From assembly GCF_017303295.1 (NCBI RefSeq), contig NZ_JAFKOK010000019.1:1-64000 (forward strand): a stretch of 64,000 bases of DNA, read 5' to 3'. Position 1 is the first letter of the stretch. Each line of letters begins with the position of its first letter. The position numbers were made by a program, and so were the translations under genes. The notes beneath the pieces are model-generated. The model saw only the letters and a list, made by a program, of their open reading frames with translations, made no database searches and was not told the DNA's origin. This document shows, piece by piece, positions 1 to 64,000 of this stretch. Source of the DNA: Rhodobacter sp. NTK016B. GTDB lineage: Bacteria > Pseudomonadota > Alphaproteobacteria > Rhodobacterales > Rhodobacteraceae.

Positions 1-632
1 CTTGTTGGCGGGCTAGATCAGCGTCGCTCAGCTGAGTCTCAAGCTCAGCGATGCGCGCTTGTGTGGTGGTGTCTAGCTGCGCGAGGTCAGCGAGTGCTTG
101 TTGGCGGGCTAGATCAGCGTCGCTCAGCTGAGTCTCAAGCTCAGCGATGCGGGCCTGCGTGACCGTGTCGAGTTGAGCCAGCTCGGCGAGCGCTTGCTGG
201 CGCGCCAGATCAGTGTCGCTGAGCTGCGTCTCAAGCTCAGCGATCCGCGCTTGCGTCGCGGTATCGAGCTGAGCCAACTCGGCCAGAGCTTGCTGCCGCG
301 CCAGATCGGTATCGCTCAGCTGTGCTTCCAGTTCGGCGATACGGGCCTGCGTGGTCGTATCGAGCTGCGCCAACTCGGCCAGAGCCTGCTGTCGCGCCAA
401 ATCCGCATTGCTCAGCTGGGTTTCCAGTTCGGCAATTCGGGCCTGTGTCGCGGTATCGAGCTGCGCCAGTTCGGCCAGAGCCTGCTGCCGGGCCAGATCG
501 GTATCGCTCAGCTGCGTCTCCAGCTCGGCAATCCGCGTCTGCGTTTCGCTGTCCAAAGCCGCGAGGTCAGCCAGAGCCTGCTGACGGGCCAGTTCCGCGT
601 CGCTCAGGCTGGTCTCCAGATCGGCGATCCGT
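1..632 (-). repeat. 96-bp in-frame tandem repeat inside the coiled-coil gene
   Basis: At least seven units recur with an exact 96-bp spacing. The anchor GCCAGATC (or a variant) starts near 12, 108, 204, 300, 396, 492 and 588. The two leftmost units are almost identical and the units diverge towards 632. Each unit encodes 32 residues, which keeps the frame open. The array continues past position 1, so the copy number is unknown. Confidence 0.93.
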
Positions 633-1504
633 GCGGCCTGTTCGTCGCGCTCAGAGCGCAGGGCCGCGAGGGCTGTCTCGCGCTCGGCAAGGCTGGCGGC
701 GGCGCTGTCCTGTTCGGCCTGAAGCGCGTCGCGCGCCGCACGGGTGCTGGCGAGCTGGGCTTCGGTCTCGGCCCGCGCCGCGCGCAGCGAGCTCAGGGCA
801 CCCTCGGCATCGCGCAGCCCCGCAAGGGCGGTATCGCGCGCCTCTTCGGTCTCGGTCAGGCGCGCCAGCATCTCGGCCAGCGATGCCTCGGTCTGTTCGG
901 CCCGGGCGCGCATCGCGGCGAGCGCGGCCTCGACTGCCTCGCGCTCGGCGGCGGCAAGACGGGCGGCTTCGGTCTGGGCGTCGATCTCGTCGCGCGCCTG
1001 CGCAAGCGCGAGGTTCAGCGCCTCGCTTTCCGACAGGGCCTCGTCACGCGCGGCCTCGGTCGCGGCCAGTTGCTGGCCCAGCTCGGCGCGCTCGGCGATC
1101 AGGGCAGCGACCTGCGCCTCGAAGCTGGTGATACGGGTTTCGGCCTCGGCCAGCGCGTCGCTGCGGGCCTGCAGATCGCGGCCCAGAGCGGCAATCGTCG
1201 CTTCCTGCTCGCGCGCATTGGCTTCGAGCGTGGCGATATCGGCGTTGAGCCCTTCGACCTGCCCTTCAAGCTGGCCCACCCGATTGCGCGACAGGCCCAG
1301 CGCCTCGGTCAGCGACGAGACCTGCGCGGTCAGGCCCTGAAGTTCGTTGTCCTGCGTCGAGATCGTCTCGCGCAGGACGCTCTGGACGATCATGAAGATC
1401 GACAGAACGAACATCAGCACCAGCAAGAGCGCCGTCATCGCGTCGACGAAACCCGGCCAGATCGAGGCCGAGAACCGTTGATTGCCGCGACGCGACAGAC
1501 CCAT
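1..1504 (-). CDS. MotB-like inner-membrane protein with long repetitive coiled coil (partial, C-terminus beyond left edge)
   Basis: The start ATG overlaps the stop of the upstream ExbB/MotA-like gene (TAATG), so the two are translationally coupled. About 501 residues are visible. The N-terminus carries the MotB-type signature WPGFVDAMTALLLVLMFVL (about residues 16-34), one membrane helix that in this family supplies the channel Asp. After it comes an unbroken heptad-like coiled coil rich in Ala, Glu, Leu and Gln. From about residue 290 the chain becomes a near-perfect 32-residue tandem repeat (core ARIAELETQLSDADLARQQ) that is still running at the window edge. Family members usually end in an OmpA-like peptidoglycan-binding domain, which is not visible here. 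Inferred role: B subunit of a proton-driven MotA/MotB- or TolQR-like complex spanning the periplasm. Confidence 0.75.
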   Translation of the reverse strand, partial: MGLSRRGNQRFSASIWPGFVDAMTALLLVLMFVLSIFMIVQSVLRETISTQDNELQGLTAQVSSLTEALGLSRNRVGQLEGQVEGLNADIATLEANAREQEATIAALGRDLQARSDALAEAETRITSFEAQVAALIAERAELGQQLAATEAARDEALSESEALNLALAQARDEIDAQTEAARLAAAEREAVEAALAAMRARAEQTEASLAEMLARLTETEEARDTALAGLRDAEGALSSLRAARAETEAQLASTRAARDALQAEQDSAAASLAERETALAALRSERDEQAARIADLETSLSDAELARQQALADLAALDSETQTRIAELETQLSDTDLARQQALAELAQLDTATQARIAELETQLSNADLARQQALAELAQLDTTTQARIAELEAQLSDTDLARQQALAELAQLDTATQARIAELETQLSDTDLARQQALAELAQLDTVTQARIAELETQLSDADLARQQALADLAQLDTTTQARIAELETQLSDADLARQQ

Positions 1505-2739
1505 TACTCGTCATCCCGTGCGGCATAGCCCGACTGCCGGTTGAGCATCCGCACGGCCTGCGTCAGCATCGCCAGATCGCTGCGCAGATCGGCCAGCGAC
1601 TCTTGCCGCCCCGCCGAAAGCTCTTCGAGAATCCGCACCAGCTGAATGTCCATCGAGCGCAGCCGCAGCCGGGTTTCGGCTTCGATATGCGGCTCGTCAT
1701 CGGTTTCCGGGCGCGCATCGTCCTGACGCTGCATCAGCGCGATCATGCGGTCCTGCCCGTCGGCCATGCGCTCAAGCGCGCGGCCCGTCTCGGTGTCGCC
1801 CGCGTTGAGACGCTGGGCGATCCGCGTCATCGCCTGCCCCAGCGATTGCAGGGCCTCGTCGAGCCGCTCGCGGCTTTCCTCGGCGCGCTCTTGCACACGG
1901 CGCATGGCCTCCATTTGCTCGGTCAGCGAATCCAGCACTTCGGCCACCGCCGACAGACCGGCACCGCCTTCGCCCTCGCCTTCGGCCAGGGCGGTGCCCA
2001 ACCGGGTGATCGAGGACAGCCATTCCTCAAGCTCGCGGTAGAACCGGTTTTGCGCCTGACTGGCGAAGAGCTCGAGGATCCCTACGACCAGCGAGCCGGC
2101 AAGCCCCAGAAGCGACGAGGAGAACGCCGTGCCCATGCCGCTCATCTGCGCTTCGAGCCCGCTCATCAGCCGGCCGAACCCCGACAGAGCGGTCTCACCC
2201 TCTTGCGGGGCGAGCGAGCGGATCGTCTCGACGACGGCCGGAACCGAGGTCGCCAGCCCGTAGAACGTTCCCAGAAGGCCAAGGAAAATCAGCAGGTTGA
2301 CGAGATAGCGCGTGATGTCGCGCTCTTCCTCGATCCGGGTACCCACGGATTCGAGGATCGAGCGCGCCGACGTGGACGAGATATGGCTCGACCGCCCATG
2401 CGCGCGCAGAAGCGATGCCAGCGGCGCCAGAAGCCGCGGCGCGATGGTGATCTGGTGGCCCGGCGTCTGAGCGACGAAACCGCCGATCCAGCGCACGGAC
2501 GAGAAAAGCTGACTGATCTGCCAGAAGGTCGCCATGACGCCGATCACGAAGACCAGCGCGATGAAGCCGTTCAGCCAGATATTGGCCAGAAAGATGCCCG
2601 AGATACGCGGATAGGCCAGCGCCACGCCCGACCCCACCAGCGCCAGCGAGACCAGCATCAGGGTCAGCTGTCGAAGCGGTGGCGTGAACTGGACCCGCCC
2701 GATCGGCCCGAGCGCCCCTGCTCTCAACTGTCTCGCCAT
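1504..2739 (-). CDS. MotA/TolQ/ExbB-like proton-channel family protein
   Basis: This 411-aa membrane protein has two N-terminal helices, a large cytoplasmic segment, and the conserved channel region FLGLLGTFYGLATSVPAVV followed by the helix GTAFSSSLLGLAGSLVVGI. Both are typical of the MotA/TolQ/ExbB family. The C-terminal third is charged coiled coil. I chose the ATG at 2739 because AGGTG lies a suitable distance upstream. The frame is also open to a TTG at 2793, which would add 18 residues. It overlaps the MotB-like gene downstream, so the two products probably form one ion-driven complex. Rhodobacterales homologues are usually named 'biopolymer transporter ExbB'. The true substrate or mechanical role is not known from sequence. 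Confidence 0.85.
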   Translation of the reverse strand: MARQLRAGALGPIGRVQFTPPLRQLTLMLVSLALVGSGVALAYPRISGIFLANIWLNGFIALVFVIGVMATFWQISQLFSSVRWIGGFVAQTPGHQITIAPRLLAPLASLLRAHGRSSHISSTSARSILESVGTRIEEERDITRYLVNLLIFLGLLGTFYGLATSVPAVVETIRSLAPQEGETALSGFGRLMSGLEAQMSGMGTAFSSSLLGLAGSLVVGILELFASQAQNRFYRELEEWLSSITRLGTALAEGEGEGGAGLSAVAEVLDSLTEQMEAMRRVQERAEESRERLDEALQSLGQAMTRIAQRLNAGDTETGRALERMADGQDRMIALMQRQDDARPETDDEPHIEAETRLRLRSMDIQLVRILEELSAGRQESLADLRSDLAMLTQAVRMLNRQSGYAARDDE

Positions 2740-2797
2740 TCGCTGCACCTGCAAAGTTTCGTTAAAACTAGAAGCATCGCAGGGCTTTGCCAACCGT

Positions 2798-3337
2798 CTA
2801 CGTCGCCGATTTCAACACCTTGACGCGATCAGACAGCCATTCAAGCTCGTCATCGGGCAAGCCCAGCGCGGCCAGATGCGCGGCGGTCTGATAGAGATAC
2901 TCGCAATTGGGGCCGCGCCCGCCGGTCGCGCCCGCAATGCGCTGCGCTTGCTCTTCCAGCGTCAGGTCGCCGCGATACTGATCATGCGTGCGGTCAATGA
3001 CATAAACCACCGCCTCGACCTCGCGCCCGTCGTCCAGCGTCAGGTTGTGGACCTGCTCCAGATACGCCGCCGAGATCAGTTCGCGCGCGCGCAGATACTC
3101 CATCGTCTCTTCGGCGATCTCGGGCGCGATCTCGAAGGCCACGCCGTTGCACGAGGCCCCTTCGGCCGCATCCAGCGCCAGAACCAGACCGGGCTTCTCG
3201 ACCGTGCCGCGATGATGGATCGACAGCATGCAAAACGAGCGCCGGAAGCCCGGCAGCACCGCCAATTGCCGCGCGGTCCAGGCGAAACCCGGATTCCACA
3301 CCAGCGATCCATAACCGAAAACCCAAAGCGGACGCAT
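2798..3337 (-). CDS. chaC: ChaC-like gamma-glutamylcyclotransferase
   Basis: The 179-aa protein starts with the ChaC fold signature VFGYGSLVWNPGF, the glycine-rich substrate loop near residues 6-18. It also has the conserved Glu region ISAAYLEQ (about residues 91-98) and Y-YLYQTA near the C-terminus. ChaC enzymes cleave glutathione to 5-oxoproline and Cys-Gly in the cytoplasm. An ATG at 3337 and a GTG immediately before it at 3340 are both possible starts, and AGGTGA lies just upstream. The gene is on the same strand as the ExbB-like gene, about 58 bp from its preferred start. No functional link between them is evident. Confidence 0.88.
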   Translation of the reverse strand: MRPLWVFGYGSLVWNPGFAWTARQLAVLPGFRRSFCMLSIHHRGTVEKPGLVLALDAAEGASCNGVAFEIAPEIAEETMEYLRARELISAAYLEQVHNLTLDDGREVEAVVYVIDRTHDQYRGDLTLEEQAQRIAGATGGRGPNCEYLYQTAAHLAALGLPDDELEWLSDRVKVLKSAT

Positions 3338-3443
3338 CACTCACCTGCCGATCAGACTTTCGCGACCGCCCGTCGCGGGACTGGCCGCCTGCCTGTCGGC
3401 CATGTACACAGCAGGCAGCGAAAGAACAACACGGGGGCCGGGA

Positions 3444-4445
3444 ATGCGCGCCATGAGATGGGTAATCGTGCTGGTGGTCCTCGCCACGATCGGGTGGTGC
3501 GGCTATTGGTTCGTGGGCACGCGCGCGCTTGACCGCGCCATCGCACAGGGGCTTGAACGCACGCCCGAGCTGAGCGCCGAAACCTATCACATCAGCGGCT
3601 TTCCCAACCGTTTCGATGTCACCTTCGACGCCCCCCGCGTCACGCTCAGCGACGCCGAATGGACCGCGCCCTTCGTGCAGTTCTTCGCGCTGACCTACAA
3701 ACCGCACCATCTGCTTGCCGTCTTCCCCCACGATCAGGTCTTGCGGCTGGGCGGGACCGAGACCCTCATCCATTCCGAAGACCTGCGCGCCTCGATGGTG
3801 ATGGAGCCGGGGCTCGACCTGCCGCTCGACCGCATGACACTGGTGGGCGACACTCTCGATCTGCAGATCACCGAGCCCGCGCGCGGCACCGATACCGGCG
3901 CGACGTGGCAGATTGGCCAGCTTCGGCTCGCCAGCCGCCGGACCGACGACACCACACAGCAGCTGGTCGCGCTGGCCGAAACGGTCTTCCCCGACCCCGC
4001 GCAGATGGACCGTGTGGACCCGCAGCGCCTGTGGCCGCGCCGGTTCGATACGCTGCGCCTTGATGCCGAAGCCGAAACCGACCGCGCGCTTGATCGTCAT
4101 CTGGTGTCGGACGGCGCGCAGGTGCGGTTGACCGATCTGACTTTCACCGGGCTTCAGATCACCTGGCCCGAGGTAGATTTCCGCCTGTCTGGCCGCCTCA
4201 GCCCCGGCGCCGACGGCCGGCTGTCGGGTGACGCGACGGCGAATGTGACAGGCTGGGAAGAGATGCTCGACATCCTGCGCGCGTCGGGGCTCATCACCGA
4301 CGAGGCTGCGGCGATGGCCAATACCACGCTCGCCGCCATGGCGCAGGAAGATATTCTGGAAGTACCACTGAGCGTGGTGGACGGCGTCGTGCGGCTTGGC
4401 CCCTTCGCGCTGGCCACGCTGCCGCCGCTGTCGCTCGCGCCCTGA
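3444..4445 (+). CDS. DUF2125 domain-containing protein
   Basis: The 333-aa protein has an N-terminal membrane anchor (about residues 4-24, WVIVLVVLATIGWCGYWFVG), then a soluble domain beginning with the DUF2125 hallmark HISGFPNRFDVTFDAPR and the segment APFVQFFALTYKPHHL. This family is common in Rhodobacterales and Rhizobiales and has no assigned function. The bulk of the protein is expected in the periplasm. The frame extends upstream to 3402, but the ATG at 3444 puts the hydrophobic segment at the N-terminus. It is divergent from chaC and convergent with the VanZ-like gene. Confidence 0.82.
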   Translation: MRAMRWVIVLVVLATIGWCGYWFVGTRALDRAIAQGLERTPELSAETYHISGFPNRFDVTFDAPRVTLSDAEWTAPFVQFFALTYKPHHLLAVFPHDQVLRLGGTETLIHSEDLRASMVMEPGLDLPLDRMTLVGDTLDLQITEPARGTDTGATWQIGQLRLASRRTDDTTQQLVALAETVFPDPAQMDRVDPQRLWPRRFDTLRLDAEAETDRALDRHLVSDGAQVRLTDLTFTGLQITWPEVDFRLSGRLSPGADGRLSGDATANVTGWEEMLDILRASGLITDEAAAMANTTLAAMAQEDILEVPLSVVDGVVRLGPFALATLPPLSLAP

Positions 4446-4466
4446 TACGGCCCCGGCTCGGGACGT

Positions 4467-5135
4467 TCAGTGTCGCTGCCCCGGCTGGACGATCCGCAGC
4501 ACCGGCTCGTCCGCCGATGCCTCGTCTCCGGCAGCGGGGCGGTTGCGCGGGACATCGTCATCGCCCGACGCGGCGTCTTCCGCGAACGGCGCCTCGGCAA
4601 AGCCCGCCCCGTCGCTGTTCGGCTCATCTTTCAGCGTTGTCAGCTCTTCGCGCAGCACGACGCGCAATTCGTCCATCAGGTCGATGCGCATCGCCTCGAC
4701 CCGCGCCGCTTCGGCCTCTTCGTCGCTGAGTTCCTCATCCTCACCCAGCCCATCGACCGCAAAGAACCGGTCGCGGATGCGGTCATGCAGAATCTCGGCC
4801 AGCGCCGCCCCCGCCAGAACCCCGGTCACGTCAGCGCCGAAGTCCAGCCATTCGGCCGCGCGCCCCACGGTGGGCTGGATCAGCTCGATCAACCCGCCAT
4901 AGGCGATACAGAGCGGGACCGCCCAGGGCCAGCGGCGGGAATCGGTCAGGATCAGCGGAAAGATCAGCCCGACGAAAGCGACAAAGTGATAGACCTTGTC
5001 CAGCCCGTTGGCGAGCGTGGTCTGCGTGGGGATCGGCGTCAGCGTCAGCGCGGCGATCAGCAGGGCGGCGACAACCGAGACCACAAGCCCGGACACGCGC
5101 CAAAACCACGCCTGCCCCACGGCCAGCGTCTGCAT
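4467..5135 (-). CDS. VanZ-like membrane protein with acidic C-terminal tail
   Basis: The 222-aa product has about four transmembrane segments (residues ~10-32, 45-63, 70-88 and 100-115) and the VanZ-type pattern DKVYHFVAFVGL followed by AYGGLIELIQPTVGR and EWLDFGADVTGVLAG. A roughly 90-residue Glu/Asp-rich cytoplasmic tail follows, longer than in minimal VanZ proteins. The frame is open upstream to 5237, with another ATG at 5207. I prefer 5135 because the first hydrophobic helix begins soon after it. VanZ-family proteins outside glycopeptide clusters have no settled function. Confidence 0.75.
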   Translation of the reverse strand: MQTLAVGQAWFWRVSGLVVSVVAALLIAALTLTPIPTQTTLANGLDKVYHFVAFVGLIFPLILTDSRRWPWAVPLCIAYGGLIELIQPTVGRAAEWLDFGADVTGVLAGAALAEILHDRIRDRFFAVDGLGEDEELSDEEAEAARVEAMRIDLMDELRVVLREELTTLKDEPNSDGAGFAEAPFAEDAASGDDDVPRNRPAAGDEASADEPVLRIVQPGQRH

Positions 5136-5437
5136 CGTTGCTTTCGGTCCCCTTTTGGGACCGCGGATCGCCCTAAGACGGTCCTGAATATCGTCGCCTC
5201 GGGTCATCGTCCAAGACCGCCCGTTTCTGCGCTGCAATCCGCTATGCGAATTACCGTCATGAAAAACAATGCGTCAAGAAAATGGCCAAAGCAAGGCAAC
5301 CCCGGCAAGCAGCCTGGATCGGGCCGCGGATGACGGTCATTGTGTTGCCTGTGCAACGATTTTGCGCTTTGTGAAGGACGGCCCGCAAGTCGCGAAGCGG
5401 AAACGAAGAACGGGGTCCGAAGACCCCGCCCAATCGC
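5136..5437. other. Intergenic region between VanZ-like gene and rpoH
   Basis: It holds the possible extended N-terminus of the VanZ-like gene (5136-5237) and the rpoH terminator hairpin at 5411-5428. No other gene or RNA is recognisable. Confidence 0.5.
5405..5428 (-). terminator. Intrinsic terminator of rpoH
   Basis: A perfect 7-bp stem CGGGGTC/GACCCCG (5411-5417 and 5422-5428) closes a loop that reads TTCG on the minus strand. It is followed on that strand by the T-rich GTTCTTCG. It lies 10 bp past the rpoH stop. Confidence 0.75.
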
Positions 5438-6289
5438 TCAATGCACCGTCGACTCGTTGGCCGATTGCACGATCGCGGTCAGCCTGTTGAGCGCGCGCTC
5501 TTCCAGCTGCCGGACCCGCTCTTTCGAGATCCCCATCAACGCGCCCAGATCGCTCAGCGTCGCGGGGTCCTCGGACAGGTGCCGCGCGGACACGATCCGA
5601 CGCTCGCGGTCAGGCAATTGCTCGACCGCAGAATACAGGATCTTGCGCCGCTGCGCGCCATCCAGACGCTCGGCCACGTCCATCTCGGTTGCGGCGTCCT
5701 CGTCCTCGATGGTCTCGACCCATGAGCGCCCGTCTTCGTCCGCGCCCTGCGGCGCATCGAGCGACAGGTCGGGACCGGCCATGCGGCCCATCATCGCTTC
5801 GACCTGTTCGGGCGTGACCTGCAATTCGCGCGCCACGCGCACCGACAGCGGCTCGTCCGAGGCTTCGTCCCCCGCGTGCTTTTGCATCGCGCGGCGCAGG
5901 TGGAAGAACAGCTTCTTCTGCGTGGCATTCGTCCCGGTGCGCACCAGCGACCAGTTACGCATGACGTAATCCTGCATCGAGGCCCGGATCCACCATGCGG
6001 CATAGGTCGAAAAGCGCGAGCCGTTCATCGGGTCGAATTTCTCGGCCGCGCGCATCAGGCCCAGATTGCCCTGCTGGATCAGATCCTCGTACGGCACGTC
6101 ATAACGCTTGAAACGCCCGGCGAAGGACACTGCGAGACGCGCATAGGCCTGGATCAGGCGATGCAAAGCACGCTCATCCCCGTGATCGCGCCACGCAATG
6201 GCCAGCTCGGTCTCGGTCTCGGCGTCGAGGATCTCCTCGGCCATTGAAGCGCGAACGTAGCGGCGGATATGTGGATCCTGAAAGCCCAT
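5438..6289 (-). CDS. rpoH: RNA polymerase sigma-32 family factor (RpoH, RpoHII-like)
   Basis: The 283-aa sigma factor lacks region 1.1. It has region 2 at about residues 45-115 (YEDLIQQGNLGLMRAAEKFDP, then FSTYAAWWIRASMQDYVMRNW), the RpoH box QKKLFFHLRR near residues 124-133, and region 4 with the helix-turn-helix TLSDLGALMGISKERVRQLE near the C-terminus. The RpoH box separates it from RpoD and RpoS. Rhodobacterales usually carry two RpoH proteins. The divergent C-terminal half and stand-alone locus resemble RpoHII, which in R. sphaeroides serves singlet-oxygen and oxidative stress responses. That subtype call is inference. It is divergent from a cysteine-rich MarR regulator with 124 bp between the starts. 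Confidence 0.92.
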   Translation of the reverse strand: MGFQDPHIRRYVRASMAEEILDAETETELAIAWRDHGDERALHRLIQAYARLAVSFAGRFKRYDVPYEDLIQQGNLGLMRAAEKFDPMNGSRFSTYAAWWIRASMQDYVMRNWSLVRTGTNATQKKLFFHLRRAMQKHAGDEASDEPLSVRVARELQVTPEQVEAMMGRMAGPDLSLDAPQGADEDGRSWVETIEDEDAATEMDVAERLDGAQRRKILYSAVEQLPDRERRIVSARHLSEDPATLSDLGALMGISKERVRQLEERALNRLTAIVQSANESTVH

Positions 6290-6356
6290 GACTCAGTCCT
6301 TGACAGCAGAACGTATGGCGGCAACTTGTTTCGTCTCGATGCCACTTTGTTTCGAA

Positions 6357-6386
6357 ACGCTACCTTTTTTCAAGCCCCCTTGTCAA
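6357..6386 (-). promoter_or_regulatory. Possible rpoH promoter, with a palindrome overlapping its -10 end
   Basis: On the minus strand TTGACA (6386-6381) is followed 18 bp later by TAGCGT (6362-6357), a weak -10 match. The 10-bp palindrome GTTTCGAAAC at 6349-6358 overlaps its downstream end. The palindrome could be an operator in the rpoH/marR divergent region. No experimental site is known to me. Confidence 0.35.
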
Positions 6387-6413
6387 CCAGTCTCCTGCGA
6401 TTAGGTACGGGCC

Positions 6414-7025
6414 ATGAGCGAACCTGCACACACGATGCCTCCCCTTCCTGCGACCTCGGCCTGTACCGGCGCGGATCATTCCGCCGAACTGCTGGTGCAC
6501 CTGTCGCGGCTGGTCTATGGCTGCTCGTCCGATGCCAGCCTGACGCCGACGCAATGGACGGCGCTGCGCTATTTCGCCACCGCGAACCGCTTTTCGCGCA
6601 CTCCCTCGGCGTTCTCCGAGTTCAACGCCACGACGCGCGGCACCGCCTCGCAGACGGTGAAATCGCTGATCGCGATGGGGCTTCTGGCCAAGCGCGCGCA
6701 TGAGACGGACAAGCGCTCCTTCCTGATCGAGCTGACAGAAGCGGGCCGCGCCAAGCTCAAGCGCGATCCAATGGACGATCTGTCCGTCGCCATCGCCGCG
6801 CTTCCCGCCAACCGTCAGGCGATGCTGGCTGACATCCTTGGCGAGCTGGTCGAGACGATGGCCCGCAAGCGCGAGGCACCCACTTTCGGCCATTGCGGCG
6901 ATTGCGGCCACTGCGACACGTCGCGCCCCGGCGAGGTGTTCTGCCGCTGCACCAGCATGATGCTGACGGATGCGGAAACAAGCACGCTGTGCATCGACTT
7001 CGCCTCGGCGCTGGCCAAGCGCTGA
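6414..7025 (+). CDS. MarR-family regulator with C-terminal cysteine cluster
   Basis: The 203-aa protein has a MarR-like winged helix at about residues 45-120 (SLTPTQWTALRYF, TASQTVKSLIAMGLLAKR, then the wing HETDKRSFLIELTEAG). A dimerisation helix (about 130-152) precedes an unusual tail with six cysteines: H160-C161-x2-C164-x2-C167, then C177-x-C179 and C193. C17 and C37 lie in the N-terminal part. Such a tail could hold zinc or an iron-sulfur cluster, or form redox-active disulfides. The gene is divergent from rpoH and upstream of an ornithine-cyclodeaminase-family gene. The target genes and ligand are not evident from sequence. Confidence 0.82.
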   Translation: MSEPAHTMPPLPATSACTGADHSAELLVHLSRLVYGCSSDASLTPTQWTALRYFATANRFSRTPSAFSEFNATTRGTASQTVKSLIAMGLLAKRAHETDKRSFLIELTEAGRAKLKRDPMDDLSVAIAALPANRQAMLADILGELVETMARKREAPTFGHCGDCGHCDTSRPGEVFCRCTSMMLTDAETSTLCIDFASALAKR

Positions 7026-7030
7026 CAGGT

Positions 7031-7231
7031 ACTTTTCCGACATTCCTTGAACTGCGCCGTATCACGAGGTGATATCCGGCAGGCGGATGATTGTCGTGCG
7101 TGCGTCCGACCAACCCCGCAAGGCCCAACCCCGCAAGGCAAGGTGATTTTAAACACCTGACATTCTGGCGACATGCGCGTCTCTGCTTACGGCGAAACCT
7201 GCCTGATCCTGAACTGACACTTTTCCGACAT
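7031..7231 (+). repeat. Spaced 13-bp direct repeat and 15-bp tandem duplication between marR-like and OCD genes
   Basis: ACTTTTCCGACAT occurs at 7031-7043 and again at 7219-7231, each preceded by TGAC within a few bases. Between them CAACCCCGCAAGGC is tandemly duplicated (7111-7125 and 7126-7140). No gene is seen in 7026-7289. The paired motif looks like a candidate binding site or a short duplicated promoter segment. Confidence 0.5.
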
Positions 7232-7289
7232 CCGCCCGATTGACAGCCCCCGCCCCACCGCCGCAGACTTTGCGCAAACGGAGGCACCG

Positions 7290-8210
7290 ATGATCCCTGT
7301 TCTGACCCGCGAGGCGGTCGAGCCGCTGCTCGACTGGATGCGTCTGAGTGATGCGCTTCTGGACGGCCACCGCCGACCGCCCGCGCAGATCGAGGATGTG
7401 CTGCTGAGCCGCGCCGACGACCGGCTTTTGTCGCGCAGCGCATGGATCGACGGCATGGGTGTGGGTGTGAAATCCGTCACCGTCTTCCCCGGCAATCCCG
7501 CTCAGGGCCGCCCCAGTGTGCAGGGCGCGATGCTGGTCTTCGACGACGAAACCGGCGCCTTGCGCGCCGTTGTCGACAACCCTCTGGTCACGCGCTGGAA
7601 GACCGCGGGCGACTCGCTGCTGGGGGCGCGGCTGCTGGCCCGGGCCGACGCGCAGCGGTATCTGATCGTGGGCGCGGGCAGTGTGGCCGAGTCGCTGATC
7701 GAAGCCTTTCGCGCATGGAAACCCGATCTTCAGATCAGCGTCTGGGCGCGCCGCGCGGACGCCGCCAAGGCGCTCGCCGCGCGCCATTCCGGGGTAACGC
7801 CCGTCACCGATCTGGCATCGGCGGTGGCCGAGGCCGAGATCGTCAGCACCTGCACGATGGCACACGAGCCGGTCATCGCGGGCGAATGGCTGAGCCCCGG
7901 CACCCATCTCGACCTGATAGGGGCCTTTACTCCTCAGATGCGCGAGGCCGACGATTCGGCCCTGCAGCGCGGCAAGCTCTATGTCGACAGCCGCGCCACC
8001 ACGATCCCGCATATCGGGGAATTGATGATCCCGCTCGCGTCGGGCGCCATCACCGAGGCCGATGTGCTGGGCGATCTGAGCGACTTCGCCGCCGGTAAGG
8101 TGCCGCCCCGCGAACGGGACGACATCACGATCTACAAGAATGGCGGCGGTGCGCATCTCGACCTGATGACCGCGCGGGTCATGCTGGACGCGTGGGAGGC
8201 GCAGCCATAG
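7290..8210 (+). CDS. Ornithine cyclodeaminase / mu-crystallin family protein
   Basis: The 306-aa protein has the two-part OCD fold. An N-terminal substrate domain contains GVKSVTVFPGNPAQGRPSVQG, with its Lys and substrate loop. A Rossmann domain starts at YLIVGAGSVAESL (about residue 128), and the late segment KLYVDSR is followed by ITIYKNGGGAHLDL. Family members use NAD(P)H and include ornithine cyclodeaminase, alanine dehydrogenases, lysine cyclodeaminase and ketimine reductases, so the substrate is not assignable. The RBS is CGGAGG before the ATG. It is convergent with the ABC permease gene, with only 4 bp between stops. Confidence 0.85.
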   Translation: MIPVLTREAVEPLLDWMRLSDALLDGHRRPPAQIEDVLLSRADDRLLSRSAWIDGMGVGVKSVTVFPGNPAQGRPSVQGAMLVFDDETGALRAVVDNPLVTRWKTAGDSLLGARLLARADAQRYLIVGAGSVAESLIEAFRAWKPDLQISVWARRADAAKALAARHSGVTPVTDLASAVAEAEIVSTCTMAHEPVIAGEWLSPGTHLDLIGAFTPQMREADDSALQRGKLYVDSRATTIPHIGELMIPLASGAITEADVLGDLSDFAAGKVPPRERDDITIYKNGGGAHLDLMTARVMLDAWEAQP

Positions 8211-8214
8211 CCGC

Positions 8215-8949
8215 TCAGCCGAACATCGCCCGGCGATGGCGCGACTGCGCGAGCCCGATCACCGCCACAGACAGCAGCGACCAGCCCGCCAGCACCACAA
8301 GATAGCGCCCCGGCAGCGCCCGGCCGTCGACCGCCGCCCAGGCGAGTTCGCCCATGGCGCGGGTGGGGGTCCAGACCGACAGCGCCTCGACGCTTTCGGG
8401 CAGCGCCACGGGCGGAACCCAGAGCCCGCCGAGATAGGCGAGCGGCAGGAACAACAGGTTCGACAATGGCACCGCCGCACGCGCCGAGGCTGCCGAGCCA
8501 AGCGCGATCCCCATCAGCACCGCAGGCACCGAGACCAACGCACAGGCGGCGATCAGGCGCGCCGTCTCGGGCCCGTCCGGAACGATGCCGCCGACAAATC
8601 GCCCGGCCAGAAGCACCATCGCGACCGCCGCCAAGACCACGCCCATCGCCACCACGATCCGCGCGGCCCAGCCGAGCCACAGCGCACCGGGAAGCGTGTG
8701 CTGCCACAGCACGAACGGCGTCTCGCGATCCTGCGCGACACTGACGCCGAACTGGTAGAAGCCGACGCCGAGCACGGCATAGACAGCGAAAGAGGCCAGC
8801 GCATAGATCCCCGCCGGTCCGTCGGCCATCTGCGCGCCGAAGAAGCTGTACAGCATGGCGGGAAACAGGATCGTGGGCACCCAGAAGCCCGGCTGACGCA
8901 GCAGCACGCGGGCGGACAGGACCAGTTCGGCGATAAGATGTTTCAGCAT
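8215..8949 (-). CDS. ABC-2 type transporter permease
   Basis: The 244-aa protein has about six membrane helices. It starts with an amphipathic segment typical of ABC-2 permeases (LVLSARVLLRQPGFWVPTILFPAMLYSFFG) and has a late GLWVPPVALPESV loop before the last helix. ABC-2 permeases pair as dimers with a separate ATPase to export drugs, lipids or polysaccharides. The start ATG is 2 bp from the stop of the ATPase gene, so the two are one transcription unit. The substrate is unknown. Confidence 0.87.
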   Translation of the reverse strand: MLKHLIAELVLSARVLLRQPGFWVPTILFPAMLYSFFGAQMADGPAGIYALASFAVYAVLGVGFYQFGVSVAQDRETPFVLWQHTLPGALWLGWAARIVVAMGVVLAAVAMVLLAGRFVGGIVPDGPETARLIAACALVSVPAVLMGIALGSAASARAAVPLSNLLFLPLAYLGGLWVPPVALPESVEALSVWTPTRAMGELAWAAVDGRALPGRYLVVLAGWSLLSVAVIGLAQSRHRRAMFG

Positions 8950-8951
8950 GT

Positions 8952-9815
8952 TCAGGCCTCGTGACGCAGGGTGGCAAGGATGTCTTTCAGGGCGAGCGGG
9001 CGGATCAGCAGGTCATGGAACGCGACGCCTTCCCGAACCAGACGGGTGACGACGGCATCGCTGTCGGCGCTGTCCAGATGCCGCCTGCCATCGGCATCCG
9101 GCGCGGGCAGCCAGTCGGGCGCCGGATCATCGACCACGAGGCTCACCTGATTGATGCGCATCGTTGCGCGCATCTCGGCCAGCGTGCCATCGAGCACCCG
9201 CTGCCCCCGGTCGATCATCGTCAGCCTGTCGCAGACCGCCTCGATCTCGTCCCAGTGATGCGAGGTCAGCAGGACCGCGCCGCCGCTTGCGACATAATCA
9301 CGCGTCAGGGACTGGAAGGCTTCCTGCGAGGCACTATCGAGCCCGGTGGTCGGCTCGTCGAGCACCGCAAGCTTCGGCGCACCGCAAAAGGCCAGCGCCA
9401 GCGCCACGCGCCGCACCTCGCCGCCCGAAAAACCGGCCATCCGCCGGTCGATCAGCCGCTGGAGCCCGAAGGCCGCGATCAGCCGGTCGGTATCGGGCCG
9501 CATCCCATGACGCGCCGCGGCATAGGCGATCAGCTCGCGCGGGGTGATTTGCGGTGGGAAAGCAGCGGATTGCGGCGTGACGCCCATCGCCCTGCGGGCT
9601 GCGTCGCTGCCGGCAGGATGCCCGAAGATTGTCACCGTTCCCGCGTCGGTGGGCCGCAGCCCGGTGACCAGCGACAGCAGCGTCGATTTCCCTGCCCCGT
9701 TCGGCCCCAGAAGCCCCAGTGCCTCGCCGGGGGCCAGTTGCAGATCGACCCCGTCGACCGCCGTCACCCCACCAAAGCGCTTGACCAGCCCTTTTGCCTC
9801 GATTGCCTGCAACAC
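8952..9815 (-). CDS. ABC exporter ATP-binding protein
   Basis: The 287-aa ATPase has Walker A GPNGAGKST (residues 37-45), the Q-loop VTPQSAAFPPQ, the signature FSGGEVRRVALA, Walker B LAVLDEPTTGLD and switch histidine LLTSHHW. A roughly 70-residue C-terminal extension is typical of the CcmA/NodI/DrrA exporter group. Translation starts at a GTG at 9815 preceded by AAGGAG. It is divergent from the LytTR regulator with 35-59 bp between starts. That arrangement suggests the regulator controls the exporter. Confidence 0.92.
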   Translation of the reverse strand: MLQAIEAKGLVKRFGGVTAVDGVDLQLAPGEALGLLGPNGAGKSTLLSLVTGLRPTDAGTVTIFGHPAGSDAARRAMGVTPQSAAFPPQITPRELIAYAAARHGMRPDTDRLIAAFGLQRLIDRRMAGFSGGEVRRVALALAFCGAPKLAVLDEPTTGLDSASQEAFQSLTRDYVASGGAVLLTSHHWDEIEAVCDRLTMIDRGQRVLDGTLAEMRATMRINQVSLVVDDPAPDWLPAPDADGRRHLDSADSDAVVTRLVREGVAFHDLLIRPLALKDILATLRHEA

Positions 9816-9850
9816 CTTGTGCTCCTTGGATCATTGCGACTTGAATTACG

Positions 9851-10861
9851 ATGGGCCTGGGGTATTCAGACGCCATGGCGCAGGGACATCGGAAATACGT
9901 GGCGAGACAATCAGACCCCGCGAACGGTCACTGGTTGCAACTCGCGCTTCGTGAAACGCGGCACTTTATGGCGCGCAGGCGGTTCTGGGGAATCGTCTGT
10001 GCGGCGATTCTGGTCACCGCGCAGGCCGGGCCGTTCCACACGATGGATGAGCTCAACTTTCCCGGCAGGCTGGGCTATTGGGGCGTGGTTATTCTGACGG
10101 GGGCGCTTGTCATTACGCCGCTGTCTTTCATCACAAGGCAGCTCAATCGTGACGGGTGCATGCACTGGGCGCTGGCCGCGACCATCGCCAGCGCCATCGC
10201 CGCGCCAATCATGATCGGACTTGTCCTGTTCCTTGAGATCAGGGTCCGGGGACTTATTCCGGGCAGTGTCACGCTCATCGCGATCTATGTCGCGGGGCCG
10301 ATGACGATCGTCAATCTGGTGGTCAACGGCTTCGTGGCGCTTGGCGACCGCGAGCAGAAGCCGGTCAATGCCGACGCCTTCCGGCCGCGCTTTGTCGACG
10401 CGGACACGATCGATCCGCAGGCCCCGGAAACCGAAATGGCGGAAACCGAGGCCGCAGCGGACCTGCCGGACGAGATGCCCGGACCGGACGCGCTGCCCAC
10501 GGCTGTGGTCACGCCCCTGCTGTTCGAAAAGCTCCCGCCCGAGCTGGGCATCGACCTGATCAGCCTGCGCGCGCAAAACCATTATGTCGAGGTAACGACG
10601 ACGCGCGGCACCGCGCAGATCCTGATGCGCCTGTCGGATGCCGAGCGGGATCTGGCGGCCTATGAAGGGATGCGCGTGCACCGCTCGTGGTGGGTCAATC
10701 TGGCCCATGTCGCCACCCATGCCCGGACCGCAGCAGGCGGGATGGAACTGACCCTCAGCGATGGTCAGAAAGTCCCAGTCTCGCGCAGCCAGCGCGCCGC
10801 CTTGCGCGCGGCGCTGCCGGGGCGCGATAGCGACGGCGATCTGTACGAAGCGGCGGAATAA
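9851..10861 (+). CDS. Membrane-bound LytTR-family transcriptional regulator
   Basis: The 336-aa protein has four predicted membrane helices in residues 45-160 (for example YWGVVILTGALVITPLSFI and AIYVAGPMTIVNLVVNGF), then an acidic linker (about 175-220). It ends in a LytTR DNA-binding domain with the hallmarks LISLRAQNHYVEV, RVHRSWWVNLAHV and GQKVPVSRSQRAAL. A second ATG at 9875 would shorten it by 8 residues. There is no receiver domain, so the signal probably acts through the membrane part. Its place opposite an ABC exporter suggests local control. Membrane LytTR regulators with a partner membrane protein are known, but no separate inhibitor gene is seen here. Confidence 0.85.
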   Translation: MGLGYSDAMAQGHRKYVARQSDPANGHWLQLALRETRHFMARRRFWGIVCAAILVTAQAGPFHTMDELNFPGRLGYWGVVILTGALVITPLSFITRQLNRDGCMHWALAATIASAIAAPIMIGLVLFLEIRVRGLIPGSVTLIAIYVAGPMTIVNLVVNGFVALGDREQKPVNADAFRPRFVDADTIDPQAPETEMAETEAAADLPDEMPGPDALPTAVVTPLLFEKLPPELGIDLISLRAQNHYVEVTTTRGTAQILMRLSDAERDLAAYEGMRVHRSWWVNLAHVATHARTAAGGMELTLSDGQKVPVSRSQRAALRAALPGRDSDGDLYEAAE

Positions 10862-11096
10862 GACGCAGCCCAACTGCCAGCGGCGCCGGAAAACCCGAGG
10901 TCTGACCCTCGCAGCCTGAACGGAATTCTGGGCAGGCCCTGCGCCCAGAACCTGCCCCGTCATCACCAGCTTTCCCAACCCGATGAAGGAATAGCGCGCC
11001 GCCAGACCCGTCCCACCTGTGGCAGACCGATCCCGGCAAGCGCGCCTGTTCGCGACATCATTCAGACGAAAAGGGTCAGGCCGCCCTCCCCTGCGC

Positions 11097-11549
11097 TCAT
11101 TCGCCCAGCGGGGCGCTTGCGCGGTCTTCGCCGACAAGGGCATGGGCCTGAATCGGCGCGCTCGGCGGGTTCAGGCATTCGCCATAGGCCCCGGCCCAGT
11201 CGCTGGGAAAGCCGTCTTCCAGAAAGGTCAGCGTGAACGTGCCCCAATAGGCCGATTTGCCGCCCAGAGGATCGACCATTTCCACCGAGCAGGCGACGTC
11301 GCCGTCATAGGCGACCCACAGGCCGGTATAGGTCCCGCGTCCGCCCATCATGTCGTCGCCCAAGCCCGGCACGATCATGCGCACATCGACCTGGCTTTCA
11401 TCGTCCCCCGAATAGAGCCGCAGCACCGCGTCCGGCCCCATCGTCTGCTCCCAGATGATCGGCCCCATATTGGTCTGCCAAGCCTCGTCGGCAAAAGCCG
11501 GGGCGGCGACAACAGAAAGCGCAAGGGCGGTGAAAAGGGGTGCACGCAT
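11097..11549 (-). CDS. Small periplasmic protein of unknown function
   Basis: The 150-aa product starts at an ATG with a strong GGAGGAATTTC ribosome site. A clear Sec signal peptide ([20 protein letters not shown], cleavage before DEAW) leads a mature domain of about 130 residues with two cysteines and segments such as [14 protein letters not shown] do not recognise a family. It is divergent from surE with about 140 bp between. Upstream on the window (10862-11096) no gene or clear terminator is seen. Confidence 0.75.
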
Positions 11550-11690
11550 GAAATTCCTCCGGGGGTTATTCGTCACTCTGTCCCCACTGTGCCACGGAAA
11601 ATCGCGCACGCACAGCGCAAACCCGGGCATCGCTTGCCGCCTGCCCCGGCCTGCACTAAGCAAGGGGCGGAAAAGGAAGAAAGGCGATCC

Positions 11691-12509
11691 ATGCGCATTC
11701 TCGTGACCAATGACGACGGCATCAACGCGCCGGGCCTGAAAGTGGCCGAAGCCATCGCCGCCGAGATCGCCGGACCCGAGGGCGAGGTCTGGACCGTCGC
11801 TCCCGCCTTCGAGCAATCGGGCGTCTCGCACAAGATCAGCTATACCCATCCGATGCTGATCGCGAAGATGGATAACCGGCGCTTCGCGACCGAGGGCAGC
11901 CCCGCCGATTGCGTGCTGGCGGGCTATTACGAAGTGTTGGGCGGCGAAAAGCCCGATCTGGTCCTGTCGGGCGTGAACCGCGGCAACAACTCGGCTGAGA
12001 ACACGCTCTATTCGGGCACGATCGGCGGCGCGATGGAAGCCGCGCTGCAGGGCATCCCGGCGATCGCGCTGTCACAGTATCTCGGCCCGCAAAGCGCCGA
12101 TATGGAGGGCGGGCTGTTCGAACCCGCCATCGCGCATGGCACCCGCGTGGTGCGCAGCCTGCTCGATAAGGGGCTGTGGACCGACGACGATTACCGGCTG
12201 TTCTATAACGTCAATTTCCCGCCCGTCCCCGCCGACGACGTGCGCGGCACCCGCGTCACCGCGCAGGGCTTCCGCCGCCACACCGCTTTCGGGGTCGAGC
12301 CGCATAACTCGCCCTCGGGCCGGCGCTTTCTGTGGATCAAGGGCGGGCCGCAGCACCTGAAGACCTTGCCCGGCACCGATGCCGAGGCCAATCTCGACGG
12401 CTATATCTCGATCACGCCGCTGACCTGCGACATGACGGCCCATGACCGGCTCGCCGGCCTGCGCGACGCGCTGGACGAAACGATCGAGGCGAAGAAGGCC
12501 GGGCAATGA
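11691..12509 (+). CDS. surE: 5'/3'-nucleotidase SurE
   Basis: The 272-aa protein has the SurE metal site at the N-terminus (ILVTNDDG, with D8 and D9), the conserved [10 protein letters not shown] loop with its Ser, and [21 protein letters not shown]. SurE is a cytoplasmic metal-dependent survival phosphatase that dephosphorylates nucleotides. The start is the ATG at 11691 downstream of GGAAGAAAGG. It overlaps pcm by ATGA, recreating the surE-pcm-nlpD order found in enterobacteria. Confidence 0.95.
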
Positions 12510-13153
12510 CCGAAGAGGACCGCCGCGAACAGATGATGCGCCTGATCCTGACCCTGCGTTCGCGCGGGATCACCGATCCGGCCATCCTGCGCGCGTTTGA
12601 ACGCATCGATCGCGGCGCCTTCGTCACCGGCTTCTTTGCCGACCGCGCCTACGAGGACACGCCGCTGCCCATCGCCTGCGGCCAGACGATCAGCCAGCCC
12701 TCGGTCGTGGCCCTGATGACCGAAGCGCTCGAGGTCGAGCCGCGCCACAAGGTGCTCGAAGTGGGCACCGGCTCGGGCTATCAGGCGGCGATCCTGAGCC
12801 AGCTCGCACGGCGGGTTTATTCAGTCGAACGCCACCGCCCGCTGATAGCCGAGGCGCGCGCGATCTTCGCCCGGCTCGATTTGCACAACATCACCACCAT
12901 CGCCACCGATGGCAGCTTCGGCCTGCCCGATCAGGCGCCCTTTGACCGCATCATCGTCACCGCCGCCGCCGAAGACCCGCCCGGCCCGCTGCTGGCGCAG
13001 CTCAGGATCGGCGGCGTGATGGTTCTGCCGGTGGGGCAATCGGACACCGTCCAGAGCCTGATCAAGGTGCGCAAACTCGAATCCGGCTATGATTACGAAG
13101 AGTTGCGCCCGGTCCGCTTCGTGCCGCTGCTGGAAGGCATGGCCAAAGACTGA
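12506..13153 (+). CDS. pcm: Protein-L-isoaspartate O-methyltransferase
   Basis: The 215-aa SAM-dependent methyltransferase repairs isoaspartyl residues in aged proteins. It has the PCMT pattern [23 protein letters not shown], motif [19 protein letters not shown] (about residues 80-97) and [21 protein letters not shown]. The ATG lies inside the surE stop. It is of usual family length. Confidence 0.95.
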
Positions 13154-13244
13154 ACCAGGGACTGGGCCAGACCCAACGCAAAAACACGGCACCGGTCGTG
13201 CCCTGCGCCCGGCACGGCGGCAGCCTGCCAATATGGGCGGAAAT

Positions 13245-13286
13245 CCACAACACGTTGTGGTGATGGGGTGTATCACCCCTTGTTTT
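13245..13286 (+). terminator. Terminator of surE-pcm, preceded by a second hairpin
   Basis: GGGGTG-TAT-CACCCC (13265-13279) is followed by TTGTTTT, a good intrinsic terminator. Just before it, CCACAAC-AC-GTTGTGG (13245-13260) forms another perfect stem. A third short hairpin, GGGGC-AAA-GCCCC, lies at 13298-13310. Confidence 0.75.
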
Positions 13287-13444
13287 CCGCTATAAATGGG
13301 GCAAAGCCCCGCGATCCGGGCACCCTCGTCCCTGCCGGCCCTTTCCGATGCTGCCGACAGGGTCTCGGGGCGGCCGGGAATGACGGGACCGGAAAAGACG
13401 GCCGATCAGAAGGCCAGACAGACGGACAGGCGGTTAGGAACGGA

Positions 13445-14674
13445 ATGGGCAGCGAAAACGTGCGCGAACGGACTGACGGAAGAACGGACAACCGAAACGA
13501 AACCTCGCTCTGGCGGATGGGCGGCCTGCTTCTGGCGGGCGGTGTCATCCTCGCGGGGTGTTCGGGTGGCAACGATCTCGACTGGGACATGCGCCCCTCG
13601 AGCCGGTTCAACACCGCCGACGCGGCGCAAAGCGCCTCGACCGCGCGCCCCGCGCCCGATTCGCGCGGCGTGATCTCGTATCCCGGTTATCAGGTCGTCG
13701 TGGCCCAGCAGGGCGAACGGGTCAGCGACATCGCGCTGCGGCTGGGCGTCGATGCCAATGCGCTTGCCCAGCACAACGCCGTCTCGACCGACACGCCGAT
13801 GCGCGGCGGCGAGCTTCTGGTGCTGCCCTCGCGCGTGGGCGACAGCGCCACGGGCACGATCACCGCGACCCCGCTTGCGGGCGCCGATGGCGCGGCACCG
13901 GCCGCCAATGAGCCGCTGCGCCACACCGTCGAGCGCGGCGAAAGCGCCTTTACCATCGCCCGGCTCTACAATGTCTCGCCGCGCTCGCTGGCGGACTGGA
14001 ACGGCCTGCCCGCCGATATGAGCGTGCGCGAAGGCCAGATCCTGATGATCCCCACCGGGGTGCAGACGATCACCGCGGCGGCGGCGGGCGAGCCGCTGAA
14101 CCCCACCGGCATCAGCGCGCCCGCACCGGCGGCGCCGACGCCCGGTTCGGCGGCGCAGGCCACCGCCGATGTCGCTTCGCAACCCGGACAGGGCACCCCC
14201 ACGCCGGTCCCGCCCTCGGCCGCGACGCCCCTGCCCGACAGCAGCCCCGAACCCGCGGGACAGGCCGCCGCCGCCGCGCAACCCGAAGCACCTGTCGCCG
14301 ATATGAGCAGCCAACGGAGCACAGGCTCGCGGCTGGCCATGCCGGTGCAGGGCCGGATCATCCGCGCCTATGCTCAGGGCCGCAACGACGGCATCGGCAT
14401 CGGCGCTGCAGCGGGCACGGCGGTCACCGCCGCAGCTTCGGGCACGGTGGCGGCGATCACCGAGGATACCGATCAGGTGCCGATCATGGTGATCCGCCAC
14501 GAGAACAACCTGCTCACCGTCTATGCGGGCATCGACAATATCCGCGTCAGCCGGGGCGACAGCGTTTCGCGCGGGCAGACGATTGCCTCGGTCCGCGCGG
14601 GCGATCCGTCCTTCCTGCATTTCGAGGTTCGCGAAGGCTTCGAATCGGTCGATCCGATGCCCTATCTGCAATAA
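13445..14674 (+). CDS. nlpD: NlpD-like lipoprotein, two LysM domains and degenerate M23 domain
   Basis: The 409-aa lipoprotein has a lipobox LAGC (Cys39 would be lipidated) and two LysM peptidoglycan-binding modules (about residues 80-128 and 158-206). A Pro/Ala-rich linker leads to a C-terminal LytM/M23 domain (about 298-409). The zinc ligands are missing: the usual HxxxD segment reads NDGIGIG, and the expected YxHL reads YAGI, although LHFEVR remains. This matches NlpD/EnvC-type activators of cell-wall amidases rather than active endopeptidases. The start is the ATG at 13445 after AGGAACGG. The frame is open upstream to 13268 without a signal peptide. It lies downstream of surE-pcm but after a terminator, so it probably has its own promoter. 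Confidence 0.88.
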
Positions 14675-15003
14675 CCGGCGCCGGACGCGGGACGGAACGC
14701 GTCACGGGTGAGGGGTTTCGCCCTCGTCCGCGACGCCTCCGGCGCCGAGCCCTCGCGCGACCGGGCGCGCCGCTGACGCGGCGCGCTTTTCGCGTCTCAA
14801 GCGCTGGTTTCGAGGCGCGATATTCCGGTGCGTTCTGCAGATCGGCGCGGGTGACAAAGGGGCTATGTGCCCCCTCGGCGCTGCGCGCCTCACACCCGAG
14901 GATATTTCCGGAACAAAGATGGGGCGGGACGGTTGTTGGCTGCGCGAGAGGCGCTGCGGGCCTGCCTCTTGACCTACGCGCGCGCCCGGCGCAAACCCGC
15001 GCC
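14675..15003. other. Intergenic region before prfA
   Basis: This 329-bp gap has no convincing gene. It contains the Rhodobacterales-type intergenic repeat at 14858-14921 and several GC-rich inverted repeats near 14720-14790. A frame-compatible extension of prfA runs back to 14851 but has no family similarity. Confidence 0.5.
14858..14921 (+). repeat. Intergenic repeat element, copy 1
   Basis: Hairpin AGGGGC-N5-GCCCCC at 14858-14874 is followed by the core CACCCGAGGATATTT at 14893-14907, then GGAACAAAGATG to 14921. The same layout occurs at 51058-51147, and the core occurs inverted at 62321-62350. Confidence 0.6.
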
Positions 15004-16059
15004 ATGCTGCCCGAAGACGCCCTCGACCAGATCCTGCGCCGTTTCGAGTATCTCGAAGCGCGTCTCTCGGCGGGGGCCGATCCCGCCGAGCTGGCCGAGT
15101 TGGGGCGCGAGTATCAGCGGCTGAAGCCGGTGGTTTCAGCGATTGCCGAATGGCGCGCGGCGCTGGCGCAGCGCGACGAGGCGCGCGCGCTTTTGGCTGA
15201 TCCCGAGATGAAAGCACTCGCGCAAGATGAGCTGGACACGCTGGCCGAGCGTATCCCCGAGCTGGAAGCCCTGCTGCGCGTGGCGCTGTTGCCGCGCGAT
15301 ATCGCCGACGACCGCCCCGCGCTGATCGAAATCCGCCCCGGCACCGGCGGCGAGGAAGCGGCGCTGTTCGCCGGCGAGCTGTTACGGATGTATCAGCGCT
15401 ATGCCGATGCGCAGGGCTGGACGAGCGTGATGATCTCGCAGACCGAGACCGAGCTGGGCGGGCTGCGCGAGGCGGTGATGCGGATCGAGGGCGACGGCGT
15501 TTTCGCGCGGCTGAAGTTCGAATCGGGCGTGCACCGGGTGCAGCGCGTGCCGGTCACCGAATCGGGCGGGCGGATCCATACCTCGGCCGCGACCGTGGCG
15601 GTTCTGCCCGAGGCGCGCGAGGTGGATATCGCCATTCCCGACAGCGATATCCGCATCGACACGATGCGGGCCTCGGGAGCGGGCGGCCAGCACGTCAACA
15701 CCACCGATTCCGCCGTGCGCATCACCCACCTGCCCACCGGGCTTGTCGTGACCAGTTCCGAGAAATCCCAGCACCAGAACCGGCGGCTGGCGATGGAAGT
15801 CCTGCGCGCGCGGCTTTTCGATCTGGAGCGCCGCAAAGAGGCAGAGAGCCGCGCAGCAGACCGGAAGGCTCAGGTCGGCACAGGCGATCGCTCGGAGCGC
15901 ATCCGCACCTACAATTTCCCTCAGGGCCGTGTGACGGACCACCGCATCAACCTGACGCTTTACGCGCTGGCGCAGGTCATGGCGGGCGAGCTTGACCCGG
16001 TGATCGATCCGCTCATCGCGCATGATCAGGCCGAGCGTCTGGCCGAGCTTGACGCATGA
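15004..16059 (+). CDS. prfA: Peptide chain release factor 1
   Basis: The 351-aa RF1 recognises UAA and UAG stop codons and triggers peptide release. It has the GGQ motif at residues 227-229 (SGAGGQHVN) and the stop-codon anticodon motif PxT as PVT in [13 protein letters not shown]. It is of normal RF1 length. The ATG at 15004 was chosen because the family sequence starts there ([10 protein letters not shown]). prmC, the enzyme that methylates the GGQ glutamine, follows with an ATGA overlap. Confidence 0.96.
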
Positions 16060-16889
16060 GCACGGCGCAGGCGGCCCTGCGCGCCGCGATGGTGCGGCTG
16101 ACAGCAGCGGGTGTCGCCGATCCCGCCCGCGATGCGCGGCTGCTGCTGGCCCATGCGATGCAGATCCCCGCCGACCGGCTGACCTTGCATCTGCCCGACG
16201 CGCTGACACCCGCTGCCGCCGGGCGTTTCGAGGCCGCGCTTGCGCGCCGTGAAGCGCGCCATCCGGTGAGCCATATTACCGGGCGGCGTGCGTTCTGGGG
16301 CCGGGAGTTCACGGTCACACCCGATGTGCTGGACCCGCGCGGCGATACCGAGACACTGATCGCCGAGGCGCTGAGCGCGCCCTTCTCGCGGCTGCTGGAT
16401 CTGGGCACCGGTTCGGGCGCTATAGCGGTGACGTTGCTGGCAGAGCGCCCGCAAGCCACGGGCGTTGCCACCGACATCTCGGACCGGGCGCTGGCCGTGG
16501 CCGGGACGAATGCGCAGAGGCTGGGCGTGTCCGAGCGGCTGGCGCTGTTGCGTTCCGATTGGTTCGCGGCGGTTGCGGGGCGCTTCGATCTGATCGTCTC
16601 GAACCCGCCCTATATCACCGAGGCCGAAATGGCCGGGCTTGCCCCCGAGGTTCTGCACGAGCCGCATCTGGCGCTCACGCCCGGGGGCGACGGGCTCGAT
16701 GCGTATCGCGCCATCGCCGCCGGGGCGCGCGGCTTCCTTGCGCCGGGCGGGCGGCTGCTGGTCGAGATCGGCGCCAGTCAGGCCGACAGCGTCACCGCGC
16801 TCTTCGCCGGGGCGGGCATGGTGGCGCTAAAGGTCCACCGCGATCTCGACGGACATGACCGGGTCTTGGCCGCAAAGGCGCCGGGGTGA
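16056..16889 (+). CDS. prmC: Release factor glutamine methyltransferase
   Basis: The 277-aa HemK/PrmC enzyme N5-methylates the glutamine in the GGQ motif of release factors using SAM. It has an N-terminal helical domain, motif [14 protein letters not shown], and the catalytic NPPY at residues 183-186. It is translationally coupled to prfA. An intrinsic terminator follows at 16933-16952. Confidence 0.95.
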
Positions 16890-16902
16890 CGGCCGATTCG
16901 CG

Positions 16903-16952
16903 GTGTTTTCGCCACGTTTCGGCGAAAACACGCCCGTCTTTACGGGTTTTTT
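16903..16952 (+). terminator. Double hairpin terminator after prfA-prmC
   Basis: A perfect 11-bp stem GTGTTTTCGCC/GGCGAAAACAC (16903-16913 and 16921-16931) is followed directly by CCCGT-CTTT-ACGGG and six Ts (16933-16952). The second hairpin is a textbook intrinsic terminator. Confidence 0.85.
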
Positions 16953-17127
16953 CAACTTTCTCTCTTGTATCGAGGGGGAACGCGTGTTTACTCCCTCTTG
17001 TGCCGGGTTTGGTCGCGACAGCGCCTGCCCCATCCCGTAGCACGCTAATCCAGATTGACTGACCCCACCGCGCCGCCAAGCGCTGGCTCAGGGTCAAACG
17101 ACCCGACCAAGGCCGGAATTCGCTTTC

Positions 17128-17976
17128 ATGAGAACTTCGAACAAACGTTCGCGCTCCAAACAGAACCGTCCGCGCTCGCTGGGCAACATCGTCAACCGGG
17201 TGTTCGACAGCTCGGGGCCCGAGGGCAAGGTCCGCGGAACGCCGCAACAGATTATCGACAAGTACACCGTTCTGGCGCGTGATGCCCAGCTTTCGGGCGA
17301 CCGTGTCGCGGCTGAAAACTTCCAGCAGCATGCCGAGCATTACACGCGCATGCTGAACGAAGCGCAGGCCGAAATGGCCCGCGAAGCCGAAGCGCGGCGC
17401 GATCAGCAGAACAACAACGGTAACAATAACAACAATAACCGCCGCAACGATCAGCGTGGCGACGGGGGCGATCAGGACGGCGACACCCGTCAGGACAACC
17501 GATCAGATAACCGTCAGGATGGCGGGCGTCAGGATGGGGGCCGTCCCGACAACAACCGTCAGGAAAACGGGCGGCAAGAAAACAATCGCGGACGCAACCG
17601 GCGCAGCGACGACCGTCGCGGTGCGCCGCGCGATCAGAACGACCCGCGCGAAGACCACAAGCGCGACGTGGCTCAGGACGCGGCGGCGCAGGACGACGAT
17701 GGCGGCTCGATGCTGGTGGAAACGCCCGAATCGCGCGCAAGCCACGACGCCCCAAAGGACGCCCCCAAGAACGACGCCCCGAAAATCGACGCGTCCAAGG
17801 CCGAGCCTCAGGCGACCGATGGCCCGGCTCCGGACGCACCCGAAGCCGCTCAGGGCGACGAAAAGCCCAAGCCCGCGCGCAAGCCGCGTGCGCCCCGTGC
17901 GCGCAAGCCCAAGCCGGAAGCGGCGCCGGACATGGCCGGGACCCCAAGCGAAGACACGCCCAACGCGGCGGAATGA
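17128..17976 (+). CDS. DUF4167 domain-containing protein
   Basis: The 282-aa protein has a conserved N-terminal DUF4167 domain of about 85 residues (SLGNIVNRVFDSSGPEGKV, then GTPQQIIDKYTVLARDAQ). After it comes a long, probably disordered tail first rich in Asn, Arg, Gln and Asp (about 90-175), then Asp/Pro/Lys/Ala, ending in basic KPRAPRARKPKP. The domain is restricted to alphaproteobacteria and is often found near prfA/prmC. The function is unknown, but the basic N-terminus suggests nucleic-acid binding. A TTCG-loop terminator follows. Confidence 0.85.
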   Translation: MRTSNKRSRSKQNRPRSLGNIVNRVFDSSGPEGKVRGTPQQIIDKYTVLARDAQLSGDRVAAENFQQHAEHYTRMLNEAQAEMAREAEARRDQQNNNGNNNNNNRRNDQRGDGGDQDGDTRQDNRSDNRQDGGRQDGGRPDNNRQENGRQENNRGRNRRSDDRRGAPRDQNDPREDHKRDVAQDAAAQDDDGGSMLVETPESRASHDAPKDAPKNDAPKIDASKAEPQATDGPAPDAPEAAQGDEKPKPARKPRAPRARKPKPEAAPDMAGTPSEDTPNAAE

Positions 17977-17981
17977 CCGGG

Positions 17982-18008
17982 CGGGGACCTTCGGGTCCCC
18001 GTTTGCGT
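17982..18008 (+). terminator. Intrinsic terminator after DUF4167 gene
   Basis: CGGGGACC/GGTCCCCG (17982-17989 and 17994-18001) with a TTCG loop, followed by TTTGCGTT. Confidence 0.8.
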
Positions 18009-18161
18009 TGCGGGGTCCGGACCGGTCAATCGCGCCTGTCCGCCCGGGCGACGCTTTGCCGTTGCATCGCCTCCCGCGCCGACCGGTGGTGGAAGATGAC
18101 CGCAACGCGCCCTATATGACACCCACGATCCGCCCTGCCCGTTCACTGCCGCCGAGGTCCC

Positions 18162-20123
18162 ATGTCCCTGCCCCCCGGTTTCCTCGATGAGTTGCGCAGC
18201 CGCGTCTCCATCGCGCAGGTTGTCGGGCGCACGGTCACATGGGATCTGCGCAAGTCGAACCAGGGCAAGGGCGATTTCTGGGCCCCCTGCCCGTTCCACC
18301 ATGAAAAGACCGCCTCGTTCCACGTCGAAGACCGCAAGGGCTATTATTATTGCTTCGGCTGTCAGGCGAAGGGCGATGCGCTGACCTTCCTGCAGGAAAC
18401 CCAGAACATGAGCTTCATGGAGGCGGTCGAAACGCTCGCCCGTGACGCCGGGATGCAGATGCCTGCGCGCGAGCCCGCCCAGCGGCAGCGCGAGGATCGT
18501 CGCGCCACGCTGGCCGAGGTGATGGAGAAAGCCGTCCGCTTCTACCGGATGCAGCTCATGGGCGGTCATGCGGCGGAAGCGCGCGCTTATCTCGACCGGC
18601 GCGGGATGACCGAAGAGCAGCGCGAACGCTGGGAAATCGGCTATGCGCCCGACCAATGGCAGGCGCTCAACGACCATCTCAAGCAGGCGGGCGTGCCCGA
18701 CGCGCTGATCGCCGAGGCGGGGCTGACCACCACCGGGCGCGACAAGAACCGGCCCTATGACCGCTTTCGCGGGCGCATCATGTTCCCGATCCGCAATGCG
18801 CGCGGGCAATGCATCGCGTTTGGCGGGCGGGCGATGGCAGCGGATGCGCAGGCCAAATACCTCAACTCGCCCGAGACGCCGCTCTTTCACAAAGGGGCGA
18901 ACCTCTACAATATCGGCCCCGCCCGGACTGCGTCGGGCCGTGGCCAGCCGCTGATCGTGGCCGAAGGCTATATGGATGTCATCGCCCTTGTCCGGGCCGG
19001 GTTCGAAGGCGCGGTCGCGCCCCTCGGCACCGCCGTGACCGAGGACCAGCTTCGGCTGCTGTGGCGGATGCATGGCGAACCGATCGTTGCGCTCGACGGT
19101 GATGCGGCGGGTCTGCGCGCGGGGCTTAGGCTGGCCGATCTGGCGCTGCCGATGATCACCGCCGGACAGAGCCTGCGCTTCGCGCTGCTGCCGGGCGGTC
19201 AGGATCCCGACGACCTGATCCGCGCGGGCGGCGTGCAGGCAATGCAAAGCGTGCTCGACAATGCCGTGCCGATGGCCACCCTGCTGTGGGACCGCGAAAT
19301 TCAGGGGCAGGTTTTCGACAGCCCCGAGCGCCGCGCGGCCCTGACCAAGCGGCTCAAGACGCTCTGCGGCGCGATCCAGGATCCCGATCTGCGCGAGCAG
19401 TATCAGCGCGAATTCAACGATCTGCGCTACCAGCTTTTCCGCCGCAACGACCCGCCGCGCGGGGCCAAGGGCGGCTATGGCAATGCCGGGGGGCGCGGGG
19501 CACGCAAGAATGCAGGCGCCCCGCTGGCAGGAACGCGCGGCTCGTTTCTGGTCGCGGGCGCCGATGGCGCGGACGAGGAATTGCGCGAATCGGTGATCAT
19601 CGCCGTGTTCTTCGCCCATCCCGTGCTGCTGGCGGATTTCGACGGGCAGCTCATGCAGCTCGAACCCCGGCGCGACGATCACCGCACGTTGCTCGACCTG
19701 CTGCTGCAGGCGGCGCAGGAAGACCCCGCGCCCGGCCACGAGGTCCTTGCGCAGCGCGGCGGCGAAGCCTATGCCGCGCTTCTGAACCAGCCGCATGTGA
19801 GCATCGCGCCGATGCTGCGCCCGGGGGTCGATCTGGATTTCGTGCGCCAGTGCCTGTCCACGGATCTGCAGGTGCTGATCATGCGCCGGGCGCTCAAGCG
19901 GGAACTGGAAGAACTCAGCGCCGAGCTGGATTCGGTGCCCGACGACACGCTGACCTACCGGCTGGGCGAGGCCGCCGCCGCGCTCGACCGTGCCGGACGC
20001 GGGGATATGAGCGAATCAACCACCGATCTGGGAGAAGACCGCGCCAGCCTGTCCGCCCACCTGCAAAGTCTGATTGATTCGCAGGTCTGGGTGAAGAAAA
20101 AGCGACGACCCGGCCCCGGCTGA
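18162..20123 (+). CDS. dnaG: DNA primase
   Basis: The 653-aa DnaG makes RNA primers for replication. The N-terminal zinc ribbon uses C43, H46, C64 and C67 (CPFHHEKTASFHVE ... YYYCFGC). The primase core follows, with a TOPRIM segment (VAEGYMDVIALVRAGFEGAVA, then ALDGDAAG). A C-terminal DnaB-interacting region ends near residue 653. It sits directly upstream of rpoD, the classic macromolecular-synthesis pairing. Confidence 0.96.
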   Translation: MSLPPGFLDELRSRVSIAQVVGRTVTWDLRKSNQGKGDFWAPCPFHHEKTASFHVEDRKGYYYCFGCQAKGDALTFLQETQNMSFMEAVETLARDAGMQMPAREPAQRQREDRRATLAEVMEKAVRFYRMQLMGGHAAEARAYLDRRGMTEEQRERWEIGYAPDQWQALNDHLKQAGVPDALIAEAGLTTTGRDKNRPYDRFRGRIMFPIRNARGQCIAFGGRAMAADAQAKYLNSPETPLFHKGANLYNIGPARTASGRGQPLIVAEGYMDVIALVRAGFEGAVAPLGTAVTEDQLRLLWRMHGEPIVALDGDAAGLRAGLRLADLALPMITAGQSLRFALLPGGQDPDDLIRAGGVQAMQSVLDNAVPMATLLWDREIQGQVFDSPERRAALTKRLKTLCGAIQDPDLREQYQREFNDLRYQLFRRNDPPRGAKGGYGNAGGRGARKNAGAPLAGTRGSFLVAGADGADEELRESVIIAVFFAHPVLLADFDGQLMQLEPRRDDHRTLLDLLLQAAQEDPAPGHEVLAQRGGEAYAALLNQPHVSIAPMLRPGVDLDFVRQCLSTDLQVLIMRRALKRELEELSAELDSVPDDTLTYRLGEAAAALDRAGRGDMSESTTDLGEDRASLSAHLQSLIDSQVWVKKKRRPGPG

Positions 20124-20291
20124 GCGTCAAAGCCCTTAAAAACTCGCCCTTTCCGCCCCCGAACCGTTCACACTTCGCCCCTAACCCACCCGCGAATCAG
20201 CGAATCTTAATGACACCCCTGTGATTCGGCCCAACAGAGCGCTATTTCTGTTCAACAACCGAATCACGCCGCGCCCCTTGCCGGAGGAACC

Positions 20292-22280
20292 ATGGTCGCC
20301 AAGGACAACGACGACGCGAAGCCAGAAGATCAGGACAGCGAGTTTACGCTGGACATGAGCCAGGCCTCGGTCCGGCGCATGATCGCCGCCGCCAAAGAGC
20401 GTGGGTTCATCACCTATGAACAGCTCAATCAGGTGATGCCGCCCGATCAGGTCTCGTCGGAACAGATCGAAGACGTGATGTCGATGCTCTCCGAGATGGG
20501 CATCAATGTCGTCGAAGAAGAAGACGCCGAGGACGGCGACGTCCCCGCGCCCACCGAAAGCGGGGCGTCGGGGTCGACCGATGTCGTCGTCGCCAGCGCC
20601 TCGAGCGAGACGCTTGACCGTACCGATGACCCGGTGCGGATGTATCTGCGCGAGATGGGCTCGGTCGAACTGCTGAGCCGCGAGGGCGAGATCGCCATCG
20701 CCAAGCGGATCGAAGCCGGTCGCAACACCATGATCGCCGGGCTGTGCGAAAGCCCGCTGACCTTCCAGGCGATCATCATCTGGCGCGACGAGCTTCTGTC
20801 CGAAGACGTGCTTCTGCGCGAGGTGATCGACCTCGATGCGACGTTCGGCAACGCGCTCGACGACGAAGAAGACGACAGCGTCGTGGACCCTTCGGCCCCT
20901 GCGAGCGAAGGCGGTCAGACCCAGACCAAGCGCGCCGAGCCCGAGCTTGACGCCGACGGCAACCCCATCGCCAATAACGACGACGATGACGACGAGTTCG
21001 ACCAGTCGAACATGTCGCTCGCTGCAATGGAGGCCTCTCTCAAGCCGCGCGTTCTCGAAACGCTCGACCAGATTGCGCATGATTACGATCTGCTGGAGCA
21101 GATGCAGCAGCAACGGATGCAGGCCACGTTGGAAGAAGCCGCGCGCTTCTCGGCCGGCGAGGAAGCCGCCTATCAGAAACTGCGCTCGGAAATCGTCGAA
21201 CTGGTGAACTCGCTTCACCTGCACAACAACCGGATCGAAGCGCTGATCGACCAGCTTTACGGCATCAACAAGAAGATCATGGCGATCGACTCGGCGATGG
21301 TGAAGCTGGCGGATCAGGCGCGCGTCAACCGGCGCGAATTCATCGACGAATATCGCGGCTACGAGCTCGACCCGACATGGTGCGACCGCATGGCGTCGGC
21401 CAAGGGCCGCGGCTGGACGACGCTGTTCGAGCGCTATGGCGACAAGGTGGTCACGCTGCGTGAAGACATGGCCGAAGTCGGTCGGTATGTCGGCGTCGAC
21501 ATCCCCGAATTCCGCCGCATCGTCAGCCAGGTCCAGAAGGGCGAGAAAGAGGCGCGTCAGGCCAAGAAGGAAATGGTCGAGGCGAACCTGCGGCTGGTGA
21601 TCTCGATCGCCAAGAAATACACGAACCGTGGTCTGCAATTCCTGGATCTCATTCAGGAAGGCAATATCGGCCTGATGAAGGCCGTCGACAAATTCGAGTA
21701 TCGCCGCGGCTACAAGTTCTCGACCTATGCGACCTGGTGGATTCGTCAGGCGATCACCCGCTCGATCGCCGATCAGGCACGGACCATCCGTATCCCGGTC
21801 CACATGATCGAGACGATGAACAAGCTGGTTCGCACTTCGCGCCAGATCCTGCACGAGATCGGTCGCGAACCCTCGCCCGAGGAACTGGCCGAAAAGCTGC
21901 AGATGCCTTTGGACAAGGTCCGCAAGGTGCTGAAGATCGCCAAGGAACCGATCTCTCTCGAAACCCCGATCGGGGACGAAGAGGACAGCCAGCTCGGCGA
22001 TTTCATCGAGGACAAAAACGCCGTCCTGCCGCTCGATTCCGCGATTCAGGAGAACCTGCGCGAAACGACGACCCGCGTGCTCTCGTCGCTCACCCCGCGC
22101 GAGGAACGCGTGCTGCGCATGCGCTTTGGAATCGGCATGAATACCGACCACACGCTTGAAGAGGTCGGCCAGCAATTCAGCGTCACCCGCGAACGGATTC
22201 GTCAGATCGAGGCCAAGGCGCTGCGGAAACTGAAGCACCCCTCCCGCTCGCGCAAGCTGCGCAGCTTCTTGGATCAGTAA
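20292..22280 (+). CDS. rpoD: Primary sigma factor RpoD (sigma-70)
   Basis: The 662-aa housekeeping sigma factor has region 1.1 at the N-terminus, region 1.2 ([21 protein letters not shown]), a non-conserved insert rich in Asp/Glu (about 190-240), region 2 ([21 protein letters not shown]), region 3 ([15 protein letters not shown]) and region 4 ([22 protein letters not shown]). The RBS GGAGGAACC precedes its ATG. It is 168 bp from dnaG, where no clear promoter could be assigned. Confidence 0.97.
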
Positions 22281-22283
22281 ACC

Positions 22284-22670
22284 TTGCTCCTCAATCCTGA
22301 CGTTTTCGACGACCATCTCGCGCACGCCCCCGATGGGGATGTGCGCGAGGCATTCATTGCCTTCGCCCATGCCGAGTATCCCGGCGGGCTGGACGTTCGG
22401 CCCAGTTCGAACGGGTTCAAGGCGCATGAACTGCGCATCGGGAGCGGTGAGAACTGGTATTTCTCGGCCGTTCTGAACGAAGAATGGGTGCTTTTCTATT
22501 TTCGCAAACCCGCTTTCCGAGACAAGCTTCTCGACGGCAAGGTGCTGCGCGCGGCCTTCCCCGAAGCGCGGGTCACGCCCAAGCAGGAACTCGCGCTGCG
22601 CGTCACCGATGCGGCAATGGCCGAAGCCGTGATCGCCCAGATCCGCGCGCCACAGACCCCGGCGGCGTAA
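22284..22670 (+). CDS. Conserved-looking small protein, TTG start, coupled to rpoD
   Basis: The 128-aa ORF begins with TTG three bases after the rpoD stop and in the same frame, so it would rely on translational coupling. A GTG at 22341 is an alternative start. The sequence has normal composition (SSNGFKAHELRIGSGENWYF, then VLFYFRKPAFRDKLLDG) and ends 45 bp before a terminator. I do not recognise a family and no membrane segment is visible. Confidence 0.6.
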   Translation: MLLNPDVFDDHLAHAPDGDVREAFIAFAHAEYPGGLDVRPSSNGFKAHELRIGSGENWYFSAVLNEEWVLFYFRKPAFRDKLLDGKVLRAAFPEARVTPKQELALRVTDAAMAEAVIAQIRAPQTPAA

Positions 22671-22715
22671 GCCAAGCCCCTGACAACCGGCCGCTTTCCG
22701 GCCCCGACCGCCAAG

Positions 22716-22744
22716 AGACCCGCCATGTCCAGTGGCGGGTCTTT
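22716..22744 (+). terminator. Intrinsic terminator after rpoD unit
   Basis: AGACCCGCCA/TGGCGGGTCT (22716-22725 and 22733-22742), a perfect 10-bp stem with a 7-nt loop, then TTT. Confidence 0.82.
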
Positions 22745-22825
22745 GCGCAACCAATGGGTCGTGTCGGAACCCCTTGCCCCGCTCATGGGTTGTCTATGCA
22801 AGACCCAGCCCGATGGGAGGCAGAG

Positions 22826-22948
22826 ATGACCAAGCATGTCGCGTCTAAGCCAGACAGCCAGCGATCCAAGCGCGCTTTCGCGAATATTCCGAAGGAAACG
22901 CCCAAGCCGCTGGCCGAAGAGGGCCATGAGCCGGACAAGCGCAATTGA
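22826..22948 (+). CDS. Small charged protein, 40 aa
   Basis: ATG at 22826 is preceded by GGGAGG at good spacing. The peptide is Lys/Glu/Pro-rich (it starts MTKHVASKPD and ends EEGHEPDKRN), has no hydrophobic stretch and is predicted disordered. It is followed about 100 bp later by a second small ORF also starting MTK with its own ribosome site. The function is unknown. Confidence rests on the ribosome site and composition. Confidence 0.55.
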   Translation: MTKHVASKPDSQRSKRAFANIPKETPKPLAEEGHEPDKRN

Positions 22949-23056
22949 CGACACGGGCCGGGACGCCACGCGCTTTCCGACCCTGTCGGGTCGCCCCTGC
23001 CCCGATCGCCTTCCCTACCAACGGCCCGATCCGGGCCCGCATCAAGGAGACGTTCC

Positions 23057-23170
23057 ATGACCAAGCAGGAAACCGGCGCTAAGACCACCAAGGAACAGGC
23101 GCCCGACCGCCCCAAAGACAAGGCCAAGCCGATCAGCACCGAGAACAAGGAAACCCGGTCCGACAAGTGA
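23057..23170 (+). CDS. Small charged protein, 37 aa
   Basis: ATG at 23057 is preceded by AAGGAGA at good spacing. The peptide is strongly hydrophilic (starts MTKQETGAKTTKEQ, ends NKETRSDK). Like the preceding 40-aa ORF it starts MTK and is Lys-rich. A GC-rich hairpin (23203-23224) lies downstream. The function is unknown. Confidence 0.55.
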   Translation: MTKQETGAKTTKEQAPDRPKDKAKPISTENKETRSDK

Positions 23171-23471
23171 TCGCGGACAGATCGGCGTCAGAGACAGACG
23201 AACGGGCGGCCCTCGGGTCGCCCGCTTACGCCGTCGTAGCCTTGAGTCACGGCGAGGCGCTCACTTGACCGGCCACTTCGCGCAACCGAAGAACGATCAC
23301 GGGGTCAGGTGATCGGGCGCGCGCCCCACCTTAAGGAAAGCCAATCTGCTTCTCCCCCCGCAAAACCGCCCGAAATCATTGGACATCTTGCCTGACGCTC
23401 TATTTAACTTGTGTACAACCATCAGGCGTCGGGTTCCGACCCGTGCGCGGTTCACAAGACAGGAGATCCCC
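23171..23471. other. Intergenic region before the doxX-like gene
   Basis: It contains a 10-bp stem-loop at 23203-23224 with one G-T pair, a likely terminator for the small ORFs, and a promoter-like sequence at 23379-23406. No gene is seen. Confidence 0.5.
23379..23406 (+). promoter_or_regulatory. Candidate sigma-70 promoter of the doxX-like gene
   Basis: TTGGAC (23379-23384), 16-bp spacer, TATTTA (23401-23406), 65 bp upstream of the ATG. Confidence 0.45.
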
Positions 23472-23897
23472 ATGGAGCGCAGCTTCGTCTTCCCGATCCT
23501 CGAACATCCCGCAACATGGGTTACCGCCCGCGTCCTCGGCACGTTCATGTACTGGTTCGCCGGTCTGGGCTTCCTGCTCGATTTCAGCGGCGCGATCACC
23601 ACGATGGAGGCCAACGGGTTTCCCGGAAACCCGGCGCTGATCGCGGCGGTCACCATCGCCGTGCAGCTGATCGGCTCGGCCCTGGTCATTCAGGGCCGGT
23701 TTGCTTGGTTCGGCGCTGGGATGCTGGCGGTGTTCACGCTGGCGACCATCCCGCTTGTTCACGACTGGTGGAACATGGACGGGCTGGCCGCAATTCAGGC
23801 CAAGCTTGAAAGCGAAGAGCATCTGACCGTGATCGGCGGCCTGATCGGCCTGACCGCGCTCAGCCACCTCATGCGCCGCCGCAACGCCTCGGCCTGA
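23472..23897 (+). CDS. DoxX family membrane protein
   Basis: The 141-aa protein has four membrane helices: TARVLGTFMYWFAGLGFLLDF, LIAAVTIAVQLIGSALVI, FAWFGAGMLAVFTLATIPLV and a C-terminal helix with VIGGLIGLTALSHLMRRR. The arrangement matches DoxX/DoxD-like proteins. The ATG at 23472 has AGGAGATCCCC before it. DoxX proteins are linked to redox or sulfur chemistry in some organisms, but no specific role can be given here. Confidence 0.78.
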   Translation: MERSFVFPILEHPATWVTARVLGTFMYWFAGLGFLLDFSGAITTMEANGFPGNPALIAAVTIAVQLIGSALVIQGRFAWFGAGMLAVFTLATIPLVHDWWNMDGLAAIQAKLESEEHLTVIGGLIGLTALSHLMRRRNASA

Positions 23898-24004
23898 CGG
23901 GCACGGCAGAGGCCACAGGCGGGCTGGGCAGAGCCTTAACGATGTTGCAAGATGGGCATTGTTAGTTCGTCCAGACCCGGGTCGGCGTAAACGGAAGGCA
24001 CAGG

Positions 24005-24673
24005 ATGAGGATCGCACAGCCCGAAGGCACGCGCGGATCGCTTAAATGGATGCAACGGGCGGTGGCGTGGCGTCCCGACCTGTTGCAGCCCGCCGCCTTG
24101 CCCACGCTCGACTGGGTGTCGCCGCTACCTTTGGACGACTTTGCCGAATACCGCGACGCAGCCTTCCTGTCGCGGCTGGGGCTGGCCCGCCTCTCCCCGG
24201 CGCTGGCCGAATTCTGGCCCCGCCGGGGGCCGCAATGGGATGGATTGGCACGGTTCGAAGGCGGTGTCGTGCTGGCCGAAGCCAAGGCACATCTCGCCGA
24301 ATTCGACTCGCCCGCATCGGCGGCGGGTCCGGCCTCGGCCGAGCGGATCGCCGAGGCTTTCGCCCGCGTGCAGGCCGATATGGGCGTGGCGCCGGCGCAA
24401 TGGGACCGGGTCTATTATCAATACGCCAACCGGCTCGCGCATCTGTGGTTTCTGCGCACCCACGGGGTCGAGGCGCATCTGCTACTGATCGGATTTCTGG
24501 GCGACGAAGAGCGCCGCGGACCGAAAGATGCCGGGGATTGGGAAACCGCCTATCGGCAAGCGGATTTGGCGCTGGGATTGCCCCGCGACCATGCGCTGTC
24601 CCCCTTTATCCATCACCTCTGCCCCACGGTCGACGCGTTGACCACACCGGCATCGGGCAAGACGACGGGGTAA
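24005..24673 (+). CDS. Hypothetical protein with PD-(D/E)XK-like motif
   Basis: The 222-aa protein is not assignable to a named family by eye. It has a D79...E92-x-K94 arrangement (WDGLARFEGGVVLAEAKAH) typical of the PD-(D/E)XK nuclease core, in which the Asp and Glu bind metal and the Lys is catalytic. The later segment WDRVYYQYANRLAHLWFLR is aromatic and basic. It has no methyltransferase neighbour, so a restriction role is not supported. It is followed by yjbQ with 87 bp between. Confidence 0.65.
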   Translation: MRIAQPEGTRGSLKWMQRAVAWRPDLLQPAALPTLDWVSPLPLDDFAEYRDAAFLSRLGLARLSPALAEFWPRRGPQWDGLARFEGGVVLAEAKAHLAEFDSPASAAGPASAERIAEAFARVQADMGVAPAQWDRVYYQYANRLAHLWFLRTHGVEAHLLLIGFLGDEERRGPKDAGDWETAYRQADLALGLPRDHALSPFIHHLCPTVDALTTPASGKTTG

Positions 24674-24760
24674 TCCCCGCTGCCAAGTGCTTGAAACCAC
24701 TGAGGGCACGCCGCGCCTCCCCTTTCCAGCCCGACCGCGACCCGTTAGTCTGGTGCCGCT

Positions 24761-25177
24761 ATGAACACGATCTTCACGCTTCGCACCCAAGGCCCCGGCC
24801 TGTACGAGATCACGCCGCAGATTGTCCGCTGGGTGGCTGATCAACGCATGGGCGAGGCGCTGCTGACGCTGTTCATCCGCCATACCTCGGCCTCGCTTCT
24901 GATTCAGGAGAATGCCGATCCCGATGTTCAGACCGACCTGACCCGCTGGCTGTCGCGGCTGGTGCCCGCCTCGGACGACCCGTCGATGCGCTGGATCACC
25001 CATGTGATGGAAGGCCCCGACGACATGCCCGCGCATATCAAGGCCGCGCATTTGCCCGTCAGCCTGCAGATCCCGGTGATCGACGGGCAGCCGGTCTTGG
25101 GGACGTGGCAGGGGATCTACGTGGTCGAGCATCGCGACCGGCCCCATTCCCGTCAGGTCGCGGCGCTGCTGCGATGA
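24761..25177 (+). CDS. YjbQ family protein (UPF0047)
   Basis: The 138-aa protein has both family signatures: FIRHTSASLLIQENADPDV and LGTWQGIYVVEHRDRPHSR. The conserved histidines lie near a metal or phosphate site. YjbQ-type proteins have been reported to have weak thiamine-phosphate synthase activity, but their main role is unsettled. It overlaps the following glycosylase gene by ATGA. Confidence 0.88.
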   Translation: MNTIFTLRTQGPGLYEITPQIVRWVADQRMGEALLTLFIRHTSASLLIQENADPDVQTDLTRWLSRLVPASDDPSMRWITHVMEGPDDMPAHIKAAHLPVSLQIPVIDGQPVLGTWQGIYVVEHRDRPHSRQVAALLR

Positions 25178-25695
25178 GCTTCGCTCTGCCCGCGTCCGAG
25201 CTGGCGCCGCGCCTGCTGGGCGCTATCCTGACCGTGCGCGGGGCCTCGGGCCGGATCACCGAGACCGAAGCCTATGCGCCTGACGATCCGGCCTCGCATT
25301 CCTTTCCCGGCCCGACCGCCCGCAACGCTGCGATGTTCGGGCCCGCTGGCCACGCTTATGTCTACCGCTCATACGGCATCCACTGGTGCCTCAACGTGGT
25401 GGGCCTGCCCGGCCATGCGGTACTGATCCGCGCGCTCGAGCCGCTTTCGGGGCTTGAGGCCATGCGCGCGCGGCGCGGACCCGACCGCCCGCTCTGCCTA
25501 GGTCCGGGGATGCTGGCGCAAGCGATGGGGATTACCGAGGCCGACAATCACCGCCCCTTCGGCCCGCCCGATTTCGCCCTTGCGCTTGATCCGCCCCGGA
25601 AATGGCTCAGCGGCCCCCGGATTGGCATCACCAAGGCCGCCGACTGGCCGCATCGCTTCGGTCTGATCGGAGCGCGCCATTCCCGGCGCTTCTGA
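25174..25695 (+). CDS. DNA-3-methyladenine glycosylase (AAG/MPG type)
   Basis: The 173-aa enzyme excises alkylated purines. It has the AAG catalytic region RITETEAYAPDDPASHSF (Glu activates water), GPAGHAYVYRSYGIHWCLNV with the intercalating Tyr loop, and CLGPGMLAQAMGI. It is slightly shorter than typical bacterial AAG (about 190-200 residues). The ATG lies inside the yjbQ stop. A second, unrelated alkylpurine glycosylase occurs at 59917. Confidence 0.9.
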   Translation: MSFALPASELAPRLLGAILTVRGASGRITETEAYAPDDPASHSFPGPTARNAAMFGPAGHAYVYRSYGIHWCLNVVGLPGHAVLIRALEPLSGLEAMRARRGPDRPLCLGPGMLAQAMGITEADNHRPFGPPDFALALDPPRKWLSGPRIGITKAADWPHRFGLIGARHSRRF

Positions 25696-25752
25696 GCACC
25701 TGCGACGAACGCGACCCTTGCCGTTCGCGGCATTCGCGCTCACCTTCCGGGC

Positions 25753-27369
25753 ATGTCCCGCAAGCCTTCCTCTCTGACAGCATTGCTTGCCCCCGCCCGA
25801 GCGCCGATCGCGCACGGCTCGGTGCTGTCGGTTGCGGCCTCGCTGATCTGGCTGGCGCAGGCATGGGTCATCGCCGGGGCGCTTGCCGGATGGCTGCAGG
25901 GCAGCGGCAATCCCGGGCGCGACGCCCTGCTCTTTCTCGCCCTCGCCGCCCTGCGCGCCGGGCTGAACCACGCCGCCGAACGCCAGCTGTTTCGCGCCTC
26001 GGACCTCGCCGTCGCGCGGGTGCGTGAGCGTCTGCTCGGGCGCGAGGCGAAAGCGAGCGGCAGCGGCGCTTTCGGCGGGCCGGGCGCGGTCGCAGCTCTG
26101 GCAGTCGAGAAGCTCGATGCCCTGCGCGCCTATCTGATGCGGTATCACCCCGCGATGACCCGCACCGCGCTGATCCCGCCGGTGATCTTCGCCATCGCGG
26201 CATGGCATTCCTGGGCCATCGCGTTGGTGCTTTTGCTGGCGGGGCCGCTGATCCCGGTTTTCATGGCGCTGGTGGGCTGGGCCGCGAAGGATGCGAGCGC
26301 GCGCCAGATGGTCGAAATCGGCACGCTCGGCGACCTGATGGTCGACCGCGTCGCCGCGCTGCCCGATATCCGGCTGCTCGATGCAGGCGACCGGGTGACG
26401 GGGCACTTCGCGCAGGTCTCTGACGATCTGCACCGGCGCACCATGGCGGTGCTGCGCGTGGCCTTCCTGTCCTCGACCGTGCTCGAACTCTTCGCCGCCC
26501 TCGGTGTCGCGATGGTCGCGGTCTGGGTCGGCTTCTCGCTGCTCGACGTGATCGGCTGGGGCACATGGGGCGCACCGCTGACACCCTTTGCCGGGATCTA
26601 CCTTTTGCTGCTTGCGCCAGACTTCTTCCAGCCGATGCGCGACCTCGCCGCCGCATGGCACGACCGCGCCGCCGCGCAGGCCGTGGCAGACGAGGTGCAG
26701 GACTGGCAGGCCGCCCCCCTGCCCGCGCTGCTGGGCGAGGGCGCGCGCGCCACGCGGCTTGCAGGCGCGCCCGTCATCACGTGGTCCGGGCTTGAAGCGC
26801 GCGGTGTGAGCTATCCCGACACCCGCATCGAACCCGGCGCAAGGCTGGCCGTGACGGGCCGCAGCGGGGCGGGAAAATCGACGCTGCTGTCGCTTCTGGC
26901 GGGGCTCGAGCAGCCCGAGACCGGCCAGATCCATGTCTGCGGCCAGCCGCTGGACGAGCGGAACGCCGATGGCTGGCGCGCGCGGCTGGGCTGGATGCCG
27001 CAAAGCCCGCAATTCCCCGAACAGCCGCTGCGCGCGATCATAACCGAGGGCACGCCAGACCCCGTCCATCTGCACGCCGCCGCGCTGGACACGGTTTTGG
27101 CCCGCCTGCCCGAGGGGCTCGACACCATCCCCGGCGAAAGTGGCGCGGGCCTGTCGGGCGGCGAGGCGCGGCGCGTGCTGCTGGCGCGGCTTCTTCACGC
27201 GCATCCCGATGTGGTGCTAGCGGACGAACCGACCGCCGATCTCGACCCTGATACGGCAGACCGCGTGACCGAAGCGCTGCTCGCGCTCGCCGCGCAGGGC
27301 GCCACGCTGATCGTTGCCACCCATGACGCAAGGCTGATCGCCTGCATGGACGCGGAGGTCGCGCTATGA
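25753..27369 (+). CDS. cydD: Thiol reductant ABC exporter subunit CydD
   Basis: The 538-aa half-transporter has a six-helix ABC membrane domain and an ATPase with Walker A GRSGAGKSTLL, signature LSGGEARRVLLAR and Walker B VVLADEPTADLD. CydDC exports glutathione/cysteine or handles haem in the inner membrane and is needed for assembly of cytochrome bd. cydC follows with ATGA overlap, then cydAB, which confirms the role by context. Confidence 0.94.
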   Translation: MSRKPSSLTALLAPARAPIAHGSVLSVAASLIWLAQAWVIAGALAGWLQGSGNPGRDALLFLALAALRAGLNHAAERQLFRASDLAVARVRERLLGREAKASGSGAFGGPGAVAALAVEKLDALRAYLMRYHPAMTRTALIPPVIFAIAAWHSWAIALVLLLAGPLIPVFMALVGWAAKDASARQMVEIGTLGDLMVDRVAALPDIRLLDAGDRVTGHFAQVSDDLHRRTMAVLRVAFLSSTVLELFAALGVAMVAVWVGFSLLDVIGWGTWGAPLTPFAGIYLLLLAPDFFQPMRDLAAAWHDRAAAQAVADEVQDWQAAPLPALLGEGARATRLAGAPVITWSGLEARGVSYPDTRIEPGARLAVTGRSGAGKSTLLSLLAGLEQPETGQIHVCGQPLDERNADGWRARLGWMPQSPQFPEQPLRAIITEGTPDPVHLHAAALDTVLARLPEGLDTIPGESGAGLSGGEARRVLLARLLHAHPDVVLADEPTADLDPDTADRVTEALLALAAQGATLIVATHDARLIACMDAEVAL

Positions 27370-29057
27370 GGGCGGTTCTGCGTGCGATGCTCCGGGGTCA
27401 GATGCGCCCGCTGCTGCTGCAAGGGCTGGCGCTGTCGGTGCTGGTGCTGGCGATGGGCGCGGCGCTGCTGGGCCTGTCGGGCTGGTTCATTACCGCGACT
27501 GCCGCCGCCGGAATGGCGGGGGCGGGGCTGATCTTCGACGTCTTCCGCCCCTCGGCCGGGATCCGCTTTCTGGCCATCGGCCGCACCGCCGCGCGCTATG
27601 GCGAGCGGCTGTTGACCCATGACGCAGTGTTGCGCGGGGTTGCGGCGCTGCGCCTGCGGCTGCTCGCCGCGCAGACCCGCGCCCCGTTCGAGGCCCTCAC
27701 CCGCCTGCGCGCGGGCGAGTCCCTGAACCGGCTCGGCGCGGATGTCGAGGCGCTGGACGGCGTCCTGCTGCGGCTGCTGATCCCCGGTCTGGCCGCGATC
27801 ACGGTTCTGGCGGGCGCGTTCGGGATGCTGTGGTGGCTGGTCGATCTGCGGATCGCCGCATCGGTCACCGGCTGCTTCACGCTGGGCGCGCTGCTGGTTG
27901 GGGCGCTTGTCGCCCGGCGCGCGGCGCGGGCTTCGAGGGGGCTTGAGGACGCGACGCAGGATTACCGCCGCGAGATGGTCGACCTGCTGCGCACCCGGCG
28001 CGAGCGGGCCTTGCAGGGCACGCTGGCCGACAGTCGCGCGCGTCTGGGTAGGCTGGACCACGAGCGCCGCCAGCGCGCCGCGCGGCTCGACCGGATCGAA
28101 CGAACAAGCGGCGCCGCGCTGGCGCTGGTTGCCGCTGCGGCACCGGCAGCGGCGATCTGGCTGGGCGGCGCCGCCGCGCTCGGCGGCGGGCTCAGCCCGG
28201 CTTTGGCGGCGATCGGCGTTTTCGTGGCCCTCGCGCTGGCCGAGGCCGTCGCGCCGTTGCGCCGTGGGCTGGGCGATTACGGCCGCATCGCGCAGGCCGC
28301 GCGGCGGGTCGCGCCGGTGCTGCGCCCTGCCCTGCCCCAGCCATCCGGCCAGACAACCATTCCCGCCGGCGCGGCGCTGAGCCTCGACACGGTCACGCTG
28401 CGGCGGGGCCCGGATCGCGCGCCGGTTCTCGACCGGGTGTCGATGACCCTGACACCGGGAGAGCGGGTGGCGCTGGCCGGGGCCAGCGGCAGCGGCAAGA
28501 GCACGCTTCTGATGCTGGCCGCCGGGGTGCTGACCCCCACCGAGGGTGCGATCCGGCTTGGCGACCTGCCGCTCGATATCCTGCCCCCCGAAGCCCTGCG
28601 CCGCGCCATTACGCTGGTGCCGCAACGCGCGGCGCTCGTGCAGGGCAGCGTGGCCGAAAACCTGCGACTCGCCGCGCCCGAGGCAAGCGATGCCGAGCTA
28701 TACGCCGCCTTGGAGGCCACGCAGCTCGCCGCCGTTATCCACACACGCGGCGGTTTGCAGACGCGACTCGGCCCGCGCGGCGCCGGCCTTTCGGGGGGCG
28801 AGGCACGGCGGCTGGTGCTGGCGCGCGCGGTACTGCGGCGGCCCGCTTTCCTGTTGCTGGATGAACCCACCGAGGGGCTCGACGCCCCCACCGCGCAGGC
28901 GACTCTCACCGGTCTGGCGCAGGCCCTGCCGCAGACGGCAATGCTGATCGCGGCGCATCGCCACGCTGAAATGGCCTTCGCCGACCGCGTGCTGCGCGTG
29001 ATGCCAAACGGTCACCTCGCTGCGACACAATCGCCCGAGTTGTTGGAAATCCCTTGA
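27366..29057 (+). CDS. cydC: Thiol reductant ABC exporter subunit CydC
   Basis: The 563-aa partner of CydD has an N-terminal membrane domain (LLGLSGWFITATAAAGMAG at about 32-50), Walker A ASGSGKSTLLM, signature LSGGEARRLVLAR and Walker B FLLLDEPTEGLD. The membrane pattern LSGWFITA is characteristic of CydC. It is coupled to cydD and ends 94 bp before cydA. Confidence 0.94.
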   Translation: MRAVLRAMLRGQMRPLLLQGLALSVLVLAMGAALLGLSGWFITATAAAGMAGAGLIFDVFRPSAGIRFLAIGRTAARYGERLLTHDAVLRGVAALRLRLLAAQTRAPFEALTRLRAGESLNRLGADVEALDGVLLRLLIPGLAAITVLAGAFGMLWWLVDLRIAASVTGCFTLGALLVGALVARRAARASRGLEDATQDYRREMVDLLRTRRERALQGTLADSRARLGRLDHERRQRAARLDRIERTSGAALALVAAAAPAAAIWLGGAAALGGGLSPALAAIGVFVALALAEAVAPLRRGLGDYGRIAQAARRVAPVLRPALPQPSGQTTIPAGAALSLDTVTLRRGPDRAPVLDRVSMTLTPGERVALAGASGSGKSTLLMLAAGVLTPTEGAIRLGDLPLDILPPEALRRAITLVPQRAALVQGSVAENLRLAAPEASDAELYAALEATQLAAVIHTRGGLQTRLGPRGAGLSGGEARRLVLARAVLRRPAFLLLDEPTEGLDAPTAQATLTGLAQALPQTAMLIAAHRHAEMAFADRVLRVMPNGHLAATQSPELLEIP

Positions 29058-29067
29058 CCTCAACCAA
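29054..29067 (+). promoter_or_regulatory. Possible FNR-type box upstream of cydA
   Basis: TTGACCTCAACCAA matches the FNR consensus TTGAT-N4-ATCAA at 8 of 10 defined positions and overlaps the cydC stop, about 85 bp before the cydA ATG. Oxygen control of cyd genes by FnrL is plausible in this group but not shown by sequence alone. Confidence 0.35.
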
Positions 29068-29151
29068 ATACGCATAAAGAAAACGGAATATGAAGTCGCG
29101 CCACCCGCCCCCATGGACGCAGACGACGCGGCACCATCTGGAGCCCTGACT

Positions 29152-30762
29152 ATGGAGTTCGACCTCGTCGAGCTGTCACGCTTTCAATTCGCGATGACAG
29201 CCATGTACCACTTCCTGTTCGTGCCTCTCACGCTTGGACTGAGCATTCTCGTCGCCATCATGGAGACGGTCTATGTGATGACAAACCGCCCGATCTGGCG
29301 GCAGATGACCAAGTTCTGGGGCACGCTGTTCGGAATCAACTTCGTCCTTGGCGTTGCCACCGGCATCACCATGGAATTCCAGTTCGGGATGAACTGGGCC
29401 TATTACAGCCATTATGTCGGCGACATCTTCGGCGCCCCCCTCGCGATCGAGGGGCTGATGGCGTTCTTCATGGAAGCGACCTTCGTCGGTCTCTTCTTCT
29501 TCGGCTGGGACAAGCTGTCGAAGGTGGCGCACCTGATCGTCGCGTGGCTTGTCGCTATCGGATCGAACTTCTCGGCGCTGTGGATCCTGATCGCCTCGGG
29601 CTGGATGGTTCACCCGGTCGGGGCCGAATTCAATGCCGACACGATGCGGATGGAAATGACCTCGTTCCTTGAAGTCGTGTTCAACGAGGTCGCGCAGGCA
29701 AAATTCGTGCATACCGTCTCGGCGGGCTATGTCACGGCTTCGGTCTTCGTGCTGGGCGTGTCGGCATGGTATCTGCTCAAAGGGCGCCATATCGACCTTG
29801 CGCGCCGCTCGATCGCCGTGGCGTCGGCCTTTGGCCTTGCCTCGGCGCTGTCCGTCGTGGTTCTGGGCGACGAAAGCGGTTACTCGGCGGGCCATACCCA
29901 GCAGATGAAACTCGCCGCGATCGAGGCGATGTGGGAAACGCATGAAGCGCCCGCTTCGTTCACGCTTGTGGGGCTGCCCAATCAGGCCGACCGCACAACC
30001 GAATACGCGATCGAGATCCCGTGGGTGATGGGCATCATCGGCACCCGCTCGCTGACGCAGGAGATCGCGGGCATCGACCAGCTTGTCGAAGAGGCCGAGG
30101 TCATGGTGCGCTCGGGCATCCTTGCCTATGACGCGCTGCAAACCATGCAGGAGATGCGCGACGAGACGCCCGAAGCGGTGCGGCTGAGCTTCGAGGAACA
30201 TTCCGAGGATCTGGGCTACGCGCTGCTGCTGCTGAGCTATGTCGACGACCCGCGCGAGGCTACTGACGAACAGATTCAGGCCGCCGCCTGGGATACGGTG
30301 CCCAATGTCTGGGTGATCTTCTGGGCCTTCCGCATCATGGTGGGGCTGGGCTTCGCGTTTATCGGTGCGATGGCCTATTTCTTCTGGCGCGCCTCGTTCA
30401 AGCAAATGCAGTTCCCCCGCTGGGCGCTGCGGCTGGCGGTGATCATGATCCCCGCGCCATGGATCGCGGCCGAGCTGGGCTGGATCGTCGCGGAATACGG
30501 GCGTCAGCCCTGGACGGTAGACGGTGTCTTGCCGACGGCGCTGTCGGTCAGCCAGCTTACGCTGACTGATGTCTGGATCACGATTATCGGATTTGTGCTG
30601 TTCTACACCATGCTCTTCGTCATCGAGATCTCACTGATGTTGAAATACATCAAGAAGGGCCCGCATGAAGATGTCGAGGAAACCGAACGGTGGATGCAAC
30701 GCCATCATCACCGTCTGCGCACCACCGATGGCAAATTGTCCTTTGCCAACCCTGCGGAGTAA
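29152..30762 (+). CDS. cydA: Cytochrome bd ubiquinol oxidase subunit I
   Basis: The 536-aa inner-membrane subunit carries haems b558, b595 and d. Visible ligands are His in FAMTAMYHFLFVP (H19 type) and AKFVHTVSAGYV (H186 type). The signature GWIVAEYGRQPW is present. The periplasmic Q-loop is long and E. coli-like (KLAAIEAMWETHEAPASF, then YALLLLSYV), placing it in the L subfamily (true bd-I type) rather than the short-loop CIO group. The ATG at 29152 has GGAG upstream. Confidence 0.96.
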   Translation: MEFDLVELSRFQFAMTAMYHFLFVPLTLGLSILVAIMETVYVMTNRPIWRQMTKFWGTLFGINFVLGVATGITMEFQFGMNWAYYSHYVGDIFGAPLAIEGLMAFFMEATFVGLFFFGWDKLSKVAHLIVAWLVAIGSNFSALWILIASGWMVHPVGAEFNADTMRMEMTSFLEVVFNEVAQAKFVHTVSAGYVTASVFVLGVSAWYLLKGRHIDLARRSIAVASAFGLASALSVVVLGDESGYSAGHTQQMKLAAIEAMWETHEAPASFTLVGLPNQADRTTEYAIEIPWVMGIIGTRSLTQEIAGIDQLVEEAEVMVRSGILAYDALQTMQEMRDETPEAVRLSFEEHSEDLGYALLLLSYVDDPREATDEQIQAAAWDTVPNVWVIFWAFRIMVGLGFAFIGAMAYFFWRASFKQMQFPRWALRLAVIMIPAPWIAAELGWIVAEYGRQPWTVDGVLPTALSVSQLTLTDVWITIIGFVLFYTMLFVIEISLMLKYIKKGPHEDVEETERWMQRHHHRLRTTDGKLSFANPAE

Positions 30763-30767
30763 GCGCC

Positions 30768-31928
30768 ATGATCTTGCATGAACTGATGTCTCTCGACCTG
30801 CTGCGCATCATCTGGTGGCTGCTTCTGGGCGTGTTGCTGACGGGCTTCGCGCTGACCGATGGCTTCGATATGGGGGTGGGCGCGCTTCTGCCCTTCGTGG
30901 CCAAGACAGATACCGAGCGGCGCATCGCGATCAACACCGTCGGGCCGGTCTGGGAAGGCAACCAGGTGTGGTTCATCCTCGGCGGCGGCGCGATTTTCGC
31001 GGCATGGCCGCCGCTATACGCGGTCAGCTTCTCGGGCTTCTACCTTGCGATGTTCCTTGTGCTGGCCGCGCTGATCCTGCGTCCCGTGGGGTTCAAATAC
31101 CGCTCGAAACGCGAAAGCGCGGCATGGCGGTCGGGCTGGGACTGGGCGCTGTTCACAGGCGGCGCGGTGCCCGCGCTGCTGTTCGGCGTCGCGGTCGGCA
31201 ACGTGTTGCAGGGCGTGCCCTTTCACCTGACCAACTCGCTGATGCCGATTTACGAAGGCGGCGCCTTGGGCAAGCTGTTCGGGCTTCTCAACCCGTTCGG
31301 CCTGCTGGCGGGTGTCGTGTCGCTGTCGATGCTGCTGATGCATGGCGCGGCGTGGCTGGGGCTGAAGGCCGAAGGCCCGGTCGCCGCCCGTGCGCGCCGC
31401 TTCGGCACCGTGGCGGGGATCGTCGCGGCGGCGGGTTATGCGCTGGCTGGCCTGTGGCTGGCCTTCGGGATGCAGGGTTACCGCATCACCAGCGCCTTCG
31501 TGGAGAACGGGCCGTCGAACCCGCTCTATTCCACGGTCGAGCGGGGCGGAAGCTGGCTTCAGGCCTATGCGGATCGTCCGTGGATCGCCATCGCGCCGGT
31601 CTTTGCCTTCCTTGGCATCGCCATGGCGGTGCGCGGGCTGCGTGCCGGGCGCGAGCTGGGCACCTTGCTGTGGTCGAAACTGGCGATCACCGGCATCGTG
31701 ACCAGCGTGGGCCTGACGATGTTCCCGTTCATCCTGCCATCGTCCAGCGCGCCTGACAGCTCGCTGACGGTTTGGGATGCCTCGTCCTCGCAGATGACGC
31801 TGTTCGTGATGCTGGTGGCGACGGCGATCTTCATGCCGCTGATCCTGGCCTATACCGCCTGGGTCTACAAAGTCCTGTGGGGCAAGGTGACCGAAGACGA
31901 CGTCACCGGCTCCGGCCATTCGTATTAA
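30768..31928 (+). CDS. cydB: Cytochrome bd ubiquinol oxidase subunit II
   Basis: The 386-aa subunit has eight to nine helices and the CydB start pattern LLRIIWWLLLGVLLTGFALTD followed by FDMGVGALLPF. NQVWFILGGGAIFAAWP is also conserved. The ATG at 30768 lies 5 bp after the cydA stop with GCGGAG upstream. With CydA it forms the high-affinity, non-proton-pumping terminal oxidase. Confidence 0.96.
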   Translation: MILHELMSLDLLRIIWWLLLGVLLTGFALTDGFDMGVGALLPFVAKTDTERRIAINTVGPVWEGNQVWFILGGGAIFAAWPPLYAVSFSGFYLAMFLVLAALILRPVGFKYRSKRESAAWRSGWDWALFTGGAVPALLFGVAVGNVLQGVPFHLTNSLMPIYEGGALGKLFGLLNPFGLLAGVVSLSMLLMHGAAWLGLKAEGPVAARARRFGTVAGIVAAAGYALAGLWLAFGMQGYRITSAFVENGPSNPLYSTVERGGSWLQAYADRPWIAIAPVFAFLGIAMAVRGLRAGRELGTLLWSKLAITGIVTSVGLTMFPFILPSSSAPDSSLTVWDASSSQMTLFVMLVATAIFMPLILAYTAWVYKVLWGKVTEDDVTGSGHSY

Positions 31929-31938
31929 GGAGACCGCG

Positions 31939-32073
31939 ATGTGGTATTTTGCCTGGATCCTCGGCCTTCCGCTGGCCGCTTTGTTCGCCGTTCTGAACGC
32001 GATGTGGCTTGAGATGCGCGAAGACGCGCGCGTCGTGCGCGAGGCCGAAGAACAAGATCACACCCGGCTGTGA
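31939..32073 (+). CDS. cydX: Cytochrome bd oxidase small subunit CydX
   Basis: The 44-aa protein begins MWYFAWILGLPLAALFAVL, the diagnostic CydX sequence: one N-terminal membrane helix followed by a charged tail containing EMREDARVVREAEEQ. AAGGAGACCGCG lies upstream and the gene is 10 bp after cydB. CydX stabilises the bd complex. It is easily missed by length cutoffs. A GC-rich hairpin follows. Confidence 0.92.
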   Translation: MWYFAWILGLPLAALFAVLNAMWLEMREDARVVREAEEQDHTRL

Positions 32074-32084
32074 CCCCACCAAAG

Positions 32085-32112
32085 CCCCCGGCGCGACAAA
32101 CCGCGCCGGGGG
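32085..32112 (+). terminator. GC-rich hairpin after cydX
   Basis: CCCCCGGCGCG/CGCGCCGGGGG, a perfect 11-bp stem with 6-nt loop (32096-32101). It lacks a T-tract, so it may act with Rho or as an mRNA-end stabiliser. Confidence 0.6.
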
Positions 32113-32175
32113 TCACGACGATCTTGCCAATTTGCAACGACGCCCTCACCATGCGCGCCCGGAACGAGGAACGCC

Positions 32176-33123
32176 ATGAGTTCGGCTGAACGCAAACACG
32201 ACGACGCGGCGCGGGCCGCATGGCTCGCCTATATCGGCGGCTGCAAACAAGACGAGATCGCCCATATCATGGGAATCTCGCGCCAATCGGCGCAGCGGCT
32301 GGTGTCGCAGGCCATGGCGGCGGGGCTGGTGAAAGTCCGCATCGACCACCCGATCGCGCGATGCCTCGAACTGGCGCAGCGGCTGAAAGACCGCCACGGG
32401 CTGACCCTGTGCGAGGTCGTCCCCTCGCTCGACAGCGTGCAGAATTCCGGGCTGGCCGTCTCTCATGCCACGGGCGATCTGCTGGAAAACTGCCTGATGC
32501 GGCCCGAGCCGATGGTGATCGGGCTCGGCACCGGGCGCACCTTGCGCGCGGCGGTCGAGCATCTGCCGCATATCGATTGCGCCCAGCACAAGATCGTCTC
32601 GCTGACGGGCAACATCGCCCCCGACGGATCAACGGCCTATTACAACGTGCTGTTCACCATCGCCGACAAGATCACCGCCGCGACCTTCCCGGTCCCTTTG
32701 CCGGTGATCAGCGCCTCGGTCGACGAGCGCGCGGCGCTGCTGGGCCAGAAGACGCTGAGCGTGACCCGCACGCTGGCCGCGCGCACGGATATGCGCTTCG
32801 TGGGGATCGGCACGATGACCGAAACCGCGCCGCTGGTGATCGACGGTTTCATCACCCATGGAGACCAGCGGCGGCTGCGTGAAAAGGGCGCGGTCGGCGA
32901 GATCATCGGCTTTGTCTTCGATGCGCAGGGAAACCTTGTCGAGGACGAAATCAACAGCCGCGTCAGCTCGGCCGAAATCACCCCCGGCAGCCATAGCGGG
33001 CCGGTGATCGGCGCGGCCCACGGACCCGACAAGGTCCCCGCGATTCGAGCGGCCCTTGGCGGCAAGCTGATCTCGGGGCTGGTCACGGACGAGGCGACCG
33101 CGATTGCGCTAACGGTCGAATAG
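32176..33123 (+). CDS. SorC/DeoR-type sugar-binding transcriptional regulator
   Basis: The 315-aa regulator has an N-terminal HTH (residues ~12-45, CKQDEIAHIMGISRQSAQRLV) and a C-terminal sugar-binding domain with the SorC features VIGLGTGRTLRAAVEHL, ITAATFPVPLPV and GIGTMTETAPLV. It is transcribed in the same direction as the polyol operon beginning 144 bp downstream. It is therefore the probable local regulator, responding to a sugar or sugar phosphate. Confidence 0.9.
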   Translation: MSSAERKHDDAARAAWLAYIGGCKQDEIAHIMGISRQSAQRLVSQAMAAGLVKVRIDHPIARCLELAQRLKDRHGLTLCEVVPSLDSVQNSGLAVSHATGDLLENCLMRPEPMVIGLGTGRTLRAAVEHLPHIDCAQHKIVSLTGNIAPDGSTAYYNVLFTIADKITAATFPVPLPVISASVDERAALLGQKTLSVTRTLAARTDMRFVGIGTMTETAPLVIDGFITHGDQRRLREKGAVGEIIGFVFDAQGNLVEDEINSRVSSAEITPGSHSGPVIGAAHGPDKVPAIRAALGGKLISGLVTDEATAIALTVE

Positions 33124-33217
33124 CGCGAGTTAACCAAAAATTATTCCTGCCGTTTCAACACCCTGCCCGCGTTTCTGCGGCGCGGCGGGAAGAAACTTGT
33201 TGCCTTTTGATGACACG

Positions 33218-33254
33218 TTTGAGAATTTGCCCAAGGGATTAGCATTTGCTCAAA
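33218..33254 (+). promoter_or_regulatory. Candidate operator upstream of the polyol operon
   Basis: TTTGAG (33218-33223) and CTCAAA (33249-33254) form a widely spaced inverted repeat, with ATTTGC recurring inside it, 14 bp before the substrate-binding protein gene. This is a candidate SorC-family site. Confidence 0.3.
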
Positions 33255-33267
33255 TGGGAGGAAAACC

Positions 33268-34581
33268 ATGACCCGCACCCTGCGCGCCCTTATGGGCGCG
33301 ACGGCGTTGACCGCTGCCGGTTTCGCAGTCGCGGCTCAGGCCGAAACGATCACCATCGCCACCGTGAACAACGGCGACATGATCCGCATGCAAGGGCTGA
33401 CCAGCCACTTCACCGACATGCACCCCGATATCGAGGTCGAATGGGTGACGCTGGAAGAGAACGTCCTGCGTCAGAACGTGACCACCGACATCGCCACCGG
33501 CGGCGGCCAGTACGACGTCATCACCATCGGCACCTACGAGGTTCCGATCTGGGGCGCCAATGACTGGCTGCTGTCGCTCGACGATCTGGGCGACGACTAT
33601 AATGTCGACGACCTGCTGCCCGCCGTGCGCGGTGGTCTGACGGTGGACGGCACGCTCTATGCCTCGCCCTTCTACGGCGAAAGCTCGATGGTGATGTACC
33701 GCACCGACCTTATGGAAGCGGCCGGGCTGGAAATGCCCGACGAACCCAGCTGGGAGTTCATCCGCGAAGCCGCCGCTGCGATGACCGACCGCGAGAACGA
33801 GATCTACGGCATCTGCCTGCGCGGCAAGGCCGGCTGGGGCGAGAACATGGCGTTCCTGACCGCCATGGGCAACTCGTTCGGGGCGCGCTGGTTCGATATG
33901 GACTGGCGTCCGCAATTCGACAGCGAAGCGTGGCACAACACGCTGACCTTCTACATCGACATGATGAACGAATACGGTCCTCCGGGCGCGTCGAATAACG
34001 GCTTCAACGAGAACCTCGCGCTGTTCCAGACCGGCAAATGCGGCATGTGGATCGACGCGACCGTCGCCGCCTCGTTCGTGACAAACCCCGATGACAGCGA
34101 AGTCGCCGACAGCGTCGGTTTCGCGCTGGCCCCCGATAACGGGCTGGGCCGTCGCGGCAACTGGCTGTGGGCGTGGAACCTGGCGATCCCGGCCTCGTCG
34201 GATGCCCCGGAAGCCGCGCGCGCGTTCATCGCCTGGGCGACCGGCCCCGGCTATACCGAGCTTGTCGCCTCGGAAGAGGGCTGGGCCAACGTGCCCCCGG
34301 GCACCCGCACCTCGCTCTATGAGAACCAGGAATACCTGGACGCGGCGCCCTTCGCGGAAATGACCCTGCGTTCGATGCAGGCCGCCGATCCGACCAACCC
34401 GGCCGTGGACCCGGTGCCCTATACCGGCGTGCAATTCGTGGCGATCCCGGAATTCGCGGGTCTCGGCACCGAAGTCGGTCAGGTTTTCTCGGCCGCGCTG
34501 GCCGGTCAGATGAGCGCCGACGAAGCGCTGGAGCAGGCACAAGAGCTTGCCACCGAAGAAATGGAGGCGGCGGGCTACTAA
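33268..34581 (+). CDS. smoE: Polyol ABC transporter substrate-binding protein (SmoE-like)
   Basis: The 437-aa periplasmic protein has a Sec signal peptide (MTRTLRALMGATALTAAGFA, cleavage after AQA) and the family-1 extracellular solute-binding fold (QYDVITIGTYEVP, YASPFYGESSMVMYRTDL). The RBS is GGGAGG. Together with the following genes it matches smoE of the R. sphaeroides sorbitol/mannitol operon. It captures hexitols for import. Confidence 0.9.
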   Translation: MTRTLRALMGATALTAAGFAVAAQAETITIATVNNGDMIRMQGLTSHFTDMHPDIEVEWVTLEENVLRQNVTTDIATGGGQYDVITIGTYEVPIWGANDWLLSLDDLGDDYNVDDLLPAVRGGLTVDGTLYASPFYGESSMVMYRTDLMEAAGLEMPDEPSWEFIREAAAAMTDRENEIYGICLRGKAGWGENMAFLTAMGNSFGARWFDMDWRPQFDSEAWHNTLTFYIDMMNEYGPPGASNNGFNENLALFQTGKCGMWIDATVAASFVTNPDDSEVADSVGFALAPDNGLGRRGNWLWAWNLAIPASSDAPEAARAFIAWATGPGYTELVASEEGWANVPPGTRTSLYENQEYLDAAPFAEMTLRSMQAADPTNPAVDPVPYTGVQFVAIPEFAGLGTEVGQVFSAALAGQMSADEALEQAQELATEEMEAAGY

Positions 34582-34610
34582 GCCCCCGTCCCGGTCGCAA
34601 GACCCGGGGC

Positions 34611-34680
34611 GCAGGTCTGTGGCGGGACCTGCCCGACCTCCTTCCCGGTAACGCCAGATCGCGCAGCCCACGGGCTGCGC
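34611..34680 (+). repeat. Two intercistronic hairpins between smoE and smoF
   Basis: GCAGGTC/GACCTGC (34611-34617, 34626-34632) and GCGCAGCCC/GGGCTGCGC (34661-34669, 34672-34680). The 133-bp gap after a binding-protein gene is a usual place for stem-loops that raise binding-protein mRNA over permease mRNA. Confidence 0.6.
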
Positions 34681-34714
34681 GCCTTCCCCGCAGCTTCAGC
34701 CCGAGGGTACCCCG

Positions 34715-35581
34715 ATGGCCACCCAGCATTCCCGTTCCGCTGCCCGGTTGATGATGTCCCCGGCCGTGTTCCTGCTTCTCGTATGGATGCTGGTGCCGCT
34801 GATCATGACGCTGTGGTTCTCGACCCTCGATTACCGGCCCATGCGCGGCACGTTCGATTGCTGCGAAGGTCTGGGCAACTACACCCGTTTCGTCACCTCG
34901 TCGGCGTTCCTCGACAGCGTGGTCGCCACCTTGCAACTGGTCGGCGGCGTGCTGGTCATCACCGTGGTGGGCGGCATCTTGCTGGCGATCCTGCTCGATC
35001 AGCCGATCTGGGGTCAGGGCGTGGTGCGTATCCTTGTCATCGCGCCGTTCTTCGTCATGCCGACCGTGTCGGCGCTGGTGTGGAAGAACATGTTCATGAA
35101 CCCCGTGAACGGTCTCTTCGCACATCTTTTCAAAGGGCTGGGCCTGCAGCCCGTGGACTGGCTCAGCCAGTATCCGATGTTTTCGATCATCCTCATCGTG
35201 TCGTGGCAATGGCTGCCCTTCGCGACGCTGATCCTGCTGACCGCGATCCAGTCGCTCGACAGCGAGCAGCTTGAAGCCGCCGAGATGGACGGCGCAGGGC
35301 CGCTGTCGCGCTTCGGCCATATCACCCTGCCCCATCTTGCGCGTTCGATCACCGTCGTCGTGCTGATCCAGACCATCTTCCTGCTGTCGATCTTCGCCGA
35401 GATCTACGTCACCACCTCGGGCGCCTTCGGAACGCGGACGCTGACCTATCTGGTCTACCAGCGCGTGATCGAAAGCCAGAATGTCGGCCTCGGCTCCGCC
35501 GGCGGCATCATCGCCGTCATCCTCGCCAATATCGTCGCCCTCGTGCTGATGCGCGTGGTGGGCAAGAACCTCGACGCCTGA
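34715..35581 (+). CDS. smoF: Polyol ABC transporter permease (SmoF-like)
   Basis: The 288-aa inner-membrane permease has about six helices and the EAA loop EAAEMDGAGPLSRFGHITLP, which docks the ATPase. It is the MalF-type first permease of the operon. smoG follows after 12 bp. Confidence 0.9.
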   Translation: MATQHSRSAARLMMSPAVFLLLVWMLVPLIMTLWFSTLDYRPMRGTFDCCEGLGNYTRFVTSSAFLDSVVATLQLVGGVLVITVVGGILLAILLDQPIWGQGVVRILVIAPFFVMPTVSALVWKNMFMNPVNGLFAHLFKGLGLQPVDWLSQYPMFSIILIVSWQWLPFATLILLTAIQSLDSEQLEAAEMDGAGPLSRFGHITLPHLARSITVVVLIQTIFLLSIFAEIYVTTSGAFGTRTLTYLVYQRVIESQNVGLGSAGGIIAVILANIVALVLMRVVGKNLDA

Positions 35582-35593
35582 GGAGGATCGACC

Positions 35594-36424
35594 ATGGCCC
35601 GCGCCGTCACCACCCAACGCAAGATCGTCTTCACCGCAATCGCCTGGATCATCGGGCTGGCGATCTTCTTTCCGATCCTGTGGACGATCCTGACCAGCTT
35701 CAAGACCGAGGCCACGGCGATCTCGGACCCGCCGGTATTCTTCAACTTCGACTGGACGCTGGAAAACTACGCCATCGTGCAGGAGCGCTCGGACTACATG
35801 CGCTACCTGTGGAATTCGGTGGTGCTGGCGGTGGGGTCGACGTTCTTCGGCATCATCATCGCCGTGCCCGCAGCGTGGTCGATGGCCTTCGTGCCGGGCA
35901 AGCGTACCAAGGACGTGCTGATGTGGATGCTCAGCACCAAGATGCTGCCCGCCGTGGGCGTGCTGTATCCGATCCGGCTGATCCTGATCGAGATGAACAT
36001 TCTCGACAGCAAGGGGGCGCTGATCTTCATCCTTATGATGATCAACCTGCCGATCATCATCTGGATGCTCTACACCTATTTCCGCGAGATCCCCGGCGAG
36101 ATCCTGGAAGCCGCGCGGATGGATGGCGCCACGCTGAAGGACGAGATCCTCTACGTGCTGACGCCGATGGCCATTCCGGGCATCGCCTCGACCGTGCTTC
36201 TGAACATCATCCTCGCTTGGAACGAAGCCTTCTGGACCCTCACGCTGACCACGGTCGACGCGGCACCGCTGACGGCCTTCATCGCCAGCTATTCCAGCCC
36301 CGAGGGCCTGTTCTACGCCAAGCTCAGCGCGGCCTCGACCATGGCCATTGCGCCGATCCTCATCCTCGGCTGGTTCAGCCAGAAACAACTCGTGCGCGGC
36401 CTCACCTTCGGCGCCGTCAAGTAA
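35594..36424 (+). CDS. smoG: Polyol ABC transporter permease (SmoG-like)
   Basis: The 276-aa MalG-type permease has about six helices, with EAA loop EAARMDGATLKDEILYVLTP. GAGGAGG precedes the ATG. It is located between smoF and the ATPase, with 12-bp gaps on each side. Confidence 0.9.
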   Translation: MARAVTTQRKIVFTAIAWIIGLAIFFPILWTILTSFKTEATAISDPPVFFNFDWTLENYAIVQERSDYMRYLWNSVVLAVGSTFFGIIIAVPAAWSMAFVPGKRTKDVLMWMLSTKMLPAVGVLYPIRLILIEMNILDSKGALIFILMMINLPIIIWMLYTYFREIPGEILEAARMDGATLKDEILYVLTPMAIPGIASTVLLNIILAWNEAFWTLTLTTVDAAPLTAFIASYSSPEGLFYAKLSAASTMAIAPILILGWFSQKQLVRGLTFGAVK

Positions 36425-36436
36425 GGGACTGATATC

Positions 36437-37437
<1,001 letters not shown>

Positions 37438-37441
<4 letters not shown>

Positions 37442-38205
37442 CACGACTGGCAGGCAAACGCGCCCTGATCACCGGGGCGGCGCGCGGCATCGGGCTGGCC
37501 TTTGCCCGCGCCTATCGGGCCGAGGGCGCGACGGTCACGATTGCCGATATCGACCTGCCCCGCGCGCAGGACGCCGCCGCAGGTATCGGCGCGCAGGCCG
37601 TGCGCATGGATGTCAGCGACCCGGCCAGCATCGAGACGGGGATGGACGACGCCGTCGCCGCGATGGGCGGGATCGACATCCTGATCAACAACGCCGCGCT
37701 GTTCACCGCCGCCCCCATCGTCGAGATCACCCGCGCCGATTTCGACCGCGTCTTCTCGGTCAACGTGGCGGGGACGCTGTTTACCCTGCAGGCCGCCGCG
37801 AAACGGATGATCGCGCAGGGCACGGGCGGCAAGATCATCAACATGGCGTCGCAAGCCGGTCGCCGGGGCGAAGCGCTGGTCGCGGTCTATTGCGCCTCGA
37901 AAGCGGCTGTCATCAGCCTCACGCAATCCGCCGGGCTCGACCTGATCCGCCACGGCATCAACGTCAACGCCATCGCGCCCGGCGTGGTCGATGGCGAGCA
38001 CTGGGACGGCGTCGACGCCTTCTTCGCCAAATACGAGGGCAAGGCCCCCGGCCAGAAGAAGCGCGAAGTCGGCGAGGCCGTCCCCTATGGCCGCATGGGC
38101 CGGGCCGAGGATCTGACCGGCATGGCCGTGTTCCTCGCCTCGTCCGAGGCCGACTACATCGTCGCCCAGACATACAATGTCGACGGCGGAAACTGGATGA
38201 GCTGA
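37438..38205 (+). CDS. smoS: SDR-family sorbitol (L-iditol) dehydrogenase (SmoS-like)
   Basis: The 255-aa short-chain dehydrogenase has the NAD site TGAARGIG near residue 14, the NNA motif (ILINNAALF), the catalytic Ser in [13 protein letters not shown] and YCASKAA with the catalytic Tyr and Lys. SmoS oxidises sorbitol to fructose in R. sphaeroides. Position between the transporter ATPase and mannitol dehydrogenase supports this. Confidence 0.92.
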
Positions 38206-38206
38206 C

Positions 38207-39679
38207 ATGTCCACCCCCCTGAGCCAAGCCAACCTGCCCCATCTGCCCGCCGCCGTCGCCGCCCCCGGCTACGACCGCGCCGCGCTGAGCGCGGGCATCC
38301 TGCATTTCGGCGTCGGCAATTTTCATCGCGCGCATCAGGCGATGTATCTCGACCGGCTGTTCGCCATGGGCCAGAGCCTCGATTGGGCGCTGGTCGGCGC
38401 GGGCGTGTTCGAAGGCGAGCGCAAGGGCCGCGCTGTTCTGCAAGCGCAGGACTGGCTGACCACACTGGTCGAGCAGGAGGCCGATCATTCCGAGGCCCGC
38501 GTGCTGGGTTCGATGATCGATTACATCGAACCCGCCGATGCCCCCGCGATCATCGCGCGCATGAGCCAGCGCGACATCCGCATCGTCTCGCTCACCATCA
38601 CCGAGGGCGGCTATTTCCTTGATAGCAAGGACCGGTTCGACCCGACGCATCCCGCCATTGTCGCCGATGCCGCCACGCCCGAGGCGCCGAAAACCGCGTT
38701 CGGCATGATGATCGCCGCGCTCAGGGCCCGGCGCGAGGCGGGGCTGGAACCCTTTACCGTCATGTGCTGCGACAACATCCCCCATAACGGCGCAGTGACG
38801 AAGAACGCGCTTTGTGGTCTGGCGCGCCTGTCGGACCCGGATTTCGCCGACTGGATCGCCGCGAATGTGGCCTTCCCCAATGCCATGGTCGACCGCATCA
38901 CCCCCGCCACCACCGACCGCGAACGCCGGATTCTGGCCGAGGATTTCGGCGTGCAGGACGGCTGGCCCGTCTTCTGCGAAGGCTTCACGCAATGGGTGCT
39001 GGAAGACCATTTCCCGCTGGGCCGCCCCGCTTTCGAGGCCGCAGGCGCGCAATTCGTCCCCGACGTCGCGCCGTTCGAGCTGATGAAGCTGCGCATCCTC
39101 AATGGTGGCCACGCGGTCATCGCCTATCCCGCCGGGCTTATGGACATCCATTTCGTCCATGAAGCGATGGAGCATCCGCTGATCCGCGCCTTTCTACGCA
39201 AGATAGAAGAGCGCGAGATCATCCCCACCGTGCCGCCGGTGCCCGATACCGATCTGAATGCCTATTTCGACCTGATCGAGCGGAGGTTTTCCAACCCCAA
39301 GATCGGCGACACGGTGCGCAGGCTGTGCCTTGACGGCTCGAACCGGCAGCCGAAATTCATCATCCCCACCCTGCGCGACGCGCTGAACAAGGGCGGGGCG
39401 ATCGACGGGCTGGCACTGGAATGCGCGCTCTGGGCGCGCTATTGCGCGGGCGTCTCGGATAGTGGGGCCGTGATCGCACCGAACGATCCCAACTGGGATC
39501 GGCTGCAGGCCGTGGCCCAGCAGGCGCGGCGCCGTCCGCAAGCGTGGCTCGAGCAAGAGACGATCTACGGCGATCTGGCAGAACAGGCAGGCTTCGCACA
39601 GCGTTTCGCGCATTGGCTGCACCTGCTATGGGACAGCGGAACGGCGACCACCCTCTCGCGCTATCTCGAAGGCGATTGA
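38207..39679 (+). CDS. mtlK: Mannitol 2-dehydrogenase (polyol-specific long-chain dehydrogenase)
   Basis: The 490-aa enzyme has the PSLDR nucleotide motif GVGNFHRAHQAMYLDRL near the N-terminus and the catalytic-domain signature KLRILNGGHAVIAYPAGL. It oxidises D-mannitol (and D-arabitol in relatives) to fructose with NAD. It begins 1 bp after smoS and ends 3 bp before the HAD gene. Confidence 0.94.
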   Translation: MSTPLSQANLPHLPAAVAAPGYDRAALSAGILHFGVGNFHRAHQAMYLDRLFAMGQSLDWALVGAGVFEGERKGRAVLQAQDWLTTLVEQEADHSEARVLGSMIDYIEPADAPAIIARMSQRDIRIVSLTITEGGYFLDSKDRFDPTHPAIVADAATPEAPKTAFGMMIAALRARREAGLEPFTVMCCDNIPHNGAVTKNALCGLARLSDPDFADWIAANVAFPNAMVDRITPATTDRERRILAEDFGVQDGWPVFCEGFTQWVLEDHFPLGRPAFEAAGAQFVPDVAPFELMKLRILNGGHAVIAYPAGLMDIHFVHEAMEHPLIRAFLRKIEEREIIPTVPPVPDTDLNAYFDLIERRFSNPKIGDTVRRLCLDGSNRQPKFIIPTLRDALNKGGAIDGLALECALWARYCAGVSDSGAVIAPNDPNWDRLQAVAQQARRRPQAWLEQETIYGDLAEQAGFAQRFAHWLHLLWDSGTATTLSRYLEGD

Positions 39680-39682
39680 CCC

Positions 39683-40363
39683 ATGGACACGATGTCGACC
39701 CGCCCCGCGCTCGTCATCTTCGATTGTGACGGCGTTCTGGTCGACAGCGAGCCGATTTCGTTGGCGGTGATGCTGGATGTGCTGGCCGAGGCGGGCTGCG
39801 TGCTGGACGAACCCGAGGCCTATCGCCATTTCCTTGGCAAATCGCTGGGCAGCGTGGCTGACTGGCTCAAACGCGAGCGCGGGCTGGACCTGACGCCATC
39901 GCTGTTGGGCGCGCTACGCGAACGGCTTCTGGCTCGGTTCGAGCAGGACTTGCAGCCGATGCCCGGCGTGGGACAGGCGCTCGCCGGGCTGGGCGTGCCG
40001 GTCTGCGTGGCCTCGTCCAGCCAGCCCGACCGTATCCGCCTGTCATTGCGGGTAACGAAGCTGCTGCCCTTCTTCGAGCCGCATATCTTCAGCGCCAGCA
40101 TGGTTGCGAACGGCAAGCCCGCGCCCGATCTGTTCCTGCACGCCGCGCAGAAGATGCAGGTGGACCCCAGCGAGTGTCTGGTGATCGAGGACAGCCCCGC
40201 AGGCCTGACGGCGGCCCGCGCAGCGGGGATGAAGGCGGTGGCCTATATCGGCGGATCGCATGCCGGGCCTGCCAATCTGCGGCAAGCGGTTGAAAATTGT
40301 GCGCCAATGGCCATCATCGGCGACATGGACGACCTTCCCGCTCTGGTGCAAGGTCGCGCCTGA
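39683..40363 (+). CDS. HAD-IA family phosphatase in the polyol operon
   Basis: The 226-aa protein has HAD motif I VIFDCDGVLVDSE (nucleophile and acid Asp), motif II VCVASSS, motif III Lys in NGKPAPDLFL and motif IV VIEDSPAGLTAARAAGM. It resembles sugar-phosphate phosphatases/beta-phosphoglucomutases. Operon position suggests it acts on a hexitol or ketose phosphate, perhaps for detoxification. A second ATG at 39692 is possible. Confidence 0.88.
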   Translation: MDTMSTRPALVIFDCDGVLVDSEPISLAVMLDVLAEAGCVLDEPEAYRHFLGKSLGSVADWLKRERGLDLTPSLLGALRERLLARFEQDLQPMPGVGQALAGLGVPVCVASSSQPDRIRLSLRVTKLLPFFEPHIFSASMVANGKPAPDLFLHAAQKMQVDPSECLVIEDSPAGLTAARAAGMKAVAYIGGSHAGPANLRQAVENCAPMAIIGDMDDLPALVQGRA

Positions 40364-40374
40364 GGGTGGAGCCA

Positions 40375-41955
40375 ATGCCGTCGAATCTTGTGGCTGTCGA
40401 TGTGGGCACGCGCAGTGCCCGTGCGGGCGTGTTCGACATGTCGGGCCGCATGCTGGCGCGCGCGGTCGCGCCGCTGGCGCTGACCGAAGGCCCCGGCCCG
40501 CGTGCGGAATATGCCTCGGACCAGATCTGGGACGCGGTCTGCGCCGCCAGCCGCGCGGTGATGCGCGACGCCGGACTTGCGCCCGAAAGCGTGATCGGGC
40601 TGGCCTTCGACGCGACCTGCTCGCTGGTCTTGCGCGACTGCGACGGCGCGGCCCTGTCGCTGGGTGGCCCGGGACAGGACACAATCGCCTGGTTCGATCA
40701 CCGCGCGATGGACGAGGCCGCGGAATGCACCGCAACCGGGCACCGGCTGATCGACCATCTGGGCGGCGCGATGTCGCCCGAGATGCAGACGCCCAAGCTG
40801 ATGTGGCTCAAGCGCCACCAGCCTGAGATCTGGGAAAATCTCGGCGCCGCGCGCGATCTGTGCGACGAGCTGACGCTGCGCGCGACCGGCCAGCCCGGCG
40901 CCTCGGCCTGCGCGCGCGCGGCGAAATGGCCCTATCTGCCGGCGGCAGGCGGCTGGTGCGACGATTTCCTTGCACAGGTCGGGCTGGAAGACCTGCGCCG
41001 GCGCGCGGACTTGCCGGACGCGGTGATCGGCGTCGGCGTCCCCGCCGGACGCCTGACGTCTGACGCTGCAAACGCGATGGGGCTGGCCCCGGGCATTGCT
41101 GTCGCGTCGGGCATGATCGATGCCTATGCGGGCGCTCTGGGCACCGTCGGGCTGTCCGGGGATGACCATCCCGGCCTGATGCTGATCGCGGGCACCTCCA
41201 ACTGCATCATGGCTGTAACGCCCGATCCGCTTTTCGCGCCCGGCATCTGGGGCCCGTCGCGCGACACCGTGTTGCCGGGCCTGTGGACCAGCGAGGGGGG
41301 GCAATCGGCGGCCGGTGCGGCGCTGGAATGGGTGCTCGACGCATGGCCCGGCCCCGCCCCCGGACAGACGCCCGACCACGCCGCCGTGCTGGCGCGGATC
41401 GAGGTGTTGCTGGCCCGCGACGGCGCCGCGCTGGGGGACGAGATCGACGTTCTTCCCGATTTCAACGGCAACCGCTCGCCCTTGTCAGATGCACGGCTAA
41501 GGGGCGTGATTTCCGGCCTGTCGTTGGACCGGGGTTTTGACGCTTTGTGCAAGCTCTACTGGCGCACGGCGGTGTCGGTCGCTCTGGGCGTGCGTCAGAT
41601 CGCCGAGCATCTGGCAAGCGCCCCCGCAGGCGACGGAAGCGCCCCCCGGAACCTTGCCATCGCGGGCGGGCTGGCGCGGACACCGCTGCTCAAACAGCTT
41701 TTCGCCGATGCCACGGGGCTGAAGGTCCTGACCTCGCAGGCCGAGGATGTGGTACTGTCGGGCACCGCGATCGCCGCCGCAGTCGCAGCGGGTCACTACC
41801 CCGATCTCCGCACCGCGACCACGGCGATGACCACGCTGGCCAAGGTCCTGCCCCCCGACCTGGCGCGGCAGGCGAGCTATGACCGTGATTACCGTATCAT
41901 GCTGAAAATGCAGGATCATCGCGCCGAGATTGCGGCAATGAAAGCCCGGATCTGA
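40375..41955 (+). CDS. FGGY-family carbohydrate kinase (ribulokinase type)
   Basis: The 526-aa kinase has the N-terminal phosphate site AVDVGTRSARAGVFD, the segments IAWFDHRAMDEA and TPKLMWLKRHQPE, and the C-terminal ATP site GGLARTPLLKQLFAD. The FDHRA/ETPK-like pattern is closer to D-ribulokinase FGGY proteins than to xylulokinase XylB. In this operon it probably phosphorylates a ketose made by the dehydrogenases. The substrate is uncertain. GGTGGAG lies before the ATG. Confidence 0.88.
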   Translation: MPSNLVAVDVGTRSARAGVFDMSGRMLARAVAPLALTEGPGPRAEYASDQIWDAVCAASRAVMRDAGLAPESVIGLAFDATCSLVLRDCDGAALSLGGPGQDTIAWFDHRAMDEAAECTATGHRLIDHLGGAMSPEMQTPKLMWLKRHQPEIWENLGAARDLCDELTLRATGQPGASACARAAKWPYLPAAGGWCDDFLAQVGLEDLRRRADLPDAVIGVGVPAGRLTSDAANAMGLAPGIAVASGMIDAYAGALGTVGLSGDDHPGLMLIAGTSNCIMAVTPDPLFAPGIWGPSRDTVLPGLWTSEGGQSAAGAALEWVLDAWPGPAPGQTPDHAAVLARIEVLLARDGAALGDEIDVLPDFNGNRSPLSDARLRGVISGLSLDRGFDALCKLYWRTAVSVALGVRQIAEHLASAPAGDGSAPRNLAIAGGLARTPLLKQLFADATGLKVLTSQAEDVVLSGTAIAAAVAAGHYPDLRTATTAMTTLAKVLPPDLARQASYDRDYRIMLKMQDHRAEIAAMKARI

Positions 41956-41968
41956 CCGGATCCGGTGT

Positions 41969-43081
41969 TCACGCCAAGGCCCGCAGCGCCTGCGCCACCC
42001 GCTCTGCGGCGCTGCCCCGGCGCAAGGGCCGCAACCGGTATAGCCGCAACGCCCGCGCAAGCGGGACCGAGGCCGCGAAGGGCGCGACCAGCGTTCCGAC
42101 CGCCAGATGCCGCGTAAGCAGCGCCCGGTGGCCCATCAGCACCCCCGACCCCGCCAAAGCCTCATCCACCGCCAACGCGTAAAGCGAATGCGCCACGCCC
42201 CGGGGCACCGCAATCCCGGGTGCGGCGGAGGCGCACCAGCGCCGCCAGTCGCCCGGCCACGCCGAATCCTCAAGACACGGCACCGCAGACAGATCGCCCG
42301 GCCCGTCCAGCCGCGCGGCCAGCGCCGGGGCGCAGACCGGCAGCAACGCGTCCTCGGCCAGCACATGGCCGCCCGCCTCGCCCATGAACAGCGCCAGATC
42401 GTAGGGCAAGCGCTTGCCTTCGGGCAGCCGTTCAAGCGCCGTGACCGAGACCTGCACGCCCGGACAAGCCGCCCGCAATGCCGGCAGGCGCGGCGCAAGC
42501 CAGAGCTGCGCCACGGCAGGCAGGGCCGCGATCCGCACAAGGCTCGCCCCCTGCGCCATCAGGGCCGAAAAAGCCCCCAACGAAGCGGCAAGCGCGGGCT
42601 GCACGGCCTTCGCATCGGCCATCGGGCGCACCCCCTGCGCGTGGCGCTCGAACAGCGCCCGGCCCGCCCAGCCCTCGACCCGCCGGACCTGCGCGGCAAT
42701 CGCGCCCGGCGACAAGCCCAGCGCCGCTCCGGCTGCGGCGAACCCCTCATGCCGCAGCGCGGCCTCAAAACCATGCAACGATCCCAGCGGAAGCGGCGGC
42801 GCCCCGAGCGGCGCCAGCGCCTGTTCAAGCCGGTGGAAGGCCTGTCTCAACGTCGGCGCCAACGCTTCGGCCTCGGGCGTCGGCCGCACCGAATGCGCCC
42901 GCGCGGTCATTAGGGCCACACCCGACGCGGTTTCCAGCGCCCGCAACTTCGCGCGCAACGCCCCCGGCGACACGCCCAGCGCGGCGCCCGCCGCCGCATA
43001 GCCTCCGTGACGCAGCACCGCATCAAGCGCCGCCAGATGCGGCAGCGAGGGTGGACGCGGTGGTGGCGGGGCGACGGGCAT
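41969..43081 (-). CDS. LysR-type regulator with two tandem HTH domains
   Basis: The 370-aa protein has a winged-helix LysR domain twice: residues ~12-70 (HGGYAAAGAALGVSPGALR) and ~98-155 (HEGFAAAGAALGLSPGAIA). Each is followed by its wing (GVALMTARAHSVRPT and GRALFERHAQGVRPM). A normal LysR effector domain then runs from ~183 (RIAALPAVAQLWLAPRLPALR). Standard LysR proteins are about 300 residues with one HTH, so this is an internal duplication. The second copy is GcvA-like. Translation probably starts at the ATG at 43081. The frame is open to a GTG at 43171. It is divergent from an SHMT-like gene with 101 bp between starts, the usual LysR target arrangement. Confidence 0.88.
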   Translation of the reverse strand: MPVAPPPPRPPSLPHLAALDAVLRHGGYAAAGAALGVSPGALRAKLRALETASGVALMTARAHSVRPTPEAEALAPTLRQAFHRLEQALAPLGAPPLPLGSLHGFEAALRHEGFAAAGAALGLSPGAIAAQVRRVEGWAGRALFERHAQGVRPMADAKAVQPALAASLGAFSALMAQGASLVRIAALPAVAQLWLAPRLPALRAACPGVQVSVTALERLPEGKRLPYDLALFMGEAGGHVLAEDALLPVCAPALAARLDGPGDLSAVPCLEDSAWPGDWRRWCASAAPGIAVPRGVAHSLYALAVDEALAGSGVLMGHRALLTRHLAVGTLVAPFAASVPLARALRLYRLRPLRRGSAAERVAQALRALA

Positions 43082-43182
43082 GCGCAGATCAGGCTCAAGT
43101 TTCTTGCGCCTCAGATGACAGTAAATCGGAATTGCGCGCAAGCCGGCCGGCCCGCAAGCTGCGCCTATCACAGGAGGTTTCC

Positions 43183-44517
43183 ATGACCCGTACCGCCCCC
43201 CGACTCGCGCCCCGCCACTGGGTTCCCGCCCCCGCCGAAAACCGCGTCCAGACCATTGCCCGCGAGACTGCGCAAACCGGCAGCGCCGCGCTTGACGACC
43301 GGATCGAGGCGCTCATTCAGCGCAACCAGCAGATCCACGAGCGCGATTGCTTCAACCTCAATCCCGCCACCAACGTGATGAACCCGCGTGCCGAAGCCGC
43401 GCTGTCCCGTGGACTGGGTTCACGACCCTCGCTGGGCTATCCGGGCGACAAATACGAGATGGGCCTGCAGGCGATCGAAGAAATCGAGGTCATCGCCGCT
43501 GAACTCGCTGCCGAGATCTTCGACGCCACGCATGCCGAGATCCGCGTCCCCTCGGGAGCGCTGGCCAATCTCTATGGCTTCATCGCGCTGGCAAAACCCG
43601 GCGACGCGATCATCGCCCCGCCCGCCACCATCGGCGGACATGTGACCCACCATGCCGATGGCTGCGCCGGGCTCTACGGGCTGGTGACGCATCCCGCGCC
43701 GGTCGATGCCGATGGCTACAGCGTCGATCTGGACGCGCTGCGGGACCTGGCGCTGCGCGTCCGGCCCAAGGTGATTACCGTGGGCGGCTCGCTCAACCTG
43801 TTCGAACACCCCGTGGCGGGCGTGCGCGCCATTGCCGACGAAGTCGGCGCGCATGTGCTCTTCGATGCCGCGCATCAATGCGGGATCATCGCCGGCAAGG
43901 CCTGGTCGAACCCGCTCGATCACGGCGCGCATCTGATGACGATGAGCACCTACAAATCGCTGGGCGGCCCGGCGGGCGGGCTGATCGTCACGCGCGATGC
44001 GAAGATCGCCGAGCGGCTCGACCACATCGCCTTTCCCGGCATGACGGCGAATTTCGACGCGGCGAAATCGGCCGCTCTGGCCATCGGGCTGCTCGATTGG
44101 CGCGACCATGGCCGGGCCTATGCGCAGACGATGATCGACACGGCTCAGGCCTTCGCCAAGGCGCTGTCACAGGCCGGGCTGCCAGTCTTCGCCGAAGCGC
44201 GCGGCTTTACCCGCTCGCATCAATTCGCCGTGGCGGCGGCGGAATTCGGTGGCGGTCAGGCCGCGTCGCGCAAGCTCGAACAGGCGGGGTTCCTTGCCTG
44301 CGGGATCGGGCTGCCGCTGGCCGATGTACCGGGCGATATGAACGGGCTTCGGATCGGCACGCCGGAACTGGTGCGCTGGGGCGTGACGCCCGCCGATATC
44401 CCCGAGATCGCCGCGCTGGTGGCCGAGGCCCTGCGCGCCAATGATCCCGCCGCGATTGCCCCGCGCACGGCTGCCCTGCGCGCGCGGTTCGACCGGTTGC
44501 ATTTTATCCGCGACTGA
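43183..44517 (+). CDS. Serine hydroxymethyltransferase-like PLP enzyme
   Basis: The 444-aa fold-type I PLP enzyme is related to GlyA: GYPGDKYEMGLQAIEEIE, GGHVTHHADG, the PLP-ring/N1 segment LFDAAHQCG (D228, H231) and Schiff-base Lys258 in MSTYKSLGGPAGG. True SHMT has THKTLRGPRGG at this point, so His is Tyr and two Arg are Gly and Ala. That argues for a different aldolase or hydroxymethyltransferase activity (alpha-methylserine- or beta-hydroxyamino-acid-type). AGGAGG precedes the ATG. It is divergent from the tandem-HTH LysR gene. Confidence 0.82.
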   Translation: MTRTAPRLAPRHWVPAPAENRVQTIARETAQTGSAALDDRIEALIQRNQQIHERDCFNLNPATNVMNPRAEAALSRGLGSRPSLGYPGDKYEMGLQAIEEIEVIAAELAAEIFDATHAEIRVPSGALANLYGFIALAKPGDAIIAPPATIGGHVTHHADGCAGLYGLVTHPAPVDADGYSVDLDALRDLALRVRPKVITVGGSLNLFEHPVAGVRAIADEVGAHVLFDAAHQCGIIAGKAWSNPLDHGAHLMTMSTYKSLGGPAGGLIVTRDAKIAERLDHIAFPGMTANFDAAKSAALAIGLLDWRDHGRAYAQTMIDTAQAFAKALSQAGLPVFAEARGFTRSHQFAVAAAEFGGGQAASRKLEQAGFLACGIGLPLADVPGDMNGLRIGTPELVRWGVTPADIPEIAALVAEALRANDPAAIAPRTAALRARFDRLHFIRD

Positions 44518-44615
44518 GCGCCCGACGCCAGCCGCCCCGTGCCCCCGGTGACGTAGCGCGCCGGGGCGCACGCGACCGGGCGGGCCTGCCGGGCGCGACG
44601 GGGGCCGAGGCGCCG

Positions 44616-46589
44616 TTAATTCCCGCGCCCGCCGATCAGCGACCGCAGGCCCTGCCGCAGCAGATCTTCGGTGCTGCCCTCGCCGCCGGTCCCGGCCCCG
44701 CCCAGCGCGTCGGTCACGGCCTCTTGCGCGCGTTGCGTCGCGCGGTCCTGCAGGCGCTGGATCTCTTCCTGCGCCCGCGCTTCGAGCCGCGCGCGTTCCT
44801 CGGCCAGTCGCTGCTCGGCCAGCCCTTCCAGATCCAGCCGGAAGCGCGGCGCCGACCACGGGCCGGTGACGATCAGCGGCACCCGCAGCGTGGCCTCGCC
44901 GGTATCGGCGTTGCGGAAAGTCTCGGGCGTGATGCGGTAGGCCAGCGTCTGGCCGCCCAGATCCACATCGCCCTCGCCGCGCACCGTGAACAGCGGCGCT
45001 TCCAGCCGCAGGTCGTTATTGCTCAGCACGCCGCCTGCCATGGTGAAGCTGGCGCCGATGCTGTCGTACACCGTGGACGACCCCTCACCCAACGCCGACG
45101 GGTCGAGATTGCGCAGCATCGCCGAAAGATCGATGCCCAGAATCTCGCCGCGCCCGAACTGGATCGTGCCCGACCCTTCCAGCGAACGCATGATCGCATC
45201 GACGGACTGACCGACGCCGAGAAACTGCAGATCCGCCGCCGCCGAGCCGGTGAGGCGCTCGAATTCCACGGTCTGGCGCAACATCGACAGCAGGCTCACA
45301 TCCCGCAGAGACAGGTTGCCGCCCACCGACAGGCCGTTGCGGTTATTGGCCACCAGATCGCCCGACAGCGTACCATCGAAGGCGCGCACCTCGTTCAGCC
45401 CGATCACAGCGCGCGCGCGGTCGATGGTCAGCGAGCCGCGCACCGCGTCGATCATCCCAAAGCCCGTATTCACCGGCCCAAGCGTCAGCCCGATCTGCGC
45501 ATCGGCCAGCCCCAGCGCCGAGGCGTCGATACGCGCCGTGGGCCAGCCGCTGCCCGACGCGCCCGCGCTTCCGCCGCCCATGAAGGCCGTCAAATCGAGC
45601 GATTGGGCGCTGACCTGACCGGCGATATGGGGGCGCTCGCCCTCGAACGTCGTGTCCAGCGCTACCGCCAGACGGTTCGCGCCGATGCCGATGCTGCCCT
45701 CGCGCAGATGCACGCTGCCCGCTGGCGCCAGCGTCAACTGCCCCGACAGTGCCAGCGGACGTGCGGCGCCCGGCAGGGGCTCGCCACCCTCGGCACCCGC
45801 CATCTGCAGCGCCGGGCCCAGCCGGTCGATCTGGATCGACAGGCGACCTTCGGCGGCGACCGGCTCTATGCCCATGCGCCCCGCGAACGAACCCTGCGCG
45901 CCTTCGGTCGAGATCGAAGCGTCCACCGCCACCACCTCGCCCGCCATCAGCCGGTCGACCGAGGCCAAGGTCGCCGAGATCTCGCCCTGCTGGCCGTTGC
46001 GGTCGATCGAGATGCGCAGCTCGGCCGGGCCGCCCGCCTCGGGCATGGCAAGGTCGATCGACACGCCCTCGACCGTGACGTCGGTACCCGCCGCGCGATC
46101 GATATAGCGCAGGCTCGCCCCCTGGATCTGCGCGCGATCAAGGATGATCGGCGGCAGGGTCGAGCGCGTGCCGGTCTCGGTCGATGCGGCGTTTTCGTCG
46201 CCGACCCCCGCGAAATTCCAGTTGCCGACGCCGAACTGGTCGCGCTCGAGCACGATCTGCGGTGCGCGGGCCTCGAATTGCCGCACCACGAGGTTCCCCT
46301 GAAGAAGCTGCGCCAGATCGACGCCCAGATCCACGGAATCCGCGCGAAGCATCGGCCCCGCATCCGAGCTTGCCACATTGGCCAGCGTCACGCCTTCGAC
46401 CCGCGCGCCGAGCACCGGCCAGAAGGTCGGCGTGACGTCGCCGTCGATGGTCAGCGCGCGCCCGGTCGCTGCTTCGAACTGGCGCGCGGCGAGATTGGCG
46501 ATACGGTCGGCAGGCAGCAGGAACAACGCCCCCACGGCAAGGATCACCAAGACGAGGATCGCACCGATAATCCTGAAAACCCAACGCAT
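44616..46589 (-). CDS. AsmA family protein
   Basis: The 657-aa protein has one N-terminal membrane helix (ILVLVILAVGALFLLPADRI), then the AsmA N-domain (DGDVTPTFWPVLGARVEGVTLAN) and a long beta-rich groove-like region ending in the AsmA C-domain (LNEVRAFDGTLSGDLVANN, LEGSGTIQFGRGEILGIDL). A Glu/Arg/Ala coiled coil is at the C-terminus. AsmA-like proteins span the periplasm and are implicated in phospholipid transport or outer-membrane assembly. AGGAGTGGGC precedes the ATG. Confidence 0.9.
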   Translation of the reverse strand: MRWVFRIIGAILVLVILAVGALFLLPADRIANLAARQFEAATGRALTIDGDVTPTFWPVLGARVEGVTLANVASSDAGPMLRADSVDLGVDLAQLLQGNLVVRQFEARAPQIVLERDQFGVGNWNFAGVGDENAASTETGTRSTLPPIILDRAQIQGASLRYIDRAAGTDVTVEGVSIDLAMPEAGGPAELRISIDRNGQQGEISATLASVDRLMAGEVVAVDASISTEGAQGSFAGRMGIEPVAAEGRLSIQIDRLGPALQMAGAEGGEPLPGAARPLALSGQLTLAPAGSVHLREGSIGIGANRLAVALDTTFEGERPHIAGQVSAQSLDLTAFMGGGSAGASGSGWPTARIDASALGLADAQIGLTLGPVNTGFGMIDAVRGSLTIDRARAVIGLNEVRAFDGTLSGDLVANNRNGLSVGGNLSLRDVSLLSMLRQTVEFERLTGSAAADLQFLGVGQSVDAIMRSLEGSGTIQFGRGEILGIDLSAMLRNLDPSALGEGSSTVYDSIGASFTMAGGVLSNNDLRLEAPLFTVRGEGDVDLGGQTLAYRITPETFRNADTGEATLRVPLIVTGPWSAPRFRLDLEGLAEQRLAEERARLEARAQEEIQRLQDRATQRAQEAVTDALGGAGTGGEGSTEDLLRQGLRSLIGGRGN

Positions 46590-46769
46590 TGCCCACTCCT
46601 GCTCGTCTCGTTACACGTTTTGTTAATATCGCGATGATAGCAAAGCGTCCTTCCGGCACAAGCGACCATCGACCGGCAACCGGTGCGGGATGCGGGGTTC
46701 CGCCGCCTTGTCGGCTTTTCGCGGCACGCGGCTCTTCCCCTTGGGCGCGTCACGCTCCATGATGCCCCG

Positions 46770-47462
46770 ATGACGACCCAGACCGGCCCTACGAAACCCC
46801 TGCTTGCCGTTCCGCGCCCGACGTTTCTGAGCCGGTTCGCGGCGCGGATCGCGGGCCATGCGCTGGTGCTGTTCGCCCGTGCGATCACGGCGGTGCATGC
46901 CGAATGGCGCGGCGTTGCGCCCGCGCCAAGACAGCGGGTCTATTTCGCCAACCATGTCTCGAATGCCGACATGCCGATGATCTGGACCGTGCTGCCGCCG
47001 CATCTGCGCAAGCAGACGCGCCCGGTTGCGGCGGCGGATTACTGGCTGACCTCGCGCCTGCGCGCCTTTGCCGGGGCCGGGATTTTTCGCGCAGTGCTGA
47101 TCGACCGGCGGCCCGAGACCCGCAGCGACGATCCGATGGCGGCGATCAATCAGGCGCTGGATGACGGGGCCTCGCTCATCATCTTCCCCGAGGGGCTGCG
47201 CAATCAGGGGCCCGAGCCGTTGCAGAAGTTCAAATCGGGCCTCTACAACATCGCGCGGTCGCATCCGCAGGTCGAGCTTGTGCCGACATGGATCGCCAAT
47301 CTCAATTCCGTCATGCCCAAGGGCGAGGTCATCCCGCTGCCGCTGATGTGTTCGATCATTTTCGGCGAGCCGGTGGCGGCGCGTGACGGCGAAGAGCGGC
47401 GCGACTTTCTCGACCGCGCGGCGGCCGCGCTTCTGGCGCTGAAACCCGAGGACCCGGAATGA
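46770..47462 (+). CDS. 1-acyl-sn-glycerol-3-phosphate acyltransferase (PlsC-like)
   Basis: The 230-aa acyltransferase has the NHx4D motif as NHVSNAD, and FPEGLRNQG, the FPEG(T) substrate motif. It transfers acyl groups to lysophosphatidate at the membrane. It overlaps a CdsA-like gene by ATGA. The pair thus covers two consecutive phospholipid steps. Genomes usually have another main plsC elsewhere, so this may be a paralogue. The ATG at 46770 was preferred over the upstream extension for family fit. Confidence 0.87.
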   Translation: MTTQTGPTKPLLAVPRPTFLSRFAARIAGHALVLFARAITAVHAEWRGVAPAPRQRVYFANHVSNADMPMIWTVLPPHLRKQTRPVAAADYWLTSRLRAFAGAGIFRAVLIDRRPETRSDDPMAAINQALDDGASLIIFPEGLRNQGPEPLQKFKSGLYNIARSHPQVELVPTWIANLNSVMPKGEVIPLPLMCSIIFGEPVAARDGEERRDFLDRAAAALLALKPEDPE

Positions 47463-48412
47463 GTCCGATCCTGAAAGACATCGCGCTTCTGGCGCTGGGA
47501 ACCGGGCTGGTCCTGCTGACGGTGACGATCATCGGCGAGCAGATGCGCCGACGGCGCCCGGCCTCGGATCCTGGCGTCGAGATCTTCATGGCCCGTGTCG
47601 ACAGCTGGTGGGCGATGGCGATCACCTTCACGCTCGCCATGCTGGCGGGCCGCTGGGCGGTGATCCTGATCTTCGCCATCGCCTCGTTCGCGGCCTTGCG
47701 CGAATTCTTCACCTATTCCGCGCGCACCAAGGCCGACCACCTGTCGCTGGCCATCGCCTTTTACCTGCTGTTGCCCGCGCAATTCCTGTTCGTCTATTTC
47801 GACATGCAGCGGCTCTTTGCCGTGTTCATCCCGGTCTATGCTTTCCTGCTTCTGCCCTTCGTCGCGGTGCTGCGGGGGTCAACCGAGCGTTTCCTGCGCC
47901 GGGTGTCGGAAACCCAGTGGGGGCTGATGATCGCGGTATTCTGTCTCAGCCATATCCCCGCGCTGATGTGGCTGGAACTGCCCGGCCCCGACGGTGCGGC
48001 AACCGGGCGGGGAATGCTGTTGATCGCGTTTCTGGTGCTTGTGGTGCAGGCGGGCGATCTGGCCGACTTCCATATCGGCCGCCGTTTCGGGTACCGGCAG
48101 ATCGCGCCCGGCCTGTCGCCCAAGACATGGGCGGGCGCGCTTGGCGGCATGGCGGTGGCGGGCGCGATGGGGATGATCCTGTCATGGGTTACGCCCTTTG
48201 GCCCGCTGGGGGCGGCGGCGATGGCGATGGTCGCCTCGGCCTCGGGGCAGATCGGCAACCTTGTGCTGCGCGCGATCAAGCGCGACCGGGGGTTGCGCGA
48301 CTGGTCGCATCTGATCCCCGGTCAGGGCGGCTTTCTCGATCAGCTCGACAGTGTGATCTTTGCCGCGCCTGCCTTCTTTCACCTGACCCGGCTGTGGTGG
48401 ATGACGGCCTGA
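47459..48412 (+). CDS. Phosphatidate cytidylyltransferase (CdsA-like)
   Basis: The 317-aa integral membrane protein has about eight helices and the signature region LSPKTWAGALGGM followed by GQIGNLVLRAIKRDRGLRDW and PGQGGFLDQLDS, matching the CTP-transferase family that makes CDP-diacylglycerol. It is coupled to the PlsC-like gene. The combination resembles plsC-cdsA-like pairs seen apart from the main cdsA-dxr cluster. Confidence 0.88.
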   Translation: MSPILKDIALLALGTGLVLLTVTIIGEQMRRRRPASDPGVEIFMARVDSWWAMAITFTLAMLAGRWAVILIFAIASFAALREFFTYSARTKADHLSLAIAFYLLLPAQFLFVYFDMQRLFAVFIPVYAFLLLPFVAVLRGSTERFLRRVSETQWGLMIAVFCLSHIPALMWLELPGPDGAATGRGMLLIAFLVLVVQAGDLADFHIGRRFGYRQIAPGLSPKTWAGALGGMAVAGAMGMILSWVTPFGPLGAAAMAMVASASGQIGNLVLRAIKRDRGLRDWSHLIPGQGGFLDQLDSVIFAAPAFFHLTRLWWMTA

Positions 48413-48500
48413 GCCCCCTCGCCCGCGACTGCCCCCACGTTTCCCTTGCCGCCGGGGCGCGCGGCTGGCAGCCTTCGCGCCAAAGCAGCAGGGGGCCATC

Positions 48501-49298
48501 ATGAGCGAAGACCGCGTCATCATCAGCATCGAGGACGGCATCGCCGAGGTCACGCTGAACCGACCCGAAAAGCTCAACGCCTTCGACACCGCGATGTTCG
48601 AAGCCGTGGCCGCCGCGGGCGAGCGGCTGATGGACGAGCCGGATCTGCGCGCGGTGGTGCTGACGGGGGCCGGACGGGCCTTTTGCGCGGGCATAGACAC
48701 GAAGATGCTGATGGAATTTGCCGCCGATCTCGACACGCTGCGCCAAGAGATCGTCACCCCGCCGCGCGGACGCGCCGCGAACCGGTTCCAGCAGCCCTGC
48801 ACGATCTGGGCCGATCTGCCGGTGCCGGTGATCGCCGCGCTGCACGGTGTTACCTTCGGCGCGGGGATGCAGCTTGCCCTCGGGGCCGACCTGCGCATCG
48901 CCGCCAAGGACACGCAGCTGTCGATCATGGAAACCCGCTGGGGCCTGATCCCGGATATGGGGCTGACCAAGCTGTTGCCCGGCGTGATGCGGGCCGATCA
49001 GGCGCTCGACATGATCCTGTCCGCGCGTGTCGTCGAAGGCCCCGAGGCGCAGGAGCTGGGCCTTGTCACCCGCGTCGCCGAGGATCCGCTGGCTGCAGCC
49101 CGCGACACCGCGCGCGCCATTGCCGGGCGCAGCCCCGAAGCGGTGCGCGGCGCCAAGGAACTGGTGCGCGCGGCGTGGCCCGGCGACGACCAGAACCTTG
49201 CGCTGGAAGCCCGCCTTCAGGCCGCGATCATCGGCTCGGCCAACCAGATGGAAGCGGTCGTGGCCGGGATGCAGAAGCGCCCGCCGAAATTCTCGTAA
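48501..49298 (+). CDS. Enoyl-CoA hydratase/isomerase (crotonase) family protein
   Basis: The 265-aa crotonase has the CoA oxyanion-hole segments AGRAFCAGIDTKM and HGVTFGAGMQLALGADLRIA. The usual first catalytic Glu (GCELA position) is Gln124, while the second, Glu144, is kept (MSIMET-like context SIMETRWGLIPDMG). The GAGG after it is replaced by DMGL. Loss of one Glu suggests isomerase, hydrolase or another activity rather than classical hydratase. Confidence 0.85.
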   Translation: MSEDRVIISIEDGIAEVTLNRPEKLNAFDTAMFEAVAAAGERLMDEPDLRAVVLTGAGRAFCAGIDTKMLMEFAADLDTLRQEIVTPPRGRAANRFQQPCTIWADLPVPVIAALHGVTFGAGMQLALGADLRIAAKDTQLSIMETRWGLIPDMGLTKLLPGVMRADQALDMILSARVVEGPEAQELGLVTRVAEDPLAAARDTARAIAGRSPEAVRGAKELVRAAWPGDDQNLALEARLQAAIIGSANQMEAVVAGMQKRPPKFS

Positions 49299-49407
49299 GC
49301 GGGGCAGTAAGGCCCTCAAACAGACCCTGTGATCGGTAACGGCGAGGGGTGTTCTGTAACACTTCCTCTGCTAGGGTTCCCGGGCGGAACGAACCCGGAG
49401 GAACGCC

Positions 49408-51021
49408 ATGCTGTCGCGGCTGCTGAGATACCTGACCTTTACCCTGTGCATTGTGATGACACTGGTATCGGTCGCGCTGATTCCGGTCTCGGCTTGGTTC
49501 GTGCTGCTTGTCTTGCTGTTCGGCGCGCTGACCGCGCTGGGTGTCCACGACATGATGCAGGTCAACCACGCGATCCTGCGCAATTACCCGGTGCTGGGGC
49601 ACATGCGCTATCTGTTCGAGATGATCCGCCCCGAGATCCGGCAATACCTGCTGGAAGACGACGACGCCGAGGTCCCCTTCTCGCGCGAGGATCGCAATAT
49701 CGTCTACCAGCGCGCCAAGAATGTCGAAGACAAGCGCCCTTTCGGCACCAAGGAAGCGGTCTATGGCAGCGGCTATATGTGGCTGACCCATTCGATCCGG
49801 CCCAAGAAGATCGAAAATTCCGATTTCCGCATCAAGGTCGGCGGCCCCGATTGCAAACAGCCCTACGACCTGTCGATCTACAACATCTCGGCGATGAGCT
49901 TCGGTGCGCTCTCGGCCAATGCGATCCTTGCGCTCAACAAGGGCGCGAAAATGCAGGGTTTCGCACATGACACCGGCGAAGGCGGGATCTCGCGCTATCA
50001 CCGCGAGGGCGGCGGCGACCTGATCTGGGAAATCGGCACCGGCTATTTCGGTTGCCGCACCGATGACGGCCGCTTCGATCCCGACAAGTTCTCCAAGGCC
50101 TCGGCCGATCCGCAGGTCAAGATGATCGAGCTGAAACTCAGCCAGGGCGCGAAACCCGGTCAGGGCGGCATCCTGCCCGCCGCCAAGATCACGCCCGAGA
50201 TCGCCGAAGCGCGCGGCGTGCCGATGGGCGTCGATTGCCACTCGCCCGATGCGCATAACGCGTTCAGCACCCCGATTGAGATGATGGAATTCATCGCCCG
50301 CCTGCGCGATCTGTCGGGCGGCAAACCCACCGGATTCAAGCTGTGCCTCGGCCACCGCCGGGAATTCATGTGCATCGTCAAGGCGATGCTGAAAACCGGC
50401 ATCACCCCCGATTTCATCGTCGTCGACGGCAAGGAAGGCGGCACCGGCGCCGCCCCGCTGGAATTCGCCAATCACATGGGCATGCCGCTGACCGAGGGGC
50501 TGACCTTCGTGCATAACGCGCTCAGGGGCGCGGGGCTGCGCGACCGCGTGAAGATCGGCGCTTCGGGCAAGCTGATCCATGCCTTCGACATCGCCAAGGC
50601 GCTGGCGATGGGGGCCGACTGGGCCAATTCTGCGCGCGGCTTCATGTTCTCGATCGGCTGCATTCAGGCGCAGGCCTGCCATACCAACCATTGCCCGACC
50701 GGCGTCGCCACGCAGGACCCGCAACGCTCGCGCGCGCTGGTCGTCGGCGACAAGGCGCAGCGCGTGGCGAGCTTCCATCGCAACACGATGAAGGCGCTCG
50801 GCGACATGGCCGGCGCGGCGGGGCTCACGCATCCGTCGGATTTCCTGCCCTGGCACCTGATGATGCGCGAGAACGACCGCGAGATGGTCACCGGGCAAGA
50901 GGTCTTCCCCTATATGCCCGAAGGCTTCCTGCTGCGGGAGGAAGAGGACCGCTTCGGCTATATCAAGCGCTGGCGTCGCGCCTCGGCCGACAGTTTCGAC
51001 CCGTTCGACGAGGGGGTCTGA
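49408..51021 (+). CDS. FMN-binding glutamate synthase family protein
   Basis: The 537-aa protein has two N-terminal membrane helices (residues ~10-50) and a C-terminal GltS alpha2-like FMN barrel: AMSFGALSANAILALNKGA, GGGDLIWEIGTGYFGCR, LKLSQGAKPGQGGILP, DGKEGGTGAAP and the cysteine motif GCIQAQACHTNHCPTGVATQ. It lacks the glutamine amidotransferase domain, so it is not complete glutamate synthase. Its physiological substrate is unknown. GGAGG is before the ATG. Confidence 0.9.
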   Translation: MLSRLLRYLTFTLCIVMTLVSVALIPVSAWFVLLVLLFGALTALGVHDMMQVNHAILRNYPVLGHMRYLFEMIRPEIRQYLLEDDDAEVPFSREDRNIVYQRAKNVEDKRPFGTKEAVYGSGYMWLTHSIRPKKIENSDFRIKVGGPDCKQPYDLSIYNISAMSFGALSANAILALNKGAKMQGFAHDTGEGGISRYHREGGGDLIWEIGTGYFGCRTDDGRFDPDKFSKASADPQVKMIELKLSQGAKPGQGGILPAAKITPEIAEARGVPMGVDCHSPDAHNAFSTPIEMMEFIARLRDLSGGKPTGFKLCLGHRREFMCIVKAMLKTGITPDFIVVDGKEGGTGAAPLEFANHMGMPLTEGLTFVHNALRGAGLRDRVKIGASGKLIHAFDIAKALAMGADWANSARGFMFSIGCIQAQACHTNHCPTGVATQDPQRSRALVVGDKAQRVASFHRNTMKALGDMAGAAGLTHPSDFLPWHLMMRENDREMVTGQEVFPYMPEGFLLREEEDRFGYIKRWRRASADSFDPFDEGV

Positions 51022-51057
51022 GGAAGCGAGAGGGCCCTGCCCCCTCGTGCTCCCCCG

Positions 51058-51147
51058 CCAAGGGGGCTGTCTGCCCCCCCGATCAGAAAGCCAAGGGGGC
51101 TGTCTGCCCCCTTGGGAACCCCCGAGAGTATTTAAAACAAAGTGAAG
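51058..51147 (+). repeat. Intergenic repeat element, copy 2
   Basis: CCAAGGGGGCTGTCTGCCCCC occurs at 51059-51078 (approximately) and again at 51091-51111, each able to form a hairpin. The core CCCCCGAGAGTATTT then runs from 51119, followed by CAAAGTGAAG to 51147. It fills most of the 51022-51187 gap before rimO. Confidence 0.6.
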
Positions 51148-51187
51148 GGGGCTTTGCGGCGCGGGGCATGAAGCGTATATGCCCGCC

Positions 51188-52564
51188 ATGACCCAGAACC
51201 CGCCCAGCCTCCGCCCAGACCTTGCGCCCCGCGCGCTGATCCAGGACGCGCCGCGTGACGGCCAGCCGACCATCGGCATGGTCAGTCTCGGCTGCCCCAA
51301 GGCGCTGGTGGACAGCGAACGTATCCTTACCCGCCTGCGCGCCGAAGGCTACGCGATCAGCCCCGATTACGCGGGCGCCGATGCGGTGATCGTCAATACC
51401 TGCGGCTTTCTCGACAGCGCCAAGGCCGAGAGCCTTGAGGCGATCGGCGAGGCACTGCGCGAGAATGGCAAGGTGATCGTCACCGGCTGTCTTGGCGCCG
51501 AGCCCGACTATATCACCGGCGCGCATCCCAAGGTGATGGCGGTGACCGGGCCGCACCAATACGAGCAGGTGCTGGATGCCGTCCACGGCGCGGTGCCGCC
51601 CGCGCCCGATCCTTTCGTCGACCTGCTGCCCGCCTCGGGCATCAAGCTGACGCCCCGGCATTTCAGTTATCTGAAGATCTCCGAGGGCTGCAATCACAAG
51701 TGCAAATTCTGCATCATCCCCGACATGCGCGGGCGTCTGGTCAGCCGCCCTGCCCATGCGGTGATCCGCGAGGCCGAGAAACTGGTCGAGGCCGGGGTGA
51801 AGGAACTTCTGGTCATCAGTCAGGACACCTCGGCCTACGGGGTCGACATCAAACACGCCGAGGCACGCGGCCACCGGGCGCATATCACCGATCTGGCGCG
51901 CGATCTCGGCAGCCTGGGCGCCTGGGTGCGGCTGCATTACGTTTATCCCTATCCGCATGTGCGCGACCTGATCCCGCTGATGGCCGAGGGGCTGGTGCTG
52001 CCCTATCTCGACATCCCCTTTCAGCACGCGCATCCCGATACGCTGAAACGCATGGCCCGCCCCGCGGCGGCGGCGAAAACGCTCGACGAGATCGCCCGCT
52101 GGCGCGCGGATTGTCCCGAGATCGTTCTGCGCTCGACCTTCATCGTCGGCTATCCCGGCGAGACCGAGGAAGAGTTCCAGACGCTGCTCGACTGGCTCGA
52201 CGAAGCGCAGCTCGACCGCGTCGGGTGCTTCCAGTACGAAGATGTCGCAGGCGCGCGCTCGAACGCGCTGCCCGACCACGTTGCGCCCGAGCTGAAGCAG
52301 GAACGCTGGGAGCGGTTCATGGAAAAGGCGCAGGCGATCTCCGAGGCCAAGCTGGCGGCCAAGGTCGGCTCGGTGCAGGAGGTGATCGTCGATGCGGTGG
52401 ACGAGGAAGGCGCGACCTGCCGGACCAAGGCCGATGCACCCGAGATCGACGGCAATCTCTTCATCGATGAGGACTTCGACGGCCTGCAGCCTGGTGATAT
52501 CGTAAAAGTGGAAGTGGACGAAGCGTCCGACTACGATCTCTGGGGCACTTTGTTGGAAAAGTGA
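51188..52564 (+). CDS. rimO: Ribosomal protein S12 methylthiotransferase RimO
   Basis: The 458-aa radical-SAM methylthiotransferase has the UPF0004 domain ([17 protein letters not shown]; further Cys in [11 protein letters not shown] and [11 protein letters not shown], ligands of one 4Fe-4S cluster), then the radical-SAM motif CNHKCKFC, and a C-terminal TRAM domain ([16 protein letters not shown] onwards). It methylthiolates Asp of ribosomal protein S12. The ATG at 51188 fits the family start; another ATG at 51179 adds three residues. Confidence 0.95.
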
Positions 52565-52567
52565 TAG

Positions 52568-53434
52568 TCAGCGCGGCAGCCTGAACGTCAGATATTCATC
52601 GATCAGCGCGGCGACCTGCGCAGGCTCCTGATGGCAGATCCAGTGATCGGCCTCCTTGATCCGGCGGATGGTTAGATCCGGGCAATAGGCCTCCAGCCCG
52701 TCCAGACAGGCGGGCAGCAGCGCCGTGTCCCGCTCGCCCCAGATCACCAGATGTGGCAGAGGCACGCGCCCGACCGCGACCGGCAGGGGCGGCAGCGCCA
52801 TCGGCTGGCCGGGTCGGGCCACGACGAGGGGCGAGGCGCGATACCAGTTGAGCATGCCTGTCAGCCGCCCCGGCCGCGCCCATTCGCGACGATAGGCGTC
52901 CAGCACCGGCCCCGACAGCCAGCGCATATCCATCTTTGCGGCAAAGAGGCGGCGCAGGCCCTCGAACCCGTCCGCGGATAGCCGCGCTTCCGAGCCCGGA
53001 TCGCGCAGGTAGTCGATATAGGCCGAAGCCTGCGACTGCGCCCCGCCCTTGGCCAGTTCGCGCTGGAATGGACCGGGATGCACACCGTTCACCACGATCA
53101 GCGCCGAAATCAGTTCGGGCCGCCGCATCGCCAGCGCGTAGCCCACCGCCGCGCCCCAGTCATGCGCCACGACCGGCACCGGCGCGCCCAGCGCCTCGAT
53201 CAGCGCCGCCATATCCGCGACCAGATGCTTCGCGCGGTAGGCCTCGACACCGTCGGGCGTCCAGCTCTGGCCATAGCCGCGCTGATCGGGGGCGATGCAC
53301 TGCCAGCCCGGCAGATGCGCGGCCACCTCGGCCCAGGCGCCGCCATATTCGGGAAATCCGTGCAGCATCAACAAGGGCGGCGCTGCCGGATCGCCCCAGC
53401 GATGCAGATGAAAGGGCCGTCCGTTCAGTTCCAT
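52568..53434 (-). CDS. Alpha/beta hydrolase, epoxide-hydrolase/dehalogenase-like
   Basis: The 288-aa hydrolase has the oxyanion segment LMLHGFPEYGGAW, the nucleophile elbow VVAHDWGAAVGYAL, with Asp as nucleophile as in epoxide hydrolases and haloalkane dehalogenases, and the C-terminal His in KEADHWICHQEPAQV. The substrate is not assignable. It is convergent with rimO (3-bp gap). Confidence 0.88.
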   Translation of the reverse strand: MELNGRPFHLHRWGDPAAPPLLMLHGFPEYGGAWAEVAAHLPGWQCIAPDQRGYGQSWTPDGVEAYRAKHLVADMAALIEALGAPVPVVAHDWGAAVGYALAMRRPELISALIVVNGVHPGPFQRELAKGGAQSQASAYIDYLRDPGSEARLSADGFEGLRRLFAAKMDMRWLSGPVLDAYRREWARPGRLTGMLNWYRASPLVVARPGQPMALPPLPVAVGRVPLPHLVIWGERDTALLPACLDGLEAYCPDLTIRRIKEADHWICHQEPAQVAALIDEYLTFRLPR

Positions 53435-53680
53435 GCCGCCGTGTCCCCCTGCATCCTATTCCCGGCCACCCTTGCAAAACACCTGTCGGACAAACCGGCC
53501 GCGACACGCCATTTCACACCCCGGTTGCGGTCAAACTTGCCCCCTAACGCCCCGCGCGGGCAAGCATTGATCGCGGCGCGACATCCCCCGGGACAGGGCC
53601 GCCCGCCGCCACCTCAAGTTCTGACTTGCGCCCTGCGCGCGAGCCGGACACTCTGCGCCCCCAAGCCACAGGAGCCCCCG

Positions 53681-53974
53681 ATGCCCAAAGCCTATTGGGT
53701 CGCGCATGTCGATGTCGACGACCCCGAGATCTATGCCCAATACCGTGCCGCCAATGCCGTGGCCTTCGAGAAATACGGCGCGCGGTTCATCGTGCGGGGC
53801 GGGCCGCAGACACAATGCGAAGGACACAGCCGCGCGCGCACGGTGGTGATCGAATTCCCCGATCTGACCACCGCGACCGCCTGTTTCGACAGCCCCGAAT
53901 ATCAGGCGGCCAAGGCGATCCGCGACCCGATCTCGTTCGCCGATATGGTGATCGTCGAAGGGTATGAGGGCTAG
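53681..53974 (+). CDS. DUF1330 domain-containing protein
   Basis: The 97-aa ferredoxin-like dimeric alpha/beta-barrel protein matches DUF1330: KAYWVAHVDVDDPEIYAQYR, YGARFIVRGGPQTQCEG, and the final FDSPEYQAAKAIRD. ACAGGAGCCCCCG precedes the ATG. The function is unknown. Confidence 0.9.
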   Translation: MPKAYWVAHVDVDDPEIYAQYRAANAVAFEKYGARFIVRGGPQTQCEGHSRARTVVIEFPDLTTATACFDSPEYQAAKAIRDPISFADMVIVEGYEG

Positions 53975-54029
53975 CAAAGCGCCCGCCCGCGCCCTATACC
54001 GACCCCGTTCCAGCGACGGATGAGAGCCC

Positions 54030-54617
54030 ATGCGCAGCGCCACGATCACCCGCAAAACCGCCGAGACCGACATTTCGGTCACCGTCGATCTCGACGGCAG
54101 CGGCAGCTATGACAACCAGACCGGCGTGGGCTTTTTCGACCACATGCTCGATCAGCTCGCCCGCCACGCGCTGATCGACATGACGATCCGCGCCGATGGC
54201 GATCTGCATATCGACGACCACCACACGGTCGAGGATACCGGCATCGCGCTGGGTCAGGCGCTGGCCAAGGCGCTTGGCGACAAACGCGGGATCCGGCGCT
54301 ATGGCGAATGCACCCTGCCGATGGACGACGCGCAGGTGAAATGCGCGCTCGACCTGTCAGGGCGGCCGTTCCTGATCTGGAATTGCGAGATCCCGACGCA
54401 GAAGATCGGCACCTTCGACACCGAGCTTGTACGCGAGTTCTTTCAGGCACTGTCAACGCATGGCGGCATCACGCTGCATGTCGACAAAGTGCATGGCTTC
54501 AACAGCCACCACATCGCCGAAGCGGCCTTCAAGGCCGTGGCGCGGGCCCTGCGCGCGGCGGTCGAGATCGATCCGCGCAAGGCCGACGCCGTGCCGTCGA
54601 CCAAAGGGACGCTCTGA
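54030..54617 (+). CDS. hisB: Imidazoleglycerol-phosphate dehydratase
   Basis: The 195-aa HisB (monofunctional) catalyses the sixth step of histidine synthesis. It has the metal-binding His repeats [16 protein letters not shown] and [16 protein letters not shown], and a second copy in [19 protein letters not shown]. It is followed 67 bp later by hisH. Confidence 0.96.
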
Positions 54618-54684
54618 TCCCATGGTGCTGGACGAGGTGCGGCACCTGCGATAGGGAAGCCCCGGATCAAGGGGTTGTACCGCT

Positions 54685-55323
54685 ATGCTCACCGTTCTTG
54701 TCGATTACGAATCCGGCAATCTGCACTCGGCTCAGAAAGCCTTCGAGCGGATGGCACGCGACGTGGATGGCGGCGAGGTTCTGGTCACCAACCGCCCCGA
54801 GGACGTGCTGCGCGCCGACCGCGTGGTGCTGCCCGGAGACGGAGCCTTTCCCGCCTGCAAACGCGAGCTGATGGCCGTGACCGGCATGGTCGAGGCCCTG
54901 ACCGAAGCGGTGCTGAAGGACGGCAAGCCGTTCCTCGGCATCTGCGTCGGGATGCAGCTTCTGGCAACCGCCGGCCATGAATACGAAGAAACGCCGGGTC
55001 TGGGCTGGATCCCCGGCGACGTGGTACGCATCACCCCGTCCGAGCCGTCGATGAAGGTCCCGCATATGGGCTGGAACGACATGGTCATCGACCGCCCGCA
55101 TCCGGTGCTGGACGGGCTGAAGACCGGCGACCACGCTTATTTCGTCCATTCCTACCGCTTCGAGGTCGCCGAGCAGGCCGATCTGTTGGCGCATGTCGAT
55201 TACGGCGGGCCAGTGACAGCGATCATCGGGCGCGACAACGTGCTGGGCACCCAGTTCCACCCCGAGAAGAGTCAGTCGGCGGGGCTTCGCCTGATCGGCA
55301 ATTTCCTGCGCTGGAAGCCCTGA
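54685..55323 (+). CDS. hisH: Imidazole glycerol phosphate synthase subunit HisH
   Basis: The 212-aa class I glutamine amidotransferase has the nucleophile motif [10 protein letters not shown] (Cys) and the His-Glu dyad in TQFHPEKSQ. It supplies ammonia to HisF. In relatives hisA and hisF usually follow; here a murA homologue follows instead. Confidence 0.95.
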
Positions 55324-55396
55324 GCTTCACCGGAAAGTCGGTTCCCGTGAGCGCTTTGATTTGCTACTCCTCAGAAAAAATGAGGGGCACCGAGCA

Positions 55397-56707
55397 ATGG
55401 GCGTTTCACAGCCGCATGAACGGATTCAATACATCGTCGAGGGCGGTTTTTCGCTCTCGGGCGAGATCGAGCCTTCGGGCAACAAGAACGCCGCCCTGCC
55501 CATCGTGGCGGCGGCGCTGCTGACCGATGAGCGGGTCGAGCTGACCAATGTGCCGCGTATCCGCGATATCGAGGTGCTGGTCGAGCTGATCCAGTCAGTC
55601 GGGGCCGAGGCCAAGTGGCTGGGCCGTAACCATCTGGAAATTCACGCGAAAAGTCTGCGTCCGGCGGATCTGGACCCCGAGCTTTGCGCCCGTGTGCGCG
55701 CGTCGATCCTGCTGGCGGGCCCGATGCTGGCGCGCTGCGGCGAGGTCGAGCTGCCGCCGCCCGGCGGAGACGTGATCGGTCGGCGCCGGGTGGACACGCA
55801 TTTCCTTGCGCTGGAACAGCTGGGCGCGAAAATCACCACCAACGGGCATTACATCTTCCGCGCCGACGGCCTGACCGGCGCCGACGTGTTTCTGGATGAG
55901 CCGTCGGTCACCGCGACCGAGAACGCGCTTTGCGCGGCGGTCTGCGCAGAGGGCGAAACGATCCTGCGCAACTGCGCCTCGGAACCGCATGTGCAGGATC
56001 TGGCACTGTTTCTGAATGCGATGGGCGCGCGGATCGAGGGCATCGGCACCAACACGATGACCATCCATGGCGGCCAGAAATTGCATGGCTGCTCGCACCG
56101 GATCGGCACCGACCATATCGAGGTGGGCTCGCTCATCGGTCTGGCCGCGGTGACGAAATCCGAGATCACCATCAAGAATGCGGGCGTCGAGCATCTGCGC
56201 TCGACCCTGATGAATTTCGAGCGTCTGGGCATCCGCTGCCAGATCCGCGGCGACGACCTGTTCATCCCCGCCAAGCAAGAGATGAAGGTGCAGGCCGATT
56301 TCGGCGGGCATATCCCGACGATCTCGGACCAGCCCTGGCCCGCCTTCCCGGCGGATACGATGTCGATCGCCATCGTCACCGCGACACAATGCGAAGGCGT
56401 GGTAATGATGTTCGAGAAGATGTTCGAATCGCGCATGTTCTTTGTCGACAAGCTGATCGCCATGGGCGCGCGGATCGTGCTGTGCGACCCGCACCGCGCC
56501 ATTGTGGCCGGCAAATCGGAAATGCGCGGCTCGCGTCTGGAAAGCCCCGATATCCGCGCCGGGATGGCGATGCTGATCGCCGCGATGTGCGCCGAGGGGA
56601 CCTCGACCATCAACAACGCCCAGCAGATCGAGCGCGGCTACGAGCGTATCGACGAACGTCTGAACGCGATGGGCGCGAAAATCACGCGGGTTCCGGCGCG
56701 AACCTGA
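55397..56707 (+). CDS. murA: MurA-type UDP-GlcNAc enolpyruvyl transferase, catalytic Cys replaced by Asp
   Basis: The 436-aa protein has the whole MurA framework: SGNKNAALPIVAAALL (Lys22/Asn23 pair), IGRRRVD (Arg120 position), AFPADTMSI (Asp305 position), FESRMFFVDKL (Arg331 position), RGSRLESPDIRAG and RGYERIDERL. The catalytic loop, normally GGCxIGARPVD, reads GGDVIGRRRVD, so Asp125 stands where E. coli has Cys115. A Cys-to-Asp change there makes MurA active but insensitive to fosfomycin. In this order the main MurA usually retains Cys, so this is probably a second, divergent copy. An ATG at 55397 fits the family start; a TTG at 55361 is open. A strong hairpin terminator follows. Confidence 0.87.
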   Translation: MGVSQPHERIQYIVEGGFSLSGEIEPSGNKNAALPIVAAALLTDERVELTNVPRIRDIEVLVELIQSVGAEAKWLGRNHLEIHAKSLRPADLDPELCARVRASILLAGPMLARCGEVELPPPGGDVIGRRRVDTHFLALEQLGAKITTNGHYIFRADGLTGADVFLDEPSVTATENALCAAVCAEGETILRNCASEPHVQDLALFLNAMGARIEGIGTNTMTIHGGQKLHGCSHRIGTDHIEVGSLIGLAAVTKSEITIKNAGVEHLRSTLMNFERLGIRCQIRGDDLFIPAKQEMKVQADFGGHIPTISDQPWPAFPADTMSIAIVTATQCEGVVMMFEKMFESRMFFVDKLIAMGARIVLCDPHRAIVAGKSEMRGSRLESPDIRAGMAMLIAAMCAEGTSTINNAQQIERGYERIDERLNAMGAKITRVPART

Positions 56708-57080
56708 CGTAACGGCAACCAGACGAGGGGCGCACCGGGTTTCGGACCGGCGCCCCTTTGTCATGCAAGCCCCTGAATCAGAGAAAAAATCCGCCAAACT
56801 GTCGCGCTGGTGACACTCGTCTTTCCGGATGCCGATAGCGTCAGGGATACTACCAGCGGCCGGGAGTATGCCGGTGCGGGCGTGGGCCTCCTTGCCAAGA
56901 GGCATGGGGAATGAGGGAGTGTGAGTACGGGCTATTTCAATCCCGGTTTCAGGCCGGTATTCTGCCACGGGTTCGGCGCCCGGCAGAGGTTGGAATGCTC
57001 TTTTTATCTTGTGATACCCGGCGGCTCACGACGCACCGGCCTGACCTTTCCCGGACCACAAGCGCAGCCACGAGCCGCGC
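56708..57080. other. Intergenic region between murA homologue and Crp/Fnr gene
   Basis: Apart from the terminator at 56726-56760, I see nothing. A GTG frame opens at 56921 and overlaps the next gene but has no recognisable features. Confidence 0.45.
56726..56760 (+). terminator. Intrinsic terminator after murA homologue
   Basis: GGGGCGC...CCGG pairs with CCGG...CGCCCC across a GGTTTCGGA-type loop (one bulged A), then TTTG. Confidence 0.75.
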
Positions 57081-57746
57081 ATGATCCAGCAAAGCCATCT
57101 TCACCTGCTCGCCCAAGCCGACATGCTGGTCGGTGTTCCCACCGAACAGCGCAAGGCCCTGTTGGCCGAATGCCCGGTCAGTTCGTATCACAGCGCCACG
57201 CCAATCCTGCATCAGGGCGAACGCGCGAACGGGTGCTTCATCGTCGTGCGCGGACGGGTCGAGATCAGCTATATCGATCCGCAGGGCAATGCCGTGATCA
57301 TCCATGTCGCCAGCACCGGCGAGGTCGTGGGCGAGGTCGAAGCGCTGTCCGAACGCCCCTGTGCCGCCACCTGCACGGCGCTGCCCAACACCACCGTGAT
57401 CTATTGCAGCACCGAGGCCCTGCATCGCCATATCCCGGCGCGCATCCTGATCACCAATCTGGCCGCGATCCTGCATGACCGCCTGACGCGCGATAACCGG
57501 CTGCGCGCGATTGGCCAGTTCTATTCCGCCGAAGAGCGTATCCGCCTGTATCTCGACCAGTTCACCACGCCCGATCACCCCGAAACCCGGCTTAGCCAGG
57601 CGTATCTGGCCACGCTTGTGGGCTGCTCGCGGCAAAAGGTGAATCGGGTGTTGGGCGATCTGCGGCGCGACGGGATCATCGCGCTCGAGCGCAACACGAT
57701 CCGCGTGCTCGACCGCGCGCGGCTGGCGGCCGGCACGCCGGAATAG
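57081..57746 (+). CDS. Crp/Fnr family transcriptional regulator
   Basis: The 221-aa regulator has a cyclic-nucleotide-type beta-roll (HQGERANGCFIVVRGRVEISYI, about residues 40-70), a dimer helix and a C-terminal Crp HTH (RLSQAYLATLVGCSRQKVNRVLGDL, about 170-195). It lacks the N-terminal cysteine cluster of oxygen-sensing Fnr. The ligand is not evident. It is convergent with thrS, sharing the hairpin at 57765-57792. Confidence 0.9.
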   Translation: MIQQSHLHLLAQADMLVGVPTEQRKALLAECPVSSYHSATPILHQGERANGCFIVVRGRVEISYIDPQGNAVIIHVASTGEVVGEVEALSERPCAATCTALPNTTVIYCSTEALHRHIPARILITNLAAILHDRLTRDNRLRAIGQFYSAEERIRLYLDQFTTPDHPETRLSQAYLATLVGCSRQKVNRVLGDLRRDGIIALERNTIRVLDRARLAAGTPE

Positions 57747-57764
57747 AGACGGGCGGAACAGAAA

Positions 57765-57792
57765 CGGGGCCGAAGGTTTCCCCCCGGCCCCG
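57765..57792. terminator. Shared hairpin between convergent Crp/Fnr gene and thrS
   Basis: CGGGGCCG/CGGCCCCG, an 8-bp perfect stem, 19 bp past the regulator stop and 42 bp past the thrS stop. It lacks a T-tract on either side, but AAC/GTT pairs extend it. Confidence 0.6.
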
Positions 57793-57833
57793 CTGTTCTG
57801 TTGGCGCTCCGCCCCCCAAAGAGGCCCCGCAGG

Positions 57834-59780
57834 TCAGTGCATGTCGGGCGGGGTCGCTTCGGCTTTCAGATCGGCCACCAGCGCGTCCAGCGACGCGGTC
57901 TGCGTCTTGTTTTCGCCCAGACGACGTACCGACACCGTGCGTTCGGCCACTTCGCGCCCGCCCACGGCCAGGATCACCGGCACCTTGGCCAGCGAATGCT
58001 CGCGAACCTTGTAGTTGATCTTCTCGTTGCGGATATCGGCCTCGGCGCGCAGACCGGCCTTTTGCAACGCCGCCACGACCTCGTGCACGTAATCGTCGGC
58101 CTCGGACACGATCGAGGCCACGACCACCTGTTGCGGCGCCAGCCACAGCGGCAGCTTGCCCGAGTAGTTCTCGATCAGAATACCAATGAAACGCTCGAAC
58201 GAGCCGACACAGGCGCGGTGCAGCATGATCGGACGATGCTTCGCGCCATCGGCGCCGATATAGCTGGCATCCAGCCGCTCGGGCAGGTTCGGATCGACCT
58301 GGAACGTACCGCATTGCCAGTCGCGACCGATCGCATCAGTCAGGACGAATTCCAGCTTCGGCCCGTAGAATGCGCCCTCGCCTTCGAAAATCTCATAGGC
58401 ATAGCCCGCCGCCGTGACCGCGTCGGCCAGCGCGGATTCGGCATAGTCCCAGCTTTCCTCTGTGCCGATGCGCTTTTCGGGGCGCGTGGACAGCTTGATG
58501 CGCCACTTGTCGAACCCGAGCTCAGCATAGACATCGGCAAGGAACTCGATGAAGCGCTTGGCCTCGCCCTCGATCTGGTCCTCGGTACAGAAGATATGCC
58601 CGTCATCCTGCGTGAAGCCGCGCACCCGCATGATACCATGCAAGGCGCCCGAGGGTTCGTAGCGCGCGCACGAGCCGAACTCGGCCATGCGCAGCGGCAG
58701 ATCGCGATAGGATTTCAGCCCGTGGTTGAAGATCTGCACATGGCAGGGGCAGTTCATAGGCTTCAGGGCGTTGATGGTCTTTTCCTTCGCGCCTTCCTCG
58801 TCCACCTCGACGATGAACATGTTCTCGCGGTAGTTCTCCCAATGCCCCGAGGCTTCCCACAGGTTGCGGTTCACCACCTGCGGTGTGTTCACCTCGACAT
58901 AGCCACCCAAGCGCTGCTTGCGGCGCATGTAATCTTGCAGCGTGGCATAAATCGTCCAGCCATTCGGGTGCCAGAAGATCTGGCCGGGCGCCTCTTCCTG
59001 CATGTGGAAAAGGTCCATCTCGCGGCCCAGCTTGCGGTGGTCGCGCTTGGCGGCCTCTTCCAGCATATGCATATGCGCCTTCAGATCGTCGCGCGATTTG
59101 AACGCCACACCATAGATCCGCTGCAGCATCGGGCGCGAGGAATCGCCCAGCCAATAGGCCCCGGCGACATGCGTCAGCTTGAACGCATCGGCCGGAACCT
59201 GACCCGTATGCTGCAGATGCGGCCCGCGGCACAGATCCTGCCAGTCGCCGTGCCAGTACATCCGCAGATCCTGATCCTCGGGGATGCGGTTGACCAGCTC
59301 GACCTTGTAGGGCTCGCCCGTTTTCTCATAGTGGGCGATGGCATAGGCGCGCGACCAGACTTCCGTCTTCACGGCCTCGCGGGCGTTGATGATCTTCTTC
59401 ATCTCGGCTTCGATCGCGCCCAGATCATCGGGCGTGAAGGGCTCGGCGCGGTCGAAATCGTAGAACCAGCCGTAATCGCGCACCGGTCCGATCGTGACCT
59501 TGGTGTCGGGCCACAGCGCCTGCACCGCGCGCGCCATGATATGCGCCAGATCGTGGCGGATCAGTTCCAACGCCGGGCCGTCATCCTTCATCGTGTTGAT
59601 CGAGATATTCGCATCGGCCTTGATCGGCCATTGCAGATCCCAGTGCTCACCATTCACCTGCGCCGAGATCGCGGCCTTGGCCAGCGACGGCGCAATCGAC
59701 TTGGCGACCTCGGCGGGCGTAATGCCGGCCTCGTAATCGCGCACATTGCCATCGGGGAATCTCAGGGAAATCTGGCTCAT
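57834..59780 (-). CDS. thrS: Threonyl-tRNA synthetase
   Basis: The 648-aa class II synthetase has the TGS domain (residues ~1-63, [20 protein letters not shown]), the editing domain with [10 protein letters not shown] and the cysteine site in [14 protein letters not shown], the catalytic core with [15 protein letters not shown] and [21 protein letters not shown], and a C-terminal anticodon domain. The ATG at 59780 with GGAGCATGGCC fits the family start; the frame is open to 59918. It is divergent from the Tag-like gene. Confidence 0.96.
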
Positions 59781-59916
59781 CGGCCATGCTCCTCGTCGTT
59801 CTGGCGCCCACGGAACGCCCGGTTGCGGGTTATGTCGGAGCGCTTCTTGCTCCGCGCAGAGACGCTTGTCAATCGCCCCGTCGCCGCGCAGGATCGCCCT
59901 GCGACAGGAGGGCACC

Positions 59917-60582
59917 ATGCGCAGCTATGACGAAATCCTGGCCATCGCGGCCGACAGGAAGGGCGGCTTCGACGCGGTTCTGGCCGAGATCCCCAGCCCC
60001 AAAAGCGCGGACGACCTTGCGGCCATCCCCGAGGATCGCTGGCTTGCGGCCTTCGCGCGCGGCATCCTGCAGGCAGGGATCAGCTGGAAAGTGGTCGACG
60101 CGAAATGGCCTGGTATCGAAGAGGCGTTCCTGCAATTCGACGTCACCGCCCTCGCCTTCCAGCCGCCGGGATGGGAAGACGATCTGTGCACCGATACCCG
60201 CATCATCCGCTCGCCGCCCAAGGTGCGCGCGATCTTGCACAATGCCGATCTCATCCGCCGGGTGCGCGACGAAAGCGGCAGTTTCGGGCGGCGCATCGGC
60301 GACTGGCCCGAAGAGGATTTCGCGGGCCTTCTGCAATGGCTGCAGGCCGAGGGCGCGCGACTGGGCGGCAATACCGGCGCCTATGCGCTGCGCTATCTGG
60401 GCAAGGACGGCTTCCTGATGACGCGCGATGTGGTGGCGCGGCTGGTGGCCGAAGGGGTGGTCGACAAGGCGCCCACCTCCAAGAAGGGCTGGGCCGCCGT
60501 TCAGGACGCGTTCAACACGTGGCGGCTGCAATCGGGTCAGACCTTGACGACGATCAGCCGGGTTCTGGCGCAGTCGCTGTAG
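59917..60582 (+). CDS. DNA-3-methyladenine glycosylase I-like (HhH family)
   Basis: The 221-aa protein resembles Tag/HhH-GPD glycosylases: [29 protein letters not shown] (compare the FQAGLSW region of Tag), [15 protein letters not shown] and [17 protein letters not shown]. The zinc-binding Cys/His ends of E. coli Tag are not seen. CAGGAGG precedes the ATG. Its stop codon lies within the REP-like inverted repeat. It would remove alkylated bases, complementing the AAG enzyme at 25174. Confidence 0.8.
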
Positions 60583-60653
60583 GGTGCGTGCTCGGCACGC
60601 ACCACGTGCCGGAGGGCGCCGGAGCGGTGCGTGCACAGCACGCACCCTACAGC
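60576..60653. repeat. REP-like hairpin doublet (BIME-like)
   Basis: GCTGTAGGGTGCGTGCT at 60576-60592 is exactly inverted at 60637-60653 (17 of 17). Each arm also folds alone: GGTGCGTG-CTCGG-CACGCACC (60583-60603) and GGTGCGTGC-ACA-GCACGCACC (60626-60646). The layout is that of two REP units in opposite orientation. It overlaps the stop codon of the Tag-like gene. Confidence 0.88.
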
Positions 60654-60716
60654 CGCCGCCCCCGGTTGCACCCGCGCGCGCGCCATGCATCATGACGGCA
60701 AAGCAAGGAGACAGGG

Positions 60717-61529
60717 ATGCCCGATGTCGACTGGACCCGCCTGAAGGCGCATGAGCTGCGCGCGCTGGCCGCAAGCAACGCGGTGGTGATCCTGCCGATC
60801 GCCTCGATCGAGCAGCACGGCCCCCATCTGCCGGTGATGACCGACACGCGGCTGGGCCACGAGATCGCCCTGCGCGCCGCCCGCAAATCCGTCGCCGGTG
60901 GGCGCCCGACCGTGGTGGCCCCCGTCGTCTGGTCGGGCCTCTCCGAGCACCACATGCCCTATGGCGGCACGCTTACGCTCAGCCACGCGACCTTCCGCGC
61001 CGTGATCGCCGATTTGATCGACGCGCTCACCCGTCACGGGTTCCGCGACATCCTGATTTCCAACAGCCATGGCGGCAACCAGATCGCCATGCAGCAGATC
61101 TGCGACGAACTCGCGCCGAAAAGCCCCGCCACCCTCGTCGCCACCACCTATGTCTCGGAAGCGGGCGAAAGCCTGTCACGGCATTGCGAAGACCAGCCCG
61201 GCGTGATGCATGCGGGCGAAGCCGAGACCTCGATGATGATGGTCTGCGAACCCGATCTCGTCGACACGTCCGAGCTGGACACGCTCACCCAGGCGATGGA
61301 CGGCGCGCGGTTTCTGAAGGCCGGAACCGCGAGCTACCGCTGGCGCCCGTTCCAGCATGTCACCGCCAACGGCGTCGTCGGCAATCCGACCCGCGCCAGC
61401 GCCCGGAAGGGCGAAGCGATGCTCGAAGCCGGCGCCGAGGCGCTGGCGAAACTGATCCTCGATCCTGAAACCTGGGCCCCCGTCGACGACATCCGCGGCC
61501 CGGGCACGAAAGGCATTCCCTTCCAATGA
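60717..61529 (+). CDS. Creatininase family amidohydrolase
   Basis: The 270-aa metal-dependent hydrolase has the family signatures ASIEQHGPHLPVMTDTRL (metal ligands Glu, His and Asp), SNSHGGN and HAGEAETSMMM. Relatives include creatininase and a formamidopyrimidine amidohydrolase-like group. The substrate is unknown. AAGGAGACAGGG precedes the ATG. It overlaps the next hydrolase gene by ATGA. Confidence 0.9.
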   Translation: MPDVDWTRLKAHELRALAASNAVVILPIASIEQHGPHLPVMTDTRLGHEIALRAARKSVAGGRPTVVAPVVWSGLSEHHMPYGGTLTLSHATFRAVIADLIDALTRHGFRDILISNSHGGNQIAMQQICDELAPKSPATLVATTYVSEAGESLSRHCEDQPGVMHAGEAETSMMMVCEPDLVDTSELDTLTQAMDGARFLKAGTASYRWRPFQHVTANGVVGNPTRASARKGEAMLEAGAEALAKLILDPETWAPVDDIRGPGTKGIPFQ

Positions 61530-62278
61530 CCGACTATCTCACCACCCCGCAGGGCCGCCGCCTTGCCTATGTTCAGACACCTGGTAATGGCCCAGATACC
61601 GGCCCTGGCATCGTCTTCCTCGGCGGCTTCAAATCCGACATGACCGGGACGAAGGCGCAGTTTCTCGAACACTGGGCCAAGCAGAACGGCCGTCCCTTCC
61701 TGCGCTTTGACTATTCCGGCCACGGCCAGTCGTCGGAAGACTTCCTCGACGGTGCGATCGGCGACTGGTTCGAAGACGCGCTGGCCGCGATCACCGTGCT
61801 TACGACCGGCAAACAGGTGCTGGTGGGGTCGTCGATGGGCGGCTGGATCTCGCTCCTCTGCGCCCGCGCGATCCCCGAACGTGTCGCAGCGCTGGTCGGC
61901 ATCGCCGCCGCTCCGGATTTCACCGAGGATTCGATGTGGGCGGGCTTCAGCGAGGCCCAGCGCCATGAACTCTCGACCAAGGGACAGGTCGCACTGCCGT
62001 CGGAATATGACGACGGCCCCTATGTCATCACCCGCCGCCTGATCGAGGACGGCCGCACCCGGCTGGTCCTGCGCGATCCGCTGCCCCTGCCCTTTCCGGT
62101 GCGGCTGCTTCAGGGCACGGCGGATGAAGACGTGCCTCCCTCGGTCGCGCTCAGGCTCCTCGATCATGCCGAGGGCCCCGATATCCGACTGACGCTGGTC
62201 AAGGGCGCCGATCATAGGTTTTCCGAGCCCGACAATCTGTCGCTTCTGGCCCGGACGCTCGAGACGTTGCCGCTCTGA
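61526..62278 (+). CDS. Alpha/beta hydrolase (serine hydrolase)
   Basis: The 250-aa hydrolase has oxyanion/loop FLGGFKSDMTGTKA, the nucleophile elbow VGSSMGGW (Ser), the Asp in DEDVPPSVALRL and the His in KGADHRFSEPDN. It resembles ABHD10-type acyl-protein thioesterases or esterases. It is translationally coupled to the creatininase-family gene, which suggests a joint amide/ester catabolic step. Confidence 0.87.
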   Translation: MTDYLTTPQGRRLAYVQTPGNGPDTGPGIVFLGGFKSDMTGTKAQFLEHWAKQNGRPFLRFDYSGHGQSSEDFLDGAIGDWFEDALAAITVLTTGKQVLVGSSMGGWISLLCARAIPERVAALVGIAAAPDFTEDSMWAGFSEAQRHELSTKGQVALPSEYDDGPYVITRRLIEDGRTRLVLRDPLPLPFPVRLLQGTADEDVPPSVALRLLDHAEGPDIRLTLVKGADHRFSEPDNLSLLARTLETLPL

Positions 62279-62320
62279 GCCGCCCCTGCCACCCTTGGCC
62301 GGGTGCCCGCGCACCCTGCC

Positions 62321-62350
62321 CTTTCACTTTGCCGAAAAATACTCATCCTC
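62321..62350 (-). repeat. Intergenic repeat element, copy 3 (core)
   Basis: On the minus strand the core reads GAGGATGAGTATTTTTCGG followed by CAAAGTGAAAG, matching the core at 14893-14921 and 51119-51147. A GGGTGC-rich inverted repeat sits beside it (62296-62316). Confidence 0.55.
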
Positions 62351-62423
62351 CCTCGCCGCAGACGATGACGCCGGGCCCAACCCTTGACGCCGCCGCCCCT
62401 CTTGCCGCATGAGAAGGCCGTGC

Positions 62424-62500
62424 GGTCCCGTAGCTCAGCTGGATAGAGCGGCTGCCTTCTAAGCAGTTGGTCAGGGGTTCGAGTCCTCTCGGGATCGCCA
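62424..62500 (+). tRNA. tRNA-Arg (anticodon TCT)
   Basis: The 77-nt cloverleaf has acceptor GGTCCCG/CGGGATC with one G-T pair, D-arm TAGCTCAGCTGGATAGAGC, anticodon loop CTTCTAA (TCT at 62458-62460) closed by GCTGC/GCAGT, T-loop GGTTCGAGTCC and an encoded CCA end. It reads AGA arginine codons. The integrase gene lies immediately downstream, so its 3' end is the likely attachment site. Confidence 0.97.
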
Positions 62501-62523
62501 CACCCTTCATAGTGCCTTGATAA
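62480..62523. other. Probable attachment site (attL) at the 3' end of tRNA-Arg
   Basis: The tRNA 3' segment GTTCGAGTCCTCTCGGGATC and the following bases adjoin a convergently placed tyrosine integrase. Such integrases usually recombine within the T-arm and acceptor 3' end. The second copy (attR) would lie to the right, outside the window. Confidence 0.55.
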
Positions 62524-63627
62524 TCAAGCGTTTTTAGAAGTTTTACACTCTGGGGCCGGGTGTTTTACATCGTTCTGTAGATGTTCTTCGCCCATAACCT
62601 GCCGCCGGCGGTCCGCCGTCGCGGTGTAATGCTCGGCCTCGCGCAGCGTTTTGTGGCCGCCCCAAGACATGATTGCCTGAGTCGATCCGCCCGCTTCGGC
62701 GATCGCTGTCAGGCGTCCGGCGCGCAGCCCGTGGGCTGTCTTACCCTCGATCTTCGCCTCGCGCGCGGCGATGCTGATCAGATTGGACAGGCCCTTGCCG
62801 GACCGAGCTTTGCCGGCCCGGGTCCCCAGCATCATGAACCCGCCCGGCGCCACGGCGCGAACGGCGGTGATCGCCTCAGCCCGCGCCTGCTCCCAGCCAC
62901 GGGCCCATGCCGGCAGGGGCGAAGTCCAGGGCACATACGCCATTCCGCCCGTCTTGCCCTGCCGGAAGGCCAGCACTCCGTCCGGACTGACATGCGCCCA
63001 AGCCATGGTCGCTGCATCGTCAACGCGGCACCCGGCCCACCAGATCAGCTCGAAACAGCCACGCGCCGTTGTGCCGATCGGCCAGCGCTTCCGGAACTTC
63101 TCGATCTCGGTTTCGGTCCATGGCGCCCGGTCTTTGGTGTTCTCGACCTGCTTCTTGATCCCGACGCTCGGATCGACATCGATCCAGCCACGCGTCACGC
63201 TATGAGAGAAAACCAGCCGCCAGGCGCGCAGCCTCTTGTTCGACTGGATCGGCGCCAGCTTGCCCAGATCCGCGCGGATGTGCTTCGTCAGGATCTTTGC
63301 CAGTGCGAGATCACCGTAATCGGCGCGGATCGCGTCAAACTCCCGGCGCATCATCGCGCGGTAGCCTTCCGACAGGCTCGCGAATTTGTGGCCACCAGCC
63401 GTGTCTTGGACCGCGTGGGCCAGCGTTCCCGTCGCCGCCGCGCCTTTTGCTGGACGCGGTGCCAGCGCTTCCTGGGCGGCCCATGCCTCGATGAACGCCG
63501 GATGCGTCTCTGGCAGGTCAGGCAAGAGGGCACGGGTGACGCGGTGATAGCGGTAGATCTTCCCGCGGCGCGTGATCCGATGGACGCGAGGCAGTTTCAC
63601 CGCGTGATCCCGAAGGCCCTGTCGCAT
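62524..63627 (-). CDS. int: Tyrosine-type site-specific integrase
   Basis: The 367-aa recombinase has an N-terminal SAM-like core-binding domain (about residues 85-170, KILTKHIRADLGKLAPIQSNKRLRAW region) and a C-terminal catalytic domain with the Arg in WWAGCRVDDAATM, the beta-hairpin Lys in RQGKTGGMAY, HGLR in KTAHGLRAGRLT, GGH in SWGGHKTLREAEHY and the Tyr nucleophile at EHYT. The catalytic set looks complete. It is convergent with tRNA-Arg and overlaps the excisionase-like gene. Confidence 0.93.
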   Translation of the reverse strand: MRQGLRDHAVKLPRVHRITRRGKIYRYHRVTRALLPDLPETHPAFIEAWAAQEALAPRPAKGAAATGTLAHAVQDTAGGHKFASLSEGYRAMMRREFDAIRADYGDLALAKILTKHIRADLGKLAPIQSNKRLRAWRLVFSHSVTRGWIDVDPSVGIKKQVENTKDRAPWTETEIEKFRKRWPIGTTARGCFELIWWAGCRVDDAATMAWAHVSPDGVLAFRQGKTGGMAYVPWTSPLPAWARGWEQARAEAITAVRAVAPGGFMMLGTRAGKARSGKGLSNLISIAAREAKIEGKTAHGLRAGRLTAIAEAGGSTQAIMSWGGHKTLREAEHYTATADRRRQVMGEEHLQNDVKHPAPECKTSKNA

Positions 63628-63842
63628 GCCGCCGCGTCCTCATCCCCTTGGCTGTCCCCTTCATAGGGCAGCTCGGACGCATAAGCGTCAAGGTCGAGAC
63701 GGTCATACAGCCGTTTCGCGCCCAGCTCTTTGCGCGGGATATTCAGCGTGGCGAGCTTCGACGCGGACACGCCAAGATAGGCCGCTGCCTCCGGGGCTGG
63801 CAGCAAACGCGGCACGAAAGTGATGCCAGCGCGGGCAGTCAT
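63597..63842 (-). CDS. Small excisionase/AlpA-like HTH protein
   Basis: The 81-aa protein has a MerR/excisionase-type HTH: LLPAPEAAAYLGVSASKLATL, then IPRKELGAKRLYDRLDLDAY, where the conserved RLYDR-LD pattern marks the wing. It overlaps the integrase start by 31 bp and the upstream gene by ATGA. It probably controls recombination direction of the element. Confidence 0.82.
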   Translation of the reverse strand: MTARAGITFVPRLLPAPEAAAYLGVSASKLATLNIPRKELGAKRLYDRLDLDAYASELPYEGDSQGDEDAAACDRAFGITR

Positions 63843-64000
63843 TTTGACGGTCCCATGTGCAAAACCGACAGACCGTCGAGGAAATCGGGAAACGAAATGT
63901 CTCGGCCGAGGGCGTCACGGCAGGCCTTGAACGCCATATACTTGGCCTTCCCGGCGTTTTCGGCCTCAAAGGTCGCCCCGTCGAACCAGCGAGGAGTGAT
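63839..64000 (-). CDS. Truncated gene of the integrated element (C-terminal 53 residues)
   Basis: An open frame enters from the right edge and ends in a TGA that overlaps the excisionase-like start (ATGA). The visible C-terminus (starting ITPRWFDGATFEAENAG) is not recognised. A start could lie outside the window. Coupling to the excisionase-like gene is the main support. Confidence 0.6.
   Translation of the reverse strand: MTPRWFDGATFEAENAGKAKYMAFKACRDALGRDISFPDFLDGLSVLHMGPSK

Follow-up and report, generated by a model that had tools for sequence, protein, structure and literature searches.

Genes at the left end of the element

The right edge of the window, by which we mean the whole 64,000-nucleotide stretch of DNA analysed, carries a tRNA-Arg(TCT) gene (62424–62500, plus strand) identified by ARAGORN. 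A tyrosine integrase ORF of 367 aa (62524–63627, minus strand) converges on this gene with a gap of 23 bp, and the profile searches matched it to PF00589 (E = 2.9e-11) and to the integrase profile phrog_1 (E = 3.3e-26). Its residues R201, K225, H299/R302, H325 and Y334, which we take to be the catalytic set of tyrosine integrases, were invariant in an alignment of four sequences. The start of the integrase is overlapped by an ORF encoding an excisionase-like small HTH protein of 81 aa (63597–63842, minus strand). The profile matches of this ORF are weak (HTH_17, E = 0.0012, below the Pfam cut-off; phrog_66 excisionase, E = 2.4e-4), and its product is 58% identical to that of a gene annotated as excisionase in phage Pthi1. 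The next ORF on the minus strand, an uncharacterised one of the phage left arm taken from the ORF list (63839–64000), overlaps the excisionase-like ORF and extends beyond the window edge; the Pfam and PHROG profiles matched nothing in the 53 residues that it encodes within the window. This is the arrangement that an earlier note on the same DNA had described, namely a tRNA gene with a convergent integrase having a complete catalytic set, an overlapping excisionase-like gene and a further coupled gene at the edge, and all of these features were recovered.

The window comprises positions 1–64000 of contig C10, which is 69,369 bp long and ends 5.4 kb past the window, at 69,369. The draft genome consists of 4,842,026 bases in 86 contigs, 47 of which are tiny and were masked (read as N). 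The designations C1, C10, C17, C22–C31, C75 and C86 refer to contigs of this genome, and G008, G015, G016 and G017 to congener genomes.

The 5.4 kb past the window encodes an NrdR-type zinc-ribbon protein (PF22811, E = 8.2e-14), a CI-like S24 repressor (phrog_4, E = 1e-32), a CII-like activator (phrog_101, E = 2.1e-6) and an HTH protein with similarity to D5-like regulators (phrog_323, E = 1.5e-4). This is a temperate-phage early region. It also holds a phage-borne acyl-carrier-like protein (C10:64488–64748, i.e., L005:4488–4748) having a PP-binding domain (PF00550, E = 4e-9) and a DSLD motif, relatives of which were seen in the C1 prophage, on one IMG/VR contig (L192, 79%) and, by eye, in L029. 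Neither this protein nor the HTH protein at L005:8214–9332 had a match in the phage records.

C10 breaks 6.9 kb into the element. Its last 55 bases recur on C1, 194 bases before the end of that contig, on which a related prophage starts beside tRNA-Met(CAT). The contig probably broke here because the related prophages have sequence in common.

The attachment core and its flanking motifs

The 18-bp core at the 3' end of the tRNA gene (62484–62501, plus strand) is exactly repeated on the minus strand of C75 (141116–141133, site a). As the repeat is only 18 bp long, a 15-bp pattern was needed to find it: the last 25 bases of the tRNA, searched with up to 3 mismatches, matched the tRNA itself only. 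The whole-genome pattern search with the last 15 bases (masked contigs read as N) gave, besides the tRNA, one exact copy and one copy with a single mismatch, both of them on C75. With the reversed pattern as a control, one match was likewise obtained when up to 1 mismatch was allowed, and the core alone is therefore near chance level and not decisive.

The sequence around the core provides further evidence. Relative to the core, the motif GTTTTACA stands at precisely −94 and −41 in the attR of G017, in site a and in a further attR-like site on C75 (site b, 110 kb). On the left side, two copies are found at +39 and +61 from the core in the window (62540–62569, plus strand), and the same motifs occur at +40 and +61 in attL of G017 and of Pararhodobacter zhoushanensis. 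Six of the seven copies counted on both strands of 729,152 fetched bp of the 4,842,026-bp genome belong to C10, site a and site b. At least two copies were present in 6 of 28,984 sampled 150-bp stretches. These motifs are most simply read as probable integrase arm sites, those in the window being the P' sites. According to the earlier note, an integrated element would be refuted if the 3' end of the tRNA did not recur within about 100 kb. As far as the draft allows, such a copy does exist: it is an exact 18-bp one with the arm spacing of the congener, and it lies on another contig, at a distance that the summed pieces put at ~43 kb.

An insertion sequence links two contigs at the probable right end

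An insertion sequence of 1,053 bp encoding a DDE transposase (PF13737, E = 5.8e-46) is located at C75:144529–145581. The search of the genome itself, masked contigs apart, also found it at the right end of C75 (61 bases, 97%) and in the first 55 bases of C23 (100%), with weaker matches in two copies on C75 (67–68%) and in a 140-base piece on C22 (72%). The 9-bp sequence GAAGCCATC adjoins the insertion sequence on both outer sides, at C75:144520–144528 and at C23:56–64. Such a repeat is characteristic of an insertion into DNA that was formerly continuous, and it joins C23 to C75; no repeat of this type was seen by eye at the plasmid-side flanks of the insertion sequence. Together with the 55-mer common to the contig ends, in a test that covered 40 of them, the 9-bp duplication ties the right end to the tail and muramidase genes of C23.

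The coding sequence on the two sides fits the same join, as pieces of one AbiU-like gene stand on either side of the insertion sequence. The N-terminal piece (C75:144061–144561) matches positions 80–162 of the 537 positions of PDLC02357 (E = 4.6e-10) and had no Pfam match at E ≤ 0.01. The C-terminal piece (C23:20–1315) matches positions 169–535 of 537 of the same AbiU profile (E = 1.1e-57) as well as AIPR (PF10592, E = 4.1e-40). Across both pieces, the profile covers most of the protein, while the reading frame, split by the insertion sequence, is not intact. AbiU1/AIPR is described as an abortive-infection family (PMC3506569), and the gene was probably once an extra gene protecting the lysogen.

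Beyond the insertion sequence, C75 carries repABC genes (RP-C, E = 9.2e-60), and at its right end the contig runs into this insertion sequence again. For these two reasons, C75 would in this place be either chimeric or a cointegrate with a plasmid. The repABC part (C75:145.6–249.1 kb) may be a separate circular plasmid of ~104 kb or part of a cointegrate. Setting C75 aside as a plasmid on account of its repABC genes was considered and rejected, since the insertion sequence explains the join.

Candidate contigs of the middle part

C23 is the sole phage contig that could be placed, through its link to the attR at site a. In addition to the AbiU-like piece, it encodes a tail protein (phrog_2048), Phage-tail_3, a GT61 glycosyltransferase and a muramidase with a peptidoglycan-binding domain; the profile search of the candidate phage contigs gave no family match for a holin. 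C24 carries genes for TerL (phrog_15, E = 1.7e-160), a portal, a major head protein and a tape measure protein, C28 for two primase-type proteins, and C30 for a TerS-like protein (phrog_57, E = 8e-11). These contigs come in alternative versions (C24/C27, C28/C30 and C23/C31), whose longer common blocks are 89–95% identical, some C28/C30 blocks being 71% identical. Such alternatives are expected for related prophages in one cell. Packaging and head genes are present on C24/C27; these contigs are alternatives common to the related prophages and, like those with the replication genes, are candidates for the middle part with no unique assignment.

Comparison with relatives and known phages

The best match of the integrase in the phage records was that of Paracoccus phage vB_PthS_Pthi1 (MK291444), a siphovirus induced from P. 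thiocyanatus, with 50–51% identity from end to end. Pthi1 shares with the present element the overlap of integrase and excisionase and a 15-bp core at a tRNA 3' end, but it sits in tRNA-Ser(GGA). Relatives of its Toprim protein and primase (43–54%) are found on C28/C30, and C27/C24 were matched at 35–43% by its protease and by one tail protein. For its TerL and portal, in contrast, C86 was the only match in the fetched stretches, and C24/C27 gave none.

Closer integrases were found in G017 and in P. zhoushanensis ZQ420 (NZ_REEZ01000001), which are 65–66% identical, occupy the same tRNA-Arg(TCT) and have the same left-arm motifs. The G017 element (integrase 65% identical) is complete, measuring 38,353 bp between its 18-bp cores, and has the same right-arm spacing as the attR described here. 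Its head and tail proteins, in contrast, match C24/C27/C23/C31 at 25–37% only, and no AbiU-like gene was recognised by eye at its right end. Together with a neighbouring hydrolase gene, the P. zhoushanensis integrase suggests that the present genome is Pararhodobacter-like. The integrase of Rhodobacter phage RcapNL, which is listed as temperate (PMC8601537), is more distant (41% identity over 99%).

A similar case by description is the prophage vB_PdeS_PD10 of P. denitrificans ISTOD1, a tyrosine-integrase siphovirus of 41,212 bp located in tRNA-Arg(TCT), the same site as here; the same paper also gives 31 prophages with tRNA sites (PMC6536676). Judged by title and abstract opening, none of the papers found for Pararhodobacter together with prophages deals with prophages of this genus.

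Relatives of the integrase at E ≤ 1e-60 occur in 12 of the 394 family genomes and in 2 of the 18 genus genomes, the present genome included in both counts. A tRNA gene stands beside the relative in 10 of the 13 other family loci scanned (none in three): tRNA-Arg in eight (TCT 4, CCT 2, CCG 1, ACG 1), tRNA-Glu in one and tRNA-Met in one. Among seven congener regions, the orthologous tRNA is followed by an integrase relative in G017 alone, the other six genomes having no match at E ≤ 1e-60.

A probable prophage with two ends

We consider it highly probable that the locus is the prophage of a temperate phage at tRNA-Arg(TCT), with one end on C10 and the other on C75/C23. The earlier note had placed the left end of an integrated element at the tRNA-Arg 3' end, and our results support this. 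A temperate tailed phage would have inserted by means of its tyrosine integrase, which would have recombined the 18-bp core of the phage attP with the identical one in the 3' end of tRNA-Arg(UCU). The phage would carry its own copy of the tRNA end, and the target tRNA would thereby stay whole. The left end would run from 62484 onward, the right end would consist of C75:141116–144528 and C23, and the AbiU/AIPR-type gene near attR is now split by the insertion sequence. We infer that both ends belong to one prophage, the link between C10 and C23/C75 being suggested by the att core and the arm motifs. Its size is estimated at about 43 kb (42–44 kb), as the sum of the pieces with the gaps not counted. 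The prophage is known from pieces of a draft; it is not contiguous, and its middle contigs are present in alternatives (C28/C30 and C24/C27). The integrase and the Xis-like protein may still be able to excise it.

One alternative is that only the left end, i.e., the integrase and the early genes, survives as a remnant, and that C23 and the attR at site a come from a different, older prophage in a site of this type. The break of the contig 6.9 kb into the element would agree with this, as would the blocks common to the related prophages and the decayed second attR, which suggests that older insertions have decayed. We nevertheless regard a remnant as quite improbable: the readable genome holds just one other exact copy of the 15-bp core, this copy has correctly spaced arm motifs and is joined to a tail and lysis module, and two half-prophages would have to make up one by chance. 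Genomic islands and ICEs also rely on integrases of this class and insert at tRNA genes, and the 30.8 kb that follow on C75 look metabolic, inspection by eye having shown no phage gene there. A non-phage integrative element of this kind with a phage-type integrase at tRNA-Arg is, however, still less credible and very improbable indeed, given the CI-like repressor and CII-like activator encoded on C10, the Pthi1 integrase as the best match in the phage records (50%), and the relatives of terminase, portal and tail proteins that G017 has in the same site.

On the prophage reading, an integrase beside a tRNA becomes a prophage with two ends, in other respects an ordinary one. The earlier note had left the cargo as a prophage, an island or a defence locus; the prophage stands, the defence gene is a broken one near attR, and an older island probably lies behind it. 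Elements of this kind are already well known, and the interest of the present one is in the definition of its att sites and in the stacked insertions. For this integrase clade, we suggest an att site with an 18-bp core in tRNA-Arg(TCT) and GTTTTACA at −94/−41 and ~+40/+61. With this definition, prophage ends and fossil insertion scars could be found even in fragmented drafts.

A second attR-like site and a probable older insertion

Site b (C75:110310–110466) is located 30.8 kb from site a and has both arm motifs at exactly −94/−41. Its core differs from the 18-bp core by 2 mismatches, the two sites are 85% identical over 157 bp, and GTTTCACA was noticed by eye in the flank of site b, close to where the second left-arm motif would stand. 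No integrase was recognised by eye in the ORF listing of the 30.8 kb between the two sites. The likeliest reading of this stretch is an older insertion from which the integrase has been lost. As the decayed attR at site b has the same arm spacing, sites of this type have probably served for more than one insertion.

The DNA below site b matches G008 (82%, query 1–3584), where the distance to the tRNA-Arg upstream of it is ~12 kb. A point against this reading is that in G015 and G016 the matches to parts of this block are not on the contig with tRNA-Arg, while in G017 they are on the second contig and, ~0.5 Mb away, on the first. With its matches scattered in this way, the block could have changed its own position. 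Above site b, the DNA matches G015 (90%), again on a contig other than that of the G015 tRNA-Arg. No match across site b was obtained in the other 17 genus genomes searched (E ≤ 1e-20).

Since site b keeps the arm motifs and a near-core, the resident integrase might recombine attL with it. We think it rather unlikely that tRNA-Arg(TCT) has received one element after another and that its fossil attachment sites have remained functional, with recombination of attL and site b removing the prophage and the 30.8-kb metabolic island together. If this were true, an island without its own integrase would stay mobile by borrowing that of the prophage.

Other prophages in the same genome

The prophage at tRNA-Met(CAT) starts on C1 and ends on C17 (C1:208.1–220.2 kb and C17:1–3.5 kb), with a 22-bp core at C1:208124–208145 and C17:3488–3509. 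It has a different tyrosine integrase (PF00589, E = 3.6e-7), and its blocks share 87–95% identity with the left portion of the prophage at tRNA-Arg. C17, whose lysis genes resemble those of G017, was also considered as the right end of the tRNA-Arg prophage and was rejected, as it carries the tRNA-Met core. Another similar lysis region, belonging to a further related prophage, is present at C25:1–1.6 kb, so that there may be three related prophages in the genome. A separate prophage region with relatives of the Pthi1 TerL and portal is located at C86:18–36 kb.
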